Both the position numbers and the translations under genes were made by a program. From contig NZ_CP083692.1 in NCBI RefSeq assembly GCF_020096995.1, positions 1,054,001-1,118,000 of the forward strand: a stretch of DNA of 64,000 bases, in the 5' to 3' direction. Below the pieces are notes generated by a model. That model saw only the letters and a list, made by a program, of their open reading frames with translations, did no database searches and was not told where the DNA came from. The stretch is from Leucobacter sp. Psy1. Its GTDB lineage: Bacteria > Actinomycetota > Actinomycetes > Actinomycetales > Microbacteriaceae. Shown piece after piece: positions 1 through 64,000 of the stretch; the first letter of the stretch is position 1, and each line of letters starts with the position of its first letter.

Positions 1-95
1 GTCGCGACCAGTCGTTCTGCGAGCGCACGCGTGGCCTCGTGGCGGTCGTCGCCGGTGAGGTCGAGCACCACCTGATCGTCATTGATGAGGGGCAT
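1..95 (-). CDS. fruA: PTS fructose transporter, EIIA-domain N-terminus (partial)
   Basis: This is the first 31 codons of a minus-strand gene that runs off the left edge. It starts at the ATG whose complement is at 93-95, with an AGGA-type ribosome site just upstream (around 103-110). The translation begins MPLINDDQVVLDLTG and continues with D-R-H-E-A and a leucine/alanine-rich helix, which matches the start of PTS fructose/mannitol EIIA domains. It lies 47 bp downstream of the 1-phosphofructokinase gene on the same strand, as expected for a fructose operon in which the permease phosphorylates incoming fructose to fructose-1-phosphate. The EIIB and EIIC parts lie outside the window, so the full domain order is inferred. 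Confidence 0.65.
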   Translation of the reverse strand, partial: MPLINDDQVVLDLTGDDRHEATRALAERLVA

Positions 96-142
96 GTCGA
101 TTCCTTTCGTAGGGTGAATTCGGGGTTCGGCGCGGGGCCGGT

Positions 143-1090
143 TCAGTCGTCGAGGGGCATGTCGCGACCCGGGGACCGGGTGAATGCGACGTCGATGCCG
201 TCGAGGTCGGCCGGGGTCGGCACTTCCGTTCCGGGAAGGCGCACGGCAGCGGCACCCCAGCTGACGCCCTGCTGGAGGGCCTCAGCCGGGTCCAGGCCGC
301 TGTCGAGGCCGAAGAGCAGTCCAGCGAGCATGCAGTCGCCCGCGCCCACCGTCGAGACGGGCTCGGTGATGATCGCGCGCGCGTGGCTGACGTCCGATGC
401 CGTCACGAGGACCGCTCCGTCGCGTCCCAGGCTGACGGCGACGTACGCGACGCCGCTGCGCACGAGCTCGCGCGCGGTGTCGATGACGGCACCCAGAGTG
501 TCGAGAGTTCTGCCGGTGAGCTCGGCCAGTTCTTCGCGGTTCGGTTTGATGAGCGTGGGACGCGCGGCGACGGCTTCGGCCATCGGCGACCCGGAGGAGT
601 CGATGGCGACCGAGGCGCCTCTGGCGACGGCTTCGCGCACGAGCTGGGCGTAGAGGTCGGAGGGGGCGCCCGGGGGGAGGCTGCCGCATCCGGCGACCCA
701 CGATCCGGGTGTCGCGCGTTCGAGCGTCGCTTCCATGAGCGCGTTCACCTCCGCCTCGCTGAGATCGGGCCCCGGCTCGTTGAGTTTCGTCGTGGTTCCG
801 TCTGGTTCGAGCACGCTGATGTTCATCCGCACGCTCCCGGCGACCTCGACGACGCTCGCGGTGACATCGGTCTGGGCGAGGAGCGCCTCGAAGAGCGCTC
901 CTTCCGGGCCGCCGGAGGGCACCACGACCAGCGGATCCCCGCCCATCGCCGCGATTGCTCGGCCGACGTTGACACCTTTGCCGCCCGGGTCGACCCGAGA
1001 TGAGGTGGCGCGCAGCACCTGGCCGCGTTCCAGGTCGCCGACGGAGACGGCTCGATCGACGCTGGGATTCGGGGTGAGTGCTGTGATCAT
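143..1090 (-). CDS. fruK: 1-phosphofructokinase (PfkB family)
   Basis: The 315-residue protein is a ribokinase/PfkB-family sugar kinase that would convert fructose-1-phosphate to fructose-1,6-bisphosphate with ATP. The N-terminus MITALTPNPSVDRAV and the nearby R-V-D-P-G-G-K-G-V-N-V segment are typical of FruK. The C-terminal family signature VSTVGAGDCMLAGLLFG contains the catalytic Asp of the GAGD motif. Length is normal for the family. The ATG at 1088-1090 overlaps the stop codon of the upstream DeoR gene (ATGA), so the two are translationally coupled, and the PTS gene follows 47 bp downstream. The longer upstream reading frame lies inside the regulator and is not used. Confidence 0.93.
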   Translation of the reverse strand: MITALTPNPSVDRAVSVGDLERGQVLRATSSRVDPGGKGVNVGRAIAAMGGDPLVVVPSGGPEGALFEALLAQTDVTASVVEVAGSVRMNISVLEPDGTTTKLNEPGPDLSEAEVNALMEATLERATPGSWVAGCGSLPPGAPSDLYAQLVREAVARGASVAIDSSGSPMAEAVAARPTLIKPNREELAELTGRTLDTLGAVIDTARELVRSGVAYVAVSLGRDGAVLVTASDVSHARAIITEPVSTVGAGDCMLAGLLFGLDSGLDPAEALQQGVSWGAAAVRLPGTEVPTPADLDGIDVAFTRSPGRDMPLDD

Positions 1091-1848
1091 ACGGCAACTA
1101 CTTTCGGTCCGGCCGCGCGGATGGCATCCGCGGTGTCCTCGTCGAGACCGGTGTCCGTGATGACCAGGTCGATGTCGTCGAGATCGGCGAAGCGGTGGAG
1201 GTGGACGGAGGAGGCCTTGCTCGAGTCGGCGGCGACGACAGTGGTGCGGGAAGCCCGCACCATGGCGCGTTTGGTCGCCGCCTCGGCTTCGTCGGGTGTC
1301 GAGAGTCCTCGGATCGCGTCGAATCCATTGGTGCCGATGAATCCGACGTCGACGGTGAGCTCGTCGAGGGCGTCGCACGCCCACCTGCCCACCGCGGCCC
1401 CGGTCGTGGCTCGGACCCTCCCGCCGATCTGCAGCAGCGTCACCTCGGGCATCGCCGTCAGGATCGAGCAGATCGCCGGACTGTTCGCGACCACCGTGTA
1501 GGGGGTGTCCGCGGGGAGAGCCTGCGCGATGGCGAGCGTGCTCGTGCCTGCGTCGAGCAACAGGGTGCCGCCCTCGGGAAGTTCTTCGATTGCGCGCTGG
1601 GCGATGCGGCGCTTCTCTGCCGCGCGTCGACCGATGCGCTCGGCCATGCCGAGTTCGCGTGTGAATGCTTCGACCGGGATCGCGCCGCCGTGCACTCGCG
1701 TGAGCAGGCCGCGCGCCTCGAGTGCGGTGAGATCACGGCGAATCGTCTCGGAGGTGACCCCGAGTCGCTTGGCGAGCGACGCAACCTCGACGCGGCCATC
1801 GGCGCGCGCGGAACCGAGGATCGTCTGCTGGCGTTCGGCGGCGTACAC
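1087..1848 (-). CDS. fruR: DeoR-family transcriptional regulator of the fructose operon
   Basis: This is a DeoR/GlpR-type repressor of about 253 residues. It begins YAAERQQTILG, followed by the winged helix-turn-helix (VASLAKRLGVTSETIRRDL, about residues 20-40) and a DeoR C-terminal sugar-phosphate sensor domain (GTLLLDAGTSTLAIAQAL; VGFIGTNGFD). The family start is usually M/V-Y-A-E-E-R, so I chose the GTG at 1848. Another GTG at 1854 and an ATG at 1866 are also in frame, so the exact start is uncertain. It is the first gene of the operon with fruK and the PTS gene and probably senses fructose-1-phosphate. Self-regulation through the A/T-rich upstream region is inference. Confidence 0.88.
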   Translation of the reverse strand: MYAAERQQTILGSARADGRVEVASLAKRLGVTSETIRRDLTALEARGLLTRVHGGAIPVEAFTRELGMAERIGRRAAEKRRIAQRAIEELPEGGTLLLDAGTSTLAIAQALPADTPYTVVANSPAICSILTAMPEVTLLQIGGRVRATTGAAVGRWACDALDELTVDVGFIGTNGFDAIRGLSTPDEAEAATKRAMVRASRTTVVAADSSKASSVHLHRFADLDDIDLVITDTGLDEDTADAIRAAGPKVVAV

Positions 1849-1905
1849 ACTCACATAATGCCACATAAACAGAAACAAGCAAAGCAAAAACAACATTTCA
1901 CTCTG
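1849..1905 (-). promoter_or_regulatory. A/T-rich promoter and likely operator region of the fructose operon
   Basis: This block is strikingly A/T-rich in otherwise high-GC DNA. Read on the minus strand it holds a run of imperfect T-rich units (GTTGTTTTT, GCTTT, GCTTGTTT, CTGTTTATG) ending in ATTATGTG just before the regulator start. T-rich direct repeats of this kind are typical DeoR-family binding sites, so it probably carries both the promoter and the FruR operator. I could not assign unambiguous -35 and -10 hexamers. The stretch from 1906 to 2006, before the plus-strand gene, shows nothing else clear. Confidence 0.45.
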
Positions 1906-2006
1906 GGTGTCTTGCGCTGCAATGGGGCGTCACACTCGCGCGAAACCCATTCGTCTCATGAATGCTGGGTATCACCACACCTTTTCAATCACTGCGGGAG
2001 GAAGAC

Positions 2007-2807
2007 ATGCCGCACACCACCGAGCTGACGTTCGCCGACGCGCATGCGGCGTGGCACGCGAGTATCGAGACCCAGCGCACCGCCCCCTACGGGCCGCTCA
2101 GCGCGACCGCCCTGTACTGGCTGGGCGCGGAACCGCAGGATTTTCCGGGGGTACCGGGGCTGTGGAGCACTGACGGCGCCGGAATCGTCACCGCCTGGTT
2201 CGTGTCGGGTGACGGAGTCACGCTCGACGGTGCGGCGGCACAGGGCGCGGTAACGCTCGGTCCTCTCAGCGGTACCGATTCCGTCGTACTCGAATGGGGC
2301 GAGCGTCGCATCGAGGTCGCGGCCCGCGGTGATGGAATCGCCCTGCGTCCCCGTGATCCCGCCTCGCCGGATCGGGCGGAGTATGCGGGGACCGAGACCT
2401 TTCCCGCCGATCCCGACTGGATCGTCACGGCGCGCTACGTGCCGCGAGACCCGGAGACGGTCGTGGTGGACTCCGCGGCGGCCGGGCGCACTCAGCAGTA
2501 CGCCTCGCCGGGGCGTGCGGAGTTCACGGTCGACGGCGTGCCTGTGGCGCTCACACTCTTCGGAGAGGAGGAGTCGCCCACACTCCAGGCCATCTTCGCC
2601 GATGCAACGGGGACCGACGTCACGTTCCCGGCTGCGCGGTTCGCTCAGGCCGTGCGTGTCGATGCCGAGACCGTCGTGATCGACTTCAACCGCGCCGTGA
2701 ATCCGCCGTGCGCCTATTCGGCGAGCGCGACCTGCCCGCTGCCGCCGGCGGAGAACCGCCTACCGGTGCGCATCGAGGCGGGTGAGCTGCGCCCCGGCGT
2801 GAGATGA
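2007..2807 (+). CDS. DUF1684 family protein
   Basis: The 266-residue soluble protein matches the DUF1684 family. The diagnostic C-terminal block is present: VIDFNRAVNPPCAYSASATC followed by PLPPAENRLPVRIEAGE. Near the N-terminus, GPLSATALYWLG also fits the family. Biochemical function is unknown. The start is the ATG at 2007 because a strong GGGAGGAAG ribosome site sits at 1996-2004; an upstream ATG at 1962 lacks one. It stands alone between the fructose operon and an ABC exporter with no visible pathway link. No signal peptide or membrane segment is visible. Confidence 0.85.
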   Translation: MPHTTELTFADAHAAWHASIETQRTAPYGPLSATALYWLGAEPQDFPGVPGLWSTDGAGIVTAWFVSGDGVTLDGAAAQGAVTLGPLSGTDSVVLEWGERRIEVAARGDGIALRPRDPASPDRAEYAGTETFPADPDWIVTARYVPRDPETVVVDSAAAGRTQQYASPGRAEFTVDGVPVALTLFGEEESPTLQAIFADATGTDVTFPAARFAQAVRVDAETVVIDFNRAVNPPCAYSASATCPLPPAENRLPVRIEAGELRPGVR

Positions 2808-2859
2808 GTGAAACGCCGCCCGCGTTGTCCGCTGTCGCTTGAGATGGTGTGATGGAGGC

Positions 2860-3636
2860 ATGACCACGTCAGACGCCGCCACTCCGGTCCTCGCGATCCG
2901 AGGCCTTCGCAAGCAGTTCGGCCAGCACGTCGCCGTCGACGATCTCTCGCTCGACGTGCCTGCGGGCACGATGCTCGGTCTGCTCGGGCCGAACGGCGCG
3001 GGGAAGACCACGACGCTCGCGATGGCGACCGGCCTGCTGCAACCCGACGCGGGGAGCGCGTGGGTGCTCGGCGCCGACGTGTGGCGGGATCCGGCGGGCG
3101 CGAAAGCCCGCATGGGCGTGCTGCCGGACGGCATCCGGATGTTCGACCGGCTGACCGGAGCGGAACTGCTGCGCTACAGCGGGTTGCTGCGCGGCCTCGC
3201 AGAAGCCGAGGTGCTTGAACGGGCGGGCGAGCTGCTGGACGCGCTCGGACTCGCCGAGGCCGGCAGCACGCTCGTGGTCGACTACTCGGCCGGCATGAAG
3301 AAGAAGATCGGACTCGCCTGCGCGCTGATCCACGCTCCGCGGCTCCTGATCCTCGACGAACCGTTGGAGGCGGTGGACCCGGTCTCCGGCGAGACGATTC
3401 GCCAGATCCTGCGCGCGTTCGTCGCCGGCGGAGGGACGGTCGTGCTCTCGAGCCACGTCATGGAACTGGTGGAGTCGCTCTGCGACCGCGTGGCGATTCT
3501 GGCCGAGGGACGGCTGCTCGCTCACGGCGACCTCGATGAGGTTCGGGCCGGGGTGAGCCTGCAGCAGCGCTTCCTCGACCTCGTCGGGTCGCACGAGCTC
3601 GGAGAGGGGACGCTCGCGTGGTTGCGATCCTCGTAG
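2860..3636 (+). CDS. ABC transporter ATP-binding protein (ABC-2/multidrug type)
   Basis: This is a 258-residue single-domain ABC ATPase. Walker A is LGPNGAGKTTTLAMATG (about residues 46-60), the signature is YSAGMKKKIGLACALI, and Walker B is LLILDEPLEAVDP, followed by the switch histidine in VVLSSHVMELVE. The YSxGMKKK form of the signature is common in CcmA/NatA-like exporters. The downstream permease gene starts inside its last codons (3618), so the two form one transporter. The start at 2860 has a GGAGG only one base upstream, an unusually short spacing, so the true start could differ by a few codons. Substrate is unknown. Confidence 0.9.
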   Translation: MTTSDAATPVLAIRGLRKQFGQHVAVDDLSLDVPAGTMLGLLGPNGAGKTTTLAMATGLLQPDAGSAWVLGADVWRDPAGAKARMGVLPDGIRMFDRLTGAELLRYSGLLRGLAEAEVLERAGELLDALGLAEAGSTLVVDYSAGMKKKIGLACALIHAPRLLILDEPLEAVDPVSGETIRQILRAFVAGGGTVVLSSHVMELVESLCDRVAILAEGRLLAHGDLDEVRAGVSLQQRFLDLVGSHELGEGTLAWLRSS

Positions 3637-5210
3637 GCCTCCGCTGGCGCCAGCTCGGACATCAGCTGAGCCGGAACCCGTGGTTCATCGTGGCGCTGGT
3701 CTTCAGCGGGCTCGTCGGCGCGGGCATGCTGACCGCACTGGCGTTCGGGCTCGGAGCGCTGCGCGTGCTCTCGCCCGATCTGGTCGGCCCGATCCTCATC
3801 ATCGTTGGATCCGTGATCACGGCCGGCTGGTGGGTCGGATCGATCGTCGTCAGCGCCGACGACTCGCTGGCACCGGACCGCTTCGCCCTGCTCCCCGTCA
3901 CGGCGCGACGCCTCCTGCCCGGTCTGGTGCTCGCGGGGGTGACGACGATCGGTGGCATCGGCACGGCGCTCGCGCTGCTGCTCACCTGGGTCGGCTGGTC
4001 CGTCTCGCCCGCCGCGCTCGTGACGGCGATCGTGCTCGCGCCGCTTGCGCTCCTCACCTGCGTGCTCGGTGCGCGCGTCGTGAGCGGGCTCCTCGCCGGG
4101 TGGCTCGCTCGGCGGCGCACACGCGACTTCGTGCTGACGGTCGGCGTGCTGCTGCTCGCGTCGTCCGGCCTCCTCTTCAATCTGCTCGCCTCTCTGGTCG
4201 GTCGGCTGGGGTCGCCAGGTGAATCGTTCCGGCTCGTGGCCGAGGTGCTCGGCTGGACACCTCTCGGCGCCGTGTACGGGGTATCGTCCGCGGCGGCTGC
4301 GGGAGAGTGGGCAGTGAGTGCCGGGCGCCTGCTGGTCGCGGTCGCCACCGTCATCGCGCTCTGGGCCGTCGCCGAGCGCTCGCTCGCCGCCCGTCTCGTC
4401 GACCCGATCGTGAGCAGCGGCGGCGGGCGCGTCCGGTCGGGAGGGGTGATCGACCGCCTGCTCCCGGCGACTCCCGCCGGCGCGATCGCCGCCCGCACGC
4501 TGCGTTACCGTCGCCGGGACCCTCGGCACCTGGTGAACGTGGTGATGCTGCTCGTCTTTCCGCTGCTGATGGTGGCGGTCGTCGCGATGAACAGCCTGAG
4601 CAGCGGAGGCTGGTCCGTCGGCCCCGCACTGATCCTGCTCCCGGCGATCAACGCCTTCCTCCTCGCCACCATCGTGCAAATGGATATCGCCTACGACAAC
4701 AACGCCATCGCACTGCACATCACCTCGGGTGTGCGCGGGGTCGCGGATCGCGCCGGCCGTCTGCTCGGCATGGCGATCCTCGCGGTGCCGCTGCTCGCGA
4801 TCCTCTGCGTACTCGCCTGCCTGGTGACCGGAGCGTGGGAGCTGCTTCCGGCGAGCTTCGGCGCGACGTTCGGGCTCTCCCTCGTCGTCGCCGGGGCCGC
4901 ATCGTTCGTGGGGGCGCTGCTTCCGGGCCGGGCGCCTCCGCCGGGTGCGAACCCGCTCGGGCGGGGCTCAGCGGGCGGAGCGCAGTCATTCCTCGCCCTC
5001 ATCATCGTGACCCCCATCGCGCTCGTCATCGGCGGCCCGGCGCTCGGATTCGCGATCGCGAGTCTCTGGACCCCCTGGCTCGCCTGGGTGAGCCTCGGGT
5101 GCGCGCTCCTGCTCGGGGGCGCTGCCGTCTGGGGTGGCATCGTGCTCGGCGGGCGCATGCTCGACCGCCGCTGGCCGCGCGTGCTCGCCGAGGTCTCGAG
5201 CGAGGGGTAG
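3618..5210 (+). CDS. ABC transporter permease, large hydrophobic exporter subunit
   Basis: The 530-residue protein has many hydrophobic segments (around 10-12), for example FIVALVFSGLVGAGMLTALA, LLPGLVLAGVTTIGGIGTAL and FLALIIVTPIALVIGGPALG. It partners the ATPase encoded immediately upstream, overlapping it by 19 bp. It starts with GTG at 3618, with a GGAGAGGGG ribosome site at 3601-3609 inside the ATPase gene. Actinobacterial exporter permeases of this size are common and mostly uncharacterised. No substrate-binding protein is nearby, which supports export. The exact family and substrate are not recognised. Confidence 0.8.
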   Translation: MVAILVGLRWRQLGHQLSRNPWFIVALVFSGLVGAGMLTALAFGLGALRVLSPDLVGPILIIVGSVITAGWWVGSIVVSADDSLAPDRFALLPVTARRLLPGLVLAGVTTIGGIGTALALLLTWVGWSVSPAALVTAIVLAPLALLTCVLGARVVSGLLAGWLARRRTRDFVLTVGVLLLASSGLLFNLLASLVGRLGSPGESFRLVAEVLGWTPLGAVYGVSSAAAAGEWAVSAGRLLVAVATVIALWAVAERSLAARLVDPIVSSGGGRVRSGGVIDRLLPATPAGAIAARTLRYRRRDPRHLVNVVMLLVFPLLMVAVVAMNSLSSGGWSVGPALILLPAINAFLLATIVQMDIAYDNNAIALHITSGVRGVADRAGRLLGMAILAVPLLAILCVLACLVTGAWELLPASFGATFGLSLVVAGAASFVGALLPGRAPPPGANPLGRGSAGGAQSFLALIIVTPIALVIGGPALGFAIASLWTPWLAWVSLGCALLLGGAAVWGGIVLGGRMLDRRWPRVLAEVSSEG

Positions 5211-5266
5211 CTGACGCGCTCCAGTGCGGAAGCGGCGAAGCCGCGGCGAGCTCCGGTGGTGCGTGC

Positions 5267-5782
5267 TCAATCACCGTCGTGAGTACGCGAACGGGCGTAG
5301 ACCTCGTTCCAGGTGTGCTGGAATTCGGGCCAATCCGCGGCACCGCGGTCGAAGCTGCGTTCTGCTCGGCGGAGCTGGTGGAAGTCTTCGACGATCGCAA
5401 GATAGCGATGCGTCTCGGTGCTCGAAGCAGATCGCGGCACGCTCGCGAAGTGCTCGACCACCCTGCGCCTCACCGGTGCCGTCATTCGGGTGAGAGCGAC
5501 GCCGACCCCAGCGGTGAAACTCAGGCCGATCAACCCCGCCATGAGATACGAGACCGCGGGGAGGAGATGGGAGGTCCCGACTTTCGCCAGGATGATACTC
5601 ACGCTGAGAAGCGGCCAGAGACGCGCGAGGCGAGCGAGGCGGCGTTCGAATCGAGAGCTGTCAGGCGGGTAGATGCAGAGCAGGATCGAAGACGACCCGT
5701 ACCGGCCCGCCCGCTCGGAAACCCACCCCCAGCGGTGCCATCCGTCGAGGATCTGTCGTCGCATTCGCGCGAGGGGCGGCAT
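5267..5782 (-). CDS. DUF6611-like two-helix membrane protein
   Basis: The 171-residue protein has the motif RYGSSSILLCIYPPDSSRFE near residues 27-46, which resembles the actinobacterial DUF6611 family (RYG..L.VYPPG). Two hydrophobic stretches follow (LWPLLSVSIILAKVG and LMAGLIGLSFTAGVGVAL). The C-terminal half is soluble and charged. It lies 11 bp downstream of mnhG on the same strand, so it may be co-transcribed with the antiporter operon. The ATG at 5782 is preceded by a GAGGG at moderate distance; an internal Met at codon 7 is an alternative start. Function is unknown. Confidence 0.6.
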   Translation of the reverse strand: MPPLARMRRQILDGWHRWGWVSERAGRYGSSSILLCIYPPDSSRFERRLARLARLWPLLSVSIILAKVGTSHLLPAVSYLMAGLIGLSFTAGVGVALTRMTAPVRRRVVEHFASVPRSASSTETHRYLAIVEDFHQLRRAERSFDRGAADWPEFQHTWNEVYARSRTHDGD

Positions 5783-5793
5783 CGTCAGATCCC

Positions 5794-6159
5794 TCAGTCC
5801 GCCGAAGCTCGCGAGTCGCTCTTCGGGTCATCCTCGTACTCGCCGAGGTCGTCGTAAGCGGGGCGGTGCATGCGCGTGCGCGTGAGATACGCCGATCGGG
5901 CGATCGCCATGGTGCCGACCGCGGATGTCGCCAGCTGCAACGCGACGATCAGCGCAACTTTGACGGTATCCGCGCCCGTCGGCTGATGCGTCAGCGCCCC
6001 GACGACGATGAAAATGATGCCGACGCCGCCCGCGGTGCCGATCGCGGACGCTCGCGTGTACGCGTCGGGGAATCGAATTACCCCCAGCGCCGCTGTGGCG
6101 AAGACGAGCGCGCCGACGAGGATCAGTGCATTCCCCACCAGTTCCAGTGCCGTAGTCAT
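5794..6159 (-). CDS. mnhG: Mrp Na+/H+ antiporter subunit G
   Basis: The 121-residue membrane protein has three hydrophobic segments and the subunit G signature GVIRFPDAYTRASA followed by a G-T-A-G-G motif. It is the last subunit of the Mrp (Mnh) cation/proton antiporter, a hetero-oligomeric complex that exports Na+ (and other monovalent cations) in exchange for protons. The C-terminus is a hydrophilic acidic tail (EYEDDPKSDSRASAD). Its ATG overlaps the stop of mnhF (ATGA). Confidence 0.95.
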   Translation of the reverse strand: MTTALELVGNALILVGALVFATAALGVIRFPDAYTRASAIGTAGGVGIIFIVVGALTHQPTGADTVKVALIVALQLATSAVGTMAIARSAYLTRTRMHRPAYDDLGEYEDDPKSDSRASAD

Positions 6160-6410
6160 CGTTTCCCTCTCGTCAGAGCGCGAGCCAGCGACAGTGCCCC
6201 GAGGAAGCCGACGAGCGCGGCGATCAGCACGATGTCGAAGGTGAACGCGTTGTGGGTGCGGACACCGAACAGCGCGATGAGGCCGACGACGCCGAACAGC
6301 AGCAGGTCTCCGGCGAGTGCCCGGTCCGCCTCAGTGGGGCCGGCGAGCATGCGGTATGTCGCTCCGACGCAAGCGAGGCACATCAGCACGATGCCGATAT
6401 CGATACTCAT
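6156..6410 (-). CDS. mnhF: Mrp Na+/H+ antiporter subunit F
   Basis: This 84-residue protein has three transmembrane segments and the subunit F core YRMLAGPTEADRALAGDLL followed by a second membrane stretch. Length is typical for MnhF/MrpF. The start is the ATG at 6408-6410, which overlaps the mnhE stop; the longer open frame upstream is a shadow of mnhE. It acts as a structural subunit of the Mrp complex in the membrane. Confidence 0.95.
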   Translation of the reverse strand: MSIDIGIVLMCLACVGATYRMLAGPTEADRALAGDLLLFGVVGLIALFGVRTHNAFTFDIVLIAALVGFLGALSLARALTRGKR

Positions 6411-6766
6411 GACGTCACTCCTCTCCGCCGTACGGCGTGCAACATGCGCGACTCCATTCGCGAGAGTTCCGCCCTCAGTGCGTCGGCGTTCGGTGCGTAC
6501 AGTCCGTGCACGAACAGCACGCGCCGACCGTCGGCCTCGATGTCCGTTCCCAGGGTCAGGGTGCCAGGGGTGAGTGTGATCAGGGCACCGAGCAGAGTGA
6601 TCTCGCCGTCGCTGCGGCATCGCGTACGGAACCGCGCGATCCCGGTCGTAGAGTGCTGGCCCGGTGTCAGGTTGTCGCGCAGCACAGCGACGTTCGAGGT
6701 GAGGACTTGCCACACATACCACGCTCCGAAGGTCGCGAGGCGAGCGGGCCAGCTGATCCAGGTCAT
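6407..6766 (-). CDS. mnhE: Mrp Na+/H+ antiporter subunit E
   Basis: The 119-residue protein shows the MnhE core ITLLGALITLTPGTLTLG followed by a hydrophilic V-H-G-L-Y segment. It is shorter than many MnhE proteins (about 160 residues) because the N-terminal membrane part is reduced to one hydrophobic helix (LATFGAWYVWQVL). Start and stop both overlap neighbouring subunit genes by 4 bp, so the start is well supported. It is a membrane subunit of the Mrp antiporter. Confidence 0.93.
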   Translation of the reverse strand: MTWISWPARLATFGAWYVWQVLTSNVAVLRDNLTPGQHSTTGIARFRTRCRSDGEITLLGALITLTPGTLTLGTDIEADGRRVLFVHGLYAPNADALRAELSRMESRMLHAVRRRGVTS

Positions 6767-8334
6767 GCGTTGACCACCGCCTCGACGTACGCGCTAGTGT
6801 CGAGGAGCCCTCGTGCGGCGACATCGGAGAGATCGAGCAGGAGCTCGGCTCCGATACCGAGGCCGCAGGTGACCGCGGCGAGGAGCACCGCAGGGGCCGC
6901 GAGTGCGAATCCGATCCGGCGACGCGGTACTGCGTCGGTCGTGGTCCTGGTCGTCGCGGCGCGAACGCCGTCTGCCGATGGCTGAGGTGCCGGATCGGGC
7001 GCCGGATCCGCGCGCTGCGAACCTTCTCCGGCATCCGACCGCCCCCAGAAGACCCCGCCCCAGATCTTCAGCATAGAGAGGAGGGTCACCAGACTGACGA
7101 GGAGCATCACCACCACCGCGGCGATCTGCCCGGCTTCGAGCGCGGCGAGAATGAGCGTCAGTTTGGCGACGAACCCTGAGAACGGGGGAAGACCCGCGAG
7201 GGACAGCGCTGCGACGAAGAACGCGGCCGCGATCCAGGGTTCCCGCTTCGCGATACCGGAGAGGTTGCCGACCGTTCCGCTGCCGTATGCGACTTCGACG
7301 GCACCGGTGGAGAGGAACAGGGAGGCCTTCACGATCATGTGGTGCAGGAGGTAGAAGATTCCGGCCGTCAAGCCCGCCTGAGTGAAGAGTGCGACGCCGA
7401 GGAGGATGTACCCGATCTGGCTGACCATGTGGAACGCGAGAATCGACCGCATCGTCGGCTCGCCGACGGCGCCGAGCACCCCGATGATCATCGTCGCGCA
7501 GCACACGACGACACCGATCCAGAGCCATCGGGCGTCACCGTCGAAGAGTACAGCGTAGAGGCGATAGATGGCGTAGATCGCGACTTTCGTGTGCAGGCCA
7601 GAGAACAGCGCAGTGATCGCGGGCGACGTCGCGGGGTAGGCCCGGGCCAGCCACCCGTGCACGGGGACCACCGAGGCCTTGATGCCGAGCGCGAAGATGC
7701 AGACGGCAGCGGCGATCGCGACGGTGCTGTCCGTCGAGGCGAGCCCGGCCAACTCTGCGAGATTCACCGACCCAGCCGCTCCGTACACCAGACCGACGCC
7801 CGCGAGAAAGATCGTAGAGGTCAAGAGGTTCAGCGTGACGTACAGGCGCGTGCCCGAGACCTGTCGGAGCGGCGCTCGGCCCTGCGTCGCGAGCACGAAG
7901 AGTCCGTAGGAGGGGAGCAGCATGACCTCGATGAACACGAACAGGTTGAAGAGGTCGGCCGTGAGGAGAGCACCGTTGACCCCGGCGACGAGAACGAGAA
8001 TCAGGGGAGCGAAGTATCGCGAGTTCGCGCGTCCTGAAGCGACGGCGAACGCGGTGCAGGTGACCGCGAGGAGACCGGTGACGGTCAGCATGAGCGCCGA
8101 GAACATGTCGGCGGCGAAGGGAATCGCGATGCCGAAGGCCCATCCTCCGACGCCGTGGGCGAGCGCACCACCGTCACCAAAATTCGCGATCAGTGCGACG
8201 CCGCTTCCCGTCGAAGCGATCAGCACGACGAACATGATGATTGCGTGAGCCGCTGGACGACGGCCGAACATGGCGAGCACGCCGGCCGCCAGGAGCGGAC
8301 CTGCGACGAGCAGCGGAAGCAGTGCGCCCATCAT
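6763..8334 (-). CDS. mnhD: Mrp Na+/H+ antiporter subunit D
   Basis: This 523-residue, about 14-helix protein belongs to the proton-conducting membrane transporter family (NuoL/M/N-like). Hallmarks are FNLFVFIEVMLLPSYGLFVL, with the conserved membrane Glu, and later GIKASVVPVHGWLARAYPAT, with the Lys and His of the discontinuous helix region. The C-terminus carries a low-complexity Asp/Pro/Ala-rich loop of about 50 residues (SQRADPAPDPAPQPSAD region) before a last membrane helix, which is longer than usual. Start and stop overlap mnhC and mnhE by 4 bp each. Confidence 0.96.
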   Translation of the reverse strand: MMGALLPLLVAGPLLAAGVLAMFGRRPAAHAIIMFVVLIASTGSGVALIANFGDGGALAHGVGGWAFGIAIPFAADMFSALMLTVTGLLAVTCTAFAVASGRANSRYFAPLILVLVAGVNGALLTADLFNLFVFIEVMLLPSYGLFVLATQGRAPLRQVSGTRLYVTLNLLTSTIFLAGVGLVYGAAGSVNLAELAGLASTDSTVAIAAAVCIFALGIKASVVPVHGWLARAYPATSPAITALFSGLHTKVAIYAIYRLYAVLFDGDARWLWIGVVVCCATMIIGVLGAVGEPTMRSILAFHMVSQIGYILLGVALFTQAGLTAGIFYLLHHMIVKASLFLSTGAVEVAYGSGTVGNLSGIAKREPWIAAAFFVAALSLAGLPPFSGFVAKLTLILAALEAGQIAAVVVMLLVSLVTLLSMLKIWGGVFWGRSDAGEGSQRADPAPDPAPQPSADGVRAATTRTTTDAVPRRRIGFALAAPAVLLAAVTCGLGIGAELLLDLSDVAARGLLDTSAYVEAVVNA

Positions 8335-8750
8335 GCGTGGGCCTCCTGGTGCCCTTCGTGTGTGGGCTGGCCCGACACGGCGGCACCTGCCAGACGCTCT
8401 GCGTCGACACGCCGTTCGATCTCGGTGAAGTCGGGCTCGGGGTCGTCATCGGTCGTGTCATCGGTCTGCGAGCCGGTGGCGGAGAGCACGAGCATGACGA
8501 TCGTGATGGAGAAAGCGATCACGATCGCGGTGAGCACGAACGCCTGAGGGAGGGGGTCCGCGACGCTGCCCGGATCATCGGGTGTTCCGAATGGCATTCC
8601 TCTCCGATCCGCACCTCCAGCCGAGATGATGATGAGGTTGGCGGCGTGCCCGAGGAGCACGAATCCGAGGATCACGCGGAGCATCTCGCGCTGCAGCAGG
8701 AGATACATGCCTCCGGCGGTGAGTACCGCCACCGTGAGTGCGAGGGTCAT
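8331..8750 (-). CDS. mnhC: Mrp Na+/H+ antiporter subunit C
   Basis: The 139-residue protein is NuoK-like with three membrane helices. Family signatures are GMYLLLQREMLRVILGFVLL, then H-A-A-N-L-I-I, and DPLPQALVLTAIVI-type sequence (here DPLPQAFVLTAIVIAFSIT). The C-terminal 45 residues are charged and cytoplasmic (TDDTTDDDPEPDFTEIERR). The gene overlaps mnhA and mnhD by 4 bp at each end. Confidence 0.95.
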   Translation of the reverse strand: MTLALTVAVLTAGGMYLLLQREMLRVILGFVLLGHAANLIIISAGGADRRGMPFGTPDDPGSVADPLPQAFVLTAIVIAFSITIVMLVLSATGSQTDDTTDDDPEPDFTEIERRVDAERLAGAAVSGQPTHEGHQEAHA

Positions 8751-11518
8751 GGGTTGCTCCGATCGGTCACGGGCCGCTGTGCGGTCCGGGCGCTGATTGC
8801 GGCGTAGGGGCGGCCCAGCAGGTTCAACGAGGTCAGTACGATGCCGATCACGGCCAGATAGACGCCGATGTCGAAAATGATCGCAGTCGTGAAGTGAACG
8901 CCGAACACATCGAAGTGGACCGGAGTGAGATACGACCCCTCGAGGTAGCCGAGCAGGCCGGTGCCGGTGCCCACTGCGATCCCGGAACCGATGAGCAGCA
9001 GGTACGGCAGTTTCACGCGAGCCTCCGAATCCGAGGGAGCGGCGAGGTACAGCAGGGCGAAGCCGGCCCCTCCGATGAGTGCGGCGATGAACCCGCCACC
9101 CGGTTCGTAGTGCCCTCGGAACAGGAGGACAAGTGAGATCAGGATGATCACCGGTGTGAGCAGGCGGGTGATCTGCCGCACGAACACCCCGTTCGTGCGC
9201 GCGTCCGACAGGGGGGTCTCCGAACGCAGATCCTCGGGGCGGATCGGGGCGAGACCGCGCGCATTCAGCAGCGCCGCCACAGCGATCCCGGCAACGCCGA
9301 GCACCGTGAGCTCTCCGAGGGTGTCCAGCGCGCGGAAGTCGACGAGAATGGTGTTGACGATATTGGAACCGCCCGTGAGCTCTTCGCCTGAGCTGAGGTA
9401 GAACGCAGCAGCATCGGACATCTCACGTCGGCCCGTCAGGGCCCAGACGCCGAGTCCGGCTGCGAGTCCCGTGCCGATCGCGATCGCACCGGTCGGAATC
9501 CGCCTACGCCAGGGTGCCGTGCTGAACTTCGCCGGGAGTCGACGGAGCAGCAGAACCATGACGCACACCGTCAGTATCTCGACGAGCAGCTGCGTGATCG
9601 CGACATCCGCCGCCCCGAGCACGAAGTACCAGACGGTCATCGAGAAGCCGACCACTCCGGTCACGACGATCGCAGAGATGCGCGTGCGGGCCCGCACCGC
9701 AGCCACGACCCCCGCGAGTACGAGCACGATCAGTGCCCAATCGAAGGGTTCGGTCGGGTCCCCGACCATCACGGGAAGGTCGCCGACGGTGAAGGCGCCG
9801 GCGAGGGCGATGAGGATCAGGCACACCGCGGGGATCGCCAGGTGCAGCTGCGGTGAGCGCGATCCCGCCCAGCTGCCCACGAACGATCCGAATCGGATCG
9901 TTCCACTCCTGAACGCGTCGACCACCGCGAGTCCCGAGACGGGGAGTTCGAGCGGGGCCGCGAATCGGTCGACCTGACGTCGGCAGAGCACCAGCGTCAG
10001 CCCCGCACCGATGATGAGCCCCGAGGCGAGGAGCGCCGGGGTGAGGCCATGCCAGAGTTCGAGATGTGCGTGCGCTTCTGCACCGCTCGCGGCGCTCGCG
10101 GCCGTGTCGACCAGTCCATCGAGAAGGAACGGCAGAAGCCCGAGGGCGAGGCCTGCACTCGCAGCGGCGGCCGGAACGATCCAGAACGCCGCGGGCGCCT
10201 CGCGCACGAGTTCGCCCGCGCGTCCGCGGAACGCCCCGATGAGCATCCGTGCGGAGTAGGCGAACGTCAGCGCGGAAGTGATGACCGCCCCCACCGTGAT
10301 CGCCACGGCTGCCACGACGGGGCCGGGGAACTCAAGGAATGCGGTGAGCATCAGCTCCTTGCTCACGAACCCCAGCAAGAGTGGAACCCCCGCCATGGAC
10401 GCGGCCGCCAATGCCAGAGTGGTCGCGGTCGCCGGCATGCGCAAGCGGCGCTGAGCGAGCATACGGATGTCTCGGGTGCCCGCCTGGTGATCGATGACCC
10501 CGACGACCATGAACAGTGCCGACTTGAACAGCGCGTGAGCAATGGTGTGCGCGACTGCCGCCGTCAAAGCGGCTGGGGTGCCGACGCCGATCATGGTGAC
10601 GAGCAGGCCGAGCTGGCTCATCGTCGAATAGGCGAGCAGTTCCTTGAGATCGTGCCGGCGAATCGCCGCAGCGGCGCCGAGGATCGCGGTGATCAGGCCC
10701 GAAGTGATGAGGAGGATCATCCAGAGCGGCTCGCCAGCGAGTGCGGGTGAAAAACGGAGCAGCAGGTAGATTCCCGCTTTCACCATCGCCGCTGCGTGGA
10801 GATACGCGGAGACGGGAGTGATCGCGACCATCGAGTCGGGCAACCAGGACTGGAACGGGAACTGAGCCGACTTGGTGAATGCCGCTCCCGCGAGCAGAGC
10901 CGCTACCGCAACGGGAAACGCGCCACCCTCGTGCCAGACGGAGTGCGCGAGAGCCTCGCTGATGCGGGTGGTTCCCGTGCCGACGATGATGACGACGACC
11001 GCCGCGAGCAAGCTGAGTCCTCCGGCGGCAGTCACGAGGAGCGTACGAATCGCTGGTTCCCTGGCGTGCGCTCCTGAGCGGGCAATCAGGAAGAACGAGC
11101 AGAGCGTCGTGGCTTCCCAGGCGACGAACAGCACCACAAGATCATCGGTGAGGACGAGGAGGAGCATCGCGGCGGCGAACGTCGTCATGAGCACGTAGAA
11201 CGATCCGTGGCGACCGTCTCGACCGAGGTACCGAGTCGCATACCCGAGCACGCCAGCACCGATGACGAGGACGATGAGAGAGAAGACGAGCGAGAGTCCG
11301 TCGAGCCGAAGCGCGAGCCCCACATCGATGGTCGGCATCCAGGGAACGAACTCGTCAGTGAAGCCGAGCGGAGCAGCCGGCGCCGCCATGAGTACCAGCG
11401 CTGCGCCTCCCAGAAGGGGCAGCGCGAGCACCCATCCGGCGTTGCGCCCGAGCAGACGCGTCGTCGGCGCAGCGATGATGCAGGTGAGTGCGAGGGTCGC
11501 GAGTGCGAGAATCAGCAA
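8747..11518 (-). CDS. mnhA: Mrp Na+/H+ antiporter subunit A fused to subunit B
   Basis: This 923-residue protein is the largest Mrp subunit. The N-terminal about 650 residues are a NuoL-like antiporter domain (ATRYLGRDGRHGSFYVLMTT; KSAQFPFQSWLPDSM with Lys/Trp; TIAHALFKSALFMVVG with HALFKS). This is followed by a DUF4040-type region and a C-terminal MnhB domain (LVLLFRGHYEPGGGFIAALI). The MnhA-MnhB fusion is usual in actinobacteria, and no separate mnhB is present. The likely start is a TTG at 11516-11518: an in-frame stop at 11546-11548 leaves no ATG or GTG between. A weak GGGCGGA lies just upstream. It heads the operon mnhA-C-D-E-F-G. Confidence 0.95.
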   Translation of the reverse strand: MLILALATLALTCIIAAPTTRLLGRNAGWVLALPLLGGAALVLMAAPAAPLGFTDEFVPWMPTIDVGLALRLDGLSLVFSLIVLVIGAGVLGYATRYLGRDGRHGSFYVLMTTFAAAMLLLVLTDDLVVLFVAWEATTLCSFFLIARSGAHAREPAIRTLLVTAAGGLSLLAAVVVIIVGTGTTRISEALAHSVWHEGGAFPVAVAALLAGAAFTKSAQFPFQSWLPDSMVAITPVSAYLHAAAMVKAGIYLLLRFSPALAGEPLWMILLITSGLITAILGAAAAIRRHDLKELLAYSTMSQLGLLVTMIGVGTPAALTAAVAHTIAHALFKSALFMVVGVIDHQAGTRDIRMLAQRRLRMPATATTLALAAASMAGVPLLLGFVSKELMLTAFLEFPGPVVAAVAITVGAVITSALTFAYSARMLIGAFRGRAGELVREAPAAFWIVPAAAASAGLALGLLPFLLDGLVDTAASAASGAEAHAHLELWHGLTPALLASGLIIGAGLTLVLCRRQVDRFAAPLELPVSGLAVVDAFRSGTIRFGSFVGSWAGSRSPQLHLAIPAVCLILIALAGAFTVGDLPVMVGDPTEPFDWALIVLVLAGVVAAVRARTRISAIVVTGVVGFSMTVWYFVLGAADVAITQLLVEILTVCVMVLLLRRLPAKFSTAPWRRRIPTGAIAIGTGLAAGLGVWALTGRREMSDAAAFYLSSGEELTGGSNIVNTILVDFRALDTLGELTVLGVAGIAVAALLNARGLAPIRPEDLRSETPLSDARTNGVFVRQITRLLTPVIILISLVLLFRGHYEPGGGFIAALIGGAGFALLYLAAPSDSEARVKLPYLLLIGSGIAVGTGTGLLGYLEGSYLTPVHFDVFGVHFTTAIIFDIGVYLAVIGIVLTSLNLLGRPYAAISARTAQRPVTDRSNP

Positions 11519-11610
11519 AGGTCCGCCCGGGGTCGAAGTGACAGTTCACTCGTCGAACCATGTAACGAGTCTGCACTCGTATGGCGCCCGCAGCGCGTTC
11601 GGTTCGACGC

Positions 11611-11748
11611 TTACGCGTGAACGATGGTGGCGGGCACGCCCGAGAGGGCGGGTCCCCAGGAGGTGATGTAGCCGTTGGTCCCGGCTCCGGGCAGCACCCA
11701 GGTCACGAGCGAGTCGATCGCTCGGGGAGTGCGGCAGTGCTGAGACAT
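11611..11748 (-). CDS. Possible small hypothetical protein (45 residues)
   Basis: A 45-codon frame starts at the ATG at 11746-11748 and begins MSQHCRTPRAIDSLVTWV. It continues with LPGAGTNGYITSWGPALSG, whose composition looks more like folded protein than random frame translation. It lies alone between the potassium channel gene and mnhA on the same strand. No strong ribosome site is visible. I do not recognise a family. It could instead be part of the untranslated leader of mnhA, or a decayed gene fragment. Confidence 0.25.
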   Translation of the reverse strand: MSQHCRTPRAIDSLVTWVLPGAGTNGYITSWGPALSGVPATIVHA

Positions 11749-11776
11749 TGCTGGACAGAATAGCATGCGCGATTCG

Positions 11777-13177
11777 TCAGCCGATGATCGGTCGTTCTTC
11801 CGGGTAGGTAACGAATTCCTGTCGCTGCCGCACCGCGAGCGCGGATGCGAGGACGATCGGACCGACACGACCGGCGAGCATCAGCGCGGAGAGTACGTAT
11901 TGCCCGAATGGGGCGATGTCGGAGGAGATGCCCACGCTCAAGCCGCAGGTGGCGAACGCGGAGATCACCTCGAACAGGATCCGATCCAGTGAAGCATCAC
12001 TGACGACCGTGAGGAGCCCGGCGGCGACGAAGACGAGTGTGGCGCTGAGGAAGACGACGCTGATGGCGAGCCGCAGTGTGCCGTTCGGAATCTGTCGACC
12101 GAGCGCTTTCGTCGTGCGGGTGCCCCGTGCCTCGGCCACGATCGCGAGGAAGAGCACGGCGAGGGTCGTGACCTTGATGCCGCCCGCCGTCGAAGCCGAC
12201 CCGCCGCCGACGAACATGAGCGCGTCGCTCATCAGCATGGTCGTCGCGGTCGATGACTCCATGTCGATGATGGAGAACCCGCCCGATCGCATCATCGTCG
12301 AGGCGAACAGCGCATTGCCGAGCTTCTGCCACCAGCTCGCTCCGCCGACGGTTTCGGGGTTGTTCCACTCGAACGCGGCCCAGCCGAGGGCACCGGCGAC
12401 CAGCAGGATGACGGTGGTGATGATGGTGAGTTTGGTGTGGAGCGTCCACTTGCGACGACTCCACCTGGCGCGAATGAGGTTCAGGAACACCGGGAAACCG
12501 AAACTGCCGACGAATACCCCGATTGCGATGGGCACGAGGACGAAGCCGTTGTCCGCGAAGCTTGCCAGTCCGCCGTCGTGCGGGCTGAACCCGGCGTTCC
12601 CGAAGGCGGAGATCGCGTAGAACACGCCATACCAGAGGCCCCACCCGAATGAACCCTCCGCGACGGTGAAGGCAGGTATCAGAGCTGCGGCGAGCACACC
12701 CTCAACGATGAACGTGGTGAGGACCACGACCCTCAGGAGATGGCCGACCTCGCCCATGCCGGAGGACCCGATGCCTTCCTGGGCGAAGACTCTGGTGCTC
12801 ACGCCGAGCCGTCTGCTCACCATGAGGGCGAGGAGCAGTGCGATCGTGACGACGCCGAGCGCACCGGTCTGCACGGCGAGCAGAATCACGATCTGGCCGA
12901 ACATCGACCAGTGCTCGGCCGTGTCCACGCTCGTGAGGCCGGTCACCGTGACGGCCGAGACCGCGGTGAAGAACGCGTCTGCGAGATCGGTGTGTTCGCC
13001 GCGTGCCCCGGCCGCCGGAGTCATCAGCAGTCCGGTGAACAGGAGTGTCGCCAAGCCGAAGATGGTGATGGCGATACGTGCCGGGGCGTGACCGGCGGCG
13101 AAACGGAGGCGATGCCGGATCCCGCCGAGAGTCGACCGCACGCGGCCGGCGGTCTCGCTCGCGCTCAGTGCATCCAC
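11777..13177 (-). CDS. TrkH/KtrB-family potassium uptake channel subunit
   Basis: The 466-residue membrane protein has the four repeated M1-P-M2 units of the Trk/Ktr/HKT superfamily. Selectivity-filter regions are AVSAVTVTGLTSVDTAEHWS, YAISAFGNAGFSP, LMFVGGGSASTAGGIKVTTL and ISAFATCGLSVGIS, each with the filter glycine. Length and filter sequences suit KtrB. I chose the GTG at 13177 because GAGGAGAG lies 4-6 bases upstream (13182-13189); an ATG 16 codons further up lacks a site. No KtrA/TrkA regulatory subunit is in the window, so the partner must be encoded elsewhere. It sits beside the Mrp operon, forming an ion-homeostasis neighbourhood. Confidence 0.92.
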   Translation of the reverse strand: MDALSASETAGRVRSTLGGIRHRLRFAAGHAPARIAITIFGLATLLFTGLLMTPAAGARGEHTDLADAFFTAVSAVTVTGLTSVDTAEHWSMFGQIVILLAVQTGALGVVTIALLLALMVSRRLGVSTRVFAQEGIGSSGMGEVGHLLRVVVLTTFIVEGVLAAALIPAFTVAEGSFGWGLWYGVFYAISAFGNAGFSPHDGGLASFADNGFVLVPIAIGVFVGSFGFPVFLNLIRARWSRRKWTLHTKLTIITTVILLVAGALGWAAFEWNNPETVGGASWWQKLGNALFASTMMRSGGFSIIDMESSTATTMLMSDALMFVGGGSASTAGGIKVTTLAVLFLAIVAEARGTRTTKALGRQIPNGTLRLAISVVFLSATLVFVAAGLLTVVSDASLDRILFEVISAFATCGLSVGISSDIAPFGQYVLSALMLAGRVGPIVLASALAVRQRQEFVTYPEERPIIG

Positions 13178-13307
13178 CGGACTCTCCTCGATCTTGCTTC
13201 GTGAGCCGTGCGTTGTTCGGTGCACGCCGCCCGGGCTTCACGGCGCCGGAGTCGAGGCTAGTACGGGGCGGGGGAAAAAGACAGCGAGTCCGTGTCGATG
13301 CGTTCGT

Positions 13308-14261
13308 TCACTTCTCTCGCGCCGCGAACCTGCCGGCGAGTACCAGCACCACGACGAGTGCAGCCGGGAGCAGCCACCCGCTCCAGCCCGTGATGTTCGC
13401 GTGCAGGGGGTCGTAGACGCCATTCTCGGCGATGAAGACGAGGGGGAGCGTCGCCGCGGCATTCAGTGAGCTGTGCGCGAGCGCGGGAGCCCAGACTGAT
13501 CCGCTGCGCAGGCGCAGCCAGCCGAAGAGCCCGCCCATGACGGTGCAGAATCCGATCATCGCGAGCAGGGCGAGCCAACCGGGTGTGCCTGTGTAGTTGT
13601 AGCCGAGCAGAATGACGGGAGCGTGCCACAGGCCCCAGATGATCCCCGAGATCAGGATCGCGCCCCACGGTCCGAAGCGCATGAGCTTCGGCAGCAACCA
13701 GCCGCGCCACCCGATCTCCTCCCCGAGAGCGGGAATGATGTTGATGAAGAGCGCTGCGACGAACACGTTCACGAACTGGCCGACGATGAGGGTGGCGACG
13801 GGGAGCTCCATGTCAGGGGCGCCCGCCTGGGCCAGCTGCGCAGCCGTGATCTGCTGCAGGCCGGAGAAGTGCGTGAAATCGCCGGGGAAGAGCCCGAGGA
13901 GCGATCCGATGACGAGTGCGAGGACGCAGAGCGCGATCGGCAGGAACAGCCCCAGTGCGAGGTACCCGATCAGCCGGCCGACCGGAGTCACCGGAACGAA
14001 CCCGAGAGCGTGCGCGGTGCGGCGCGGGCGGTCGACCTTCCACACCACGGCGAGGGCCGCGATGGTCGGCGTGCACATCATCACCAGCATGAGTGGAAGT
14101 GCAGCGGGGGAGGCGAGTCCGTCCCCGAGCCAGAGCGGCAGGGCTACCAGCCACGCGAGTGCACACGCCAGGAAGGTGTAGACGAGGATCGCCGGAATGG
14201 ATCGTCCGTTCTCGCCGCGCTGCTGCTCCGCTGATCTCCCGTGCGCTTCCATTGACGTCAC
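13308..14261 (-). CDS. CPBP family intramembrane glutamic endopeptidase
   Basis: This 317-residue protein has about eight hydrophobic segments and the CPBP (Abi/CaaX-protease-like) motifs. Motif 1 is ALGEEIGWRGWLLPKL, with the E-E-x-x-x-R catalytic glutamates. Motif 2 is IWGLWHAPVI, with the conserved His, and motif 3 is ALAHSSLNA with His and Asn. Family members are membrane proteases or act in bacteriocin immunity and protein maturation; the substrate here is unknown. The GTG at 14261 has an AGGAG at about 14267-14271, so I prefer it to the ATG four codons downstream. It is divergent from the C45 hydrolase gene. Confidence 0.87.
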   Translation of the reverse strand: MTSMEAHGRSAEQQRGENGRSIPAILVYTFLACALAWLVALPLWLGDGLASPAALPLMLVMMCTPTIAALAVVWKVDRPRRTAHALGFVPVTPVGRLIGYLALGLFLPIALCVLALVIGSLLGLFPGDFTHFSGLQQITAAQLAQAGAPDMELPVATLIVGQFVNVFVAALFINIIPALGEEIGWRGWLLPKLMRFGPWGAILISGIIWGLWHAPVILLGYNYTGTPGWLALLAMIGFCTVMGGLFGWLRLRSGSVWAPALAHSSLNAAATLPLVFIAENGVYDPLHANITGWSGWLLPAALVVVLVLAGRFAAREK

Positions 14262-14324
14262 TGCGTCTCCTCTCTCAGTACGCTGCCACATCAACCTTAC
14301 AGGCGGACTGCTCTCAGGCTGGTC

Positions 14325-14371
14325 TGTCAAAATGTTGTTGACAGACGCGCACTGTCAATCTATTGTTGACA
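14325..14371 (+). promoter_or_regulatory. Leaderless promoter with two palindromic operators
   Basis: Two 19-bp palindromes of the form TGTCAA-N7-TTGACA occur at 14325-14343 and 14353-14371, 28 bp apart. The right arm of the first is a perfect consensus -35 (TTGACA, 14338-14343). After exactly 17 bp comes TATTGT (14361-14366), a good -10, inside the second palindrome. Transcription would then start at about 14373-14374, which is the A of the ATG of the C45 gene, so the mRNA would be leaderless. A dimeric repressor bound to either palindrome would block RNA polymerase. The identity of the regulator is not shown; the nearby Lrp-type protein is one candidate. Confidence 0.7.
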
Positions 14372-14373
14372 CC

Positions 14374-15672
14374 ATGAGGCACGCGTTCACGTTCTACGGC
14401 ACCGTCGAAGACCGCCCCGGCCCCCGGTGGCGTGCACTGTTCGACGCCGTGTGGCCCGGATACCGGGCCTGGTACCTCCGCGATGGTGACGCGGCCCGCC
14501 CCGACCTTGCGACGGCGGAACGCAAGCTCCGTCTCCACATGCCCGAGCTCGTGCCGACCTGGGAACGGCTCGTCGAATTGACGGGGCACGATGAAACTGC
14601 GGCGCGGATGCTGACGCTCTGGAACCCGCCGCGGTTTCTACCCGGCTGCTCGCAGGTCGCCCTGCAGGCCCCGGAACCCGCCTTGCTCCGCAACTACGAC
14701 TACGGACTCGAACTCTTCGAGCAGGTCCACAGCTCCACCCGATTCGAGCGCCGACGCGTCATCGGCACGTCCGACTGCCTCTGGGGGCTCCTCGACGGCA
14801 TGAACGATGACGGGTTGGCGATCTCGCTCGCGTTCGGCGGGCGACCGGGGGACGGGGACGGGTTCGCCGCTCCGCTCGTCGTGCGCTACCTGCTCGAGGT
14901 CTCGAGCGATGTGGAGGAGGCGGTGCGCCGGCTGGCGACGATCCCGGTTTCGATGTTCTACAACCTCACGATGGTCGATGCCGGCGGGAGCTCGGTGACG
15001 GCCTACGTCGGTCCAGGCATGCGTCCCGAGGTCCACGAGGATCCGGTGGCGACGAACCATCGGGGCCGCACGCCCGAGTATCCGGATCACGCTCGCCGCT
15101 TCCGCAGCGTCGAGCGTCAGGAGGTCCTCACCGACGTCGTGGAGCGCGATGGCGATGTCGCATCCGTAGCCGAAGCAATGCTCGGCCCCGAGGTGTTCAG
15201 CCACGACTACGACGGCGCGTTCGGCACCCTGTACACTGCCGTCTATCGGCCGCTCCTCGGAGAGGTCGAGTACCGTTGGCACTCCGGCAGCTGGACCAGG
15301 AGCATGACCTCGACGGAGGAGACATACATCGTGACCCTCGACGACGACGCCGCGACGCCCGCTCAGCCGAGCGACCTGGGCGACACGTACGGTACGAGAT
15401 GGTACGCGGGCGAGCCGAGTGCGGAGCCCCCGGCCGAGAGCCCCGGCGCCGGTGTCCCGGTCGCCGAGGCTCAGGCCGCAGCCAGGAGAGCAGTTCGCGA
15501 CCTCTCGCTGTCGTCCGACCCGGCCGCGTTCTCCGCGCTCCTCGCCCTCTCAGCGGAGGTCGGTGAGGCCCTCGGCACGAGCGCGCGCACGCTCGCCGAG
15601 CAGAACTCGTGGGCCCGCGTCGCCGAGATCGCCGCCGTCAGCAGGCAGGCGGCGTGGCACCGCTGGCGCTGA
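14374..15672 (+). CDS. C45-family NTN hydrolase with a C-terminal helix-turn-helix-like segment
   Basis: The 432-residue protein resembles C45 autoproteolytic acyltransferase/hydrolases (penicillin acyltransferase-like). These cleave themselves to expose an N-terminal cysteine and act on amide bonds of acylated amines or peptides. The putative nucleophile is Cys92 in PGCSQVAL, followed by RNYDYG (N107, D109), matching the family's C...NxD arrangement. LWGLLDGMNDDGLAISLAFG and MFYNLTMVDAGG are core strands. The last about 45 residues (SWARVAEIAAVSRQAAWHRW) look like the small actinobacterial helix-turn-helix found next to other domains, an odd fusion. There is no ribosome site; the predicted transcription start coincides with the ATG. 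Confidence 0.78.
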   Translation: MRHAFTFYGTVEDRPGPRWRALFDAVWPGYRAWYLRDGDAARPDLATAERKLRLHMPELVPTWERLVELTGHDETAARMLTLWNPPRFLPGCSQVALQAPEPALLRNYDYGLELFEQVHSSTRFERRRVIGTSDCLWGLLDGMNDDGLAISLAFGGRPGDGDGFAAPLVVRYLLEVSSDVEEAVRRLATIPVSMFYNLTMVDAGGSSVTAYVGPGMRPEVHEDPVATNHRGRTPEYPDHARRFRSVERQEVLTDVVERDGDVASVAEAMLGPEVFSHDYDGAFGTLYTAVYRPLLGEVEYRWHSGSWTRSMTSTEETYIVTLDDDAATPAQPSDLGDTYGTRWYAGEPSAEPPAESPGAGVPVAEAQAAARRAVRDLSLSSDPAAFSALLALSAEVGEALGTSARTLAEQNSWARVAEIAAVSRQAAWHRWR

Positions 15673-15729
15673 GGGTGCTCGAGCTGAGGGTGCTGTGAGT
15701 GACGGGCGGCTCGGGCCCAGCGGAGCAGC

Positions 15730-16626
15730 ATGGATGATCTGACCGAGCGGATCATCGGCATGCTCCGTCAGGACGGTCGGATGGCGTACACGCGCGTCGC
15801 GGCCACGCTCGGAGTGAGCCGCGAGATCGTGACGGATCGTGTGCGCGCGCTCACCGACAGCGGGCGCTTGCGCATCGTGGCGGGAATCCACCCCGGCGCC
15901 GTCGGGCTCCCGGTCTCGGCGCATCTCTCGATCTGGGTCACCGGCCCGACGCAGCCCGTGATCGATCGGCTCGTCGAATTCGATTCGATGTCGTTCATCT
16001 CAGAGGTCACGGGCGCCTTCCAGATCTCGACGGAGACCTGGTTGACCGACACTGCCGCACTGCGCGAGCAGGTGATCACGATCCGCGCGATCCCCGGCGT
16101 CGTCGACGTGCAGGTGCTGATGTTCGACCGGATCCTCAGCAGTTTCTTCGGCGGGACCACACCGGACCCAGCGGCGATCTCCCTCGACCGCACGGATCTG
16201 CGGATCCTCGAAGCCCTGCAGCAGGACGGGCGGGTACCGCTCGGCGACCTCGCCAGCCGCGTGCAGCTCTCGCCGAGCGGCACGCGGCTCCGCATGCTCA
16301 AGCTCATCGACTCAGGAGTCATGAAGATCGGGGCGATCGACCAGCACACCGGATCGAGCGAGGATCTGCTGCTCGGATTCGGCATCAAGGTGCTGGATGA
16401 CGCGCGTGTGATCGATGCGATTCTCAACTCGGGCGTCGCGGTCGAGTTCCTCGCGCAAACCCTCGGCCGCTACGACCTGAAGGCGACGATCGCTTTCAGC
16501 TCGGTGGATCGATTCCACGGTGTTATGCAGCGACTGCGCGACGAGGGCCTGATCGCGATGTCGGAGACCTGGCTGCACACGCGCATCGTGCTCGAGCAGT
16601 ACGAGCGCTCGCTCGACATCGCGTAA
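15730..16626 (+). CDS. Double-length Lrp/AsnC family transcriptional regulator
   Basis: The 298-residue protein contains two complete Lrp/AsnC units in tandem. The first HTH is near residues 2-45 (RMAYTRVAATLGVSREIVTD) with a RAM-like ligand domain to about 145. The second HTH is at about 155-200 (RTDLRILEALQQDGRVPLGD; LSPSGTRLRML) with a second RAM domain. Ordinary Lrp proteins have one unit (about 150 residues); tandem forms are common in actinobacteria. It lies 57 bp after the C45 gene and faces the ThDP/dehydrogenase operon, so either set could be its target. Its ligand is probably an amino acid or related metabolite. Confidence 0.9.
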   Translation: MDDLTERIIGMLRQDGRMAYTRVAATLGVSREIVTDRVRALTDSGRLRIVAGIHPGAVGLPVSAHLSIWVTGPTQPVIDRLVEFDSMSFISEVTGAFQISTETWLTDTAALREQVITIRAIPGVVDVQVLMFDRILSSFFGGTTPDPAAISLDRTDLRILEALQQDGRVPLGDLASRVQLSPSGTRLRMLKLIDSGVMKIGAIDQHTGSSEDLLLGFGIKVLDDARVIDAILNSGVAVEFLAQTLGRYDLKATIAFSSVDRFHGVMQRLRDEGLIAMSETWLHTRIVLEQYERSLDIA

Positions 16627-16632
16627 CCCCGA

Positions 16633-17625
16633 TCAGGCGGGCCGGTTCACCGGCGACTCAGGACGCCCGGTCTCGGCGAGCGCGACCGCGTTCTGCGCTT
16701 GAATGCGCACGTACTCGATCTCGGTGCGGGCCGAGAAGTACGCGATGTGCGGGGTGAGTACCACGTCGTCCCGGCCGACGAGCGGGTGTCCGTGGGCTGG
16801 TGGCTCCTCCTCGAGCACATCGAGAGCGGCGCCGGAGAGGTGGCCACGATCGAGTGCCTCCGCGAGCGCGGTCGAGTCGATCAGGCCGCCCCGCGAGACG
16901 TTGACGAGGACGCTTCCCTGCGGCATACCCGCGAGGAACGCGGCGTCGACCATGCGCTCGGTCTCCGCGGTGAGGGGGAGATGCAGGGAGAGCACATCGC
17001 TCTCCGCCTGCACCGCCTCCAGCGAGGTGCGGGTGACGCCGAGCCGGTCGAGGTCGGCACGGACCTCGGCGGTGTCAGGCAGGAACGGATCGAACCCGAG
17101 GATCCTGCCGAACAGCGGCCCTGCGAGCCTGATCAATTCTCGGCCGATCTTGCCGAGCCCGACGACTCCGAGCGTGAGCTCGCTGAGGCGAGGCGGGGCC
17201 GAAGCCGCTCGCTCGTTCCAGGTGTTCGGTCCTGCCGACGCGGTGTAGAACCCCAACTGCCGCACGGCACTCAGCAGGATCGCCAGCGCGTGGGTGGCGA
17301 CCTCCTCGGTCGCGGCGCCTGGCACGTTCGTCACCCAGACCCCGTGCTCGGTCGCGGCATCGACGTCGACGTAGTCGAAGCCCATGGACATGAGCGAGAT
17401 GAGCCGGAGGTCGGGCAGTGCAGCGATGATGTCCCGCGTGATCTCGGCGTAACCGGGAAGGAGCACGGTGGCATCGGCTGCTCCGGCGATGATCTCGCCG
17501 GCATCGCGAGTGCCGAGCACCCTGACCTCGAATCCGTGCGACTCGAGCAGCTCGATGCCGAGCGATGGGTCGGTGTCGTCGACGTCCGTGTAGACGGCCA
17601 CTGGACGCGCAGAGGCGAGGTTCAT
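16633..17625 (-). CDS. D-isomer-specific 2-hydroxyacid dehydrogenase
   Basis: This 330-residue NAD(P)-dependent oxidoreductase would reduce a 2-oxoacid to the D-2-hydroxyacid or the reverse. The Rossmann motif is TLGVVGLGKIGREL (GxGxxG, about residue 155). The catalytic Arg is in VLVNVSRGGLID, the Glu in VLEEEPPAHG and the His in VVLTPHIAYFS. The MSMGFDYVDVDAATEHGVWV segment is typical of the catalytic domain. It is the third gene of an operon with an MHS symporter and a ThDP enzyme, 11 bp downstream of the latter. The specific substrate is unknown. Confidence 0.9.
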   Translation of the reverse strand: MNLASARPVAVYTDVDDTDPSLGIELLESHGFEVRVLGTRDAGEIIAGAADATVLLPGYAEITRDIIAALPDLRLISLMSMGFDYVDVDAATEHGVWVTNVPGAATEEVATHALAILLSAVRQLGFYTASAGPNTWNERAASAPPRLSELTLGVVGLGKIGRELIRLAGPLFGRILGFDPFLPDTAEVRADLDRLGVTRTSLEAVQAESDVLSLHLPLTAETERMVDAAFLAGMPQGSVLVNVSRGGLIDSTALAEALDRGHLSGAALDVLEEEPPAHGHPLVGRDDVVLTPHIAYFSARTEIEYVRIQAQNAVALAETGRPESPVNRPA

Positions 17626-17636
17626 CGTCGTCTCCC

Positions 17637-19247
17637 TCAGTTCGCGAACGTCGACTGGTCGATGTGGATGAGTTGCAGCCCACCGTCGCGCACGGCGCTC
17701 GCAACTGCGTCGGCGAGCTCGGCGGCACTCCGAGCCGCGCGACCGGTGCCGCCGAAGGCGTTCGCGACCGCGACCCAGTCGGGCTGCACCAGATCGACCG
17801 CGACCGGCGCGATGCCCGCGTCGATCTCGTTCTGCTTGATCTCCTGGTACCCGCCATTGTCGACGACGATGACGGTGACGTCCTCCTGCTGCTCGACCAC
17901 CGTGATGAACTCGTTCATCGAGAACATCAGGGCGCCATCGCCGACGACCACGAAGGACGGGCGATTCGGCTCGGCGACGCGGGCGCCGAGTGCTGCGGGC
18001 AAGCCGTATCCGAGTGTGGCGTACGTCGCCATGTAGGGCGTCGAGTTCGGCGAAGCGACGCGGAGCGTGTTCAGCAGTCCCCAGTAGGCGATCTGCGACG
18101 AGTCGGTGGCGACCATCGCATCGGAGGGGAGGGCCTCCGCGATGCTCTCGGCGAGCGCCGTGTTCTCAGCGGAGAGTTTCGCGCACTCGGTTCGTACCGC
18201 CGCCAGGGTCTCTGACACCCCCTGCGCCGCGTCTCGCGGTGCGCCTGCGCCGAGGGCGGCGGTGAGGGCGCTCAGAGCGGCCCCGGCGTCGCCGACGAGG
18301 CCGATCGTCGCGGGCTGGTTCTTGTCGATCTGCGTGTCCAGGAGATCGATCCGGATCACGGAGCCCCTCGCCTCCAGCTGCTCCACCCACAGCTCCGCTT
18401 CGCCGAGCTTCGAGCCAACGACGAGCAGCACGTCGGCGTCACGCGCACGGTTCCGGGCCGCGGCGAGGCGCAGGTTCGATCCCAGCGAGAGCGGATGATG
18501 CTCGTCGAGCACACCCTTCGCGTTCAGCGTCGTCACGACCGGGGCGCCGAGCCGCTCGGCGAGCGAGCGGAGTTCTGCGCCAGCCCCACGGGAGCCGCCG
18601 CCCGCGAGGATGACCGGGTCCTCCGCCGCGTCGAGCAACCGCGCCGCCTCGGCGACGGCGGCAGCGTCCGGCGCCGGGATCGGTGCGAACGCCCGCGGCT
18701 CGACCGCATCCGGGGCGATCTCGGCCTCTGCTTCGAGCACATCGAGGGGGACCTCGATGTAGACCGGGCGCGGCCGGTTCGTCGCGAAGAGCGCGAACGC
18801 GTCGTGCACCGCGGTCACGGCCTCCTCGGCGGAGTCCACCCGCCGGCCCCACTCCACGATCGCGGACGCTGCGCTCAGCTGATCCTTCGTCTCGTGGAGG
18901 GTGCCGACGTCCGCGAACTCGCTGCCCCTGGCGGGGCCTGGCGCGAGAATGATCATCGGGCGCGACTCGCAGTATGCGGTACCCGCTGCGGAGAGCGCAT
19001 TGAGCAGTCCAGGTCCACTCGTCGTGATGACCACACCGGGAAGACCCGTCTGGAGGGACCACCCGTCGGCTCCGTACCCGGCGCCCTGCTCGTGACGCGT
19101 GGTCACGGGTCGGATGTCGAGCTCCGCGAGACCGCGGTAGAACTCGAGATTGTGGGTGCCGGGGATCCCGAACACCGTGTCGACGCCGTATCCGCGAATC
19201 GTCTCCATGACGACCCAACCGGTCGTGCGCTTCCGAGTGGTCTCCAT
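17637..19247 (-). CDS. Thiamine diphosphate-dependent enzyme (acetolactate synthase/benzoylformate decarboxylase-like)
   Basis: The 536-residue protein has the three-domain layout of the acetohydroxyacid synthase superfamily. The N-terminal pyrimidine-binding domain has the catalytic Glu in TRHEQGAGYGADGWS (about residue 52). The central domain includes PVILAGGGSRGAGAEL. The C-terminal pyrophosphate domain has the ThDP motif VVVGDGALMFSMNEF ending in VIVVDNGGY. It could decarboxylate or ligate a 2-oxoacid. With the linked 2-hydroxyacid dehydrogenase and an organic-acid symporter it suggests catabolism of a hydroxy- or oxo-acid. It starts 13 bp after the transporter gene and ends 11 bp before the dehydrogenase. 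Confidence 0.88.
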   Translation of the reverse strand: METTRKRTTGWVVMETIRGYGVDTVFGIPGTHNLEFYRGLAELDIRPVTTRHEQGAGYGADGWSLQTGLPGVVITTSGPGLLNALSAAGTAYCESRPMIILAPGPARGSEFADVGTLHETKDQLSAASAIVEWGRRVDSAEEAVTAVHDAFALFATNRPRPVYIEVPLDVLEAEAEIAPDAVEPRAFAPIPAPDAAAVAEAARLLDAAEDPVILAGGGSRGAGAELRSLAERLGAPVVTTLNAKGVLDEHHPLSLGSNLRLAAARNRARDADVLLVVGSKLGEAELWVEQLEARGSVIRIDLLDTQIDKNQPATIGLVGDAGAALSALTAALGAGAPRDAAQGVSETLAAVRTECAKLSAENTALAESIAEALPSDAMVATDSSQIAYWGLLNTLRVASPNSTPYMATYATLGYGLPAALGARVAEPNRPSFVVVGDGALMFSMNEFITVVEQQEDVTVIVVDNGGYQEIKQNEIDAGIAPVAVDLVQPDWVAVANAFGGTGRAARSAAELADAVASAVRDGGLQLIHIDQSTFAN

Positions 19248-19260
19248 AGCGGCGGTGAAC

Positions 19261-20619
19261 CTACTTCCCGTCGGGGTTGGTGATGGTGGTGGTGTCGAGG
19301 CGCGGTGCGAACGATCCGGTCACCGGCGCCTCATCGGAGTACTGCGGGGCGAACCGCGTGCCGATCACTGCCGCGACGGTCAGTAGACCGAAGAGGCCGA
19401 CGACCGACCAGAAGTTGTCGCCCGTTGCGATGAGCAGCGTCGAGGCGATGGCCGGCGAGAGACCGCCCCAGATGGCGGCGCCGACACCGTACGACAGCGA
19501 CATCGAGGTGTACCGCGACTGCGGGCGGAACATCTGCGCCATGATCGCCGAGAGCGGGGCCCACGCACCGCTGAGCGTGACACGGATGAGGATCACGAAC
19601 GTCCAGATCAGCACGACGTTCTGGTTCTGAATCGCGATGACCAGCGGAATCATGCAGAAGAAGGAGAGGATCGTACCGAGGTACATGATCACCTTGCGTC
19701 CGATCTTGTCGCCCAGGTAGGCGATCGGCAGCGTGACGAGCATTTCGACGAGCGAGGCGATGGTCATCGCGCCCAGAATGATCGCCGGGTCCAGGCCGAC
19801 CTGCGGGCTGTCGGCGTAGCTCTGCACGAAGGTGGTGGCGAGCACGTAACCGCCGGACGACATCGCGACGATGCAGATGCCCATGAGGATCGGGAACCAG
19901 TTGTTCTTGAGAGCGAACAGGATCGGCGTCGACTGCTGCTGGTCCTCGACCTTCGCCTCGAACACCGGAGTCTCCTCGACGCGGTACCGCACCCAGAATC
20001 CGACGCCGATGAGCACGACGCTGAAGAGGAACGGGATGCGCCAGCCCCAGGTGAGGAGCACGTCGTCGCCGAGCGAGGTCAGGATCCAGAACATACCGGT
20101 CGCCATCAGCGCGCCGAGAGGGTTGCCCACCTGAGTGAAACCGCCGTAGAACGTCTTCCACTTCGGCGGAGCGCTCTCGACCGACATGAGGCTTGCGCCG
20201 CCCCACTCGCCACCGACCGCGAGGCCCTGGCACATGCGGAAGATGATGAGCAGGATCGGGGCCCAGATGCCGATCACGGCGTAGGTCGGGAGCACGCCGA
20301 CGAGGGTCGTCGCGATGCCCATGAGGAGCAGGGTCATCGTGAGCGCAGGCTTCCGGCCGAGCTTGTCGCCGATGTGCCCGAAGATGATGCCGCCGAGCGG
20401 ACGCATGAAGAACGCGACGGCGTAGGTGCCGAACGAGGCGAGCGTGGCGAGTGCCGGGTCGAGATCCTCGGGGAAGAAGATGTGGGGGAACACGATCGCC
20501 GCGGCGGTCGCGTACACGTAGAAGTCGTACCACTCGATCGACGTGCCGACGAGCGCGGCGAACCCGCCCTTCAGGGCGCGTCTGTGGGTGTTCGGTGGTG
20601 CTGAGGTGGTGGCCGACAC
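19261..20619 (-). CDS. MFS transporter, metabolite:H+ symporter (MHS) family
   Basis: The 452-residue protein has 12 predicted membrane helices and MHS hallmarks: [20 protein letters not shown] after a short cytoplasmic N-terminus, [19 protein letters not shown] (the MFS GxxxDxxGRR loop) and [21 protein letters not shown] carriers (e.g. ProP, ShiA, KgtP, CitA relatives) import organic acids or osmolytes with protons. It is the first gene of the operon and so probably imports the substrate of the ThDP enzyme and dehydrogenase. It starts with a GTG at 20617-20619 preceded by an AAAGGAG ribosome site. Confidence 0.92.
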
Positions 20620-20917
20620 GGGGAGCTCCTTTGCTGGGCCAGGGCGTCGTTCGGCGCGGAGCGCGCCACGGACCGACTGTAGGCGAGCGCGCGGATCGGC
20701 GGAAGTGGCACCCGTCCGTGGATCGGGCCGTGACGCTGCTGATTCGCGCGCGAGGATTCCAGACGTGCAGCGGGTGAGACCGAATCCCGGGCTTTCACTG
20801 CTGACTCGGGCCGCGACGGCAACAGATCACGCGACTTCGGTTTTTTCGGAGAATCGCTCAGGCCGTGGTGTCCGATTCCCGCTGATCCGAGCCGGTCGGC
20901 CATGGCAGGCTAGGCGT
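20620..20917. other. Intergenic region between divergent MHS operon and ada-alkA
   Basis: This roughly 300-bp divergent spacer must hold the promoters of the MHS operon (minus) and the alkylation-repair pair (plus). A T-rich run, GGTTTTTTCGG near 20840-20850, is the only low-GC patch. I see no convincing operator palindrome, no copy of the TGTCAA-N7-TTGACA element found at 14325, and no coding potential. Confidence 0.4.
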
Positions 20918-22426
20918 ATGCACAGCACACCCAGTACCTTCGACGAGCGATACCGCGCCGTCGAGGCGCGCGATACCCGGTTCGACGGGCAGTTCGTGAC
21001 GGGTGTGCGGACGACGGGAATCTACTGCAGGCCGTCGTGCCCTGCTCGGACGCCGAAGCCGTCGAACGTGACGTTCTTCCGCACCAGCGCCGCGGCGCAC
21101 GAGGCCGGATTCCGGGCCTGCAAGCGATGCCTGCCGGAAGCGGTGCCCGGGTCGCCCGAGTGGAACCTGCGCGGCGATACCGTCGGCCGAGCCATGCGCC
21201 TCATCGCCGACGGAGTCGTGGAGCGCGAGGGTATCGGCGGCCTTGCCGCCCGCCTCGGCTATTCGTCGCGCCATCTCGGGAGGCTCCTCATCGCCGAGCT
21301 CGGTGCCGGGCCGCTCGCCCTGGCTCGCGCCCACCGCGCCCACACCGCCCGCACACTCCTCGTGAGCACCGACCTGCCGATCGCCGATGTCGCGTACTCC
21401 GCAGGCTTCGGGAGCGTGCGACAGTGCAACGACACGGTGCGCGAGGTGTTCGCGATGACCCCGACCGAACTCAGGGCACGGAGGCGCGGAGCGGATCCGG
21501 CCCCCGGGGCGATCACGCTCCTGCTGCCGGTACGGGAGCCCTTCGACGCTGCGGGTCTCCTTGCCTGGTTCGCGGCGCGGGCGATCCCCGGAGTCGAGCA
21601 GGTCACCCACTTCGGGTACCGTCGCACGCTCGACCTGCCGGGCGGGCCGGGGTTGCTGGAACTCGAGCTCGGTCGGCAGACGGGACAGGTCCGCATGCGG
21701 GCCTCGCTCGCGACCCTCGCTGACCTGGGATCGGCCGTCGCGCGCACCAGGCGTCTCCTCGACCTCGATGCCGATCCGCTCGCAGTCGATGCCGCGCTCT
21801 CCCGACACCCGGCCATTGCACCGCTGATCGCCGAGACGCCAGGGGTGCGGGTGCCGGGCACCGTCGACGCGCACGAGACGCTCATCCGCACCATGATCGG
21901 GCAGCAGGTCTCCGTCGCCTCGGCTCGGACCGCCCTCACGCGGCTCGTGGCGGAGCTCGGCAGGCCGGCCCCGACGCGAGGAGCGACCGAACAGCCGGGG
22001 GAGAACACCCCTGACACGCTCTTCCCGACGATGGCCAAGATCGCCGAGCATGGCGATGAAACCCTCAGGGGGCCAGAGGCCCGCCGACGCGCCGTGACCG
22101 CCGCGGCAGCCGCGCTCGCCGCAGGGACGCTCGAACTCGGTCAGGGTGACGACGGCCGCGATCAGCGTCGTCGCCTGCTCGAGCGCCGGGGGATCGGGCC
22201 GTGGACAGCGGACTACGTACGCATGCGCGTGCTCGGCGATCCCGACGTGCTCCTCGCCGGCGACAGCGCGATGCGCGCCGGCGCCAGGGCCAGGGGTCTT
22301 CCGTCTGATCAGCGCGGGCTTCTGGCCTGGGCCGAGCGCGCGGCCCCCTGGCGCAGTTATCTCACTACCCGGCTCTGGAGCGAGACAGGGACCACCTCAG
22401 TCACTCCACGACAGGAGACACCATGA
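20918..22426 (+). CDS. Ada-type methylphosphotriester sensor/AraC regulator fused to AlkA DNA glycosylase
   Basis: This 502-residue fusion links alkylation sensing to base excision. The N-terminal Ada zinc domain has four cysteines (C37 and C41 in [10 protein letters not shown]68 and C71 in ACKRCLPE); one accepts methyl from phosphotriesters. An AraC-type HTH follows (about 90-185; [20 protein letters not shown]). From about 200 there is an AlkA N-domain, then an HhH-GPD glycosylase ([35 protein letters not shown]; catalytic Asp probably in [10 protein letters not shown]). It overlaps ogt by 4 bp, so direct repair and glycosylase activities are co-expressed and probably self-activated after methylation. 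Confidence 0.92.
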
Positions 22427-22935
22427 CGACCGCCACCGCCACCGCAACCGCCACCGTGCAGACCGTCGCCACCCCTGACGGGCCGTTCACCATCGTGAGC
22501 GACGAGGATGAACGCGTCCTCGCCTCGGGCTGGACATCCGATGTCGCCGACCTCATCGTCCGAGCGCACGCTTCGCTGCGGCCCGCGCAGCTCGTGACCG
22601 GCACCACTGGCGCGGCGGACGCCGTCGCCGCTTACTACTCCGGCGACGTCGCTGCCATCACCGCCGTGCCGGTCAGGCAGCACGGAACGGCGCTTCAGGT
22701 GCAGGGCTGGGCGGCGCTGCGTCGGATCGAGCCGGGCGCGCCGCTGTCGTACACGGGGTTCGCCACGCTCCTCGGCAAGCCCACCGCGGCACGAGTTGCG
22801 GCGTCGATCTGCGCCCGCAACGCGCCAGCCCTCTTCGTGCCGTGCCACCGCGTGCTCAGGAACGACGGATCTCTCGGCGGCTTCGCCTGGGGGACGCCGG
22901 TGAAGGAAGCGCTGCTCGAACGCGAACGAGCCTGA
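22423..22935 (+). CDS. ogt: Methylated-DNA-[protein]-cysteine S-methyltransferase
   Basis: This 170-residue suicide repair enzyme removes methyl from O6-methylguanine. The acceptor is Cys141 in LFVPCHRVL, preceded by the helix-turn-helix region ([20 protein letters not shown]) and followed by GSLGGFAWG. The first residues are a Thr-Ala repeat encoded by a tandem ACCGCC-type sequence, which may vary in length between strains. The ATG overlaps the stop of ada-alkA by 4 bp. Confidence 0.94.
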
Positions 22936-22960
22936 CCGTTCGAGGCGAAGTTCCGACGGC

Positions 22961-24220
22961 CTACGGTTGCAGCCCGGCGATCGCCGGCTTGAAGCCGAGG
23001 CGCGGATTCTCGCAGCAGCCCGGTCGGCAGACGTCGAACCAAGGACCGATCCGCGTGGTGTTCGCCCGTTCACCGACGGGGCGCCCGACCACACGCTCCT
23101 CGACGAGGTCGACGAGTGCGTCGACGAACGCCGGGTGCACGCCGGGAGTCGGGGTCCTGGTCACCCAGAGGCCGCGCGCGGTCGCGGTCTCGGTGGCCTC
23201 ATTGTCGAGATCCCACATGACCTCCATGTGGTCGCTGACGAAGCCGACCGGCACGATGATGACGGCCGTGCGGTCCGCGAGCGCCTCGATGGCGTCGTTG
23301 ATGTCCGGCTCCAGCCAGGGCTGCGAGGGCGGGCCAGAACGGGACTGGTAGACGAGCTGCCAGGAGATGTTCGGAGCCGCTTCGGCCATGACGTGTTCCG
23401 CGACGGCGAGGTGCTGCGCAGCGTAGCCGCCACCGTCGACCTCGGGGAAGAGTCCGGCCCCCGAAAGGTCGGCATCTGCAGAGGGAATGCTGTGGGTCGA
23501 GAACATGACCTCGATGTCCTCCGGCCGATTCCCGGCCCCGATGGCCTGCGCGACGCCGCTGCGGACACCCTCGATGAACGGCTCGACGAATCCGGGGTGC
23601 GAGAAGAACTGCCGCACCTTGTCGATCTGCATCGTCTCCTGCAGGCCGCTCGCTTCCAGTGCGTCGGCCCAGTCTTCCCGGTACTGACGGCAGGAGGAGA
23701 ACGACGAGTAGGCGCTCGTCGGAATGGCGATCATGCGCCGCACCCCGTCGGCTGCGGCCTCGCGGAGCGCGTCATCGAGGTACGGAGCCCAGTTCCGGTT
23801 GCCCCAGTACACGGGCAGATCGATGCCGGCCGCGGCGAGCGCTTTGCGGAGCACCGTCAGCAGTTCGCGGTTGTGGCCGTTGATCGGGCTCACTCCGCCG
23901 AAGTGTCGGTAGTGATGGGCGACCTCTTCGAGGCGCTCGTCGGGGATTCCCCGGCCGCGGGTGACGTTGCGGAGGAATGGGAGCACGTCCTCCTGCCCCT
24001 CGGGGCCGCCGAACGCCGAGAGGAGCACAGCGTCGTACTGCTGCGGGATCGACGTGTGTTCGGGGCCGTCCTGCGACGCTGCCGTCGCATTCGGTACGCG
24101 TGCGCCATCGGCGAAGCACACGCCTGACGCCGCCGGCGGCTTGATCTCTCGTCGTTCCTGCGGGGCGGTGTGCTCCGGGTTCGGTGAGTTCGTGGACGCG
24201 CGGTCAGCGGTCGTGCTCAT
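22961..24220 (-). CDS. cpfC: Coproporphyrin III ferrochelatase (HemH/CpfC)
   Basis: The 419-residue protein inserts Fe2+ into coproporphyrin III in the actinobacterial haem pathway. The family core begins near residue 62 (YDAVLLSAFGGPEGQEDVLP). It includes the active-site His in MFSTHSIPSADADL, the conserved PTSAYSSFSSCRQYRED block and PVGFVSDHMEVMWDLDNEA. Near the C-terminus CRPGCCENP supplies cysteines for the [2Fe-2S] cluster seen in actinobacterial enzymes. The first about 60 residues are a low-complexity extension without a known domain, but the ATG at 24220 is backed by an AGGAGG site. It is convergent with ogt. Confidence 0.93.
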   Translation of the reverse strand: MSTTADRASTNSPNPEHTAPQERREIKPPAASGVCFADGARVPNATAASQDGPEHTSIPQQYDAVLLSAFGGPEGQEDVLPFLRNVTRGRGIPDERLEEVAHHYRHFGGVSPINGHNRELLTVLRKALAAAGIDLPVYWGNRNWAPYLDDALREAAADGVRRMIAIPTSAYSSFSSCRQYREDWADALEASGLQETMQIDKVRQFFSHPGFVEPFIEGVRSGVAQAIGAGNRPEDIEVMFSTHSIPSADADLSGAGLFPEVDGGGYAAQHLAVAEHVMAEAAPNISWQLVYQSRSGPPSQPWLEPDINDAIEALADRTAVIIVPVGFVSDHMEVMWDLDNEATETATARGLWVTRTPTPGVHPAFVDALVDLVEERVVGRPVGERANTTRIGPWFDVCRPGCCENPRLGFKPAIAGLQP

Positions 24221-24347
24221 GGCGTGGAGGCCTCCTGTGCCTGTCGTACACGCGCCCCAGGGAAACGGCCGGGGGCTGAGGGAAATGCTCTATCCAGTCT
24301 AATCGAGCCTTCCTGCAGAGCCGCCGCAGGGCGCGTGACAGCGGTGC

Positions 24348-25379
24348 TCAGTCTCCTTGGGGTGCCTCCGCGGGGCGGGGAAAGGGATCGCTATATGCTG
24401 CCCATGCCCCCGGCCCTGCGGTGAATTCCGCGTCGGAGAGCGCGACGGCATCGAGCGCCAGTCGGATCGCCGTCGGGTCGAGGTCGATGCCGATGAACGC
24501 GAGCTCCTGGCCCGGGGCGGGGAAGTCTCCGTCGTCGCGTTCGGGGTGATGGTCGTCTGGAACTGCCTCACGGAACTCGATGGTGCTCCCGACGTGATCC
24601 CAGTACAGGACGCGTCCCGTCCGCGTGGCGAATCGGCAGAACCCCGCCGACCTGAGGACCTGCCCGTATGCGCCGGCCTCGATGCGATCGAGAAAGGCCT
24701 GAAGTCTGCCGGGATGGAGCGGGCGCAGGTGCTCGTAGCGGATCGCGGAGACGCGGGGGTCGGTCATGTGCGGTTCCGCGTCGCCGTTGAGGACTCCGAT
24801 CCACCCGGCCCGTTCTTGTTCCCGTTGGTAGGGGGCGGACGCGAAGACCGTCGCGGTCGGGGACCCGTCCAGTCGCAGGCGTGCGAGTGGACTGAGGTGG
24901 CTGACGACGGCCATGATCATCGAGAGTTCTCGGGTGGCGATGGCCTCCCAGTTCACGATGATCACGACGGAGGCGAACTCCATTTGTGTGACCGTCAGCA
25001 ATGCTCGGGCAGTGCAGTCGAGCATGGTGCCATCCGCGTCGACCTCGGTGACGACGAAGTCGTCGACGGCGAGGTCGTCGAGCAGGTGCAGGGCGTCGAC
25101 CACGCACACCACGCCCGTGAGACTGCCGCCCCCCTCGAGCGAGGTGAGTGTTCCGATCACTTCGGTGACCGCGGTCGTCGCGTCGAATTCCACGACGACG
25201 CCTGCGGCCGCCCCGGCGTCGGTGATGGCTGCTGCAGCGGCCTCGATCGGGTGCGTCTCGCGCGTGAGACGGCCGGCGGGAATGAGCACTCGCGAGCTTT
25301 CCGTCGCGAGTGCTCTCGCGAGCCGTTGGCGCTCTGGCCCGCACGCCCCGACGACGACGGTCACGTCTCTACTGCTCAT
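24348..25379 (-). CDS. CobW/COG0523-like protein with degenerate nucleotide-binding motif
   Basis: The 343-residue protein resembles CobW/COG0523 zinc metallochaperones. It has the C-terminal CobW domain ([58 protein letters not shown]) and the middle region [20 protein letters not shown]. The expected P-loop GxxGxGKT is replaced by [15 protein letters not shown], and no CxCC metal motif is seen, so GTP hydrolysis and metal binding by the usual route are doubtful. It is divergent from the zinc-free L36 gene, with a Zur-like box between them, which supports a role in zinc starvation. The start is the ATG at 25377-25379. Confidence 0.8.
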
Positions 25380-25416
25380 GTGTTCTCCTCGGCTGATGAC
25401 TCTGCTATCTTCTTCA

Positions 25417-25431
25417 TGATATCCATTATCA
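25417..25431. promoter_or_regulatory. Probable Zur box
   Basis: TGATATCCATTATCA is a 15-bp near-palindrome matching the actinobacterial Zur consensus (TGATAATNATTATCA type), with the right half perfect. It lies between the start of the CobW-like gene (25379) and the zinc-free L36 gene (25446), 3 bp before the AAGGAG ribosome site of the latter. Both neighbours belong to gene families commonly derepressed when zinc is scarce. One operator would therefore control both directions. Confidence 0.75.
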
Positions 25432-25445
25432 ATAAGGAGTCGGTC

Positions 25446-25568
25446 GTGAAGGTCAGAGCATCGCTGAAATCGCTGAAGCAGCAACCGGGAGCGCAGGTCG
25501 TCCGGCGTCGCGGCCGGGTATACGTGATCAATAAGCAGAACCCGCGGTTCAAGGGGAGGCAGGGCTGA
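25446..25568 (+). CDS. rpmJ2: 50S ribosomal protein L36, zinc-independent (cysteine-free) paralogue
   Basis: This is a 40-residue protein beginning [20 protein letters not shown] and ending [12 protein letters not shown]. The L36 fold is recognisable ([16 protein letters not shown]), but all the cysteines that bind zinc in the standard form are missing, so it is the C-minus type. Such paralogues replace zinc-binding L36 on ribosomes when zinc is scarce and release zinc for other uses. It starts with GTG at 25446, with AAGGAG at 25434-25439, and the Zur-like box lies immediately upstream. Confidence 0.93.
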
Positions 25569-25602
25569 GCCCGATGTCGTACGCGCGTGCCATCCTGGAG
25601 GC

Positions 25603-26202
25603 ATGACCGAGTACTCCGTCTCCAGTCCGCTCACCGTGCGCGATGCCGCCGCGTGGCGCGACTGGCTCGACCAGTCAGAGGACGTTTCGGACGGAGTCTG
25701 GCTGCTCCTCGCGAAGAAGGGCGTGACGCAGCCCACTCGACTGAACTACCAGGAGGCCCTTGTCGAAGCGCTGTGCAGCGGGTGGATCGACGGGCAGCGC
25801 CGATCGCGCGACGCCACCACCTACCTGCAGCGCTTCACCCCGCGCAGGCCACGGTCGATCTGGTCGCAGCGCAATGTCGAGATCGTGACGCAGTGCATCG
25901 CGGAGGGGCGTCTCAGGGACCGAGGATTCACCGAGGTCGAGCGCGCTCGGGCGGATGGCAGGTGGGATCGTGCGTACGCGGGGCCGGCGTCGGCAGAAGC
26001 GCCTCCTGAGCTGGAGGCGGCGCTCGATGCGGCTCCACGGGCACGACAGGCCTTCGAGCGGTTGACCGGGAGTGCGCGATACAGTGCACTGCATCCGGTG
26101 CTCACCGCCGCCACCGAGGCGACACGGGAGCGCCGGATCCTGAAACTGATCGAGCAGCTCGAGGGCGATGCGAGCGAGGGGAGGGGATCCCGCGATGGAT
26201 GA
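25603..26202 (+). CDS. YdeI/OmpD-associated family protein
   Basis: The 199-residue soluble protein matches the YdeI/bacteriocin-protection family. Characteristic segments are RDWLDQSEDVSDGVWLLLAK with KKGV, YQEALVEALCSGWIDGQRR and YLQRFTPRRPRSIWSQRNVE. Proposed roles in antimicrobial resistance are not biochemically defined. It starts at the ATG at 25603 with GGAG immediately upstream, 34 bp after rpmJ2, so it may be read through from the Zur-controlled promoter. The next gene begins within its last codons. Confidence 0.85.
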   Translation: MTEYSVSSPLTVRDAAAWRDWLDQSEDVSDGVWLLLAKKGVTQPTRLNYQEALVEALCSGWIDGQRRSRDATTYLQRFTPRRPRSIWSQRNVEIVTQCIAEGRLRDRGFTEVERARADGRWDRAYAGPASAEAPPELEAALDAAPRARQAFERLTGSARYSALHPVLTAATEATRERRILKLIEQLEGDASEGRGSRDG

Positions 26203-26785
26203 CAAGCGCCCCGACTCGTCCGTGCGCGGGGTGGAGATCGGATCCATGATCGGGGGCTCTTTCGGTCTCGTCTTCGTGGGCGTGAACTCCGGAACGCTCC
26301 CCGGTGTGCTCCAGATGCTCGTCATCGGGAGCGCCGCCGTCCTCTTCGCGGTGATCGTGTGGCTTGCCGTGCGGGCCCTCTCTGCCCGGGGGCGGGGGCG
26401 GCGTTCACCACAGGGGGATGCTCCGCCTGCGAGCTCACGAGGCTTTCCGCGAAGCTACTGGGTCATCGTCGGCATCGAAGCGATCGCGCTGATCGGCGGT
26501 GCCCAACTGCTCGCTCGCTTCGGGTACCCGGAGTTCGGGGTCGCGTGGGTCGCCGTTGTGGTCGGCACGCACTTCTTCGCCCTGGCCCGGGCGTTCGACC
26601 TGGCTCGATTTCATCTCCTCGGCGCGGTCATCACGCTGCTCGGAGTTGCGGGCTTCGGGCTCGGGGGCTTTGGCTCAGTGGGCCTCATCCCGGTGGTCAG
26701 CGGCGTCGCGAGCGGCTTCACGCTGCTCGTATTCGCGCTCTGGGCGCTCGTGACGTGGCGCGGGGCGGTGCCTCGGTCAGCATGA
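26195..26785 (+). CDS. Hypothetical membrane protein
   Basis: The 196-residue protein has about six hydrophobic segments, including MIGGSFGLVFVGVNSG, LVIGSAAVLFAVIVWLAV, VIVGIEAIALIGGAQLLA and VASGFTLLVFALWALVTW. A conserved-looking GTHFFALARAFDLARFHLL lies between helices 4 and 5. The start at ATG 26195 overlaps the YdeI-like gene by 8 bp and has a GAGGGGAGGGG ribosome site. I do not recognise a functional family. The overlap suggests co-expression with the YdeI-like protein. Confidence 0.65.
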   Translation: MDDKRPDSSVRGVEIGSMIGGSFGLVFVGVNSGTLPGVLQMLVIGSAAVLFAVIVWLAVRALSARGRGRRSPQGDAPPASSRGFPRSYWVIVGIEAIALIGGAQLLARFGYPEFGVAWVAVVVGTHFFALARAFDLARFHLLGAVITLLGVAGFGLGGFGSVGLIPVVSGVASGFTLLVFALWALVTWRGAVPRSA

Positions 26786-26800
26786 AAGACTCTGCGCGGA

Positions 26801-27814
26801 TCACGCGCCGAGTGAGAATCGGGAGAGGCGGCTGATCGTTCGGGGGAGGTCAGCGGGCGGCTCAGCGACGTCCCCGAGCTCGCGCCAGTGCCCCGACGCG
26901 ATGCAGTCCACGGTGATATCGGCGTCTGCGAGGATGTCGATGAGCACGCAGAAGCGGGCGGCGGATTGCGGGTCGAGGCGGTGAAGCTCCGGGATGCCCG
27001 ACACGACGATACGCGGGTGCCGCTCTGCGAGCTCGAGATAGTCCCAGGCGCCCTTCGGAGCTTCGCAGAGCGCGGCGAAGGAGAAGGTCGGCGCTCCGTC
27101 TCGAACTTCTGCCTCACCGGCGTCCGGCCCTCCGCCTCGCACCGTCCACGTGCTGCGGGCGAAACCTCCCGTGCGCGGCGCGACATCGACGGAACGGTGA
27201 TCCGGCCCCTGGCCCACCTCGACGACCGAGAGGTGCTGCTCGATGAGCGCGATCGTCGTGAGGAACCGGTCGTGGAACATCGGGTCGGGCAGCAGTCCGG
27301 CCGGGGCGTAGTTCGAGGTCGCGATCACGAGGATGTCGAGTTCGAGGATCACCTCGAACGTCCGCGCGAGGTAGACGGCGTCGGCCACGTCGTGGACGTG
27401 GAACTCATCGAAGAGCACGGCGCGGTCGCCGGCGAGCATCTCGGCGATCGTCTCCTCGATCGGCCGCCGCCCGGCGATGATCTGCGCGTGCAGTTCGCGG
27501 AAGAATGCGTGGAAGTGGACGCGGCGTTTTGCGGAAGTCGGGATGGACCGGAAGTACGCGTCGGCGAGCATCGTTTTCCCGCGCCCGACGCCGCCCCACA
27601 GGTACCACCCCTGCACTGTCGGCCGCCTGAGAGCGGCGACCGCCTCGCGCTGCGCCGGATCGAGCGTCAGACCGCTCCCCGCGATCTCGGTGAGAAACGC
27701 ATCGCGGGTCTGCTCGGCGAGGAGCGGTGCCTGCACAAGCGTCGTCTGCGGTTCGGCGTCTGGACCCTCCGCCTCGGTCGGCGGATCGGTGACGGAGCGC
27801 GTATCGGGGAACAT
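26801..27814 (-). CDS. zapE: ZapE/AFG1-like cell-division ATPase
   Basis: The 337-residue AAA-related ATPase matches ZapE (AFG1 family), which associates with the Z-ring in other bacteria. Walker A is YLWGGVGRGKTMLADAYF, Walker B is RAVLFDEFHVHDVADAVYLA, and sensor 1 is ILVIATSNYAPAGLLPD with HDRFLTTIALIEQHL. The FHAFFRELH and SRLSRFSLG segments also fit. Length is normal. It stands alone, convergent with the membrane protein gene and divergent from the glutaminase. Confidence 0.92.
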   Translation of the reverse strand: MFPDTRSVTDPPTEAEGPDAEPQTTLVQAPLLAEQTRDAFLTEIAGSGLTLDPAQREAVAALRRPTVQGWYLWGGVGRGKTMLADAYFRSIPTSAKRRVHFHAFFRELHAQIIAGRRPIEETIAEMLAGDRAVLFDEFHVHDVADAVYLARTFEVILELDILVIATSNYAPAGLLPDPMFHDRFLTTIALIEQHLSVVEVGQGPDHRSVDVAPRTGGFARSTWTVRGGGPDAGEAEVRDGAPTFSFAALCEAPKGAWDYLELAERHPRIVVSGIPELHRLDPQSAARFCVLIDILADADITVDCIASGHWRELGDVAEPPADLPRTISRLSRFSLGA

Positions 27815-27873
27815 CGGCCTCTACTGTACGGGGAGACAGCCCGGAGGGCCTGATCCCCGCCTAGAGTGGACGC

Positions 27874-29193
27874 ATGCGCTCACCGATTCAGCCGTACCTG
27901 CAGAACGTTCTCGACAGCATCGCGGAGCGGACGGACGGTGAGCTCGCCGACTACATCCCGGAACTCGCGCAGGTCGATCCTGCCCCGTTCGGCATCGCGA
28001 TCTCGATGCTCGACGGGCAGACCTACGCGGCGGGTGACTCCGATCTCCCGTTCACGATCCAGTCCGTCGCGAAAGCTTTCACCTATGCGCTCGCGATTCG
28101 CGAACGGGGCCTCGAGCACGTGCTCGAGCATATCGGGGTCGAGCCGTCAGGCGACGCGTTCAACCGGATCTCGGTCGACGACCGCGGTCGTCCTGCCAAC
28201 CCCATGATCAATGCCGGCGCGATCGCCGCGTTCGCGCTCGTGCCGGGGGAGAGCGCGGAGGAGAAATTCGCGGAGGTCCTGCAGTTCCTCTCCGCATGCG
28301 CCGGTCGCCCCCTGTCCGTTGCCGAGGACGTCTTCGCGTCAGAGATGGACACCGCGTACCGCAACCTCGGCATCGCCAACATCCTGCGAGCCGGCGGGGC
28401 GCTCGCCGCGGAACCTACGGTGGCGGTCGAGGGCTACGTTCGGCAGAGCTCGGTGCTCGTGACCACGGAGGATCTCGCGGTCATGGGTGCGACCCTCGCG
28501 TCGGGCGGCGTGCAGCCCGTCACCCGGGAGCGGGTGATCGACGAGGACACCGCGGGGCACGTGCTGTCGGTGATGACCACCTGCGGAATGTACGACGCCG
28601 CGGGCGACTGGGTCTCTGCCGTCGGCTTTCCCGCGAAGAGCGGCGTCGGCGGGGGCATCGTCGGCGCCTCACCCGGGCGGATCGGCATCGCCGCGTTCTC
28701 TCCGAGACTGGATCGGCACGGCAACAGCGTCCGCGCCGTCGCCGCCTGCGAACGGCTCTCGCGCGACCTCGGTCTGCATCTCATGCGCATTCCCGAGGTC
28801 GGTCATCTCGCGGTGCGCGAGGCGGTCACCAACACCTCTGTCGAGAACGACATCGGCAGCGCCGCGTACTTCCGGCTCCAGGGGACCATCGATTTCGTCG
28901 CAGCGGAAACCGTGGTCCGCCGTATGTCGTCCGAGAGCGTGTCCGAACGCTACGTGGTGGTCGACCTCGCAGAGGTGATCGAGGCGAAGTCGGTCGCGCT
29001 GCTCATGCTGTCGGAGGTACTCGGTGCCTTCTGCTCGGAGGGGAAGTACCTCTACGTGATCGACCCGGCAGGCATCTACAGCGCTGCCGACATCGAAGCC
29101 CACGGGCTCGCGGGCCGCGTGCAGCACGTGGGGTCCTGGGAAGAGGGGGAGCGAGTGGCTCGCGAGCGCACGGAACAGGGCCTCGAACCGTGA
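27874..29193 (+). CDS. glsA: Glutaminase A with C-terminal STAS domain
   Basis: Residues 1 to about 310 form a serine-type glutaminase that hydrolyses L-glutamine to glutamate and ammonia. The nucleophile is Ser64 with Lys67 in FTIQSVAKAFTYAL. Other family blocks are NPMINAGAI, DTAYRNLGIANILRAGG, CGMYDAAGDW and PAKSGVGGGIVG. Residues about 330-425 are a STAS-like domain (YFRLQGTIDFVAAETVV; VVVDLAEVIEAKSVALLML), usually a regulatory or partner-binding module. The GlsA-STAS arrangement occurs in some actinobacteria. The ATG at 27874 is divergent from zapE by 59 bp. Confidence 0.93.
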   Translation: MRSPIQPYLQNVLDSIAERTDGELADYIPELAQVDPAPFGIAISMLDGQTYAAGDSDLPFTIQSVAKAFTYALAIRERGLEHVLEHIGVEPSGDAFNRISVDDRGRPANPMINAGAIAAFALVPGESAEEKFAEVLQFLSACAGRPLSVAEDVFASEMDTAYRNLGIANILRAGGALAAEPTVAVEGYVRQSSVLVTTEDLAVMGATLASGGVQPVTRERVIDEDTAGHVLSVMTTCGMYDAAGDWVSAVGFPAKSGVGGGIVGASPGRIGIAAFSPRLDRHGNSVRAVAACERLSRDLGLHLMRIPEVGHLAVREAVTNTSVENDIGSAAYFRLQGTIDFVAAETVVRRMSSESVSERYVVVDLAEVIEAKSVALLMLSEVLGAFCSEGKYLYVIDPAGIYSAADIEAHGLAGRVQHVGSWEEGERVARERTEQGLEP

Positions 29194-29218
29194 AGGGTTC
29201 GAGGGTGAGTGTGCTGAC

Positions 29219-30064
29219 ATGAGGGTGGACCGCTTGAGTCGTCCACTGATCTGCGCGGTGGCGCTGGGGTGTCTCCTCGGTGCGGTTGGGTGCTCCTCAG
29301 GGGCCGCCGCTCCGGAGGTGCCATCCTCTGAGACAGACAGATCAGCACTCGATTTTCCCGTGGGCGCGGAGTTCGACTATCAGCTCGGCGCGGCGTACCC
29401 ACTGCCGGACGGCGTGACCATGGTGACGCGCGACCGAACCGCTCCGGCGGTGCCAGGCGCGTACTCGATCTGCTACCTCAACGGCTTCCAGACGCAGCCG
29501 GGCGAGGTCGACGACTGGCCAGAGGAGGCCGTGCTGCGCAGCGATGGCGACATCGTGTACGACCCGGATTGGCCCGACGAGGCGCTGCTCGACATCTCGA
29601 CGGAGGCCGGACGCGAGATCGTCGTCGCTCGAGTCTCGGACTGGATTTCGGGGTGCGACGAGGCGGGGTTTGCAGCGGTCGAGTTCGACAACCTGGATAC
29701 CTTCACCCGATCGGACGGGGCGATCAGCCGGGCCGATGCGGAGCTGGTCGCTGCCGACCTCGTCGATGCGGCGCACGCCGCAGATCTCGCCGCGGGACAG
29801 AAGAACGCGGCGGAGCACGCCGTCTGGTTGCGCGAGCAGGCCGGGTTCGACTTCGCGGTGAGCGAGGAGTGCGCGGCGTTCGAGGAGTGCGCGGCCTACT
29901 CCGATGTCTACGGGGACGCCGTGATGAACATCGAGTACACGGACGAACTGCCCAAGCCATTCGCCGAGGTGTGCGCGGACCCTGAGACCCCGCCCACAAC
30001 GATCCTGCGCGACCGTGAGCTCGTCGCACCGGGCGAACTCGGCTACACCTACGAGACGTGTTGA
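29219..30064 (+). CDS. GH114-type (endo-alpha-1,4-polygalactosaminidase-like) lipoprotein
   Basis: The 281-residue secreted protein starts with a lipoprotein signal (LICAVALGCLLGAVGC, lipobox Cys25). The rest resembles the GH114/DUF297 TIM-barrel family: YQLGAAYPLPDGV, AYSICYLNGFQTQPGEVDDW, then CDEAGFAAVEFDNLDTFTRS with the conserved Asp-Asn, AGQKNAAE and DFAVSEECAAFEEC. Relatives degrade alpha-1,4-galactosaminogalactan, but no substrate is implied by the neighbours. It starts 25 bp after glsA. Anchoring to the membrane outer face is predicted from the lipobox. Confidence 0.82.
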   Translation: MRVDRLSRPLICAVALGCLLGAVGCSSGAAAPEVPSSETDRSALDFPVGAEFDYQLGAAYPLPDGVTMVTRDRTAPAVPGAYSICYLNGFQTQPGEVDDWPEEAVLRSDGDIVYDPDWPDEALLDISTEAGREIVVARVSDWISGCDEAGFAAVEFDNLDTFTRSDGAISRADAELVAADLVDAAHAADLAAGQKNAAEHAVWLREQAGFDFAVSEECAAFEECAAYSDVYGDAVMNIEYTDELPKPFAEVCADPETPPTTILRDRELVAPGELGYTYETC

Positions 30065-30107
30065 CGCGACCCCTGTCCACCGCAGTCGGGATGCGAGAGA
30101 ATGCAGC

Positions 30108-31544
30108 ATGGCACCGCAAGCGAATTCCGAGCTGGACTACGACCTGATCGTCATCGGGGGAGGCCCCACAGGTGAGAACGTCGCCGACGGGGCGGCGCAG
30201 CGCGGGTTGCGGGTTGCGCTCGTCGAATCCGATCTGGTCGGCGGGGAGTGCTCCTACTGGGCGTGCATGCCCTCGAAGGCGCTGCTGCGGAGCGGCCAGG
30301 CGCTCAGCGCTGCACGACGCGTTCCCGGCGCGCGCGAGGCAGTAACGGGCGAACTCGACGTGCAGGCGGTTCTGGACCGCCGGACGTCGTTCACGAGTCA
30401 CTGGAACGATGCGGGCCAGGCCGAATGGGTCGCCGGCGCAGGGATCGAACTGATCCGGGGGCGTGGCCGGCTCATCGGTCGCGGCAGGGTCGAAGTCGAC
30501 GGGCGGGAGCTGACCTGCTCGGCCGTGGCGCTCGCCACGGGTTCGGTTCCCGTGCTCCCTCCCATCGACGGACTCGCGGACGCCGCGCCCTGGGGCACGC
30601 GGGAGGCGACCTCCGCCTCCCGCGTGCCGGGCAGCCTGATCGTGATCGGCGGAGGGGTGGCCGGCACCGAGATGGCGTTCGCCTTCGCATCACTCGGCGC
30701 ACACGTCTCGCTGGTGTCGCGAAGCGGGATCCTGGGTGGTGCGGAGCCGTTCGTCGGGCCGCTGGTCACTGAGGGACTTTCCGATGCGGGCGTCGAAGTG
30801 CGGACCGGGGTCGCTCCTCAGCGCGTCGACCGCGGGTCGGACGGGGCGGTGTCGGTGGAACTTGCAGACGGGGCCCGGATCACAGCGGAAGAGGTCCTCG
30901 TGGCCACGGGGCGGCGGCCGAACACCGATGGGCTCGGGCTCGAGGAGCTCGGTCTCTCCACGCCGCTCGCGGTCGACGACACGATGCTCGTCGCGGAGAC
31001 GGACTGGCTCTACGCGGTCGGCGACGCGAACGGCCGCGCACTGCTCACGCATCAGGGCAAGTACCAGGCGCGCGCCGCGGGTGCGGCCATCGCGGCGCGA
31101 ACACTGGGGGAGCCCGTCGACGATGAGCCGTGGGGTCGGCACGTGGCTACCGCCGACCACGCGGCTGTTCCCAGCGTCGTCTTCTCCGATCCGGAGGTGG
31201 CGAGCGTCGGGCAGACCGAGGCGGTAGCGCGAGAAGCGGGTATCGATGTTCGTGCGGTGGAGGCCGATATCGGAGCGGTCGCCGGTGCTGCACTCCACGC
31301 CGACGGCTACACCGGCCGTGCGAAGCTGGTGATCGATGCGCAGCGGAGCACGCTCATCGGTGCGACGTTCGTGGGGCAGGACGTCGCCGATCTGCTCCAC
31401 TCGGCAACGGTCGCGATCGTGGGGGAGGTGCCGGTCGATCGGCTCTGGCACGCCGTCCCGGCGTACCCGACCGTCAGTGAGGTGTGGCTGCGGCTGCTCG
31501 AGGCCGATGTCGCTGCAGAGTCCGGCGGCGCGAAGACCGCGTAG
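30108..31544 (+). CDS. Flavoprotein disulfide reductase (dihydrolipoamide dehydrogenase/mercuric reductase-like)
   Basis: The 478-residue protein has the class I pyridine-nucleotide disulfide reductase layout. The FAD motif is DLIVIGGGPTGENVADGAA, and redox cysteines spaced C-x4-C sit in GGECSYWACMPSKALLR. The NAD(P) motif is LIVIGGGVAGTEMAFAFA, the second FAD block is WLYAVGDANGRALLTHQGKY, and a C-terminal dimerisation domain contains LWHAVPAYPTVSEVWLRLLE with the His. Enzymes of this subgroup are often annotated as mercuric reductase or Lpd without proof. No mer genes or 2-oxoacid dehydrogenase genes are adjacent, so the substrate is unknown. It is convergent with the LacI gene. Confidence 0.88.
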   Translation: MAPQANSELDYDLIVIGGGPTGENVADGAAQRGLRVALVESDLVGGECSYWACMPSKALLRSGQALSAARRVPGAREAVTGELDVQAVLDRRTSFTSHWNDAGQAEWVAGAGIELIRGRGRLIGRGRVEVDGRELTCSAVALATGSVPVLPPIDGLADAAPWGTREATSASRVPGSLIVIGGGVAGTEMAFAFASLGAHVSLVSRSGILGGAEPFVGPLVTEGLSDAGVEVRTGVAPQRVDRGSDGAVSVELADGARITAEEVLVATGRRPNTDGLGLEELGLSTPLAVDDTMLVAETDWLYAVGDANGRALLTHQGKYQARAAGAAIAARTLGEPVDDEPWGRHVATADHAAVPSVVFSDPEVASVGQTEAVAREAGIDVRAVEADIGAVAGAALHADGYTGRAKLVIDAQRSTLIGATFVGQDVADLLHSATVAIVGEVPVDRLWHAVPAYPTVSEVWLRLLEADVAAESGGAKTA

Positions 31545-31556
31545 CCGCCCCGCCTG

Positions 31557-32591
31557 TCAGCTGCGGGTGGTGGACTCTCGGATTTGGAGCGTTACTTCAG
31601 GCGTACTGAGCGGCGTCGAGACGGTGTGACCCTCTGCGAGCCGGATCGCTGCGTCCACCGCGAGTTTCGCGGTTTCCTCCGGATGCAAGTCGAGTGTGGT
31701 CACTGTCGGGCGACTGGTCAGGTTTTGCATCGCTCCTGACGCTGCAGCGACCATGAGGTCGGCCGGGACCTGGAGACCGCGCCGCTGCGCCGCTGTGACG
31801 ACACCGGCGGCGTGACGGCCGGTGAGGCAGAAGATCGCATCCGGGCGTTCGTCCGCGTGGCCGTCGAGCAGGCGCCTGGCGATGGGTTCGCCGGCGCCCT
31901 CACCGTCGGTTTCGGGGATCTCGAGGATCTGCGGCCGCTGGCCCCGCGCGGAGGCCCAGGCGCGCATGGTCTCCTGCGATCCGAGATTCCAGTCATTCCG
32001 ATCGGTTCCCGTCACCATGGCGATGCGCTGGGCACCCGCGTGCGCGAGGTGTTCGAGCATCGTGATTGCTTGCTGCTCGCTCGACTCATCGAACTCGACG
32101 AAAGCTCCTCGTCGAGCAGGGTCGGCGCCCACGGAGACGAACGGGATGCGCTGCTCGCTCAGGAGCGTCAGGACCGGGTCGTTCTCGAACGGTTCGGTCA
32201 CGATGTAGGCGTCCGCCGCGAGCGCGCTGAACGGGACGTCCGGTCGCGTCGGGTCGTCGATGAGCATCATGCTGTAGCCGCGATCCATGGCGGCGAGCGA
32301 CGCACCGCCGGCCATGCGAAGGAAGTAGTCGACGCCTTCGGGGAGGAACGTGTCGAGGCTGTGCAGAGGGCGGATGACCAGGGCGAGAAGTCCGAGACGC
32401 GAGTTTTGCAATCCTCTAGCGATCGCGCTGGGGCGGTAGCCGACCTGGGCGGCGATCTGCTCGACGCGCTCAGCGGTCTCGCGCCGGACGGTGCCCTTGC
32501 CGTTCAACGCATGGGAAACAGTCGTCGGCGAGACGCCGGCTGCCCTGGCGACATCTTTGATCGTCGGTTTTCCGCTTCTCTGCACGCCCAC
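31557..32591 (-). CDS. LacI-family transcriptional regulator
   Basis: The 344-residue protein has the LacI HTH (TIKDVARAAGVSPTTVSHAL, residues about 10-30) with hinge helix YRPSAIARGLQNSRLGLLAL and a periplasmic-binding-protein-like sensor domain. It is divergent from a peptide ABC importer operon, and a perfect 26-bp palindrome lies in the spacer. It is thus probably the repressor of that importer, and of itself. LacI proteins usually sense sugars; pairing with a peptide-type importer and a C45 amidase suggests a less usual ligand. Confidence 0.92.
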   Translation of the reverse strand: MGVQRSGKPTIKDVARAAGVSPTTVSHALNGKGTVRRETAERVEQIAAQVGYRPSAIARGLQNSRLGLLALVIRPLHSLDTFLPEGVDYFLRMAGGASLAAMDRGYSMMLIDDPTRPDVPFSALAADAYIVTEPFENDPVLTLLSEQRIPFVSVGADPARRGAFVEFDESSEQQAITMLEHLAHAGAQRIAMVTGTDRNDWNLGSQETMRAWASARGQRPQILEIPETDGEGAGEPIARRLLDGHADERPDAIFCLTGRHAAGVVTAAQRRGLQVPADLMVAAASGAMQNLTSRPTVTTLDLHPEETAKLAVDAAIRLAEGHTVSTPLSTPEVTLQIRESTTRS

Positions 32592-32660
32592 AGACTACTG
32601 GTTTCCTGCGCCAACGGCGATTCGTGCACGTTGACCCGGTTGTTATCGAACCGTGATCTA

Positions 32661-32686
32661 CAAAACGATTTATGTAAATCGTTTTG
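32661..32686. promoter_or_regulatory. Perfect 26-bp palindromic operator (LacI type)
   Basis: The left arm CAAAACGATTTA (32661-32672) and the right arm TAAATCGTTTTG (32675-32686) are exact inverted repeats around a central TG. The site lies between the divergent LacI gene (starts 32591) and the importer operon (starts 32771). Central AACG...CGTT-type symmetry is typical of LacI-family sites. It is also one of the few A/T-rich stretches nearby, so it probably overlaps the promoters. Confidence 0.82.
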
Positions 32687-32770
32687 GGTGTTAGTCTCCT
32701 GCTTGGGTCTCCGTCCATGGCTGTGCCAGACCACGGGGGTTCGACGACGAAACTTCGAATGGAGAACAGT

Positions 32771-34417
32771 GTGAAACTCGCAACGATGAGAGCTTCAGTA
32801 GCCCTGCTCGCAGTCTCGGGCCTCGTGCTCGCCGGCTGCGCGACCGGCAGTCGCGGAGGGACCGCTCCTTCAGAGGGGAGTGACCTGCAGCAGGTGACCC
32901 CCGAAGCGGCAGGTGAGATCGACCGCGTGACGTGGAACTCGCCCTACGGCGAACTCGCGAACCTGGACCCGGTCAAGGCATTCAACTATCCCGAGAACGG
33001 CGTCATCGCGAACCTCTGCGAGTCGCTCTTCCAGATGCAGCCCGACTTCTCCATCGAACCGAATCTCGCCGAGAGCTTCGACGTCTCCGACGACAATCGC
33101 ACCTACACGTTCCAGATCAGGGACGACGTGACCTTCTGGGATGGATCGCCCATGACCGCAGGGGACGTCGCCTTCAGCTTGCAGCGGCACCTCGACCCCC
33201 AGGAGGCGAGCGTCCTGGCATCGAGCTTCGAGAAGGTGACGAGCATCGAGCAGACCGGTGAGTGGGAGGTGACCCTCGAGCTTTCCGAGCCGAACTCGAT
33301 CCTCACAGAGGAGCTGGCGACGAACCTCGGCGCCGTCGTGCAGCAGGCGCAGCGCGAGGACGCCGGCGAGAACTACGGGAACCCGGAAACCGGGGTGATG
33401 TGCACGGGGCCGTTCCAGTTCACTCCGGGCAACTGGAAGCAGGGGCAGTCGATCACGCTCGAGCGCTACGACGAGTACTGGAACGAGAAGAAGCGAGCCA
33501 AAGCCGGCGAAGTGGAGATCGGCTTCGTCGTCGATCCGACCGCGATCGCGAACGGCCTCTCCACCGGAGAGACGCAGGGGACCTACGACGTGCCCCTTCC
33601 CGCGCTCGGGGAACTCTCCGCGAGTGAATCCGGCACCCTGACCCTCGGCGAGGGCATGCAGATCATGGCGATCATCTCGACGGGCAACGGCGCGTTCGGC
33701 GATCCGGCAGTGCGCAGGGCGCTGACCCGCGCAACCGACCGCGAAGCGATCGGCGAGACGGTGTATGAAGGCACCGGCACGGCCTCGCGATCAATCGTGC
33801 CGCAGGCTCCGTGGGACGCGGTGCCCGAGGTCGCCGAACTGCGGGATGAGCAGCTGCCCGACCTGAGCTTCGACATTGACGCGGCGAAGGCTGAGCTGGA
33901 GGCAGCCGAGGTCGATACGACGCAGCCCATCAAGATCGCCTACCCGAGCGAACGGAGCTTCTACGCCGACATCTTGAACGAGATGGCGAGTGGCGCTGAA
34001 GAACTCGGTCTCACCCTCGAGCCGACTGGCGTACCCAGTGCGCAGTTCGGCGCGTTCTTCTCCGATCCCGCTGCTCGCGAGGGATACGACGGATTCGTCA
34101 CGACGAACTACCTGAGCTCGCCGTCGCCGCTGTCGCACCTGGACAACGTGGCCTACACGGATAGCCAGCAGAACTACTCCGGGTTCTCGGATCCCGACGT
34201 CGACGCGGCGATCGATGCGGCCTACGCCGAGTCCGATCCCCAGAAGCGCGCCGAGCTCACGGTCGAGGCCGAGGCGCTCGTCATGGAGCAGCAGCCCTGG
34301 GTGCCGATCAACGATCTCGCGGTCCGCATGTACATGGACGAGTCGGTGACGGGCGCACCCGCCTCCTTCATCTACCTGTACTACCCGTGGGCCGCTGATC
34401 TCGGCGCGGCCGAGTAG
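32771..34417 (+). CDS. Peptide/nickel-type ABC transporter substrate-binding lipoprotein (SBP family 5)
   Basis: The 548-residue secreted lipoprotein has a signal ending LLAVSGLVLAGC (Cys23). Family 5 features are present: ANLCESLFQMQPDFSIEPNL, YTFQIRDDVTFWDGSPMTAG, CTGPFQFTPGNWKQGQSI and VRRALTRATDREAIGETVYE. It captures the substrate for the two permeases and two ATPases encoded downstream. I chose the GTG at 32771 because it gives a normal signal peptide and has GGAGA nearby. An ATG four codons upstream (32759) is the alternative. Confidence 0.92.
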   Translation: MKLATMRASVALLAVSGLVLAGCATGSRGGTAPSEGSDLQQVTPEAAGEIDRVTWNSPYGELANLDPVKAFNYPENGVIANLCESLFQMQPDFSIEPNLAESFDVSDDNRTYTFQIRDDVTFWDGSPMTAGDVAFSLQRHLDPQEASVLASSFEKVTSIEQTGEWEVTLELSEPNSILTEELATNLGAVVQQAQREDAGENYGNPETGVMCTGPFQFTPGNWKQGQSITLERYDEYWNEKKRAKAGEVEIGFVVDPTAIANGLSTGETQGTYDVPLPALGELSASESGTLTLGEGMQIMAIISTGNGAFGDPAVRRALTRATDREAIGETVYEGTGTASRSIVPQAPWDAVPEVAELRDEQLPDLSFDIDAAKAELEAAEVDTTQPIKIAYPSERSFYADILNEMASGAEELGLTLEPTGVPSAQFGAFFSDPAAREGYDGFVTTNYLSSPSPLSHLDNVAYTDSQQNYSGFSDPDVDAAIDAAYAESDPQKRAELTVEAEALVMEQQPWVPINDLAVRMYMDESVTGAPASFIYLYYPWAADLGAAE

Positions 34418-34444
34418 GCGCTTACCCGCCGGAAGGGATCGTCC

Positions 34445-35395
34445 ATGGTCTATGTTCTGCACCGGCTCGGCGCGCTCGTCGCCGTGCTCCTCGTGTCCAG
34501 TTTCGTGGTGTTCGGAGGCATGTATCTCGCCCCCGGAAGTCCCGAGCAGTTCCTGATCCAGGGCCGTACAGTCACGCCCGAGGTGCTCGCCGCGATCCGC
34601 GCGCAGTACGGGCTGGACGATCCCTTCCTCGTGCGCTACGCGCAATGGCTGTTCGACCTCGTCCAGGGGGACCTCGGGAGGTCCCTGCTCACGCAGCAGG
34701 ACGTGACGACGCTCGTCATGTCCCGCCTGCCCACCACCCTCTCCCTCGCGCTCTTCGCGGCGATCCTGATCTGCGTGTGCGGCGTCGGGCTCGGGATCCT
34801 CGCGGCCACGCGATCCGGCGTGTTCGAGAAAGCCGTCGTCTTCGGCTCGAACCTCGGTTTCGCTGTCCCGACGTTCTTCGCCGCGCTGATCCTCATGGCA
34901 GTGTTCGGTTCGGGCCTCGGGTGGTTCCCGGTCTCCGGGTCCGGATCCGGGTTCGCCGATCGACTCTGGCACCTCACGCTCCCCGCCATCGCGCTCGCGT
35001 TTCCCGGCATCGCCGTCGTCGCACGAATCACACGGACGGCGGTCCGGGAGGAGCAGGGGTCGGAGCACGTGGTGATGGCGATTGCGCGCGGAGTGCCCAA
35101 GCAGTTCGTGCTGTGGCGGCACACGATCCGCAACTCGATGCTGCCGGTGTCGACGGTGCTCGGCACCCAGATCGCGGGGCTGCTCGCGAGCGCGTTCGTC
35201 ATCGAGTACGCGTTCACCCTCGACGGCATCGGTTCGCTCCTCGTCAACTCGGTCCAGAAGAAAGACTTCGCGGTGGTGCAGGCGATCGCGCTCATCATGG
35301 TGCTGGCCTTCGGTCTCATCAACCTCATCGTCGACCTGCTCTACGCGGTGATCGACCCCCGTGTCCGACTGAATCAGAGAGTGACGACGCGATGA
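34445..35395 (+). CDS. Peptide-type ABC transporter permease (DppB-like)
   Basis: The 316-residue protein has six membrane helices and the DppB pattern. The N-terminus is YVLHRLGALVAVLLVSSFVV, a cytoplasmic loop contains ARGVPKQFVLWRHTIRNSML (the EAA-like ATPase contact), and FVIEYAFTLDGIGSLLVNSV is typical of the family. A GGAAGGGATC site precedes the ATG at 34445. Its stop overlaps the start of the second permease (ATGA). Confidence 0.93.
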   Translation: MVYVLHRLGALVAVLLVSSFVVFGGMYLAPGSPEQFLIQGRTVTPEVLAAIRAQYGLDDPFLVRYAQWLFDLVQGDLGRSLLTQQDVTTLVMSRLPTTLSLALFAAILICVCGVGLGILAATRSGVFEKAVVFGSNLGFAVPTFFAALILMAVFGSGLGWFPVSGSGSGFADRLWHLTLPAIALAFPGIAVVARITRTAVREEQGSEHVVMAIARGVPKQFVLWRHTIRNSMLPVSTVLGTQIAGLLASAFVIEYAFTLDGIGSLLVNSVQKKDFAVVQAIALIMVLAFGLINLIVDLLYAVIDPRVRLNQRVTTR

Positions 35396-36327
35396 AGCAA
35401 CAGAATTCCACGCGGGAAGCCACTGCGGACGCGCGTGCACAGGACACGATTGCCGTACAGCTGCTCCGCAAGCGGCGCAACGCCGCACCGGTCACCGGAT
35501 GGGCACTGATCACCCGCCGACTCGGTGCTGTCGGAGTGGTGAGCGCGGCGATCATCGTCGTCATCGTCCTCATGGCGCTCCTCGCTCCACTCGTCGCGCC
35601 GTACGACCCGTTCGAGGGCAGCGTGACGGCCCGCCACGAGGCCTGGAGCGCCGCCCATCTCATGGGTACCGACCAGTCCGGTCGCGACATCCTCTCGCGC
35701 ATCATGTGGGGTGCCCGCACGAGTCTCATCGGCCCCACGATCGTGATCCTGATCGCCGCATTCCTGGCGACGACGCTCGCGCTCACGGCGGTGTGGTTCG
35801 GAGGCCGCGTGGATGCCTGCATCAGTCGCGTGCTCGACATCCTGTTCGCATTCCCGAACATGCTGCTCGCCATCCTTGCGGTCGCAATCTTCGGGCCCTC
35901 GCTCCTCACCGCGTCGATCGCGCTCGCTATCGGATTCACGCCCTACTCCGCCAGAGTGATCCGTTCGGTGGCGCTCCGTGAGCGTCAGCTGCCCTACGTG
36001 GCCTCCGCGCAGCTGCAGGGGATCTCAGGATTCCTCATCACCGTCCGCCACATCCTGCCGAACGTTCGCACGCAGATCCTCACCGGCATGTCGATCAACT
36101 TCGGCTACGCGATGATCGAGCTCGCGGCGCTTTCGTTCCTCGGTCTCGGGGTTCAGCCGCCCACCCCCGATTGGGGTCTCATGGTCTCCAACGGACAGGC
36201 GTCACTGCAGCAGGGATATTGGGAGCAGAGCGTGTTCGCCGGTGTGATGATCGTGATCACGGTGGCCGCGTTCGGCTACGTCGGCGAGCAGCTCGGTGGC
36301 CGTCGTGCGGCAGGAAGGATCCGATGA
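35392..36327 (+). CDS. Peptide-type ABC transporter permease (DppC-like)
   Basis: This 311-residue permease has a cytoplasmic N-terminus of about 45 residues, then six helices. Family signatures are HLMGTDQSGRDILSRIMWGA, YVASAQLQGISGFLITVRHI (ATPase contact loop) and LAALSFLGLGVQPPTPDWG. The ATG at 35392 overlaps the DppB stop; longer upstream frames lie over dppB and are spurious. Its stop overlaps the first ATPase gene. Confidence 0.93.
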   Translation: MKQQNSTREATADARAQDTIAVQLLRKRRNAAPVTGWALITRRLGAVGVVSAAIIVVIVLMALLAPLVAPYDPFEGSVTARHEAWSAAHLMGTDQSGRDILSRIMWGARTSLIGPTIVILIAAFLATTLALTAVWFGGRVDACISRVLDILFAFPNMLLAILAVAIFGPSLLTASIALAIGFTPYSARVIRSVALRERQLPYVASAQLQGISGFLITVRHILPNVRTQILTGMSINFGYAMIELAALSFLGLGVQPPTPDWGLMVSNGQASLQQGYWEQSVFAGVMIVITVAAFGYVGEQLGGRRAAGRIR

Positions 36328-37178
36328 TGCTGCAGGTAGAGAATCTTGTGCTCTCCATCACCGACCCGGACTCCGGGGCAGAAACGGAGATCCTGCACGG
36401 CAACTCCTTCGCGCTCGCTCAGGGAGAGGCCCTGGGGCTCGTCGGTGAATCGGGATCAGGCAAGTCGATGACGCTCCGCTGCATCCTCGGCATCGAGCCG
36501 GGCGGAGCGCGCGTCTCCGGCCAGATCGATCTCGACGACGCGAATCTGCTCGACGCCGAGGGGGAGGACCTCAGACGGATCCGGGCGAACGACCTCGCAC
36601 TCATCGCCCAGAATCCGCACGGAGCACTGAACCCCGTGCTTCCGGTCGGTCGATTTCTGATCGAGGGGATGACCGATGCGCGCGCAATGACGCGTTCCGA
36701 AGCGACATCGCTCGCTGCGGACCTGCTCCATCAAGTGGGTATCAGCGACGCCGAACGCGTGCTGGCCTCCTACCCCCACCAGCTCTCGGGGGGACTTCTG
36801 CAGCGCGTCGTGATCGCGGGGGCACTGTCGGGATCACCGAAGCTCCTGCTCGCGGACGAACCGACCACGGCCCTGGATGTGACCACCCAGGCAGAGGTCG
36901 TCGCGATCCTCGACGAGCGGAGGCGCGCACACGGACTCTCCATGATCTTCGTGACCCACGACCTCGATCTTGCGGCCGCAGTCTGCGATCGTCTCGCGGT
37001 GATGAAGGACGGCGAGATTCTCGAGATCGGCACGCCTGAGGAGATCAGGGACCGGCCGAAGACCGAGTACACCCGGGCCCTCATGGCGGCGCGGCCGCTT
37101 CTGTATCCGAATGATCGAGGCGACCTGGCGGATGCCGCAGGGACCACCACGCTGAACCCTGAGGAGACGGGCGAGTGA
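36324..37178 (+). CDS. Peptide-type ABC transporter ATPase (DppD-like)
   Basis: The 284-residue ATPase has Walker A GLVGESGSGKSMTLRCILG, the Q-loop AQNPHGALNPVLPVG, signature LSGGLLQRVVIAGAL and Walker B LLLADEPTTALDVTTQ, then the switch His in IFVTHDLDLA. The signature has GGLLQR where GGMxQR is usual, a normal variation. ATG at 36324 overlaps the upstream stop, and a second ATG follows directly, so the start may be one codon later. It pairs with the next ATPase. Confidence 0.92.
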   Translation: MMLQVENLVLSITDPDSGAETEILHGNSFALAQGEALGLVGESGSGKSMTLRCILGIEPGGARVSGQIDLDDANLLDAEGEDLRRIRANDLALIAQNPHGALNPVLPVGRFLIEGMTDARAMTRSEATSLAADLLHQVGISDAERVLASYPHQLSGGLLQRVVIAGALSGSPKLLLADEPTTALDVTTQAEVVAILDERRRAHGLSMIFVTHDLDLAAAVCDRLAVMKDGEILEIGTPEEIRDRPKTEYTRALMAARPLLYPNDRGDLADAAGTTTLNPEETGE

Positions 37179-38032
37179 GCACGACACCCATCATCGAGGT
37201 CGAGCACCTCTCGCGGACATTCCACCTCGGCCGTGGGCACAGCATCGCGGCGCTCGACGACGTCTCCTGCGCTCTGCGCACCGGTACCTGCCTCGCGATC
37301 GTCGGCGAATCGGGTTCTGGCAAATCGACGCTCGCCCGAGTCGTCGTCGGCCTCGAATCTGCGGACTCGGGAACCGTTCGCATCGCCGGCACCGAGGTGA
37401 GACCCACGACAGCCCGCAGGGAGCTCCGGAAGCGCGCGAAGCTCGTGCAGATGGTCTTCCAGGATCCTCAGGGCTCCCTGAACCGGTCCTTGCCCGTGTC
37501 CGCGACGATCGATGAGATGCTGCGCGCGCATCGACCGGACCTCGATCGCTCCGCACGTCGAGCGCGGGTGCTGGAACTCTTCGACGAGGTGGGCCTGACC
37601 GAGCGCCACGCGGACGCGAAGCCCGCAGCGCTCTCGGGCGGCCAGAAGCAGCGTGTGGCGATCGCTCGGGCGCTCGCCGCCGAGCCCGAAATCCTGGTCC
37701 TCGACGAGGCGGTGTCGGCGCTCGACGTGTCCGTCCAGGCTCAGGTCCTCCAGCTCCTCAAACGGCTCAGGCGCGATCGGGGCCTGTCGTACCTCTTCAT
37801 CACGCACGATCTCTCCGTGGTGCGCGACATCGCCGATGACGTCGTCGTCATGCGCACGGGACGCATCGTCGAGCGGGGCTCGGTCGATGCGATTCTGGAT
37901 CGACCCGAAGAGCCATACACCAAGCTGCTCATCGCCTCAGCGCCGAGGCCGGGCTGGAAGCCGCAGCGGGGCCTCCGCGACGCACTCATCGGATCGGGGA
38001 GCGCTCCCCGGGAACAGGAAACCACGTCATGA
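37175..38032 (+). CDS. Peptide-type ABC transporter ATPase (DppF-like)
   Basis: The 285-residue ATPase has Walker A AIVGESGSGKSTLARVVVG, Q-loop MVFQDPQGSLNRSL, signature LSGGQKQRVAIARAL, Walker B ILVLDEAVSALDVSVQ and switch His in LFITHDLSVVRD. In Walker B the usual E-P is E-A. It starts with GTG overlapping the previous stop (GTGA). The C-terminal tail is typical of oligopeptide transporter ATPases. It is followed, again with an ATGA overlap, by the C45 hydrolase. Confidence 0.92.
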   Translation: MSTTPIIEVEHLSRTFHLGRGHSIAALDDVSCALRTGTCLAIVGESGSGKSTLARVVVGLESADSGTVRIAGTEVRPTTARRELRKRAKLVQMVFQDPQGSLNRSLPVSATIDEMLRAHRPDLDRSARRARVLELFDEVGLTERHADAKPAALSGGQKQRVAIARALAAEPEILVLDEAVSALDVSVQAQVLQLLKRLRRDRGLSYLFITHDLSVVRDIADDVVVMRTGRIVERGSVDAILDRPEEPYTKLLIASAPRPGWKPQRGLRDALIGSGSAPREQETTS

Positions 38033-39093
38033 CCGAACGAACCGAACGCCTCCACCTTGAGATCTCTGCCTCCTCGCATCGCGAACTCGGAAGGCGCAGA
38101 GGCGAGGCGCTCAGCGGGACGCTGAGTGAGGCATACGCGAAGTACGCGGAGCTCTTCCGCGTGCTCGGTGTCGACCGGGAACGTGAGGAAGAGGGCGTCG
38201 CCGCGGTCGTCGCCACGCTCTCCGACTGGCGGCCAGAGGTGCTCGCAGAGCTCGACGGGATCGCCGAGGGAGCCGGCCTGCAACTCGCGCAAGTCGTGGC
38301 GCTGAACGCGAGGACCGAGATCATCGCGCTCGGCGCGCTCGCGTCGAGCGAGTGCTCGACGGTGACGGCCGAGGTCGATGGCCGAAGGCTCGGCGCGCAG
38401 ACCTGGGACTGGCACATCGAACTCGCGGCGTATTGGCACACCCAGATCGTCGACGGCCCCGGGTACCGCTTCGCGGGCCTCACGGAGCAGGGCATCCTCA
38501 GCAAGATCGGGGTCAACGAGGCCGGCCTCGCGCTCCACTTCAACATCCTCGGGCATCGCGCAGATGGGCCGACCGGCGTCCCCATGCATGTGCTGTCGAA
38601 CATCGTGCTGACCGAGTGCGGCTCTGTCGACGAAGCCGTGGCGCTCATCCGGAGCGCCCCCGTGTCATCCTCCTCCGCATTCACGCTGCTCGACAGCACG
38701 CGGGCGGTTTCGGTCGAAATGAGCCCGGCGGGTGTCTTCGTCATCCCCGAGGTCGATGGCTCGGTGCAGCGCACGAACCACTTCCAGGACGAAGTGCCGC
38801 TCGCCGCGCAGAAATCCGAGATCTACGAGCCCGATTCCTCCGAGCGACTGGCGCTGCTCCGGTCACGCGTCGCCACAGGGGTGCCGGGAGACTCCGCCGG
38901 ACTGGTCGCGCTGCTCGCCACGGGAGCGGGCGAGGCGCCGCTCACGTGCTTCGCCGATCGATCGAAGTCTTACGGTGAACGCTGGGAGACGCTCGCGACC
39001 GCTACGACGGATCCGCAGGAGCGCACACTCGGCGTGCTCGACGGCAAACCGACCGAGGCCGCGTCCGGTAACTGGCGCGTGCTCACCGCCTGA
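38029..39093 (+). CDS. C45-family NTN hydrolase/acyltransferase (penicillin acyltransferase-like)
   Basis: The 354-residue protein matches C45 autoproteolytic hydrolases. The putative N-terminal nucleophile after self-cleavage is Cys109 in ASSECSTVTAEV, followed by GAQTWDWH, matching the family's GQNWDW block. FAGLTEQGILSKIGVNEAGL and HVLSNIVLTECGSVDEAVAL are further core elements. It is the last gene of the LacI-controlled ABC operon and overlaps the ATPase gene by 4 bp. The simplest reading is that the transporter imports an N-acylated amino acid or peptide-like compound that this cytoplasmic amidase cleaves. No secretion signal is visible. Substrate is inference. Confidence 0.85.
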   Translation: MTERTERLHLEISASSHRELGRRRGEALSGTLSEAYAKYAELFRVLGVDREREEEGVAAVVATLSDWRPEVLAELDGIAEGAGLQLAQVVALNARTEIIALGALASSECSTVTAEVDGRRLGAQTWDWHIELAAYWHTQIVDGPGYRFAGLTEQGILSKIGVNEAGLALHFNILGHRADGPTGVPMHVLSNIVLTECGSVDEAVALIRSAPVSSSSAFTLLDSTRAVSVEMSPAGVFVIPEVDGSVQRTNHFQDEVPLAAQKSEIYEPDSSERLALLRSRVATGVPGDSAGLVALLATGAGEAPLTCFADRSKSYGERWETLATATTDPQERTLGVLDGKPTEAASGNWRVLTA

Positions 39094-39145
39094 GCTGAAC
39101 GGCCGAGCCTGAGAGTTCTTTTTCTCGAGTGGGAGGGGTGCGTTC

Positions 39146-40396
39146 TCAGGCCTCGGGTAGGCGAATGCCGACCGTGTTCAGCGATTTCTGCTTGTCGCGT
39201 CGCGTCACCATCACGCTGACGAGCGCGAGGAGCAGCCCGATCACGGCGAGGCCCACGCCGACCCAGCCCGGGGCGAGGTAGCCGAAGCCCGCCGCGATCA
39301 CGGCACCGCCGAGCGCGGCTCCGAGACCGTTGCCGACGTTGAACGCGGCGTGGTTCACCGCGGCACCGAGCAGCGCGGCCCGATCCGCGATCCGAATGAG
39401 TCTCGCCTGGATCGAGGGGATGAGCATCGACTGGGTGATGCCGATGAGGAATACCGTGACGAAGAGTCCCACCGGGGTTGGCGCGAGCCACGTGTAGAGG
39501 ATCAGGGCGACGATGAAGGTCGAGAAGCCGACGACGATGGTCTTCGTCAGGTCGCGGTCGCTCGCCCAGCCGCCGATGAGGTTGCCGAGGGTCATGCCGA
39601 TGCCCATGACGGCGAGCACCCATGGAATGGAGGCGGTCGAGAGTCCGGCGACCTCGGTGGAGACTTCCGCGATGTAGGAGTACACCGCGAAGAACCCGCC
39701 GAACCCGATCGAGCCGACGGCGATCATGATCCAGGTGCGAGGGTTGCGGAACGCACTGAGTTCGGCACGCGCGTTGCGGGAGGGATCACCGGGGAGTCGC
39801 GGCAGCGCGAGGAAGGTGAGTACGAGCGTGAGCGCGAAGATGACGGCCACCATGATGTAGGCCCACCGCCAGCCGAGGTGCTGCCCGAGCCAGGTGGCGA
39901 GCGGGACGCCGACCACGTTCGCCACCGTGAGCCCTGAAATCGCCAGCGCCACGCCCTTGCCCTGGTTGCCCGGGCCCATGATGCGGGCCGCGATGAGCGA
40001 TGCGACGCCGAAGTATGCGCCGTGGGGGAGCGCCGCGATGAACCGGAACGCCGCGAGCCAGCCGAAGTTCGGTGCGAGAGCTGAGGCGATAGTGCCGACG
40101 ATGAACAGGGCGAGCAGGAGGAAGGTGAGCTTCGCCTGCGACGCGCGTGCGCCGAGCGCCGCGAACACGGGCGCTCCGACGACGACGCCCAGCGCATACA
40201 TCGTGATGAGGATCCCGGCGCGCGCGATCTCAGTGGTCGGCGACGCGGCGTACCCGGGGAGGAGGTCCTGCGCGATATCCGGGAGGAGCCCCATCGACGC
40301 GAACTCGGTCACACCGATGCCGAAACCGCCGAGCGCGAGCGCGAAGAGTGCGATCGCTCGGCGGGCCGGGGGGAGGGCGGGGGAGGGCGCAGTCAT
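39146..40396 (-). CDS. MFS transporter (AraJ/DHA1-like exporter)
   Basis: The 416-residue protein has 12 predicted helices and the DHA1 pattern of AraJ/YdhP-like exporters: GGFGIGVTEFASMGLLPDIA in helix 1, FAALGARASQAKLTFLLLAL loop 2-3, and RFIAALPHGAYFGVASLIAA in helix 4. The ATG at 40394-40396 has an AAGG site upstream; the longer open frame upstream, which runs through the repeat-peptide gene on the other strand, is spurious. It is divergent from the repeat-peptide locus and could be its exporter, but that is only positional. Confidence 0.88.
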   Translation of the reverse strand: MTAPSPALPPARRAIALFALALGGFGIGVTEFASMGLLPDIAQDLLPGYAASPTTEIARAGILITMYALGVVVGAPVFAALGARASQAKLTFLLLALFIVGTIASALAPNFGWLAAFRFIAALPHGAYFGVASLIAARIMGPGNQGKGVALAISGLTVANVVGVPLATWLGQHLGWRWAYIMVAVIFALTLVLTFLALPRLPGDPSRNARAELSAFRNPRTWIMIAVGSIGFGGFFAVYSYIAEVSTEVAGLSTASIPWVLAVMGIGMTLGNLIGGWASDRDLTKTIVVGFSTFIVALILYTWLAPTPVGLFVTVFLIGITQSMLIPSIQARLIRIADRAALLGAAVNHAAFNVGNGLGAALGGAVIAAGFGYLAPGWVGVGLAVIGLLLALVSVMVTRRDKQKSLNTVGIRLPEA

Positions 40397-40511
40397 GAGG
40401 CGACCTTTCGTGGAAGAAGCGGGCGGCGAGCTCCATTGCGCAAAGGGCCAGTGTAGTCCCGGTGGGAGACACACTTCGAGCCCGTACCGTCGATTCGAGG
40501 GGGAGTTTCTG

Positions 40512-40592
40512 ATGCGGCGCAACCCCTTCTTCGTGAGGGCCGGGGCTGAGTACACTCGGGAACGGGTCGGGCGCGACGGAGTTCCTCTGTAG
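40512..40592 (+). CDS. Possible 26-residue small protein or leader
   Basis: An ATG at 40512 with a strong GAGGGGGAG site at 40497-40505 opens a 26-codon frame, MRRNPFFVRAGAEYT and then RERVGRDGVPL. It ends 35 bp before the repeat-peptide gene. It could be a leader peptide, a second small product of the locus, or chance. A TACACT hexamer at 40551-40556 inside the frame could equally be the -10 of the downstream gene, which would make this frame untranslated. Confidence 0.25.
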   Translation: MRRNPFFVRAGAEYTRERVGRDGVPL

Positions 40593-40627
40593 CGCACTGG
40601 CCCGCCAGCTGAATTCGAGGAGGAATC

Positions 40628-40879
40628 ATGAGCGGTACGGAAGAGGATACGAGCGGTCTCGAGGGTCCGGCTGACGGCGGTGCTGCGGGTACGCCGGGTA
40701 TTCACGATGGTGGTGCCGACGGCGGTGCTGAGGGTCCGGCCGATGGTGGCGCGGCGGGTACGCCAGGTGTTCACGATGGTGGTGCCGACGGCGGTGCTGA
40801 GGGTCCGGCTGACGGTGGCGCGGCGGGTACGCCGGGTGTTCACGATGGTGGTGCCGACGGCGGCGCGGATCGCTCTTGA
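40628..40879 (+). CDS. Repeat peptide: probable precursor of a modified peptide
   Basis: The 83-residue protein has an 11-residue N-terminus (MSGTEEDTSGL), three tandem copies of a 23-residue unit and a three-residue tail (DRS). Each unit starts EGPADGGAAG, continues TPG plus Val or Ile, and ends HDGGADGGA. It therefore has one His, three Asp, one Glu, no Lys, Arg, Cys or aromatic residues, and is very acidic. A strong GAGGAGGAA site (40616-40624) precedes the ATG. The stop overlaps the TTG start of a JmjC/cupin-4 oxygenase, followed by a sucrase/ferredoxin-like gene. The layout suggests a ribosomally made peptide modified by the oxygenase. I do not recognise an established name for it; function is inference. 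Confidence 0.8.
   Translation: MSGTEEDTSGLEGPADGGAAGTPGIHDGGADGGAEGPADGGAAGTPGVHDGGADGGAEGPADGGAAGTPGVHDGGADGGADRS
40661..40867 (+). repeat. Three tandem 69-bp repeats encoding a 23-residue unit
   Basis: Units lie at 40661-40729, 40730-40798 and 40799-40867, exactly in frame. The proteins differ only at one position (Ile in unit 1, Val in units 2 and 3). The DNA differs at scattered third positions in the first half of the unit, while the part from TTCACGATGG through GACGGCGG is identical in all three. That pattern suggests duplication with partial homogenisation. The number of units may vary between strains. Confidence 0.95.
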
Positions 40880-42102
40880 CCGCGTCTGAAGACCGATCCC
40901 AGGACGCCGGAGCCCACGAGGGCGCCGGCGTCCTGGAGTCTCGCCTGATCGATATCGACCGGGACCGTTTCGCTGATGAATTCTGGGGCAGGCGTGCACT
41001 TCTGACGCGAGGGGCCTCCGATTTCTCTGATGTCTTCTCGGCGGGTGCCGTCGACGAGCTCGTATCGCGACGCGGCCTCAGGTCGCCGTTTCTCCGGGTG
41101 GCGAAGGACGGTGCCACGCTGCCGACGACGACGTTCACCTCGGGTGCCGGTGTCGGAGCGACGATTTCGGATCAGCTCGACGACACCGCCCTCTGGCGTC
41201 AGTTCGACGACGGCGCGACGCTGGTCCTGCAGGCACTGCAGCGCACCTGGGATGCCATCGGTCGTCTGGTGACGACGCTCAATGAGGAGCTCGGTAACCC
41301 GGTCCAGGCGAACGCCTACATCACTCCTCCGCAGAACCAAGGCTTCGACGATCACTACGACGTCCACGACGTGTTCGTGCTCCAGATCAGCGGGACGAAG
41401 CGCTGGGTGATCCACGAACCGGTCTTCGCCGATCCTCTCAGGGACCAGCCGTGGACTGACCGGCGCGACTCCGTAGCGGCTGCCGCGGCGACCGAGCCGG
41501 CCATCGACGCCGTGCTTGAGCCGGGCGATGTGCTGTATCTGCCGCGTGGGTGGCTCCACGCCGCGCAGGCGCAGGGTGAGGTCTCCATCCATGTCACGCT
41601 CGGGATCCACAATTGGACCAGGTATGCCGTCGCTGAAGAGATTGCGGCCGCGGTTCTTCGCGAACTTCGTGAGGTGCCCGACGTCAGGCGGAGTCTCCCG
41701 TTGGGAGAGGCGGGCGCGACCCGCGACATCGTGGAGGATGTCAAGGCGCGATTTGCCGAAGCGCTCGACCAGTCGGACCCGACGGCTGGCCTGCACCGCA
41801 CCCGCCGTTCTCAGGCACGGCCTGGACCGCTCGGACCACTCGCGCAGCGGGCATTCCTCGCAGGCGTGAGCGAGTCCTCGAACGTTCGCGTGCGCGCGGG
41901 TCTCGAGGCGAGATTCGTGGGGGAGCGGCTCATGACGCGAGTCGGATGGTTGGAGTTCAGCGATCAGGATCGTGAGATCGTGCGCGGGCTCCTGAACTCT
42001 GGCAGCGGCCTCCGAGCAGCGGATGAGCTTCGCGCCGGTGATCTCGGGATCGAGCTCGCGCGGCGCCTGCTGCGGGTCGGTGTGCTGGTTCCCGGCGACT
42101 AA
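40876..42102 (+). CDS. JmjC/cupin-4 domain Fe(II)/2-oxoglutarate oxygenase
   Basis: The 408-residue protein matches the cupin-4/JmjC family (RoxA/YcfD, MINA53/NO66-like), which hydroxylates Arg or His in ribosomal proteins using iron, 2-oxoglutarate and O2. The iron-binding triad is visible: H160-x-D162 in GFDDHYDVHDVFVLQISGTK and His228 in LYLPRGWLHAAQA. The N-terminus FADEFWGRRALLTRG is the usual entry to the family. The C-terminal about 150 residues form the winged-helix-like part. It starts with TTG at 40876 overlapping the stop of the repeat-peptide gene (TTGA), so translation is coupled. The obvious candidate substrate is the repeat peptide, possibly its single His per unit. Confidence 0.88.
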   Translation: MTASEDRSQDAGAHEGAGVLESRLIDIDRDRFADEFWGRRALLTRGASDFSDVFSAGAVDELVSRRGLRSPFLRVAKDGATLPTTTFTSGAGVGATISDQLDDTALWRQFDDGATLVLQALQRTWDAIGRLVTTLNEELGNPVQANAYITPPQNQGFDDHYDVHDVFVLQISGTKRWVIHEPVFADPLRDQPWTDRRDSVAAAAATEPAIDAVLEPGDVLYLPRGWLHAAQAQGEVSIHVTLGIHNWTRYAVAEEIAAAVLRELREVPDVRRSLPLGEAGATRDIVEDVKARFAEALDQSDPTAGLHRTRRSQARPGPLGPLAQRAFLAGVSESSNVRVRAGLEARFVGERLMTRVGWLEFSDQDREIVRGLLNSGSGLRAADELRAGDLGIELARRLLRVGVLVPGD

Positions 42103-42110
42103 GCGCTCCC

Positions 42111-43046
42111 GTGTCAGCATCCGCGCCGTTCTTCTGCGCCGCCGCTGCGGATCGGCGAGGCGACCCTCTGGCCGGTACGGCGCCGCGAGGAACGACCTGG
42201 GTGCTCATCGAGTACCGCGGAGCCTGGCCGGTGAACGGCTTCGACGGGATCGACCTGGATCGAGCCGTGCACGACGAGGTGTTCGCCGTGGCACGTGTCC
42301 TTCGCGCTCGGATCCTCCTGGTGCGTCGCCACGGTCGTCGGCGCCCAGGAGGTTCGGGTCAGTGGGCGGTGCTGCACCGCACGACGTCCGGGCGGTCGCG
42401 GCAACGGTGGGGAGTGTGGCGGCGCGACACTGATCTGGAGGAGATCGCGCGGATTCTCCGGGCCATTGCCGAAGCGGGAGACGGTGAGGTCGCGCCGCTC
42501 GGAGACGACGACCGGCCCTCTGTGGTCCTGGTGTGTGCACATGGTCAGCACGATGTGTGCTGTTCAGTTCGGGGGAGGCCGGTGGCTGAAGCGCTCAGCG
42601 ATGCATGGCCGGAACGCGTGTGGGAGTGCACGCACGTGGGCGGGGACCGGTTCGCGCCCAACGTGCTCGTCGTCCCCGACGGCGTCGCCTATGGCAGACT
42701 CACGCCCGGAACGGCGTGTTCGACGATCGAGCAGCACTTCGCAGGCCGCATCTCGGCCGATCACCTGCGCGGCTACACGGATCTCGTGCCCGTCGCTCAA
42801 GCTGCCATCGCGGCACTCCTCGCCTCGTTCGGCCCAGCGGGGCGCGATGATTATGCGATCGTCTCCATGGATCGCGGGGCGGAATCCTGGCGGCTGCGGG
42901 TGCGCGGTCCGCACCCGGAGTCTGGTCGGTACGACATCGAGGTCGCAGCAGTCCAGGCTCCGGCACGCCGCCTCACCTGCCGCGGCAGCGAACCCGCGGC
43001 CTCACTGGAGTGCACCGTGAAGGCGATCGCTAGAGCCTCGGGTTAG
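42111..43046 (+). CDS. Sucrase/ferredoxin-like family protein (thioredoxin-fold [2Fe-2S])
   Basis: The 311-residue protein matches the sucrase/ferredoxin-like family. The key segment is VVLVCAHGQHDVCCSVRGRP (Cys and His residues that can ligate a [2Fe-2S] cluster), then ECTHVGGDRFAPNVLVVPDG and GRISADHLRGYTDLVPVAQ. It begins with GTG at 42111, 8 bp after the oxygenase gene. A redox protein in the same operon could supply electrons to keep the oxygenase iron reduced or catalyse a second modification; this is inference. Its stop shares bases with the convergent SRPBCC gene. Confidence 0.85.
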   Translation: MSASAPFFCAAAADRRGDPLAGTAPRGTTWVLIEYRGAWPVNGFDGIDLDRAVHDEVFAVARVLRARILLVRRHGRRRPGGSGQWAVLHRTTSGRSRQRWGVWRRDTDLEEIARILRAIAEAGDGEVAPLGDDDRPSVVLVCAHGQHDVCCSVRGRPVAEALSDAWPERVWECTHVGGDRFAPNVLVVPDGVAYGRLTPGTACSTIEQHFAGRISADHLRGYTDLVPVAQAAIAALLASFGPAGRDDYAIVSMDRGAESWRLRVRGPHPESGRYDIEVAAVQAPARRLTCRGSEPAASLECTVKAIARASG

Positions 43047-43510
43047 TGGTCGGCGACGGCAGCCGCGAGCTGGTTCAGCGACTCCTCCAGCTGTTCCTCG
43101 GAGACGGCGGGGAAGAGGGGGAGGAGCTTCGGGTGAGTCACCTTCGACCAGTCGTACGTCAGCGTGACCTCGGTCGTCCCCGAGTCGATGGAGTTCAGCT
43201 CGTACAGCCACTCCCAGCCCGCCGGGTCATCAGGCTTCTCGGCGATCGCGGGCTGCCACCCCACCATCTTGTTCTCCGCCAACGCGGTGACGTGATTGTG
43301 CATCTGGTAGTCGCCCATCGCCTCGGCGTGCATGTTCATGACGAACACGTCACCGACGCTCTGGATGCGCTGCGACTTCTCGTCCGATCGGACCATGCCC
43401 GACCCATCGAACTCGGAGTGCCGTGCGGGGAGCGTGAGGACGTTGAAGAGGTCCTTCGTGGGTGCATCGATGGTGCGGGTGACGACGATCTTGTTCTCGT
43501 GAGTAGCCAT
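43043..43510 (-). CDS. SRPBCC family (polyketide cyclase/START-like) protein
   Basis: The 155-residue protein has the SRPBCC helix-grip fold pattern: IVVTRTIDAPTKDLFNVLTL at the N-terminus, GDVFVMNMHAEAMGDYQMHN, and EVTLTYDWSKVTHP before a C-terminal helix (EEQLEESLNQLAAAVADH). Such proteins bind small hydrophobic ligands; no specific role is suggested here. The start is the ATG at 43508-43510. It is convergent with the sucrase/ferredoxin-like gene, sharing 4 bp (TTAG). Confidence 0.85.
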   Translation of the reverse strand: MATHENKIVVTRTIDAPTKDLFNVLTLPARHSEFDGSGMVRSDEKSQRIQSVGDVFVMNMHAEAMGDYQMHNHVTALAENKMVGWQPAIAEKPDDPAGWEWLYELNSIDSGTTEVTLTYDWSKVTHPKLLPLFPAVSEEQLEESLNQLAAAVADH

Positions 43511-43624
43511 CCCTCCACCATGCCCGACCGGGCCGAACACGTCACCCCCTTGTTCGGTAGGAGCTGAATCGATACCAGGGCAGATACGATGAGCCTTTCC
43601 GCACCGAGCAGAGGAGGGGAGCCC

Positions 43625-44479
43625 ATGGACGACACCCCCACGGTGGTGATCACGGGTGCGAGCGATGGCATTGGCGCTGAGGCCGCACGCATTGTGGCGC
43701 AGTCGGGAGCGAGAGTCGTGGTGGTAGGCCGATCCCCGGAGAAGACGCGCCTCGCCGCGGAGCGCGTAGGAACCCCGTACGCCCACGTTGCCGACTTCGC
43801 GCGCCTCGACGACGTGCGCCGTCTCGCAGGCGAGCTGCGAGATTCGGCGGGCAGGATCGATGTCCTCGCGCACAACGCCGGCGGCATCTTCAGCGGTCCG
43901 TCGATCACCCAGGACGGACACGAGCGCACATTCCAGGTGAATCATCTCGCCCCGGTGCTGTTGACGCGTCTGCTGCTCGATCGTCTCATCGATGCCAAGG
44001 CCACCGTGGTCCATACCGCGAGCGTGGCGTCCCGCGTCTTCGCCCGCGTCGATTTCGACGATTTCGACAGTGCGCGGCGTTTTCGAGCTCATCGGGCATA
44101 CGGCAACGCGAAGCTCGCAAACGTCGTCACGGCCCGCACCCTCGCGGAGCGGTACGGGCCGTTCGGTCTCTCCTCCTTCGCATTCCACCCAGGGGTGGTC
44201 GCCACGAACTTCGCCTCCGACACCTCTTCCGCGCTGCGCTGGGCGTATGGGCCACTGCTGCGCCGCTGGCTCAGTTCATCGGCGGAGGGGGGAGCGACGC
44301 TCGCGCAGTTCATCGATCCCGCGGTCGTCGACCGGTGGGAGTCCGGCGGGTACTACCTCCCGAGCGGGCGCCGCGGACGCATCCTCCGCGCGGCGTCGAG
44401 CTCAGAGTTCCGCGACCGCCACTGGGCGCGCACGAACGAGCTGTTGCGCATCGATTGGCCGGATGTCGCCCCCGGGTGA
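43625..44479 (+). CDS. Short-chain dehydrogenase/reductase
   Basis: The 284-residue SDR has the cofactor motif VVITGASDGIGAEAARIVAQ (TGxxxGIG), HNAGG (variant of NNAG), the serine region VVHTASVASRVF and catalytic YGNAKLAN (Y-x-x-x-K). The GRSPEKTRLAA segment after strand 2 suggests NADP preference. It resembles the retinol-dehydrogenase/WWOX-like subgroup. I chose ATG 43625 because GAGGAGGGGA precedes it; ATG 43589 is a weaker option. It is convergent with the aldehyde dehydrogenase gene. Confidence 0.88.
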   Translation: MDDTPTVVITGASDGIGAEAARIVAQSGARVVVVGRSPEKTRLAAERVGTPYAHVADFARLDDVRRLAGELRDSAGRIDVLAHNAGGIFSGPSITQDGHERTFQVNHLAPVLLTRLLLDRLIDAKATVVHTASVASRVFARVDFDDFDSARRFRAHRAYGNAKLANVVTARTLAERYGPFGLSSFAFHPGVVATNFASDTSSALRWAYGPLLRRWLSSSAEGGATLAQFIDPAVVDRWESGGYYLPSGRRGRILRAASSSEFRDRHWARTNELLRIDWPDVAPG

Positions 44480-44483
44480 TCGT

Positions 44484-45866
44484 TCAGCGGATGCAGATCA
44501 CCTTCGGCTGCGTCATGTCCTCGTATGCGAATCGCACGCCCTCGCGACCCATGCTCCCGTACTTCGCGCCACCGAACGGCATGGCATCCACTCGAAAGTC
44601 GGACGAGTCGTTCACCATCACCCCTCCGGCCTCGATCTGCTCGGAGACGCGGAGAGCAGTGTGAAGGTTCTCGGTGAAGAGCGCGGCGTGGAGCGCGTAA
44701 TCGAGCCGATTGGCTTCGGCGACGGCTTCGGCCTCAGAGGTGAACGTATCGAGGATCGCGATGGGAGCGAAAGCCTCTTCTCGCGAGAGTTCATGATCGT
44801 GCGGAACGTCGGAGAGGACGGTCGGTGGAAGGAAAGCACCTTCCGCCGAGCCACCGCACCAGAGGCGCGCACCGTGCGAGACCGCTGACGCCACAGTCCG
44901 CGAGGCTCTCTCGGCTGCCGGTGCACTGATCATGGGACCGACATCCGTGCGCTCATCGGTCGGATCGCCGGTGCGCAGAGTGCGCGCACGCGCGATGAAA
45001 GCCTGCTGGAACGCGGGAGCGACCGACGATTCCACGATGAGGCGTTGCGCGCCGATGCAGTTCTGACCGGCGGCCCAGAATGCGCCGGAAACGCAGGCCT
45101 CAACCGCGGCATCGAGATCCGCGTCGGCGAAGACGAGGATGGGGGCGTTGCCCCCGAGCTCCATCGCCAACCTCTTGATTCCGGCGATGCGCGAGATCGC
45201 ATCTCCGGTGGTGAAGCCTCCGGTGAAGGAGACCATGCGGACCTCTTGCGCGGCGACCAAGGCTTGGGTCAGGGATCGATCGCCGTGCACGACCGTGGCA
45301 GCGGAGTCGGGCAAGCCGCACTCGATGAGAAGATCGACCAGCATCCTGGCCGAGAACGGTGTCTGTTGCGCGGGCTTCACGATGACGGCGTTTCCACCGG
45401 CGATCGCTGGTCCGATCTTGTGCGCCACGAGATTCAGCGCGTCATTGTAGGGCGTGATGGCGAGGATGATTCCGAGGGGTTCGCGGGTGTACCACCCTCG
45501 GCGGTCCTCCGCTCCGGCGAAAGCGTCGAACGGGATGACTTCGCCTCCGCCTCTTCTGGCCTCGGTGGCCGAGAGCGAGAGGGTGACTGCCGCTCGGCCA
45601 ACTTCTGCACGCGCCTGGGTGATGGTTTTCCCGGCCTCGCGCACGATCATGTGTGCGAACGCGTCCGCGCGTCCGCGCAATGCGGCAGCCGCACCGTCGA
45701 GGATCGCGGCTCGCTCGAATCTGCTGAGCGCGCGCGCCGCGCGACGCCCGCGCTCGGCTACCGCGAGCAGGCTGGCCACGTCGTGGGGGCCGTGCTGGGG
45801 AACCGTGCCGACGATGGACCCGTCTGCCGGGTTAGTGACAGTGAGGGGAGCGATCGATGCGGTCAT
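44484..45866 (-). CDS. Aldehyde dehydrogenase (semialdehyde dehydrogenase-like)
   Basis: The 460-residue NAD(P)-dependent enzyme has catalytic Cys in AAGQNCIGAQRLIVES, the Glu in KRLAMELGGNAPILVFAD, the Asn region ITPYNDALNLVAHKIGPAIA and VIVKPAQQTPFSA. It is shorter than most ALDHs (about 480) but complete. Its ATG overlaps the stop of the homoserine dehydrogenase gene (ATGA), so the two are coupled. An attractive but unproven substrate is L-aspartate-4-semialdehyde, the product of that enzyme, which it would oxidise to aspartate. Succinate-semialdehyde is another possibility. Confidence 0.88.
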   Translation of the reverse strand: MTASIAPLTVTNPADGSIVGTVPQHGPHDVASLLAVAERGRRAARALSRFERAAILDGAAAALRGRADAFAHMIVREAGKTITQARAEVGRAAVTLSLSATEARRGGGEVIPFDAFAGAEDRRGWYTREPLGIILAITPYNDALNLVAHKIGPAIAGGNAVIVKPAQQTPFSARMLVDLLIECGLPDSAATVVHGDRSLTQALVAAQEVRMVSFTGGFTTGDAISRIAGIKRLAMELGGNAPILVFADADLDAAVEACVSGAFWAAGQNCIGAQRLIVESSVAPAFQQAFIARARTLRTGDPTDERTDVGPMISAPAAERASRTVASAVSHGARLWCGGSAEGAFLPPTVLSDVPHDHELSREEAFAPIAILDTFTSEAEAVAEANRLDYALHAALFTENLHTALRVSEQIEAGGVMVNDSSDFRVDAMPFGGAKYGSMGREGVRFAYEDMTQPKVICIR

Positions 45867-46906
45867 GACCGGCGTCCACGAGCGGTATCGATGGCGATGA
45901 TGTCGGAGAGGAGTGCGAAGGCGGTCTGCGTACGCCCCGCCCCCGGGCCGGACACCGTGACCCGGTCCACCAACTCGGTACTGAAGGTGACGGCGTTGGT
46001 CGGGCCCGAGATTCCCGTGAGCGGGTGATCTTCGGGGAGTGCCATTGGCGCGACGCGAGCCGATACGGTTCCGTCGGTTGCGCGTGCCACGCTCCCGACG
46101 AGCTTCCACCGCGCCCCCGTCTCGCGAGCCGACGCGATGTCGGCCGCGGTGACCGAGGAGATGCCGGTCGTTGCAATGTCTTCGAGAGGGATGCGTTCGC
46201 CCATCACCTGCTCGGCGAGGATCGCGACCTTCAACCGGACGTCGGATCCGTTGATATCGGCAGTCGGGTCCGCTTCGGCGTATCCGCGTGCCTGCGCTTC
46301 AGCGATTGCCTCATCCTGACTCAGGCCATCCTCCTGTCGTCCGAGCACATAGTTGGTCGTGCCATTCAGAATGCCCTCGATCGCGACGATACGGGTCCCG
46401 GCCAGCTGCTGCCGCGCGAATCGCAGCACGGGGGTACCGCTCATGACGGCGCCCTCGAACTCGAAGTGCGCACCGGTCCGGTGCGCGAGACTCGTGAGCT
46501 CCTCGCCGGCGATGGCGACCGGTCCTTTGTTCGTGGTCGTGACGCTGATTCCCGCTTCCAGTGCCTGTCGCACGTGTGAGAGAGCCGGTTCACCAGTGAT
46601 CGGGTTGGTAAATGTCGCTTCGACCACGATGTCCGCGCCGCTGTCGCGAATCGCCCGCGCATTGTCTGCCTCGGGGGAGCCGCCCGCGAACGCCGCGAAC
46701 GTCTGCTCGCGAGCGACGGCGAGTGCGGCGGTGAGATCGATGCCGGTGGGTTGGATGAGTGTGCCGAGGTTCAGGTCGGTGATCGCGACGACGCGCAGCG
46801 AGAAGCCGAGTTCTCGGGCGATGCGGTCACCGTCGTCTCTGATGATTCCGGCGAGAGCGCGTGCGACGCCTCCGAATCCGATGAGAGCGAGTGAGTACTG
46901 GTGCAT
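45863..46906 (-). CDS. Homoserine dehydrogenase, catabolic-looking (no ACT domain)
   Basis: The 347-residue protein has the homoserine dehydrogenase hallmarks: YSLALIGFGGVARALAG (Rossmann), VTTTNKGPVA, EGILNGTTNYVL, and the catalytic block GYAEADPTADINGSDVRLK. There is no C-terminal ACT regulatory domain, which biosynthetic actinobacterial enzymes usually have. Together with the linked aldehyde dehydrogenase, permease and IclR regulators this suggests degradation of homoserine rather than synthesis. The ATG at 46904-46906 is used; longer upstream frames lack a site. Confidence 0.85.
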   Translation of the reverse strand: MHQYSLALIGFGGVARALAGIIRDDGDRIARELGFSLRVVAITDLNLGTLIQPTGIDLTAALAVAREQTFAAFAGGSPEADNARAIRDSGADIVVEATFTNPITGEPALSHVRQALEAGISVTTTNKGPVAIAGEELTSLAHRTGAHFEFEGAVMSGTPVLRFARQQLAGTRIVAIEGILNGTTNYVLGRQEDGLSQDEAIAEAQARGYAEADPTADINGSDVRLKVAILAEQVMGERIPLEDIATTGISSVTAADIASARETGARWKLVGSVARATDGTVSARVAPMALPEDHPLTGISGPTNAVTFSTELVDRVTVSGPGAGRTQTAFALLSDIIAIDTARGRRS

Positions 46907-47096
46907 GAGGTTTCCATTCTCCGTAGGGGCATCGGTGATACGTGTCCTAGCCTCGCGGGTGCCACGTCGCCAGGCACCTGTCCGATCGGCACTCTCACCG
47001 AGCATTCTGTCGGTATCGAGGACGATCTGACGGAAGGCGATGTGCTGGTGCGTACCGGCCTGGGATCGCACGTACGGTGACAACCACACCTCTGTT

Positions 47097-47132
47097 GTGC
47101 GCTATTAACAATGAAAGTTGGTTATAGTGCAC
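47097..47132. promoter_or_regulatory. Imperfect inverted repeat in the divergent catabolic promoter region
   Basis: Left arm GTGCGCTATTAAC (47097-47109) and right arm GGTTATAGTGCAC (47120-47132) pair at 10 of 13 positions around a 10-bp A/T-rich spacer. It lies between the divergent homoserine dehydrogenase operon (starts 46906) and the amino-acid permease operon (starts 47176). The size suits an IclR or Lrp operator. The rest of 46907-47175 shows no coding potential. Which regulator binds is unknown. Confidence 0.55.
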
Positions 47133-47175
47133 GTACAGGTGCTTCCACTGACCCCGTTCTCGAAGGCGAGCTCTC

Positions 47176-48648
47176 ATGAGTCGAAACCGTGCAGATGACA
47201 CACTCCCGAACAATCTGCCCCACACCACAGCGACCCAAGTACCTCTCAGAAAGATGCAACGATCCATGGGGTCGAGGCATCTTGTGATGATCGCCCTTGG
47301 CGGTGTCATCGGATCAGGCTTGTTCTTGAGCTCCGGCTACACCATCTCGCAGGCGGGGCCGCTCGGTGCCGTGATCGCCTACGGTGTCGGTGCAGTGGTC
47401 GTATGGCTAGTCATGGTCTGTCTGGGAGAGCTGGCGGTCGCGTATCCCGTCTCGGGTGCGTTCCACATCTACGCCGCTCGTTCGATCGGACCAGCGACCG
47501 GATTCACCACTGCGTGGCTGTATTGGTTGTGCTGGGTGGCCGCGCTTGGATCAGAGTTCGCGGCCGCGGGAATCCTCATGCAGCGTTGGTTCCCGGATGT
47601 CCCAGTCTGGATCTGGTGTCTGCTGTTCGCGGGCGTGCTGTTCATGGTCAATGCGATCTCGGCGCGCGTGTTCGGCGAAACCGAGTTCTGGTTCTCGATG
47701 ATCAAGGTGCTCGCCATCCTGGTGCTCATCGTGCTGGGTGGCGCGGCGATCTTCGGTTTCGCACCGCTCTCGGATCAGCCTCGCGAAGCGCTCTTCCTGA
47801 GCAACTACGTCACCGACGACGGGCTCTTCCCCACCGGGCTTACGGGTATCGTCATCACTGCCCTCGCGGTCTTCTACGCGTTCAGCGGTACTGAGCTGAT
47901 CGGTACCGCAGCGGGGGAGACAAAGGATCCCGCGAAGAACATCCCGCGCGCGATCCGATCGACCGTGCTGCGCCTGGTGCTCTTCTTCATCTGTGCGATC
48001 GCGATTATTGCGGCTATCATTCCGTATGACCAGACCGGCGTGACTGACTCACCGTTCGTGACCGTCTTCGACTACATCGGCGTGCCGTTCGCCGCAGACA
48101 TCATGAACTTCGTCATTATCACCGCGCTGCTCTCTGCGGGGAACTCAGGTCTCTTCTCCTGCGCCCGCATGCTCTTCTCGCTCGCGGACGAAGGACACGC
48201 GCCGCGCGTGTTCTCGCGGCTGACACGTCGAGGGATTCCGCTGATCGCGCTGTCCGTCAGTATCCTCGGTGGTCTTGCCTCGCTCATCTCGAGCGTGATC
48301 GCGCCCGAGACCGTGTACCTCGTCCTGGTGTCGATTGCAGGTTTCGCAGTGGTCGCCGTATGGATGTCCATCGTCGCCTCTCAGTTCTTCCACCGCCGAT
48401 CCTTCGTGCGCCAGGGAGGAGACGTCTCGCAGCTCGCCTACCGCACACCGCTCTACCCCGTGGTCCCGATCCTGGCTTTCGTTCTGCTCAGCATCTCCAT
48501 GGTCGCCGTCGCGTTCGATCCGAACCAGGTCGCGGCGCTGTACTTCGGAGTTCCGTTCGTCGGCCTCTGCTACCTGTTCTTCTGGTGGCGGCACGGGAGG
48601 CGGGGAGCGCGGCTCCGGCCTGAACAGGTACGGGCGGCGGAAGGATGA
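47176..48648 (+). CDS. Amino acid permease (APC superfamily, AAT type)
   Basis: The 490-residue transporter has 12 predicted helices. The helix 1 signature [20 protein letters not shown] is typical of the amino-acid transporter family, as are [20 protein letters not shown] and the helix 6 block [20 protein letters not shown] followed by [18 protein letters not shown]. These proton symporters import amino acids such as aromatic, basic or small neutral ones. It overlaps the alanine-racemase-like gene by 4 bp and is divergent from the homoserine dehydrogenase operon. Confidence 0.93.
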
Positions 48649-49793
48649 GTGACCGCTTCCGCGTGGCCGTCGACGGTTCCGCGATCCGACGAAACGTCGA
48701 GCTCGTGCAGAGGAGCGTCGCGGCAGCCGGAGGGGCCGAGATCTGCGCAGTCGTGAAAGCCGATGCCTATGGTCACGGTATCGACATCGTGGTGCCCGAA
48801 CTGATGCGGGCAGGGATACAGACCCTGGGTATCGCGAGTAATGCCGAGGCGCGAGCAGTGCGGCGGCTCGGCTTCTCGGGGCGGCTGCTGCGCGTTCGCG
48901 CCGCCACTCCGCGAGAGGCTTTATCTGGAACGGCGCTGCGTATCGAGGAGTGGGTTGGAGGACTCGCTCACGCCCGGGCGATCGCGGAGGTCGCCCGGTC
49001 GGAGTCGCTCACGCTCGATATCCACCTCGCCACAAATGGTCCCGGGATCTCTCGAGAAAGCGTTGATCTGAGCAGCGATGCCGGCCGCGCCGAGCTCAGG
49101 GCGATACTGATGCTGGACGGTCTCTCCGTGCGTGGCGTCTGCGCACACTTCCCCTGCGAGTCAGTGGGGCAGACACGCGCGGGGCTTGAGGCGTTCCTGA
49201 GCGATGTGGCGTTCGTGTTCCGGGAGCTCGGACCCGATCGGGCCATCGACGTACAGCGTCACTGCGCGACCTCGTTCGCCGCGTTGACGCTTCCCGAGAG
49301 CCACCTCGATCTGGTTCGTATCGGTGCGGCGGTCTACGGGGACACGTCCGCACCGGTTCCCGGGCAGAGCCCCGCGATGCGCGTGACATCGGAGGTGGCG
49401 TCGGTTTCGCGCTATCCGGCAGGCGCGACGGTCGGTTACGACCGGACGGTCGTGCTCGAGCGGGATGCGGTCATCGCGACCGTGCCGCTCGGTTACGGGG
49501 ACGGCATTCCGCGCCTGTTGAGCGGCACCGGCCGGGTGCTCATCCGCGGACGAGCCGCGCAGATGATCGATCTCGTGGCGATGTGCTCGTTTTCGATCGA
49601 TGTGACTGAGGTGCCAGGGGTGCAGCCGGGAGACGAGGTCGTGATTCTGGGGGCGCAGGGGGCCCATCAGCGGACCATGGATGAGCTCGCCGCGGAGTCC
49701 GGCGTGATCGCTGCTGCGACGTATGCGGCCTGGGGTGGAACGCTTGCATCCGGTCGCGTGGCGCTCGGGGGTCCTGCGCACCATGCTGGTTGA
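48645..49793 (+). CDS. Alanine-racemase-family PLP enzyme (amino-acid racemase)
   Basis: The 382-residue protein has the PLP Lys in [19 protein letters not shown] and the second-domain catalytic Tyr in [20 protein letters not shown], then [15 protein letters not shown]. The usual KVDTGMxRxG block is replaced by [17 protein letters not shown], unlike the housekeeping enzyme. Being in an operon with an amino-acid permease it is probably a catabolic racemase that converts an imported D-amino acid to the L-form (or the reverse), perhaps with non-alanine specificity. The ATG overlaps the permease stop. Confidence 0.82.
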
Positions 49794-49813
49794 TGAGTGA
49801 GTAGTCTGAGCGA

Positions 49814-50581
49814 ATGGAATCCTCTTCAGCGTCGACCGAGCGCCCCTCTGCTGCAGCGTCGTCCGTGATGCAAGGAGCCGCTTTGCTCACCGCGATCGTC
49901 GACCGTGAAGTGAGCGGGAGGCCGGGTCTCACGGCGTCCCGTCTGGCGCAGTTGGTGAACATCGAACGAAGTCGTGTGTCTCGGTTGACTCAGGAGCTGG
50001 TCGATCTCGAGTACCTGCTTCGTGAACCCGACGGCGTGTTTCGCGCCGGACCAGCGTACTTCGCTGCCGCGGCCGTTCGGCAGGAGCATTGGGTACGCGC
50101 CGCGCGAGCGGAGATGCGTCGCCTCGCGACGACGTTCCAGGTGATCGTCCGGCTCGTCGTGCCGCACGGTGACCGCGCGGTTCAGCTGCGTTACGAGGGG
50201 TCGGCAGGTGCTCCGGAGAGTGCGGTCAGGCCGGGAATGGAGACGCCGGTCTGGTGCGGTGGGCCACGTGCGCTGCTCTGGTTCGACAGTGAGGCGGAGG
50301 TCTCGACCCGTCTGGCCGCAACCTCTTTCACCGGGGTCGGAGGCCCGCGGTCCGCGCGGTCCGTCGCTGAGGTGGTGAGGCTCGTCGATCGGGATCGCGG
50401 ACGTGGATATGTCGATGCGGATCAGGAGTACGAGTACGGCGTACGCGAGTTCGGTATGCCAATCGTCCGTGGGGGAGAGGTGGTCGGCGCACTCAGTGTG
50501 GCGAGCCGATCCGAGGAAGTCCGTGCTGCCCGGAAGGTTCCGACAGCGCTGCGCTCAGTGGTGGACCTGTTGGAAGTCTGA
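49814..50581 (+). CDS. IclR-family transcriptional regulator 1
   Basis: The 255-residue protein has an IclR N-terminal winged HTH (TASRLAQLVNIERSRVSRLT, about residues 38-58) and a C-terminal effector domain (GRGYVDADQEYEYGVREFGM followed by PIVRGGEVVGALSVASRS). IclR effector domains usually bind small organic acids. It lies 20 bp after the racemase gene on the same strand and may be in its operon. Its 3' end overlaps a second, convergent IclR gene by 27 bp. Confidence 0.87.
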   Translation: MESSSASTERPSAAASSVMQGAALLTAIVDREVSGRPGLTASRLAQLVNIERSRVSRLTQELVDLEYLLREPDGVFRAGPAYFAAAAVRQEHWVRAARAEMRRLATTFQVIVRLVVPHGDRAVQLRYEGSAGAPESAVRPGMETPVWCGGPRALLWFDSEAEVSTRLAATSFTGVGGPRSARSVAEVVRLVDRDRGRGYVDADQEYEYGVREFGMPIVRGGEVVGALSVASRSEEVRAARKVPTALRSVVDLLEV

Positions 50582-51343
50582 GGCGCTTGCCGCTCCACGG
50601 AGGACGGCGCTGAGATGCTCCGCTGCTGCTCGGCAGGCGTCGCCGAGCTCGGAGACGCGGGATCGCACGGGTGCGCTGTGGCCGACGACCTGCATGGCCG
50701 CGACCACTTCATCCCGATAGTCGAACACCGGAGCAGCTACTGATGTCAGCCCCGACTCGGCCTCCTCGTCTACGATCGAGTAGCCGCGCGCGCGTGCACG
50801 CTCCAGTCTGGTGATGAATTCAGCCACTCCCGCCACCGCGCCGGGCCCGCCGAGCGATGCGTCGATCCGCCCGAGCACGGCGGCGATCTCCGCGTCATCG
50901 GCGTCCCACAGCGCGGCGTATCCCGCATCGCTGCAGAACGCCGGATACGCGCGCCCGACCCATGATCCCACCATGCCCATTGACTGCGGGATGCTCTCGG
51001 CAATGGTAACCGTGCTCGCACCGTACAGCTCCCCGAGAAAACATGCCTCCCCGGTGACAGAGCTCAACTGTTCGAGAACGGTGAGCCCGTCGACCCGCAG
51101 TCGATGCTCGGAAAGGGCCTGAGCACGCGCGTAGGTGCGGGCTGCGACCCGGTAACCCGACCGTGTGCGGTCGACCAGCCGAGCCTGCGCGAGCGCAGCA
51201 AGAGTCCGCGACACCTGGGAGCGATCACGCTCCAGGCTTTCCGCGAGGCTCGAGACCGGGGTGCCGCAGGGGAGAGCGTGAGCCGTTCGGCCGAGGCTGC
51301 GAAAGACCTCCATACCGCGTCCCATGCTCGAGTGTGTGGCCAT
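50555..51343 (-). CDS. IclR-family transcriptional regulator 2
   Basis: The 262-residue protein has an IclR HTH (TPVSSLAESLERDRSQVSRT) and an effector domain (VGRAYPAFCSDAGYAALWDA; ARARGYSIVDEEAESGLTSV; APVFDYRDEVVAAMQVVG). It is divergent from the PLP-enzyme operon at 51475 and is its likely regulator. It resembles the adjacent regulator 1 in architecture but the pair is not a recent duplication. The convergent 27-bp 3' overlap with regulator 1 is unusual. Confidence 0.87.
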   Translation of the reverse strand: MATHSSMGRGMEVFRSLGRTAHALPCGTPVSSLAESLERDRSQVSRTLAALAQARLVDRTRSGYRVAARTYARAQALSEHRLRVDGLTVLEQLSSVTGEACFLGELYGASTVTIAESIPQSMGMVGSWVGRAYPAFCSDAGYAALWDADDAEIAAVLGRIDASLGGPGAVAGVAEFITRLERARARGYSIVDEEAESGLTSVAAPVFDYRDEVVAAMQVVGHSAPVRSRVSELGDACRAAAEHLSAVLRGAASASDFQQVHH

Positions 51344-51474
51344 GGCCTCAGCCTAGGACACCGGTAACGCTTGTTGAAACGAGGTCTCGACCTGTGCAAG
51401 ATAAGCACGTTAGTATGCCAATAAAGCCCATAAAAGTGTGGGTATCAGGAATTGATGACGAGGAGAGCGCCGAA
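51344..51474 (+). promoter_or_regulatory. Divergent promoter region with a 9-bp direct repeat
   Basis: The spacer between IclR regulator 2 and the PLP enzyme is A/T-rich compared with its surroundings. It holds two adjacent copies of GCC(A/C)ATAAA at 51417-51425 and 51426-51434, exactly head to tail. This could be a regulator site for IclR or the downstream Lrp protein. A GAGGAG ribosome site for the PLP gene begins at about 51460. Confidence 0.4.
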
Positions 51475-52692
51475 ATGATCGAATCCCGACCCGACCGGAG
51501 TGATCACGCGACGCTCGGACCGCTGAGTCTGGCCGTTCACGGGGGAAATCGGATAGACAGTACCCGTGCATTGCGCACCCCGCTGGTGATGGCGAACTCG
51601 TATCTGCTGCCCGACGACCCGAGCGACATCAGCTGGTCCGCCACCACCGAGGGCCTGTACACCCGGAACAGCGGCGTCAATCAGGCGGCCCTCGAGGAGA
51701 AACTCGTCGCACTGGAAGGCGGGGAGGCCGCGGTCGCGCTCGCGAGTGGGGTGGCCGCCCTGCACGCTGTCTTCTTCACGCATGTTCGAGTCGGCGACCA
51801 TGTGCTCGTCAGCGATGTCACCTACGAAGCCACCTGGCGGCTCTGGTCGGAACTGCTCCCGAACCGATACGGGATCGAAGCGACATTCGTCGACATCAGT
51901 GACCTTGACGCGGTGCGCGACGCGGTCCGCCCGAACACCCGAATGATCTGCATCGAGGCGATCGCGAATCCGACGACGAAGGTCGCCGATGTGACCGGGG
52001 TGGCGCAGATCGCGCGCGAGGCTTCGGCGATTCTCGTGGTCGATTCGACGTTCACACCGCCCCCGTTCTATCGACCGCTCGCAGACGGGGCTGATCTGGT
52101 CGTGCACTCTCTGACCAAGTACATCAACGGGCACGGCGATGCGATGGGTGGCGCCGTCATCGGCAAAGCGGATCTCGTCGAACGCATCAAAGCCGATGCC
52201 ATGGTCGATGTCGGTGGAATCATCTCGCCTTTCAACGCGTGGCAGATCCAACGCGGATCCGTGACGCTTCCGCTTCGCCTGCGTCAGCAGTTCGCTTCTG
52301 CGCATGCGATCGCCGACCTGCTCGACGCGGACAGCCGTGTCGAGTACGTCGCTTATCCCGGCCTGCCCGGCCACGAGCAGCACGACCTCGCGACCCGGCA
52401 GTTCGGCGGCTCCGGGTATGGCGGCACGCTCGCGTTCGCCGTTCGCGGGGGTCCGGACATGCAGAACCGATTCGTCTCGCAGTTGCGACTCATCACTTCA
52501 GGGTTCTCGCTCGGACACGATGACTCGCTCATCGTTCACGTCGGAACCGAGGGTGGTCGGGTTCGGTACTACCCGGACGAGTTCCGGCACTTCGGGCACT
52601 TGCGGCTCTCGGTGGGTATCGAGGATCAGCGCGACCTTCTCGATGATGTGGAGGCGGCTCTGGATGCGACGTTCGGTGGCGGTACGTCGTGA
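51475..52692 (+). CDS. Cys/Met-metabolism PLP-dependent enzyme (methionine gamma-lyase/cystathionine gamma-synthase-like)
   Basis: The 405-residue protein is a fold-type I PLP enzyme of the trans-sulfuration family. The PLP Lys is in LVVHSLTKYINGHGDAMGGA. Other blocks are EGLYTRNSGVNQAALEEKLV, AVALASGVAALHAVFF and the C-terminal LRLSVGIEDQRDLLDDVEAA. Relatives cleave or form C-S bonds in homoserine-derived amino acids. Given the adjacent homoserine-type enzymes, a gamma-lyase producing a 2-oxoacid is plausible, but exact specificity cannot be read. The ATG at 51475 has GAGGAG upstream. The stop overlaps the Lrp gene (GTGA). Confidence 0.88.
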   Translation: MIESRPDRSDHATLGPLSLAVHGGNRIDSTRALRTPLVMANSYLLPDDPSDISWSATTEGLYTRNSGVNQAALEEKLVALEGGEAAVALASGVAALHAVFFTHVRVGDHVLVSDVTYEATWRLWSELLPNRYGIEATFVDISDLDAVRDAVRPNTRMICIEAIANPTTKVADVTGVAQIAREASAILVVDSTFTPPPFYRPLADGADLVVHSLTKYINGHGDAMGGAVIGKADLVERIKADAMVDVGGIISPFNAWQIQRGSVTLPLRLRQQFASAHAIADLLDADSRVEYVAYPGLPGHEQHDLATRQFGGSGYGGTLAFAVRGGPDMQNRFVSQLRLITSGFSLGHDDSLIVHVGTEGGRVRYYPDEFRHFGHLRLSVGIEDQRDLLDDVEAALDATFGGGTS

Positions 52693-53132
52693 CGGTGCAC
52701 CGGGATGCGATCGATGAACACATCATCGCCGAGCTGACCGCAGACGCCCGCATTCCACTCGTCTCGCTCGGGGCGAAGGTGAGGCTCTCGCGGAACGCCG
52801 TTCGCCAGCGCATCGAGCGTCTCGAGCGTACGGGAGTCATTCAGGGATACACCATCATTCGCGGGGGGTCTTCGCCCCAGGAACGGGTGAGCGCAGTGCT
52901 CTTCATCGATCGCGCAGACCGCATGCGCGGTGCTGAGGTCATCGCGCAGCTCGCGAGAATCCCTGAGGTGGTGAAGTGCGACATTCTTGCGGGTGACCTG
53001 GACCTGCTTGTCCGTGTCGACGCTCGCTCGGTGGAGCGGGTGCAGGAGATCTGGGAGACGGTCAGCGCGATGCCTGGTGTGAGTAATACGGTGACCTCTT
53101 TCTCACTGTCGACGGTCATCGATCGAGGGTGA
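52689..53132 (+). CDS. Lrp/AsnC family regulator (single unit)
   Basis: The 147-residue protein is a standard Lrp/AsnC regulator. The HTH is RIPLVSLGAKVRLSRNAVRQ (about residues 22-41), followed by a RAM domain (VIAQLARIPEVVKCDILAGD; LDLLVRVDARSVERVQEIW). It starts with GTG overlapping the stop of the PLP gene, so it is co-expressed with it and probably senses that enzyme's amino-acid substrate. Confidence 0.92.
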   Translation: MTVHRDAIDEHIIAELTADARIPLVSLGAKVRLSRNAVRQRIERLERTGVIQGYTIIRGGSSPQERVSAVLFIDRADRMRGAEVIAQLARIPEVVKCDILAGDLDLLVRVDARSVERVQEIWETVSAMPGVSNTVTSFSLSTVIDRG

Positions 53133-53234
53133 GCAGGTGCTCCAGATGCTCACGGGTCACGCGCCGTTCATCTATCGTTCGCGCGTGCAGCGTAGGGTCG
53201 CCGGTGACCGACTCAGTCACCGAGGGAGGATCCC

Positions 53235-53939
53235 ATGTCTCAGATCCCGACGCTCCAGCGACCGCACCGCGCCGTCGCTCGCGGCCCGCGTATCGCGCAG
53301 CTCATCCGCGACGCTGACGCCCTGCTCATCGACTTCAACGGCACGCTCTCGGACGACGAAGAACTCATCGGCCAATTGGTCTCCGAGATCGCCATCGAGC
53401 GACTGGGCGTCCGCCTCGACCGCGAGCGGTACTTCGACCGGTTTCTCGGGCGCACCGAGGAGAGCATGTTCCAGGAGCTCTCGGGCGACGCCGATCCCCG
53501 TCGCGTCGGCGAACTCGTGGAGCTGTTCAATCGACGCTATCTCGATGCGGTGTACCGCGAGCGACGCATTAGCGGTGAGGCGGAGGCGTTCGTGCGAGCG
53601 GTGCACGCAGGGGGTACCCCGATCGCGGTGGTGACGGCGGCGAGCAAGACGGTGGCCGTCCCAGCGCTCAGCCAGATCGAACTGCTTGACCAGATCGACG
53701 TCGTGGTGGCGCTCGAGGACGTGGAGCGGGCGAAGCCTGATCCCGCGTGCTACGTACAGGCGCTCGAGGTGCTCGGCGTCGAGCCGGAGCGCGCCGTCGC
53801 CTTCGAGGACTCGCCGATCGGGTTCGCCGCTGCGCGCGGTGCCGGGCTTCCCGTGGTCGGCGTCGGCCGGGGAGCGATGCTCAGCGAGATCGCCACGACA
53901 GCGGTCGATGCGCTCCGGCCAGACCTGCTCATCTCCTGA
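53235..53939 (+). CDS. HAD-superfamily hydrolase (phosphoglucomutase-like subgroup) with DxN motif
   Basis: The 234-residue protein has the HAD fold: motif I ALLIDFNGTLSDDEELI, motif II IAVVTAASKT, motif III with Lys in DVERAKPDPACYVQALEVLG, and motif IV AVAFEDSPIGFAAARGAG. In motif I the usual D-x-D is D-F-N; the first Asp (nucleophile) is kept but the acid/base Asp is Asn. That is expected to lower phosphatase activity or shift mechanism. GGAGG lies at 53222-53226, upstream of the ATG. No functional link to neighbours is obvious. Confidence 0.85.
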   Translation: MSQIPTLQRPHRAVARGPRIAQLIRDADALLIDFNGTLSDDEELIGQLVSEIAIERLGVRLDRERYFDRFLGRTEESMFQELSGDADPRRVGELVELFNRRYLDAVYRERRISGEAEAFVRAVHAGGTPIAVVTAASKTVAVPALSQIELLDQIDVVVALEDVERAKPDPACYVQALEVLGVEPERAVAFEDSPIGFAAARGAGLPVVGVGRGAMLSEIATTAVDALRPDLLIS

Positions 53940-53966
53940 GGGAAGACCGTCGACGCTGAATGCCGG

Positions 53967-55112
53967 TCAGACGTCGACCGCTTCGAGCGCCATGAGCACG
54001 GCCCCGATGGCTGCTGAACGATCCGCGAGGTCCGCCTGCACGACGGCGGTGTGAGCGGCGATCGATTCGAGAGCGTGACGCCGGAGTCCTTCGCGGACGC
54101 CGTCGAGCAGCAGGTCGCCCGCCTCGGCGAGGTCGCCGCCCACCACGATCGCCTCGGGGCCCAGGATCTGGGCGAGCGAGGCGGCTGCACGGCCCAGATG
54201 GCGCCCCGCATCCTCGATGAGCCGACGTGCGCCGACGTCGCCGTCGGTCGCCCGACCCACGAACTCCGACACCGTGAGGTCCGGTGCGATGGTGCGGTAC
54301 TGCCGCACGAGGGAGGCGCCCCCGGCGTAGGACTCGAGGCAGCCGCGGCTGCCGCAGCGGCACAGCGGTCCGTCCTCCTGCATGGTGAGGTGTCCGAGTT
54401 CGCCCGCCGTCGCGATGCCGCCGCGGAAGATGTGTCCATCGAGGACGATACCGGCTCCGATGCCCGACGAAACCTTGATGAACGCCACAGACGAGTACGG
54501 TCGCCCCGCGCCCACGGCGAACTCGGCGAGTGCACCGAGGTTCGCATCGTTGTCGACGATCGTCGGGACTCCGAATCGCCGTTGAACGGCTTCGCGAGCG
54601 TGAATGCCGACCCAGCCGGGAAGGATCGAGCCGGAGTCGATCACCCCGTTCGCTCCGATGGGGGCGGGGAGACCGACGCCCATCGCGTGCAGGGTGAGCG
54701 AGGGATCGGCCTGGGCTCTCAGGCCGTCGAGGAGGTCGTTCGCGAGCGCGAGGCCATCGTTCGAATCGTGATCGTCTGCGATCGGCGCAGTCGCGCTCGC
54801 GGTGATCGTCCCTCCGAGGTCGGCGAGCGAGACGCGCACGTGCGAGTGACCGAAGTCGATCCCGCCCACCATCCCTGCGCCCGGGTCGATGCGCAGTACC
54901 GCTCCGCGGCGGCCGGCACCGGCTGTGACGGTGATAAGGCCCGCGGCCTCGAGTTCCCGCACGTTCGTCGAGACCGTCGCGGGGGCCAGCGAGGTGTGCC
55001 TGGCTACGTCGGCCTGGCTGGCCTCGCCGGAGGGGCCGAACGATCTGAGCGCGTCGAAGACGAGTTTGCGGTTCCGGTCGCGCAGGGCCGCCGAACTGTG
55101 TGGACTCGTCAT
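53967..55112 (-). CDS. ROK-family transcriptional regulator (XylR/NagC-like)
   Basis: The 381-residue protein has an N-terminal MarR-like winged HTH (SQADVARHTSLAPATVSTNV, about residues 30-50) and a ROK sugar-binding domain. The latter has GGIDFGHSHVRVSLADLGG, the D-N-D-A-N segment (VPTIVDNDANLGALAEF) and a zinc site CRCGSRGCLESYAGG. It is divergent from the sugar ABC importer, so it probably represses it until the sugar binds. I use the ATG at 55110-55112; a GTG/ATG further upstream would extend it into the promoter. Confidence 0.9.
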   Translation of the reverse strand: MTSPHSSAALRDRNRKLVFDALRSFGPSGEASQADVARHTSLAPATVSTNVRELEAAGLITVTAGAGRRGAVLRIDPGAGMVGGIDFGHSHVRVSLADLGGTITASATAPIADDHDSNDGLALANDLLDGLRAQADPSLTLHAMGVGLPAPIGANGVIDSGSILPGWVGIHAREAVQRRFGVPTIVDNDANLGALAEFAVGAGRPYSSVAFIKVSSGIGAGIVLDGHIFRGGIATAGELGHLTMQEDGPLCRCGSRGCLESYAGGASLVRQYRTIAPDLTVSEFVGRATDGDVGARRLIEDAGRHLGRAAASLAQILGPEAIVVGGDLAEAGDLLLDGVREGLRRHALESIAAHTAVVQADLADRSAAIGAVLMALEAVDV

Positions 55113-55296
55113 GACCGTACTGTCGCGCAGTTTGCCTTTGGCGTCAAGGTCTAAACACAAAAGTCAGAATTCGTGGAAGTTTTGGCAGTTTTGTCTTCGA
55201 CCCTTGACGGCAACGCCTGAGCGGCGCACACTGTGGATCGAGCCCGTACGCGATTCGACATGCGGGCGCACATTTCACTCAATGGGGAGGAAACCC
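55113..55296. promoter_or_regulatory. Divergent ROK/sugar-importer promoter region
   Basis: The spacer contains a low-GC block from about 55135 to 55195. It has two direct copies of AGTTTTG nine bases apart (55178-55184 and 55187-55193) and a related inverse heptamer CAAAAGT near 55159, which resemble A/T-rich ROK operators. Outer arms CGTCAAGG (55142-55149) and CCTTGACG (55202-55209) are inverted repeats. TTGACG at 55204-55209, 17 bp before CACACT (55227-55232), is a plausible promoter for the importer. Confidence 0.5.
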
Positions 55297-56364
55297 GTGA
55301 ACCGTATATCCCGCACCGCCGCACTCGGATTGGTCACACTCATCTCGGCCGCTGGTCTCACGGCGTGCGCGGCGAATTCCGCCGACGACGCTTCGGGCGA
55401 CGGCGGCGAAGGCGGCAAGACGATCGCTCTGCTGCTGCCCGAGACGAAGACCACGCGCTACGAAGCCTTCGACAAGCCCCTGTTCGAGGCCAAGGTCAAG
55501 GAACTCTGCGATGACTGCACCGTGAACTACCTGAACGCGGATCAGGACGCGTCGAAGCAGCAGCAGCAGGCCCAGTCGGCGATCACCGACGGTGCTTCCG
55601 TGCTCGTGCTCGACCCTGTCGACGGCAAGTCGGCCGAAGGCATCGTGAAGTCATCGCAGTCCTCCGACGTTCCGGTGGTCGCGTACGACCGATTCATCAC
55701 CGGTGCCGACTACTACATCTCGTTCAACAACGAACGCGTCGGGGAGCTGCAGGGGGAGGCGCTCGTCGATGCCACAGGCGATTCGGGCGACATCCTGATG
55801 CTCAACGGAGCGCCGACCGATCCGAACGCCGCCCAGTTCAAGCAGGGAGCGCACAACGTCATCGACGAGAGCAAGTTGAACGTGGTCGCCGAGTACGACA
55901 ACCCCGATTGGAGCCCGGACAACGCGCAGCAGTTCACGAGCAGCCAGTTGAACAACATCGACCCCGACGATCTTGCGGGCGTCTATGCCGCGAACGACGG
56001 GCAGGCCGGCGGCGTGTTCGCCGCGCTGAAGGCCGCAGGCGTGAGCGAGTACCCGCCGATCACCGGTCAGGACGCCGAACTCGCGGGCATCCAGCGCATT
56101 CTCGCCGGAGAGCAGTACATGACGGTCTACAAGCCCATCAAGACCGAGGCTGAGCAGGCCGCGCAGCTGGCAGTCGACCTGCTGAACGGGGAGACGCCGA
56201 GCGACACGACCGATTTCCAGGATGTGCCCTCCTACATCCTCGATCCGATCGCCGTGATGAAGGACAACGTGAAGGACACCGTCGTGAAAGACGAGTTCTA
56301 CACCGTCGACCAGATCTGCACCGACCAGTACGCCGACGCCTGCGCGGCCGCCGGCCTGAGCTGA
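55297..56364 (+). CDS. Sugar ABC transporter substrate-binding lipoprotein (XylF/ChvE-like)
   Basis: The 355-residue secreted lipoprotein has signal LVTLISAAGLTAC (Cys24) then a type I periplasmic-binding fold. ITDGASVLVLDPVDGKSAEG, VVAYDRFITGADYYISFNNE and YAANDGQAGGVFAALKAAGV are strongly xylose/multiple-sugar-like (the YDR...N pattern binds the pyranose). I chose the GTG at 55297 because GGGGAGG lies at about 55284-55290; an ATG five codons upstream is possible. It begins the operon with the ATPase and permease. Confidence 0.92.
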   Translation: MNRISRTAALGLVTLISAAGLTACAANSADDASGDGGEGGKTIALLLPETKTTRYEAFDKPLFEAKVKELCDDCTVNYLNADQDASKQQQQAQSAITDGASVLVLDPVDGKSAEGIVKSSQSSDVPVVAYDRFITGADYYISFNNERVGELQGEALVDATGDSGDILMLNGAPTDPNAAQFKQGAHNVIDESKLNVVAEYDNPDWSPDNAQQFTSSQLNNIDPDDLAGVYAANDGQAGGVFAALKAAGVSEYPPITGQDAELAGIQRILAGEQYMTVYKPIKTEAEQAAQLAVDLLNGETPSDTTDFQDVPSYILDPIAVMKDNVKDTVVKDEFYTVDQICTDQYADACAAAGLS

Positions 56365-56371
56365 TCGGCAC

Positions 56372-56397
56372 GGGCGGGCGCCTTCGGGCGCCCGCCC
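56372..56397 (+). terminator. GC-rich hairpin with TTCG tetraloop between binding-protein and ATPase genes
   Basis: Perfect 11-bp arms GGGCGGGCGCC (56372-56382) and GGCGCCCGCCC (56387-56397) surround TTCG, giving an extremely stable stem. No T-run follows, so it is probably a partial terminator or an mRNA 3'-end stabiliser. It would keep the binding-protein message more abundant than the transporter genes downstream, as is common for ABC importers. Confidence 0.8.
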
Positions 56398-56433
56398 TGC
56401 ACCACCGTCACTCTCTCGAAACGAGGAACATCG

Positions 56434-57210
56434 ATGTCGACAGCCCCTCCCGTTCTGACGCTCTCAGCGGTCGGGAAACGATTCGGCGCCGTCCAGGCGC
56501 TGACTGACGTCCATTTGAACGTGTCTCCCGGCGAGGTCGTCGCGCTCGTCGGCGACAACGGCGCCGGCAAGTCGACGCTCGTCAAGATCATGTCGGGCGT
56601 CTACCAGCCCGATGAGGGCGAGATCATCTTCGACGGCAAGCGGGTGACGATCAATGGCCCGCGCCAGGCGAAAGAACTCGGGATCGCGACGGTCTTCCAG
56701 GATCTCGCGCTCGCCGACAACCTCGACGTCGTCGCCAACCTCTTCCTCGGCCAGGAGGAGACGGTCGGAGGTGTGCTCGACGAAGTCGAGATGGAAGCGC
56801 GCAGCTGGCAGCTGCTGCGGCAATTGAGTGCGAAGATCCCCTCGGTGCGGATCCCGATCGCCTCCCTGTCAGGCGGCCAGCGGCAGACCGTGGCCATCGC
56901 CCGCAGCCTCGTCGGCAACCCGAAGGTGGTCATGCTCGACGAGCCGACGGCGGCGCTCGGCGTCGCACAGACGGCCGAAGTGCTGAATCTTGTCGAGCGC
57001 CTGCGCGAGAACGGCCTTGGCGTCGTACTGATCACCCACAATATGGCGGATGTCCAGGCCGTCGCGGACCGCATCATCGTGCTGCGGCTCGGCAAGAACG
57101 CGGCGGAGATGACGATCGAGGAGGCGACGACGGAACACCTCGTCGCCGCTATCACCGGAGCGTCCGACAACGTCGTCGCGCAGCGCGCCGCAAAGGAGAA
57201 GCACGCATGA
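56434..57210 (+). CDS. Sugar ABC transporter ATPase with a single ABC domain (XylG-like half)
   Basis: The 258-residue ATPase has Walker A ALVGDNGAGKSTLVKIMSG, signature LSGGQRQTVAIARSL and Walker B VVMLDEPTAALGVAQTAEVL, and switch His in VVLITHNMADVQAVAD. The sequence type is that of the sugar (CUT2) family, whose ATPases normally carry two fused ABC domains (about 500 residues). Here only the first exists and no second is nearby, so it must work as a homodimer. It overlaps the permease gene by 4 bp. Confidence 0.92.
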   Translation: MSTAPPVLTLSAVGKRFGAVQALTDVHLNVSPGEVVALVGDNGAGKSTLVKIMSGVYQPDEGEIIFDGKRVTINGPRQAKELGIATVFQDLALADNLDVVANLFLGQEETVGGVLDEVEMEARSWQLLRQLSAKIPSVRIPIASLSGGQRQTVAIARSLVGNPKVVMLDEPTAALGVAQTAEVLNLVERLRENGLGVVLITHNMADVQAVADRIIVLRLGKNAAEMTIEEATTEHLVAAITGASDNVVAQRAAKEKHA

Positions 57211-58493
57211 CCGATCAGCCTGAGACCATGAGCACGAACACCGTGAACAGTACGGCGCTCCCTCCCACAGCGTTCGCAGACCGGAGCGATGAGCGTCTCG
57301 TCGAGGACTCGTCGCCAGGCGAGCTGCTGCGCGGCTTCCTCCGACGGATGCGATCCGGAGACCTCGGCATGGTTCCGGTGCTCGTCGGACTGGTCGTGAT
57401 CTGGGGCATCTTCTACTTCCTGAACCCTAGATTCCTGTCCTCGAGGAACCTGGTGGAGCTGAGCCTCGACTCCGCCACGATCGGCATGATCTCGGTGGGG
57501 ATCGTCCTCGTGCTTCTGCTCGGAGAGATCGACCTGTCGGTCGGCTCGGTGAGCGGCGTCGGCGGTTCGATCATGGCGGTCCTCTTCGTCTACCAGGGGT
57601 GGCCGCTCCTCACCGCCATGCTGGCCGCCCTCGTCTGCGGTCTGCTCATCGGTTCGCTCTACGGACTGCTCTACACCCGATTCGGGGTACCGAGCTTCGT
57701 GATCTCACTCGCCGGTCTGCTCGCGTTCCTCGGTGTTCAGCTCTGGGTGCTCGGCTCCAACGGCACCGTGAACCTGCCCGGCGACTCCTGGATCATCGAC
57801 TTCGCGAACTTCTGGTTCCTGCCCGACTGGGCGTCCTACGCACTGGCCGTCGTGGCAGGTCTGCTCTACTTCGGACTGCGCATGCTCGCGATCCGGAAAC
57901 GACGGAAGAACGGCCTGTCGGCGCCGACGACGCTGTCCATCGGGATCCGGGCCGTGTTGATGATGGCGGCGATCGGGGGTCTGGCCTACTACCTGAACAT
58001 CGATCGAGGCATCGGGTACATGCCGCTGCTCTGGGTGGTGATCATCGTGATCATGGATCAGGTGCTCCGCCGCACGACCTGGGGGAGGCACGTCTACGCC
58101 GTCGGTGGCAATGAGGAGGCGGCACGACGAGCCGGTATCGCGGTGAACCGCGTCTACCTCAGCGTGTTCGCGCTGTGCTCGATGTTCGCCGTCTTCGGAG
58201 GCGTGCTCGCAGCCGGCCGCCTCCAGTCCGTCGCCCAGTCGAGCGGCGGCACCGACACGAACCTCATGGCGATCGCCGCGGCCGTCATTGGCGGGGTGAG
58301 TCTCTTCGGCGGACGCGGCTCGGTGTTCGCGGCGCTCCTCGGCATGCTGGTGCTGCAGTCGATCACGAGTGGCCTGAATCTCATCGGGGTGGCCGCCGAG
58401 GTCCGCTACATCGTGACCGGTGCCGTGCTCGTGCTCGCGGTGACGATCGACTCGCTGTCGCGACGGGCGAGACGGAGCAGCGGCAGATTCTGA
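57207..58493 (+). CDS. Sugar ABC transporter permease (XylH-like)
   Basis: The 428-residue membrane protein has about ten helices and CUT2 permease features: LLLGEIDLSVGSVSGVGGSI, LYGLLYTRFGVPSFVISLAG, RHVYAVGGNEEAARRAGIAV and AAAVIGGVSLFGGRGSVFAA. The first about 50 residues are hydrophilic. It completes the ABC importer with the preceding binding protein and half-size ATPase. An ATG at 57207 overlaps the ATPase stop (ATGA). Confidence 0.92.
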   Translation: MTDQPETMSTNTVNSTALPPTAFADRSDERLVEDSSPGELLRGFLRRMRSGDLGMVPVLVGLVVIWGIFYFLNPRFLSSRNLVELSLDSATIGMISVGIVLVLLLGEIDLSVGSVSGVGGSIMAVLFVYQGWPLLTAMLAALVCGLLIGSLYGLLYTRFGVPSFVISLAGLLAFLGVQLWVLGSNGTVNLPGDSWIIDFANFWFLPDWASYALAVVAGLLYFGLRMLAIRKRRKNGLSAPTTLSIGIRAVLMMAAIGGLAYYLNIDRGIGYMPLLWVVIIVIMDQVLRRTTWGRHVYAVGGNEEAARRAGIAVNRVYLSVFALCSMFAVFGGVLAAGRLQSVAQSSGGTDTNLMAIAAAVIGGVSLFGGRGSVFAALLGMLVLQSITSGLNLIGVAAEVRYIVTGAVLVLAVTIDSLSRRARRSSGRF

Positions 58494-58656
58494 GGGCGGG
58501 CGAGCAGGGCGTCTCCGGCGGCAGGAAAAAAGTTCGACGAATTTGTGACGAATCGCGTGCGGCGTCCGTCCTATGTGTAGCGCGAAGTTCGAGCGCACGG
58601 TGCGCAGGCCCGCATTAGTCGGCGCATCGCTTTTCTCACACGAAAGGACACTGCAC

Positions 58657-59160
58657 ATGTCGAACGAAAAGGTCAACACTCAGGCTGCCGGTGCCGGTGA
58701 AGGCTCCTCGGCGGCGAAGGCGCCCGCATCGGTCGGTCGCGTCGATCGGCCGGCGACGCCCCAGACTCAGGGCGACATCGACGCTACCGGTCGCACTACG
58801 ATCGCCAACGATGTCGTCGCGAAGGTGGCGGGGATCGCAGCACGCGAGGTCTCCGGCGTGTACGCGCTCGGCGGCGGCGGAGCGCGGGCGTTCGGTGCGA
58901 TCCGCGACGCCATCAATGCGACGGATCTCACGCAGGGTGTGAAGGTCGAGGTTGGCGAAACCCAGGCTGCGGTCGATCTCACCATCGTCGTCGACTACCC
59001 CGCCCCGATCCAGACCGTCGCTGAGAATGTGCGGGTATCTGTGACCGATGCCATCACACGACTCGTCGGGCTCGAGGTCGTCGAGGTGAATGTGGACGTC
59101 AACGACGTGCACCTGCCAGGTGACGATCACGAGGACGACACCGAGCAGCGTGTCTCATGA
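58657..59160 (+). CDS. Asp23/Gls24 family envelope stress protein
   Basis: The 167-residue protein has an Asp23 domain (about residues 50-155): TTIANDVVAKVAGIAAREVS, GVYALGGG, VKVEVGETQAAVDLTIVVDY and VRVSVTDAITRLVGLEVVEV. The first 50 residues are disordered, Ala/Gln/Pro-rich. Asp23 proteins assemble at the membrane under alkaline or cell-wall stress through the AmaP anchor. ATG 58657 has AAAGGA upstream. It heads a cluster of five genes with 1-4 bp overlaps. The 163-bp spacer before it (58494-58656) shows no certain promoter. Confidence 0.88.
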   Translation: MSNEKVNTQAAGAGEGSSAAKAPASVGRVDRPATPQTQGDIDATGRTTIANDVVAKVAGIAAREVSGVYALGGGGARAFGAIRDAINATDLTQGVKVEVGETQAAVDLTIVVDYPAPIQTVAENVRVSVTDAITRLVGLEVVEVNVDVNDVHLPGDDHEDDTEQRVS

Positions 59161-59345
59161 ATCCCGTGGCAACCGGCGCACTGATCGGCGCCGCACTCGC
59201 GATCGCGGCGCTCCTCTTTGGTTTCTGGGGCTTCCTGCTCGTCGCCGTCTTCATGGTGGTGGGTGCCCTCATCGGCGCACTGGCCAGCGGACGCACCAAC
59301 GCGAACGCGATCTTCGGGGCGTTCACCGGCCGTAGGAGCTCGTGA
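59157..59345 (+). CDS. Small two-helix membrane protein (DUF2273-like)
   Basis: The 62-residue protein is nearly all hydrophobic: ALIGAALAIAALLFGFWGFL and LVAVFMVVGALIGALASGRT form two helices, followed by a short basic tail (GAFTGRRSS). It resembles the DUF2273 proteins found next to Asp23 genes in Gram-positive bacteria. It overlaps the Asp23 gene and the next gene by 4 bp each, and probably helps anchor Asp23 proteins to the membrane. Confidence 0.75.
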   Translation: MNPVATGALIGAALAIAALLFGFWGFLLVAVFMVVGALIGALASGRTNANAIFGAFTGRRSS

Positions 59346-59725
59346 TGACTCCCGAAGCTGGCCTGCCTGTGCAGGGCGGCGACGGGTCCCCAGCCGTTCC
59401 GGGCCGCGTGCGAGTGCGCGAGCAGGTGCTCGAGAAAGTGGCGCGCGAAACGGCTGCGGCCGTCGTCGGCGTTCCGCGAGGCGACGTGAGCGTCGACCTG
59501 GGGGAGTGGCGAGGAGGGCTCGCGCTTCGTGTGAACGCCAAGCTCGGCATCCCCGACCTCGGAGACGACGCGGCGATCGCGGAGCACACGAACCTCCTCG
59601 ATCACGTGTCCGCCATTCAGGCAGAACTGCAGAACCGCGTCGGTGCTGCGACGGGCCGCGAGGTTCATCGCGTCGCCGTCACCATTACGGGCGCGATCGT
59701 CGCCGCGAGAAAGCGGGTGAGATGA
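59342..59725 (+). CDS. Asp23-like small protein
   Basis: The 127-residue soluble protein resembles an Asp23 domain: RVREQVLEKVARETAAAVVG, VSVDLGEWRGGLALRVNAKL, and a C-terminal HRVAVTITGAIVAARKRV. The core is preceded by a Gly/Pro-rich leader. GTG at 59342 overlaps the upstream stop, with an ATG as the next codon, so the start may be 59345. It appears to be a divergent paralogue of the first Asp23 protein. Confidence 0.65.
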   Translation: MMTPEAGLPVQGGDGSPAVPGRVRVREQVLEKVARETAAAVVGVPRGDVSVDLGEWRGGLALRVNAKLGIPDLGDDAAIAEHTNLLDHVSAIQAELQNRVGAATGREVHRVAVTITGAIVAARKRVR

Positions 59726-59726
59726 C

Positions 59727-60308
59727 ATGAGCGAACAGGTATTGGAACGCGTCGTGCGTCGGGAGTCTCACTCCTCACGCGCCATCGCCGCGGCGATCGT
59801 GCTGGTCCTCGTGATCGTGGCGCTCGCGTGGGTCGCGACGGAGACCATCCTCCGCTCCCTCGAGCTCCCGGCGCTCCTCGCGCCTCCTGGAGCCATGGCC
59901 ACATGGCTCGCGGAGCTCCCCGAGAACGGACAGGTCGTCGCGATCGTCGCGGGATCCGTTGTCGTCGGGCTCGTCGGGATCGCCTGCGTGTTTCTCGCGC
60001 TTGCACCGGGCCGGCTCGCGAAACAGCGGGTGCAGAACGAGGGGCCGGCGATCCTCGTCGACAACGGTGCGCTCGCCTCGGCGATCGCACAGGGAGTCGC
60101 GAACGACCTGAGCTTCGATCGCCGCGAGGTGAGTGTCGGAGTGGGGCACCGGGTCGTCGATGTCACCATACGCCCGTCGTTCGGCGTCGAGGTGGACCGC
60201 GCCGCGGTGTCTGAGTCGGCGGCGCGCGAGCTGTCGCGGATCGGACTCGAACGAGAACCGCGCGTCCGCGTATACGTGGTCGCCGCACGAGAGAAGGAGC
60301 CGGCATGA
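59727..60308 (+). CDS. DUF6286-type membrane protein
   Basis: The 193-residue protein has two membrane helices (AIAAAIVLVLVIVALAWVAT and VAIVAGSVVVGLVGIACVFL) and a C-terminal soluble domain (NEGPAILVDNGALASAIAQG; VSVGVGHRVVDVTIRPSFGV). It matches the DUF6286 proteins found beside Asp23/AmaP in actinobacteria. It ends in a 4-bp overlap with the AmaP-like gene. Confidence 0.8.
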   Translation: MSEQVLERVVRRESHSSRAIAAAIVLVLVIVALAWVATETILRSLELPALLAPPGAMATWLAELPENGQVVAIVAGSVVVGLVGIACVFLALAPGRLAKQRVQNEGPAILVDNGALASAIAQGVANDLSFDRREVSVGVGHRVVDVTIRPSFGVEVDRAAVSESAARELSRIGLEREPRVRVYVVAAREKEPA

Positions 60309-60922
60309 ACCACGTGAACCGCGGCCTCAACCGCGCCATCCTGTTCATCGTCGGCGTCGTTCTCCTCGCCGCGGGGGCGCTCGCCGCCACATCGGTGCTG
60401 GTCGCGCCGATCGGGGAGGCCTGGGCGAGTGCCGGCAGAGCGGCGATCGAAGCCGCTCAGTCCGCTCAGAGCAGCACCGTGATCACAGCATCATCCGCGG
60501 TGACGTGGCTCGATGTCGCCGTGGTCGCCGCGTGCGCCATCGTCGTGCTGATCTGCGTGACCGTGATGGTCCGCATGCTCACCCGACGGCGGCGCGACCG
60601 CGTGCGGATCGCGGTGCGGGAGGACGAGCTCGGTCGCGTGGTGATCAGCGACAGCTTCGCCGCAGACGCGCTGCAGCAGTCGCTCGCGCAGCGTTCGGAG
60701 ATCGTTTCTGCGAAGATCTCGGGCGGACGCTACCGTGGGCAAGAGGTGCTGCATGTCCGCGTCACGCCTCGGTCCGGGGTATCTCCGAGAGAGGTGGCCG
60801 ACACCGTCACGTCGCTCGCAAACAATCTCGCCACGCTCACGGGGTCGGCGAACCTCGTGTACGTCTCGATCCATGCTGGTTTGCGGTCGCGCATCGCGGC
60901 TCCCCCGGCACGGGTCCTGTAA
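60305..60922 (+). CDS. amaP: AmaP-like alkaline-shock membrane anchor
   Basis: The 205-residue protein has two N-terminal membrane helices (ILFIVGVVLLAAGALAATSV and WLDVAVVAACAIVVLICVTV) separated by a loop. A cytoplasmic Asp23-related domain follows (RIAVREDELGRVVISDSFAA; VLHVRVTPRSGVSPREVADT). This is the AmaP arrangement, in which the anchor tethers Asp23 to the membrane. The ATG overlaps the DUF6286 gene stop. Confidence 0.8.
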   Translation: MNHVNRGLNRAILFIVGVVLLAAGALAATSVLVAPIGEAWASAGRAAIEAAQSAQSSTVITASSAVTWLDVAVVAACAIVVLICVTVMVRMLTRRRRDRVRIAVREDELGRVVISDSFAADALQQSLAQRSEIVSAKISGGRYRGQEVLHVRVTPRSGVSPREVADTVTSLANNLATLTGSANLVYVSIHAGLRSRIAAPPARVL

Positions 60923-60983
60923 CGCCAGGCCGCCGTCGGCGACCGGGCATCTCCACCCACATCCTCACGAAAGGACTACGAAC

Positions 60984-61157
60984 ATGAGTGCACAAGACAA
61001 GATCAAGGCGAAAGCTGAGCAGCTGACCGGCAAGGCGAAGGAGGCCGTCGGCAACGCGACGGACAACGAGCGTCTGGTGGCGGAGGGCAAGGCCGATCAG
61101 GTTAAGGGTGATGCCCGCGAGGCGGCCGAGGACGTAAAGGACACGTTCAAGAAGTAG
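60984..61157 (+). CDS. CsbD family stress protein
   Basis: This is a 57-residue, Lys/Glu-rich helical protein of the CsbD family (KIKAKAEQLTGKAKEAVGNA then DNERLVAEGKADQVKGDARE). CsbD proteins are general-stress proteins of unknown biochemical role. ATG 60984 has AAAGGA upstream. It is the last gene before a strong hairpin and probably shares regulation with the Asp23 genes. Confidence 0.92.
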   Translation: MSAQDKIKAKAEQLTGKAKEAVGNATDNERLVAEGKADQVKGDAREAAEDVKDTFKK

Positions 61158-61173
61158 GCCTCACTCGCTGGGC

Positions 61174-61216
61174 GCGGTGCGGAGACTGAGAATATGGTCC
61201 GCGGTCTCCGCACCGC
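61174..61216 (+). terminator. Strong hairpin after the Asp23-CsbD gene cluster
   Basis: Perfect 13-bp arms GCGGTGCGGAGAC (61174-61186) and GTCTCCGCACCGC (61204-61216) enclose a 17-nt loop, 16 bp after the csbD stop. There is no T-run after it, as is common for actinobacterial terminators. It separates the first Asp23 transcription unit from the sigma factor gene. Confidence 0.75.
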
Positions 61217-61300
61217 TCCTGTCTGGCGATACGCTGACCGCAGGGGACGTCGCCGATCAAGTGAGCCAGGTGTCGTCAGTGCGGCGATGGGGGTGGGCAG

Positions 61301-61873
61301 ATGCTCGATGGAACCGTCAGGGTCTCAACGAATCTCGATGATTCTGAAGACCGAATCGTTGTCGGCCGATGCGTAGACGGCGATGTCGCGGCATTCGGTG
61401 TGCTGGTACGCCGCTACACGCCGTTGATGCGCGCCTATGCGCGACGCATGCTCTCTGGGAGTGCCGATGTCGACGACATCGTGCAGGAAGTGTTTGTCGC
61501 GGCCTGGCACCGACTTCCCGAGCTCCGGGACCCGAACAAAGTGAAGTCGTGGCTGATGCGGTTGGTCAGTCACCGGTGCATCGACCAGATTCGCAGAGCC
61601 GGTCGTGAAACGGACCTCGACGGGGTGGACTTGCCCACCAATGCCGAGGCCAGCCCCTCCAGGATGGCCGAGAACAGTGAGAGACTGCGGGCTCTGGGTG
61701 AGGCACTCAGGTCGTTGCCGGATGAGCAGCGCGAATGCTGGGTGCTCCGCGAACTCGGCGAACTCTCCTACGGCGAGATCTCGACCGAACTGGGTGTCCC
61801 GGTGTCCACAGTGCGCGGCCTGATAGCCAGGGCACGGAAATCGATTATTGTGCGGATGGAGGCGTGGCGATGA
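61301..61873 (+). CDS. ECF-family RNA polymerase sigma factor
   Basis: The 190-residue protein has sigma region 2 (AAFGVLVRRYTPLMRAYARR; SADVDDIVQEVFVAAWHRLP) and region 4 (RSLPDEQRECWVLRELGELS then YGEISTELGVPVSTVRGLIA). It overlaps the following gene by 4 bp, and that gene has the size and position of an anti-sigma factor. It probably directs an envelope-stress response that includes the Asp23 genes. Start ATG 61301 has only a GGGGGTGGG upstream; a GTG six codons later (61319) is possible. Confidence 0.92.
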   Translation: MLDGTVRVSTNLDDSEDRIVVGRCVDGDVAAFGVLVRRYTPLMRAYARRMLSGSADVDDIVQEVFVAAWHRLPELRDPNKVKSWLMRLVSHRCIDQIRRAGRETDLDGVDLPTNAEASPSRMAENSERLRALGEALRSLPDEQRECWVLRELGELSYGEISTELGVPVSTVRGLIARARKSIIVRMEAWR

Positions 61874-62466
61874 CTCGCGAACCCGAACTGCCCGACTCGC
61901 TGGAGGTCGAGGACTTCGACGGGTACACCCTCGAAGAGCTGAGTGACTACGTCGAAGCCGGCAGAGTGCCACGGAACGCTCGCATCGAGAGTTCCCCGTC
62001 GTGCCGCATCGCTCTTGAGGCTCTCGAGCGCCTGCGAGATGTGCGCAGTGAAATGCTTCGAGCCGACGTCGAGGCAGAGCCCCCTGCTGACGAGCTCTGG
62101 ATCGATCGCATTCTGTCTCAGATCCCGCCCAACTCCCGACCGGGACGGCGGATCCCGCTCGAGGTCCCGGGTGCCGACGGGGATTTCGGTCTCACCGAGG
62201 GGGCCGTTCGCGGGCTCGTCCGCGGAGCCGATGCCGTGGTGCCCGGGGCGCTGATCGGTCGCTGTCGCATTCGAGGTGACGTGGAAGTACCGCTGGCTCC
62301 GGTCAGCGTTGAGATCGAAGTCAGTATCTGTTACGGGTACCCGATTGGAGCGGCGGTCGACGCCCTCCGCGACGAGATCGCGCAACGGCTGGCCGAGCAC
62401 ACGCAATTGAACGTTGAAGGGATCGACATCGACGTCGTGGACCTGCAGGCCAGAGGCGGTGAGTAG
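61870..62466 (+). CDS. Probable anti-sigma factor fused to an Asp23-like domain
   Basis: The 198-residue protein is coupled to the ECF sigma gene (ATGA). Residues 1 to about 90 resemble the start of an anti-sigma/zinc-less regulator (TLEELSDYVEAGRVPRNARI; RIALEALERLRDVRSEML). Residues 110-198 are Asp23-like (VRGLVRGADAVVPGALIGRC; VEIEVSICYGYPIGAAVDAL; EHTQLNVEGIDIDVVDLQ). No membrane helix is visible, unlike many anti-sigma factors. If it senses the state of Asp23 assemblies, it would link envelope stress to sigma release. The anti-sigma role is inferred from position. Confidence 0.65.
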   Translation: MTREPELPDSLEVEDFDGYTLEELSDYVEAGRVPRNARIESSPSCRIALEALERLRDVRSEMLRADVEAEPPADELWIDRILSQIPPNSRPGRRIPLEVPGADGDFGLTEGAVRGLVRGADAVVPGALIGRCRIRGDVEVPLAPVSVEIEVSICYGYPIGAAVDALRDEIAQRLAEHTQLNVEGIDIDVVDLQARGGE

Positions 62467-62472
62467 CAAGTC

Positions 62473-62847
62473 ATGAGTGAAAAGGAGAAGAACGCTATGC
62501 CGGTCGCTCCGAGCATCGAAGAGATCGAGAATGTGCTGTGCAGCGTTGTGGGCGTCACGAACCTGTACCCTGCAGGTTCCGTGCTGTCGCGTGCGGTCGC
62601 GCTGGGCGCCTCGGCCTGGGGCGCGGAGGCTCCCAGTGCACGCGTGCGAGTTGTCGACGGTTCAGCGGCGGCCGAGATCACGGTGTCAGTGGGTGTCTCA
62701 TCGGCGCGGCCCTTGCTGGAGACCCTCGGCGAGCTGACCGAAGCGCTCGCAGCTCTATTTGCGCTCGCCGATCGCCCTGCCCCGATTCTCCAGCTCACGG
62801 TGGTGCACCTGGATGATCGTTCGCAATCGCGCCCTGTGCGCCGCTGA
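62473..62847 (+). CDS. Asp23-related hypothetical protein
   Basis: The 124-residue soluble protein follows the anti-sigma-like gene by 6 bp. Its pattern (VLCSVVGVTNLYPAGSVLSR, ARVRVVDGSAAAEITVSVGV, RPLLETLGELTEALAALFAL, ILQLTVVHLDD) is that of a diverged Asp23 fold. The likely role is in the same stress module. I used the ATG at 62473; an in-frame internal ATG eight codons later lies close behind AAGGAG-like sequence and could be the real start. Confidence 0.6.
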   Translation: MSEKEKNAMPVAPSIEEIENVLCSVVGVTNLYPAGSVLSRAVALGASAWGAEAPSARVRVVDGSAAAEITVSVGVSSARPLLETLGELTEALAALFALADRPAPILQLTVVHLDDRSQSRPVRR

Positions 62848-63082
62848 GCATACGCCGAGTGTTCTTCGCTCCGACGAGTTCGACGGTGCGAGCTGTGTAT
62901 TCTGGAACCCCTGCCCGACTTCCACGCACTGGAGAGTGAAGCCGACACATGGGTTCTGCCCCTGAGTCCGGGTCGTCATCTGACGGCCCGAGTCATAGTT
63001 GCCGCCGTACCGAAACTCCTGATCGCTTAGAGCGATCCGCGCCCAGCAGGCGCGACGCCCTCGCAGAGGGGGTGAATCTCCC
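62848..63082 (+). other. Leader region of the CNNM-family gene, with a possible 46-residue frame
   Basis: This 235-bp gap contains an ATG at 62949 opening 46 codons rich in Ser and Arg (MGSAPESGSSSDGPSHS and onward). That frame ends at 63087-63089, overlapping the start of the next gene. No good ribosome site precedes it. GAGGGGGTG near 63066-63073 serves the CNNM gene. I looked for a magnesium or manganese riboswitch because of the transporter family but could not match one by eye. Confidence 0.3.
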
Positions 63083-64000
63083 GTGCTGACGGCAGTCCTG
63101 ACACTTATCGTCGGCATCATCGTGGTCCTCGTGATCATCGCGCTCAACGGCTACTTCGTCGCCCAAGAGTTCGCGTACATGTCGGTCGACCGATCCCGGC
63201 TCGCCGCGAGCGCGCAGGCCGGTGACACCGCCGCGCGCCGCGCGCTCGCCGTGACGAAGCGCACCTCGTTCATGCTGTCCGGGGCGCAGCTCGGCATCAC
63301 TGTGACCGGCCTCCTGGTGGGCTATGTTGCAGAGCCGCTCATCGGTGAAGCCCTGGGCGTGCTGCTCGGCGGCGTCGGCGTCCCGGCCGCCGTCAGCGTG
63401 ACGGCAGGCACCGTTTTCACACTGATCGCGGCCACGCTGATCCAGATGATCTTCGCGGAGCTGTACCCGAAGAACCTCGCCATCGCCGCTCCGGAATCGC
63501 TGGCACGCGGGCTCGCCCGCTCGACCCTCATTTACCTGCTGCTCTTCGGATGGTTGATCACGGTCTTCGATCGGGCGGCCAACGGTCTCCTCCGCCTCAT
63601 CCGCGTTGAGCCGGTCCACGACGTCGACTCCAGTGCCTCTCCGGAAGATCTCAAGCGAGCCGTCGCGGACTCCCGAGAGAGCGGCGACCTTCCCGACAAC
63701 CTGTCGATGCTCATCGATCGCGTCCTGGACTTCCCCGATGAGGACGTCGAGCATGCGATGATCTCCCGCTCCCGCGTCGCGGTCGTGGATGCCGACACCA
63801 CGCTCGGCAACCTGCGCGCCCTCATGGCGCACGAGCACAGCAGGTACCCCGTCGTCGATGATGAGGACGAGCCGATTGGCGTCGTGCAGCTCGTCGACCT
63901 ACTGCGCACCGACCTCCCCGACGAGGCTCGGGTGACGCAGATCATGCGCGCGCCGCTGTTCGTGCCGGCGCTCATGCCGCTCCCCGACGCGCTCGAGGAG
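63083..64000 (+). CDS. CNNM/HlyC-CorC family membrane protein with CBS domains (partial)
   Basis: The gene is open to the right edge (306 codons visible). It starts with GTG at 63083 with GAGGGGG upstream: LTAVLTLIVGIIVVLVIIAL, then NGYFVAQEFAYMSVDRSRL, which is the CNNM (DUF21) entry. GAQLGITVTGLLVGYVAEPL and IQMIFAELYPKNLAIAAPES are core membrane motifs (G-x-x-E/A-L-Y-P-K). A CBS pair follows (VLDFPDEDVEHAMISRSRVA; HEHSRYPVVDDEDEPIGVVQ). The family acts in Mg2+ or Co2+ transport and homeostasis. The C-terminus is outside the window. Confidence 0.9.
   Translation, partial: MLTAVLTLIVGIIVVLVIIALNGYFVAQEFAYMSVDRSRLAASAQAGDTAARRALAVTKRTSFMLSGAQLGITVTGLLVGYVAEPLIGEALGVLLGGVGVPAAVSVTAGTVFTLIAATLIQMIFAELYPKNLAIAAPESLARGLARSTLIYLLLFGWLITVFDRAANGLLRLIRVEPVHDVDSSASPEDLKRAVADSRESGDLPDNLSMLIDRVLDFPDEDVEHAMISRSRVAVVDADTTLGNLRALMAHEHSRYPVVDDEDEPIGVVQLVDLLRTDLPDEARVTQIMRAPLFVPALMPLPDALEE

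Follow-up and report, generated by a model that had tools for sequence, protein, structure and literature searches.

A repeat peptide encoded beside a ribosomal-oxygenase-like JmjC enzyme and a ferredoxin-like protein: a probable RiPP-like modification cassette of Actinomycetota

Results

Layout of the locus in Leucobacter sp. Psy1

The window, a 64,000-nucleotide stretch of the Leucobacter sp. Psy1 genome, carries on its forward strand a small repeat-rich gene, an oxygenase gene and a gene for a sucrase/ferredoxin-like (Suc_Fer) protein. The features of the locus, in window positions and with their basis, are the following:

40618..40623, + strand: Shine-Dalgarno sequence AGGAGG of the peptide gene (sequence)
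40628..40879, + strand: precursor-like peptide, 83 aa, with acidic N-terminus MSGTEEDTSGL and three 23-aa units (ORF, translation)
40661..40729, + strand: repeat unit 1, EGPADGGAAGTPGIHDGGADGGA (translation)
40730..40798, + strand: repeat unit 2, EGPADGGAAGTPGVHDGGADGGA (translation)
40799..40867, + strand: repeat unit 3, EGPADGGAAGTPGVHDGGADGGA (translation)
40876..42102, + strand: JmjC_2/ribosomal-oxygenase-type 2OG-Fe(II) enzyme, 408 aa (PF08007, AlphaFold model, NO66 match)
41353..41361, + strand: HxD iron site of the oxygenase, His160 and Asp162 (82/82 family enzymes)
41557..41559, + strand: third iron ligand of the oxygenase, His228 (82/82 family enzymes)
41815..42099, + strand: C-terminal winged-helix domain of the oxygenase, RRE-like fold, residues 314-408 (predicted model)
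42111..43046, + strand: sucrase/ferredoxin-like (thioredoxin-like ferredoxin) protein, 311 aa, CX8CXnHX3D (PF06999, alignment)

A sequence-only reading of this DNA had described an 83-residue protein of three 23-residue units, translationally coupled through TTGA to the oxygenase and followed 8 bp later by the Suc_Fer gene, and the layout is borne out. ORF and translation agree with Tandem Repeats Finder (array 40653-40863, period 69, 3.1 copies, score 357), the oxygenase starts with the TTG of a TTGA overlapping the stop codon of the peptide gene, and the Suc_Fer ORF begins with GTG at 42111, 8 bp past the oxygenase stop. The reading had also reported one His and no Arg, Lys or Cys per repeat, which holds for the units, where the His lies in (V/I)HDGG; the sole Arg noted in the peptide belongs to the tail beyond them. 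AGGAGG also precedes many peptides of the window's clade and is weaker in the mycobacterial types.

The window peptide matched no family in Pfam, NCBIfam or PADLOC, and out of four relatives compared with Pfam three matched no family and one gave a sub-threshold hit to Bacteroid_pep (E 0.36). A defence system was also considered, and PADLOC gave no match for the three proteins. No relative was found in phage records (E 1e-10) or viral contigs, and plasmids (E 1e-20) returned only 17 distant cupins from S. clavuligerus and Pseudanabaena, with identity not exceeding 35.1%. A scan of the 150-bp upstream regions with consensus strings for DtxR/IdeR, Zur, Fur, Rex, GlnR, PhoP, BldD and CRP-like boxes gave mean scores none of which was clearly above a single shuffle. 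The flanking MFS and SRPBCC genes are not adjacent in G006, where they lie on different contigs, or in G023; as only these two further genomes of the genus carry both, no empty insertion site can be read.

Pairing of peptide and oxygenase across Actinomycetota

Among the 82 family loci of sample 1, an acidic repeat or Asp-rich peptide is encoded directly upstream of the oxygenase in 76 of the 77 with upstream sequence, and Suc_Fer lies directly downstream, within about 110 bp, in 69/81, the other 12 having no neighbouring Suc_Fer. Sample 2 has the peptide upstream in 51/51 loci and Suc_Fer in 50/51 (at no more than 270 bp in 49 of them and at 1,042 bp in the other), so that the peptide-oxygenase pairing holds at 127 of the 128 loci for which upstream sequence is available. 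A fixed-window D-content score classified the EGPADGG type poorly, and the peptides were called by motif and frame inspection. At one locus, L097, the upstream ORF is acidic but non-repeat. Twelve likely paralogues were set apart before their upstream regions were inspected; eleven lack both peptide and Suc_Fer, and one (L109) has both. The sequence-only reading would have been refuted by homologous oxygenases mostly lacking a repeat peptide beside them; instead, the pairing is nearly universal within the family. By gene order and sequence, the peptide, the JmjC_2 oxygenase and, usually, Suc_Fer stay together as a conserved gene group throughout Actinomycetota.

The distribution of the cassette is sporadic in the window's genus (2/54 genomes), and about a third of the sampled genomes of one Mycobacterium-like genus carry it (52/148). 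Unlike most RiPP clusters, the neighbourhoods have no exporter, protease or cyclase cluster in common, and no protease or transporter family was common to at least 4 of 21 contexts or at least 3 of 30 contexts. General proteases could still act on the peptide.

Peptide cores, leader and selection

Two core types were recognized, one with EGPADGG…HDGGADGG and one of Asp-rich pentads, with 1 to 6 tandem units per gene and a common leader resembling DDDITT; Cys is absent from the cores examined. The leader motif was detected in 44/77 peptides by a regular expression that misses L128 and L096, leaders being read also by eye, and is visible in 44/51 peptides of sample 2. It is absent from most of the window's clade, and none was found in the window peptide.

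In a comparison with the orthologue from Leucobacter tardus, pS is 0.53 and pN 0.052 for the peptide frame. In the shifted plus-strand frames pN is 0.25 and 0.22, and in two antisense frames 0.234; in the remaining antisense frame it too is low (0.038, with pS 0.46), so that this comparison alone cannot tell that frame from the sense frame. For 107 pairs of repeats within genes, where the sense frame was compared with the two shifted plus-strand frames only, pS was 0.372 and pN 0.025, against pN 0.163 and 0.150 in the shifted frames. These substitution patterns indicate protein-level selection on the peptide, the divergence between repeats being mostly silent.

Fold and active site of the oxygenase

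The oxygenase matches JmjC_2 (PF08007, E 2.2e-29), and its AlphaFold model (pLDDT 86.1) finds NO66 as a structural match (Z 27.5, rmsd 5.4, 375 aligned, model residues 8-408); NO66 and MINA are the closest solved relatives. As modelled, the enzyme carries the full ROX fold, including the dimerisation and winged-helix domains. The HxD...H iron site, called intact in the sequence-only reading, was recovered as H160, D162 and H228, which are invariant in 82/82 family enzymes together with K175, which we take to be the 2OG lysine of the JmjC fold.

With columns counted along the sequence alignment, Y148 and N146 (82/82) occupy the positions of NO66 Tyr328 and Asn326, Arg297 is matched by Val (81/82) and Ser421 by Gly (82/82), Gly being also the commonest residue there in the paralogues (7/11). 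Tyr328 and Ser421 contact the substrate His in NO66 (PMC4556315), Ser421 being its most stable contact (PMC9994133); of this pair the Tyr is kept and the Ser replaced by Gly. Three arginines are typical of the family, R69 (79/82), R123 (81/82) and R340 (79/82); 11 controls had 3 for R69 and 3 for R123, with none shown for R340. By sequence, these residues would suit an acidic substrate.

The C-terminal winged helix as a possible leader-binding domain

Residues 314-408 are modelled (pLDDT 83.4) as strands followed by three helices. RiPP systems often, though not always, include a leader-binding RRE. After ROX enzymes, the structural matches of this domain include many RiPP enzymes with RREs (Z 3.8-6.1), among them TbtB, McbBCD, NisB, PbtF and PqqD, with non-RRE proteins interspersed in the list; NO66 and MINA have the RRE-like fold too, and therefore the fold alone is no proof of leader binding. 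Leader classes were assigned by enzyme score, the "no leader" class taking in L096 (with an NDDDT stretch) and L097. Under this assignment, 9 positions are shared by the two classes with a leader and seldom seen in the leaderless one, and 5 of them lie within strands 346-360 or helix 392-401 (P 6e-5 for this region, picked post hoc; P 0.03 for the whole C-terminal domain). The domain shows no enrichment of positions peculiar to the leaderless class (4/20, P 0.70). Leader loss represents about one event on the tree, so the linked residue changes are not independent. On the model, the leader-tracking residues cluster at the likely cleft of the domain.

The ferredoxin-like protein

Suc_Fer, the only copy in the Leucobacter sp. 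Psy1 genome, matches PF06999 (E 4e-19, 69.9 bits against a cut-off of 34.9). To our knowledge, 2OG oxygenases seldom have a ferredoxin-like partner of their own. The protein belongs to the same family as the thioredoxin-like ferredoxins Aim32/Apd1, described with a CX8CXnHX3H motif (PMC8482512), and shares their CX8C and first His; it differs in the second His, which is Asp in 20/20 aligned cassette proteins (20 of 26 found). No paper on bacterial Suc_Fer proteins was found in the open-access literature searched.

Discussion

The locus as a whole is best explained as a RiPP-like modification cassette, to which we assign a probability of about 0.6. This reading, already advanced from the sequence, gains strong support from the near-universal pairing, the RRE-like domain and the leader motif that much of the family carries; within it, the peptide is very likely the substrate of the oxygenase.

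The prediction that His or Asp is hydroxylated has fared unevenly, the His option being weakened and the Asp option fitting better. Beta-hydroxylation of the HDGG His in each unit would agree with NO66 and MINA, the nearest solved enzymes, being His hydroxylases, with the conserved Y148 and N146, and with the glycine-rich flank that NO66 also uses (PMC4556315). His is moreover the commonest residue before DGGAD (89/125 units), and almost all units of the mycobacterial and Microbacteriaceae types in sample 2 retain it. Against this, it is missing there from 36/125 units and 11/40 repeat genes, His and Gln are mixed within single genes (L007, L008, L009, L012), only 9/37 distant cores have any His, and NO66 Arg297 is replaced by Val. 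As 11/40 genes have no His and the His-binding Ser of NO66 is Gly in 82/82 enzymes, His is unsupported as a general target, and we regard its hydroxylation as unlikely. No core examined lacks Asp (present in 39/39 close and 37/37 distant cores), which, from these sequences, has an even chance of being the main acceptor.

The chemistry might also go beyond hydroxylation, with electrons from Suc_Fer driving desaturation, cross-linking or cleavage at the Asp-Gly units towards a cyclised or processed product. The ferredoxin-like partner is kept in most loci and the JmjC relative FIH can desaturate (PMC9994133), which speak for this; the sequence, which points to no chemistry outside that of a standard ROX site, and the 12/81 loci without neighbouring Suc_Fer make it rather improbable. 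The peptide could instead be an acidic decoy or regulator of an enzyme whose true target lies elsewhere, for example in a ribosomal protein, as ROX enzymes hydroxylate ribosomal proteins and MINA53 is inhibited by a Gln analogue of its substrate (PMC9994133). Tandem units numbering 1 to 6, several core types and a leader better suit a substrate, and ribosomal targets are universal whereas the cassette is sporadic, so that we give the decoy little credence. That chance neighbours and a low-complexity artefact would account for the locus is hardly conceivable: low-complexity antisense or shifted ORFs do arise readily in GC-rich genomes, but the pairing and the codon-level selection contradict it, and all 5 genomes (of 396) with at least three EGPAD(G/S)GA matches carry the oxygenase.

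Within the RiPP-like reading, the enzyme of leader-bearing forms would grip the D(D/E)DIxT leader with its RRE-like C-terminal domain, and its JmjC domain would meanwhile proceed through the flexible repeats, rich in Gly and Ala. In the window's clade, where the leader is mostly absent, the enzyme might directly recognize either the repeats or the short acidic N-terminus. The product may be beta-hydroxyaspartate at one or more Asp per unit (the DGG and DGD Asp). Suc_Fer could conceivably keep the oxygenase iron ferrous or supply electrons, and the multiply hydroxylated acidic peptide might perhaps remain cytosolic as a metal-binding polymer, although a metal-binding role is doubtful. Only tentatively do we extend this to a phylum-wide, minimal three-gene system making an intracellular poly-beta-hydroxyaspartate metal buffer, dependent on oxygen and iron and having its own ferredoxin, in which a ROX descendant or sister would use the winged helix as a working leader-recognition domain.

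The cassette provides a candidate substrate for a branch of ribosomal-oxygenase relatives, and a clade with the leader mostly lost and the cleft changed ties the ROX winged helix, testably, to RiPP leader recognition. Should Asp be hydroxylated, these genomes would encode an acidic polymer that possibly binds metal, and bacterial Suc_Fer proteins would also gain a role. The repeat and leader strings tried, and any paper on the cassette, were not found in the open-access literature searched, and no paper there describes the probable modification of the peptide by the oxygenase. RRE-like domains have been reported on PF08007 proteins, with bacterial homologues in RiPP-like contexts (PMC12710340); in the accessible part of that source, neither this family nor its leader or an Asp-rich core is mentioned.

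The known ROX enzymes (NO66/RIOX1, MINA53/RIOX2 and YcfD) share the JmjC, dimerisation and winged-helix fold, the iron ligands and the conserved lysine with the window enzyme, which differs in being encoded beside a dedicated repeat peptide and, as in other cassette enzymes, in having Val and Gly for the substrate-binding Arg297 and Ser421 of NO66. Bufferins, small copper-binding peptides modified by an MNIO (PMC12452194), resemble the window peptide in its proposed metal binding; their enzyme is different, and the cassette cores contain no Cys. In the biphenomycin RiPP pathway, the JmjC/cupin enzymes BipG/BpmG and PbsQ are likewise described as hydroxylating a ribosomal precursor peptide, the role that we infer for the oxygenase here. 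They target Orn and belong to a cluster of many enzymes, with MNIO, arginase, B12-rSAM and protease (PMC12707348, PMC12257519), whereas the window repeats have no basic residue except His and the cassette comprises just three genes.

Organization of the cassette

The sequence-only reading had proposed a repeat peptide gene, a translationally coupled oxygenase gene and a sucrase/ferredoxin-like (Suc_Fer) gene, and this three-gene arrangement was borne out, with all three genes on the + strand. The cassette and its surroundings in the window are as follows:

38029-39093, AAT-type acyltransferase gene (PF03417)
39146-40396, MFS transporter gene, divergent, upstream of the cassette
40628-40879, + strand, repeat peptide gene with an AGGAGG site
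40876-42102, + strand, oxygenase gene, TTGA overlap with the peptide gene
42111-43046, + strand, Suc_Fer gene, third of the cassette
downstream of the cassette, SRPBCC-like gene, convergent

Such a four-base overlap is the commonest peptide/oxygenase start-stop arrangement family-wide (25 of 64 loci placed). The genome holds one copy each of the oxygenase and Suc_Fer genes. Leucobacter tardus, whose genome is placed within the same genus, carries the same cassette with the same flanking genes. Two ORFs directly before the acyltransferase gene resemble ABC-transporter ATPases by eye, and this stretch looks ordinary. The window cassette scored 671 bits, compared to 412-459 for the other 24 matches in its taxonomic family, and the cassette is present in only 2 of 54 genomes of the genus; on these grounds it was most likely acquired horizontally.

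Conservation of the gene pairing

A genome scan with the window oxygenase as query gave 29 relatives, from Brachybacterium, Arthrobacter, Aeromicrobium, Brevibacterium, Streptomyces, Nocardioides, Microlunatus, Phycicoccus and others, and a profile from 30 enzymes matched 58 among 396 genomes of the phylum. Of the 93 loci that we read, 82 were assigned to the family and the other 11 were classed as JmjC_2 paralogues. A contig end truncates the upstream side of five family loci (L013, L029, L060, L124, L142), with two repeat units still visible in L029. An acidic repeat or Asp-rich peptide lies directly upstream in 76 of the 77 family loci with upstream sequence. Of the 81 whose sequence extends past the oxygenase, 69 have Suc_Fer directly downstream; the loci without it are L023, L027, L028, L029, L092, L093, L097, L104, L107, L124, L129 and L139. 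The sole upstream exception is the close relative L097, whose acidic ORF contains no repeats; this locus may be a decayed or re-purposed copy.

The paralogue set originally comprised 12 matches (L109-L120), separated before upstream regions were inspected; L109 proved to have both peptide and Suc_Fer and was reassigned to the family, and the remaining 11 have neither. The separation is not a clean score cut, as L139-L142 score about as low and were kept in the family. On the enzyme tree the paralogue label requires three changes; long branches carry L119, next to L109, as well as L111 and L113, which fall amid the family.

The second sample, 51 loci in all, combined 28 of the 52 matches in a Mycobacterium-like genus (our inferred name; two more were in the first reading and 22 lie outside the count) with 23 of the 25 in the window's taxonomic family, the other two having already been read. 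The peptide was present in 51/51 and Suc_Fer in 50/51, one of them 1,042 bp distant. In the reverse search, the pattern EGPAD(G/S)GA, which excludes the EGPADGGS type, matched 15 of 396 genomes; all five with at least three copies also encode the oxygenase, and ten have a single copy, versus five hit by a reversed control pattern. By these comparisons the peptide and oxygenase genes, usually with Suc_Fer, make up a conserved cassette in the family.

Selection, cores and leader of the peptide

Between the window and L. tardus the peptide shows pS 0.53 and pN 0.052, with one antisense frame as low as the sense frame. Within genes, 107 equal-length repeat pairs gave pS 0.372 and pN 0.025, and the same pairs read in shifted + frames gave pN 0.15-0.16. 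The repeats drift at silent positions while the protein scarcely changes; the peptide is selected as a protein.

Cores of close relatives read EGPADGGAxGxPGV(H/Q)DGGADGGA or EGPADGGSNPxGHDGGADGTA, and those of distant relatives are Asp-rich stretches (e.g., DGDAT, ADGTD). Mycobacterial, Microbacteriaceae and distant peptides have a common leader (e.g., MAINDDDITT, LTDEDIETV, LSDDDIQT). In most peptides of the window's clade, which comprises 34 enzymes on one starred tree branch, the stretch ahead of the first unit is about 5-13 residues long and lacks the leader motif; L096, within this clade, retains a related NDDDT stretch. Two loci with no neighbouring Suc_Fer carry other cores: L139 (2302-2511) has PTEDDENLDAPGEHSQDTGDE twice behind a DNDI leader, and L104 has, upstream of the oxygenase, GGTYGPRDA...ADGTDQGV repeats behind a DDDI leader.

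Candidate target residue

Our favoured reading takes Asp as the target. Asp occurs in every core examined (39/39 close and 37/37 distant, with L097 omitted and a distant core defined as the final 30-40 residues). Nearly all cores also contain Gly and Ala, and every close core has Pro and Glu. Since units were located by an EGxAD anchor, conservation of EGxAD is partly by construction. The residue before DGGAD, in 125 units of 40 genes, is His in 89, Gln in 32 (28 scripted, four by eye), Ser in 2 and Glu in 2, and 11 of the 40 genes have no His there. NO66 is described as contacting its His via Tyr328 and Ser421 (PMC4556315); family enzymes keep the Tyr and have Gly in place of the Ser, a replacement shared by 7 of 11 paralogues. 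Counting against Asp as the target, the second-sample peptides conserve their His, so a subset of the family may use His.

Oxygenase structure and possible leader recognition

The iron ligands and a conserved lysine are invariant in 82/82 family enzymes. The oxygenase model (pLDDT 86.1) matched NO66 over nearly its full length (Z 27.5, rmsd 5.4, 375 residues). The C-terminal domain alone had NO66 and MINA as top matches (Z 6.5-7.8), followed, among others, by RiPP enzymes, namely TbtB (6.1), McbBCD (5.3) and NisB (5.2), then PbtF RRE (4.7), PqqD (4.2) and lasso B1 (3.8); the Z values are modest and the same list holds BmdC (5.8) and unrelated proteins. TbtB, McbBCD and NisB presumably match through their RREs.

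Of nine positions that the two leader-bearing classes have in common and the leaderless class rarely shows, five lie in strands 346-360 or helix 392-401. The RRE cleft is described as built from alpha3 and beta3 (PMC12710340). A link between these leader-tracking residues at the likely cleft of the C-terminal domain and leader recognition is suggestive only, because the region was picked after the positions were seen, leaderless-specific positions are not enriched in this domain (4/20, P 0.70) and leader loss amounts to about one event.

Suc_Fer and relation to known pathways

The cassette Suc_Fer has the motif CX8CXnHX3D in 20/20 aligned proteins, whereas the motif given for yeast Aim32 is CX8CXnHX3H (PMC8482512), Asp thus replacing the second His. 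A role for Suc_Fer in the cassette is suggested by gene position alone. JmjC enzymes in RiPP pathways are already known, BipG and PbsQ hydroxylating ornithine (PMC12707348, PMC12257519), and an earlier paper comments on RRE-like folds in PF08007 proteins (PMC12710340). Neither the Asp-rich repeat precursor nor its leader strings turned up in the literature searched; relative to it, they would be new.

Peptides near other cupin enzymes

Three related JmjC_2 paralogues (L110, L112, L115) have small ORFs just upstream whose products terminate in GRSDGND or GKGDGND; these are possibly a second, different precursor family. About 600 bp before the paralogue of L113 (1815-1922 of the reverse complement) is a 35-aa peptide with EDEELEALSGG, which we take to resemble a lanthipeptide leader. 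On a Pseudanabaena plasmid, the genes for a cupin relative (L144, 3932-5152) and a LanM lanthipeptide synthetase are about 3 kb apart. On a Streptomyces clavuligerus plasmid, a cupin enzyme gene is directly preceded by one for a 48-aa peptide (L145, 3781-3927), which combines DP-rich repeats with a leader-like LEPDEIEV stretch.
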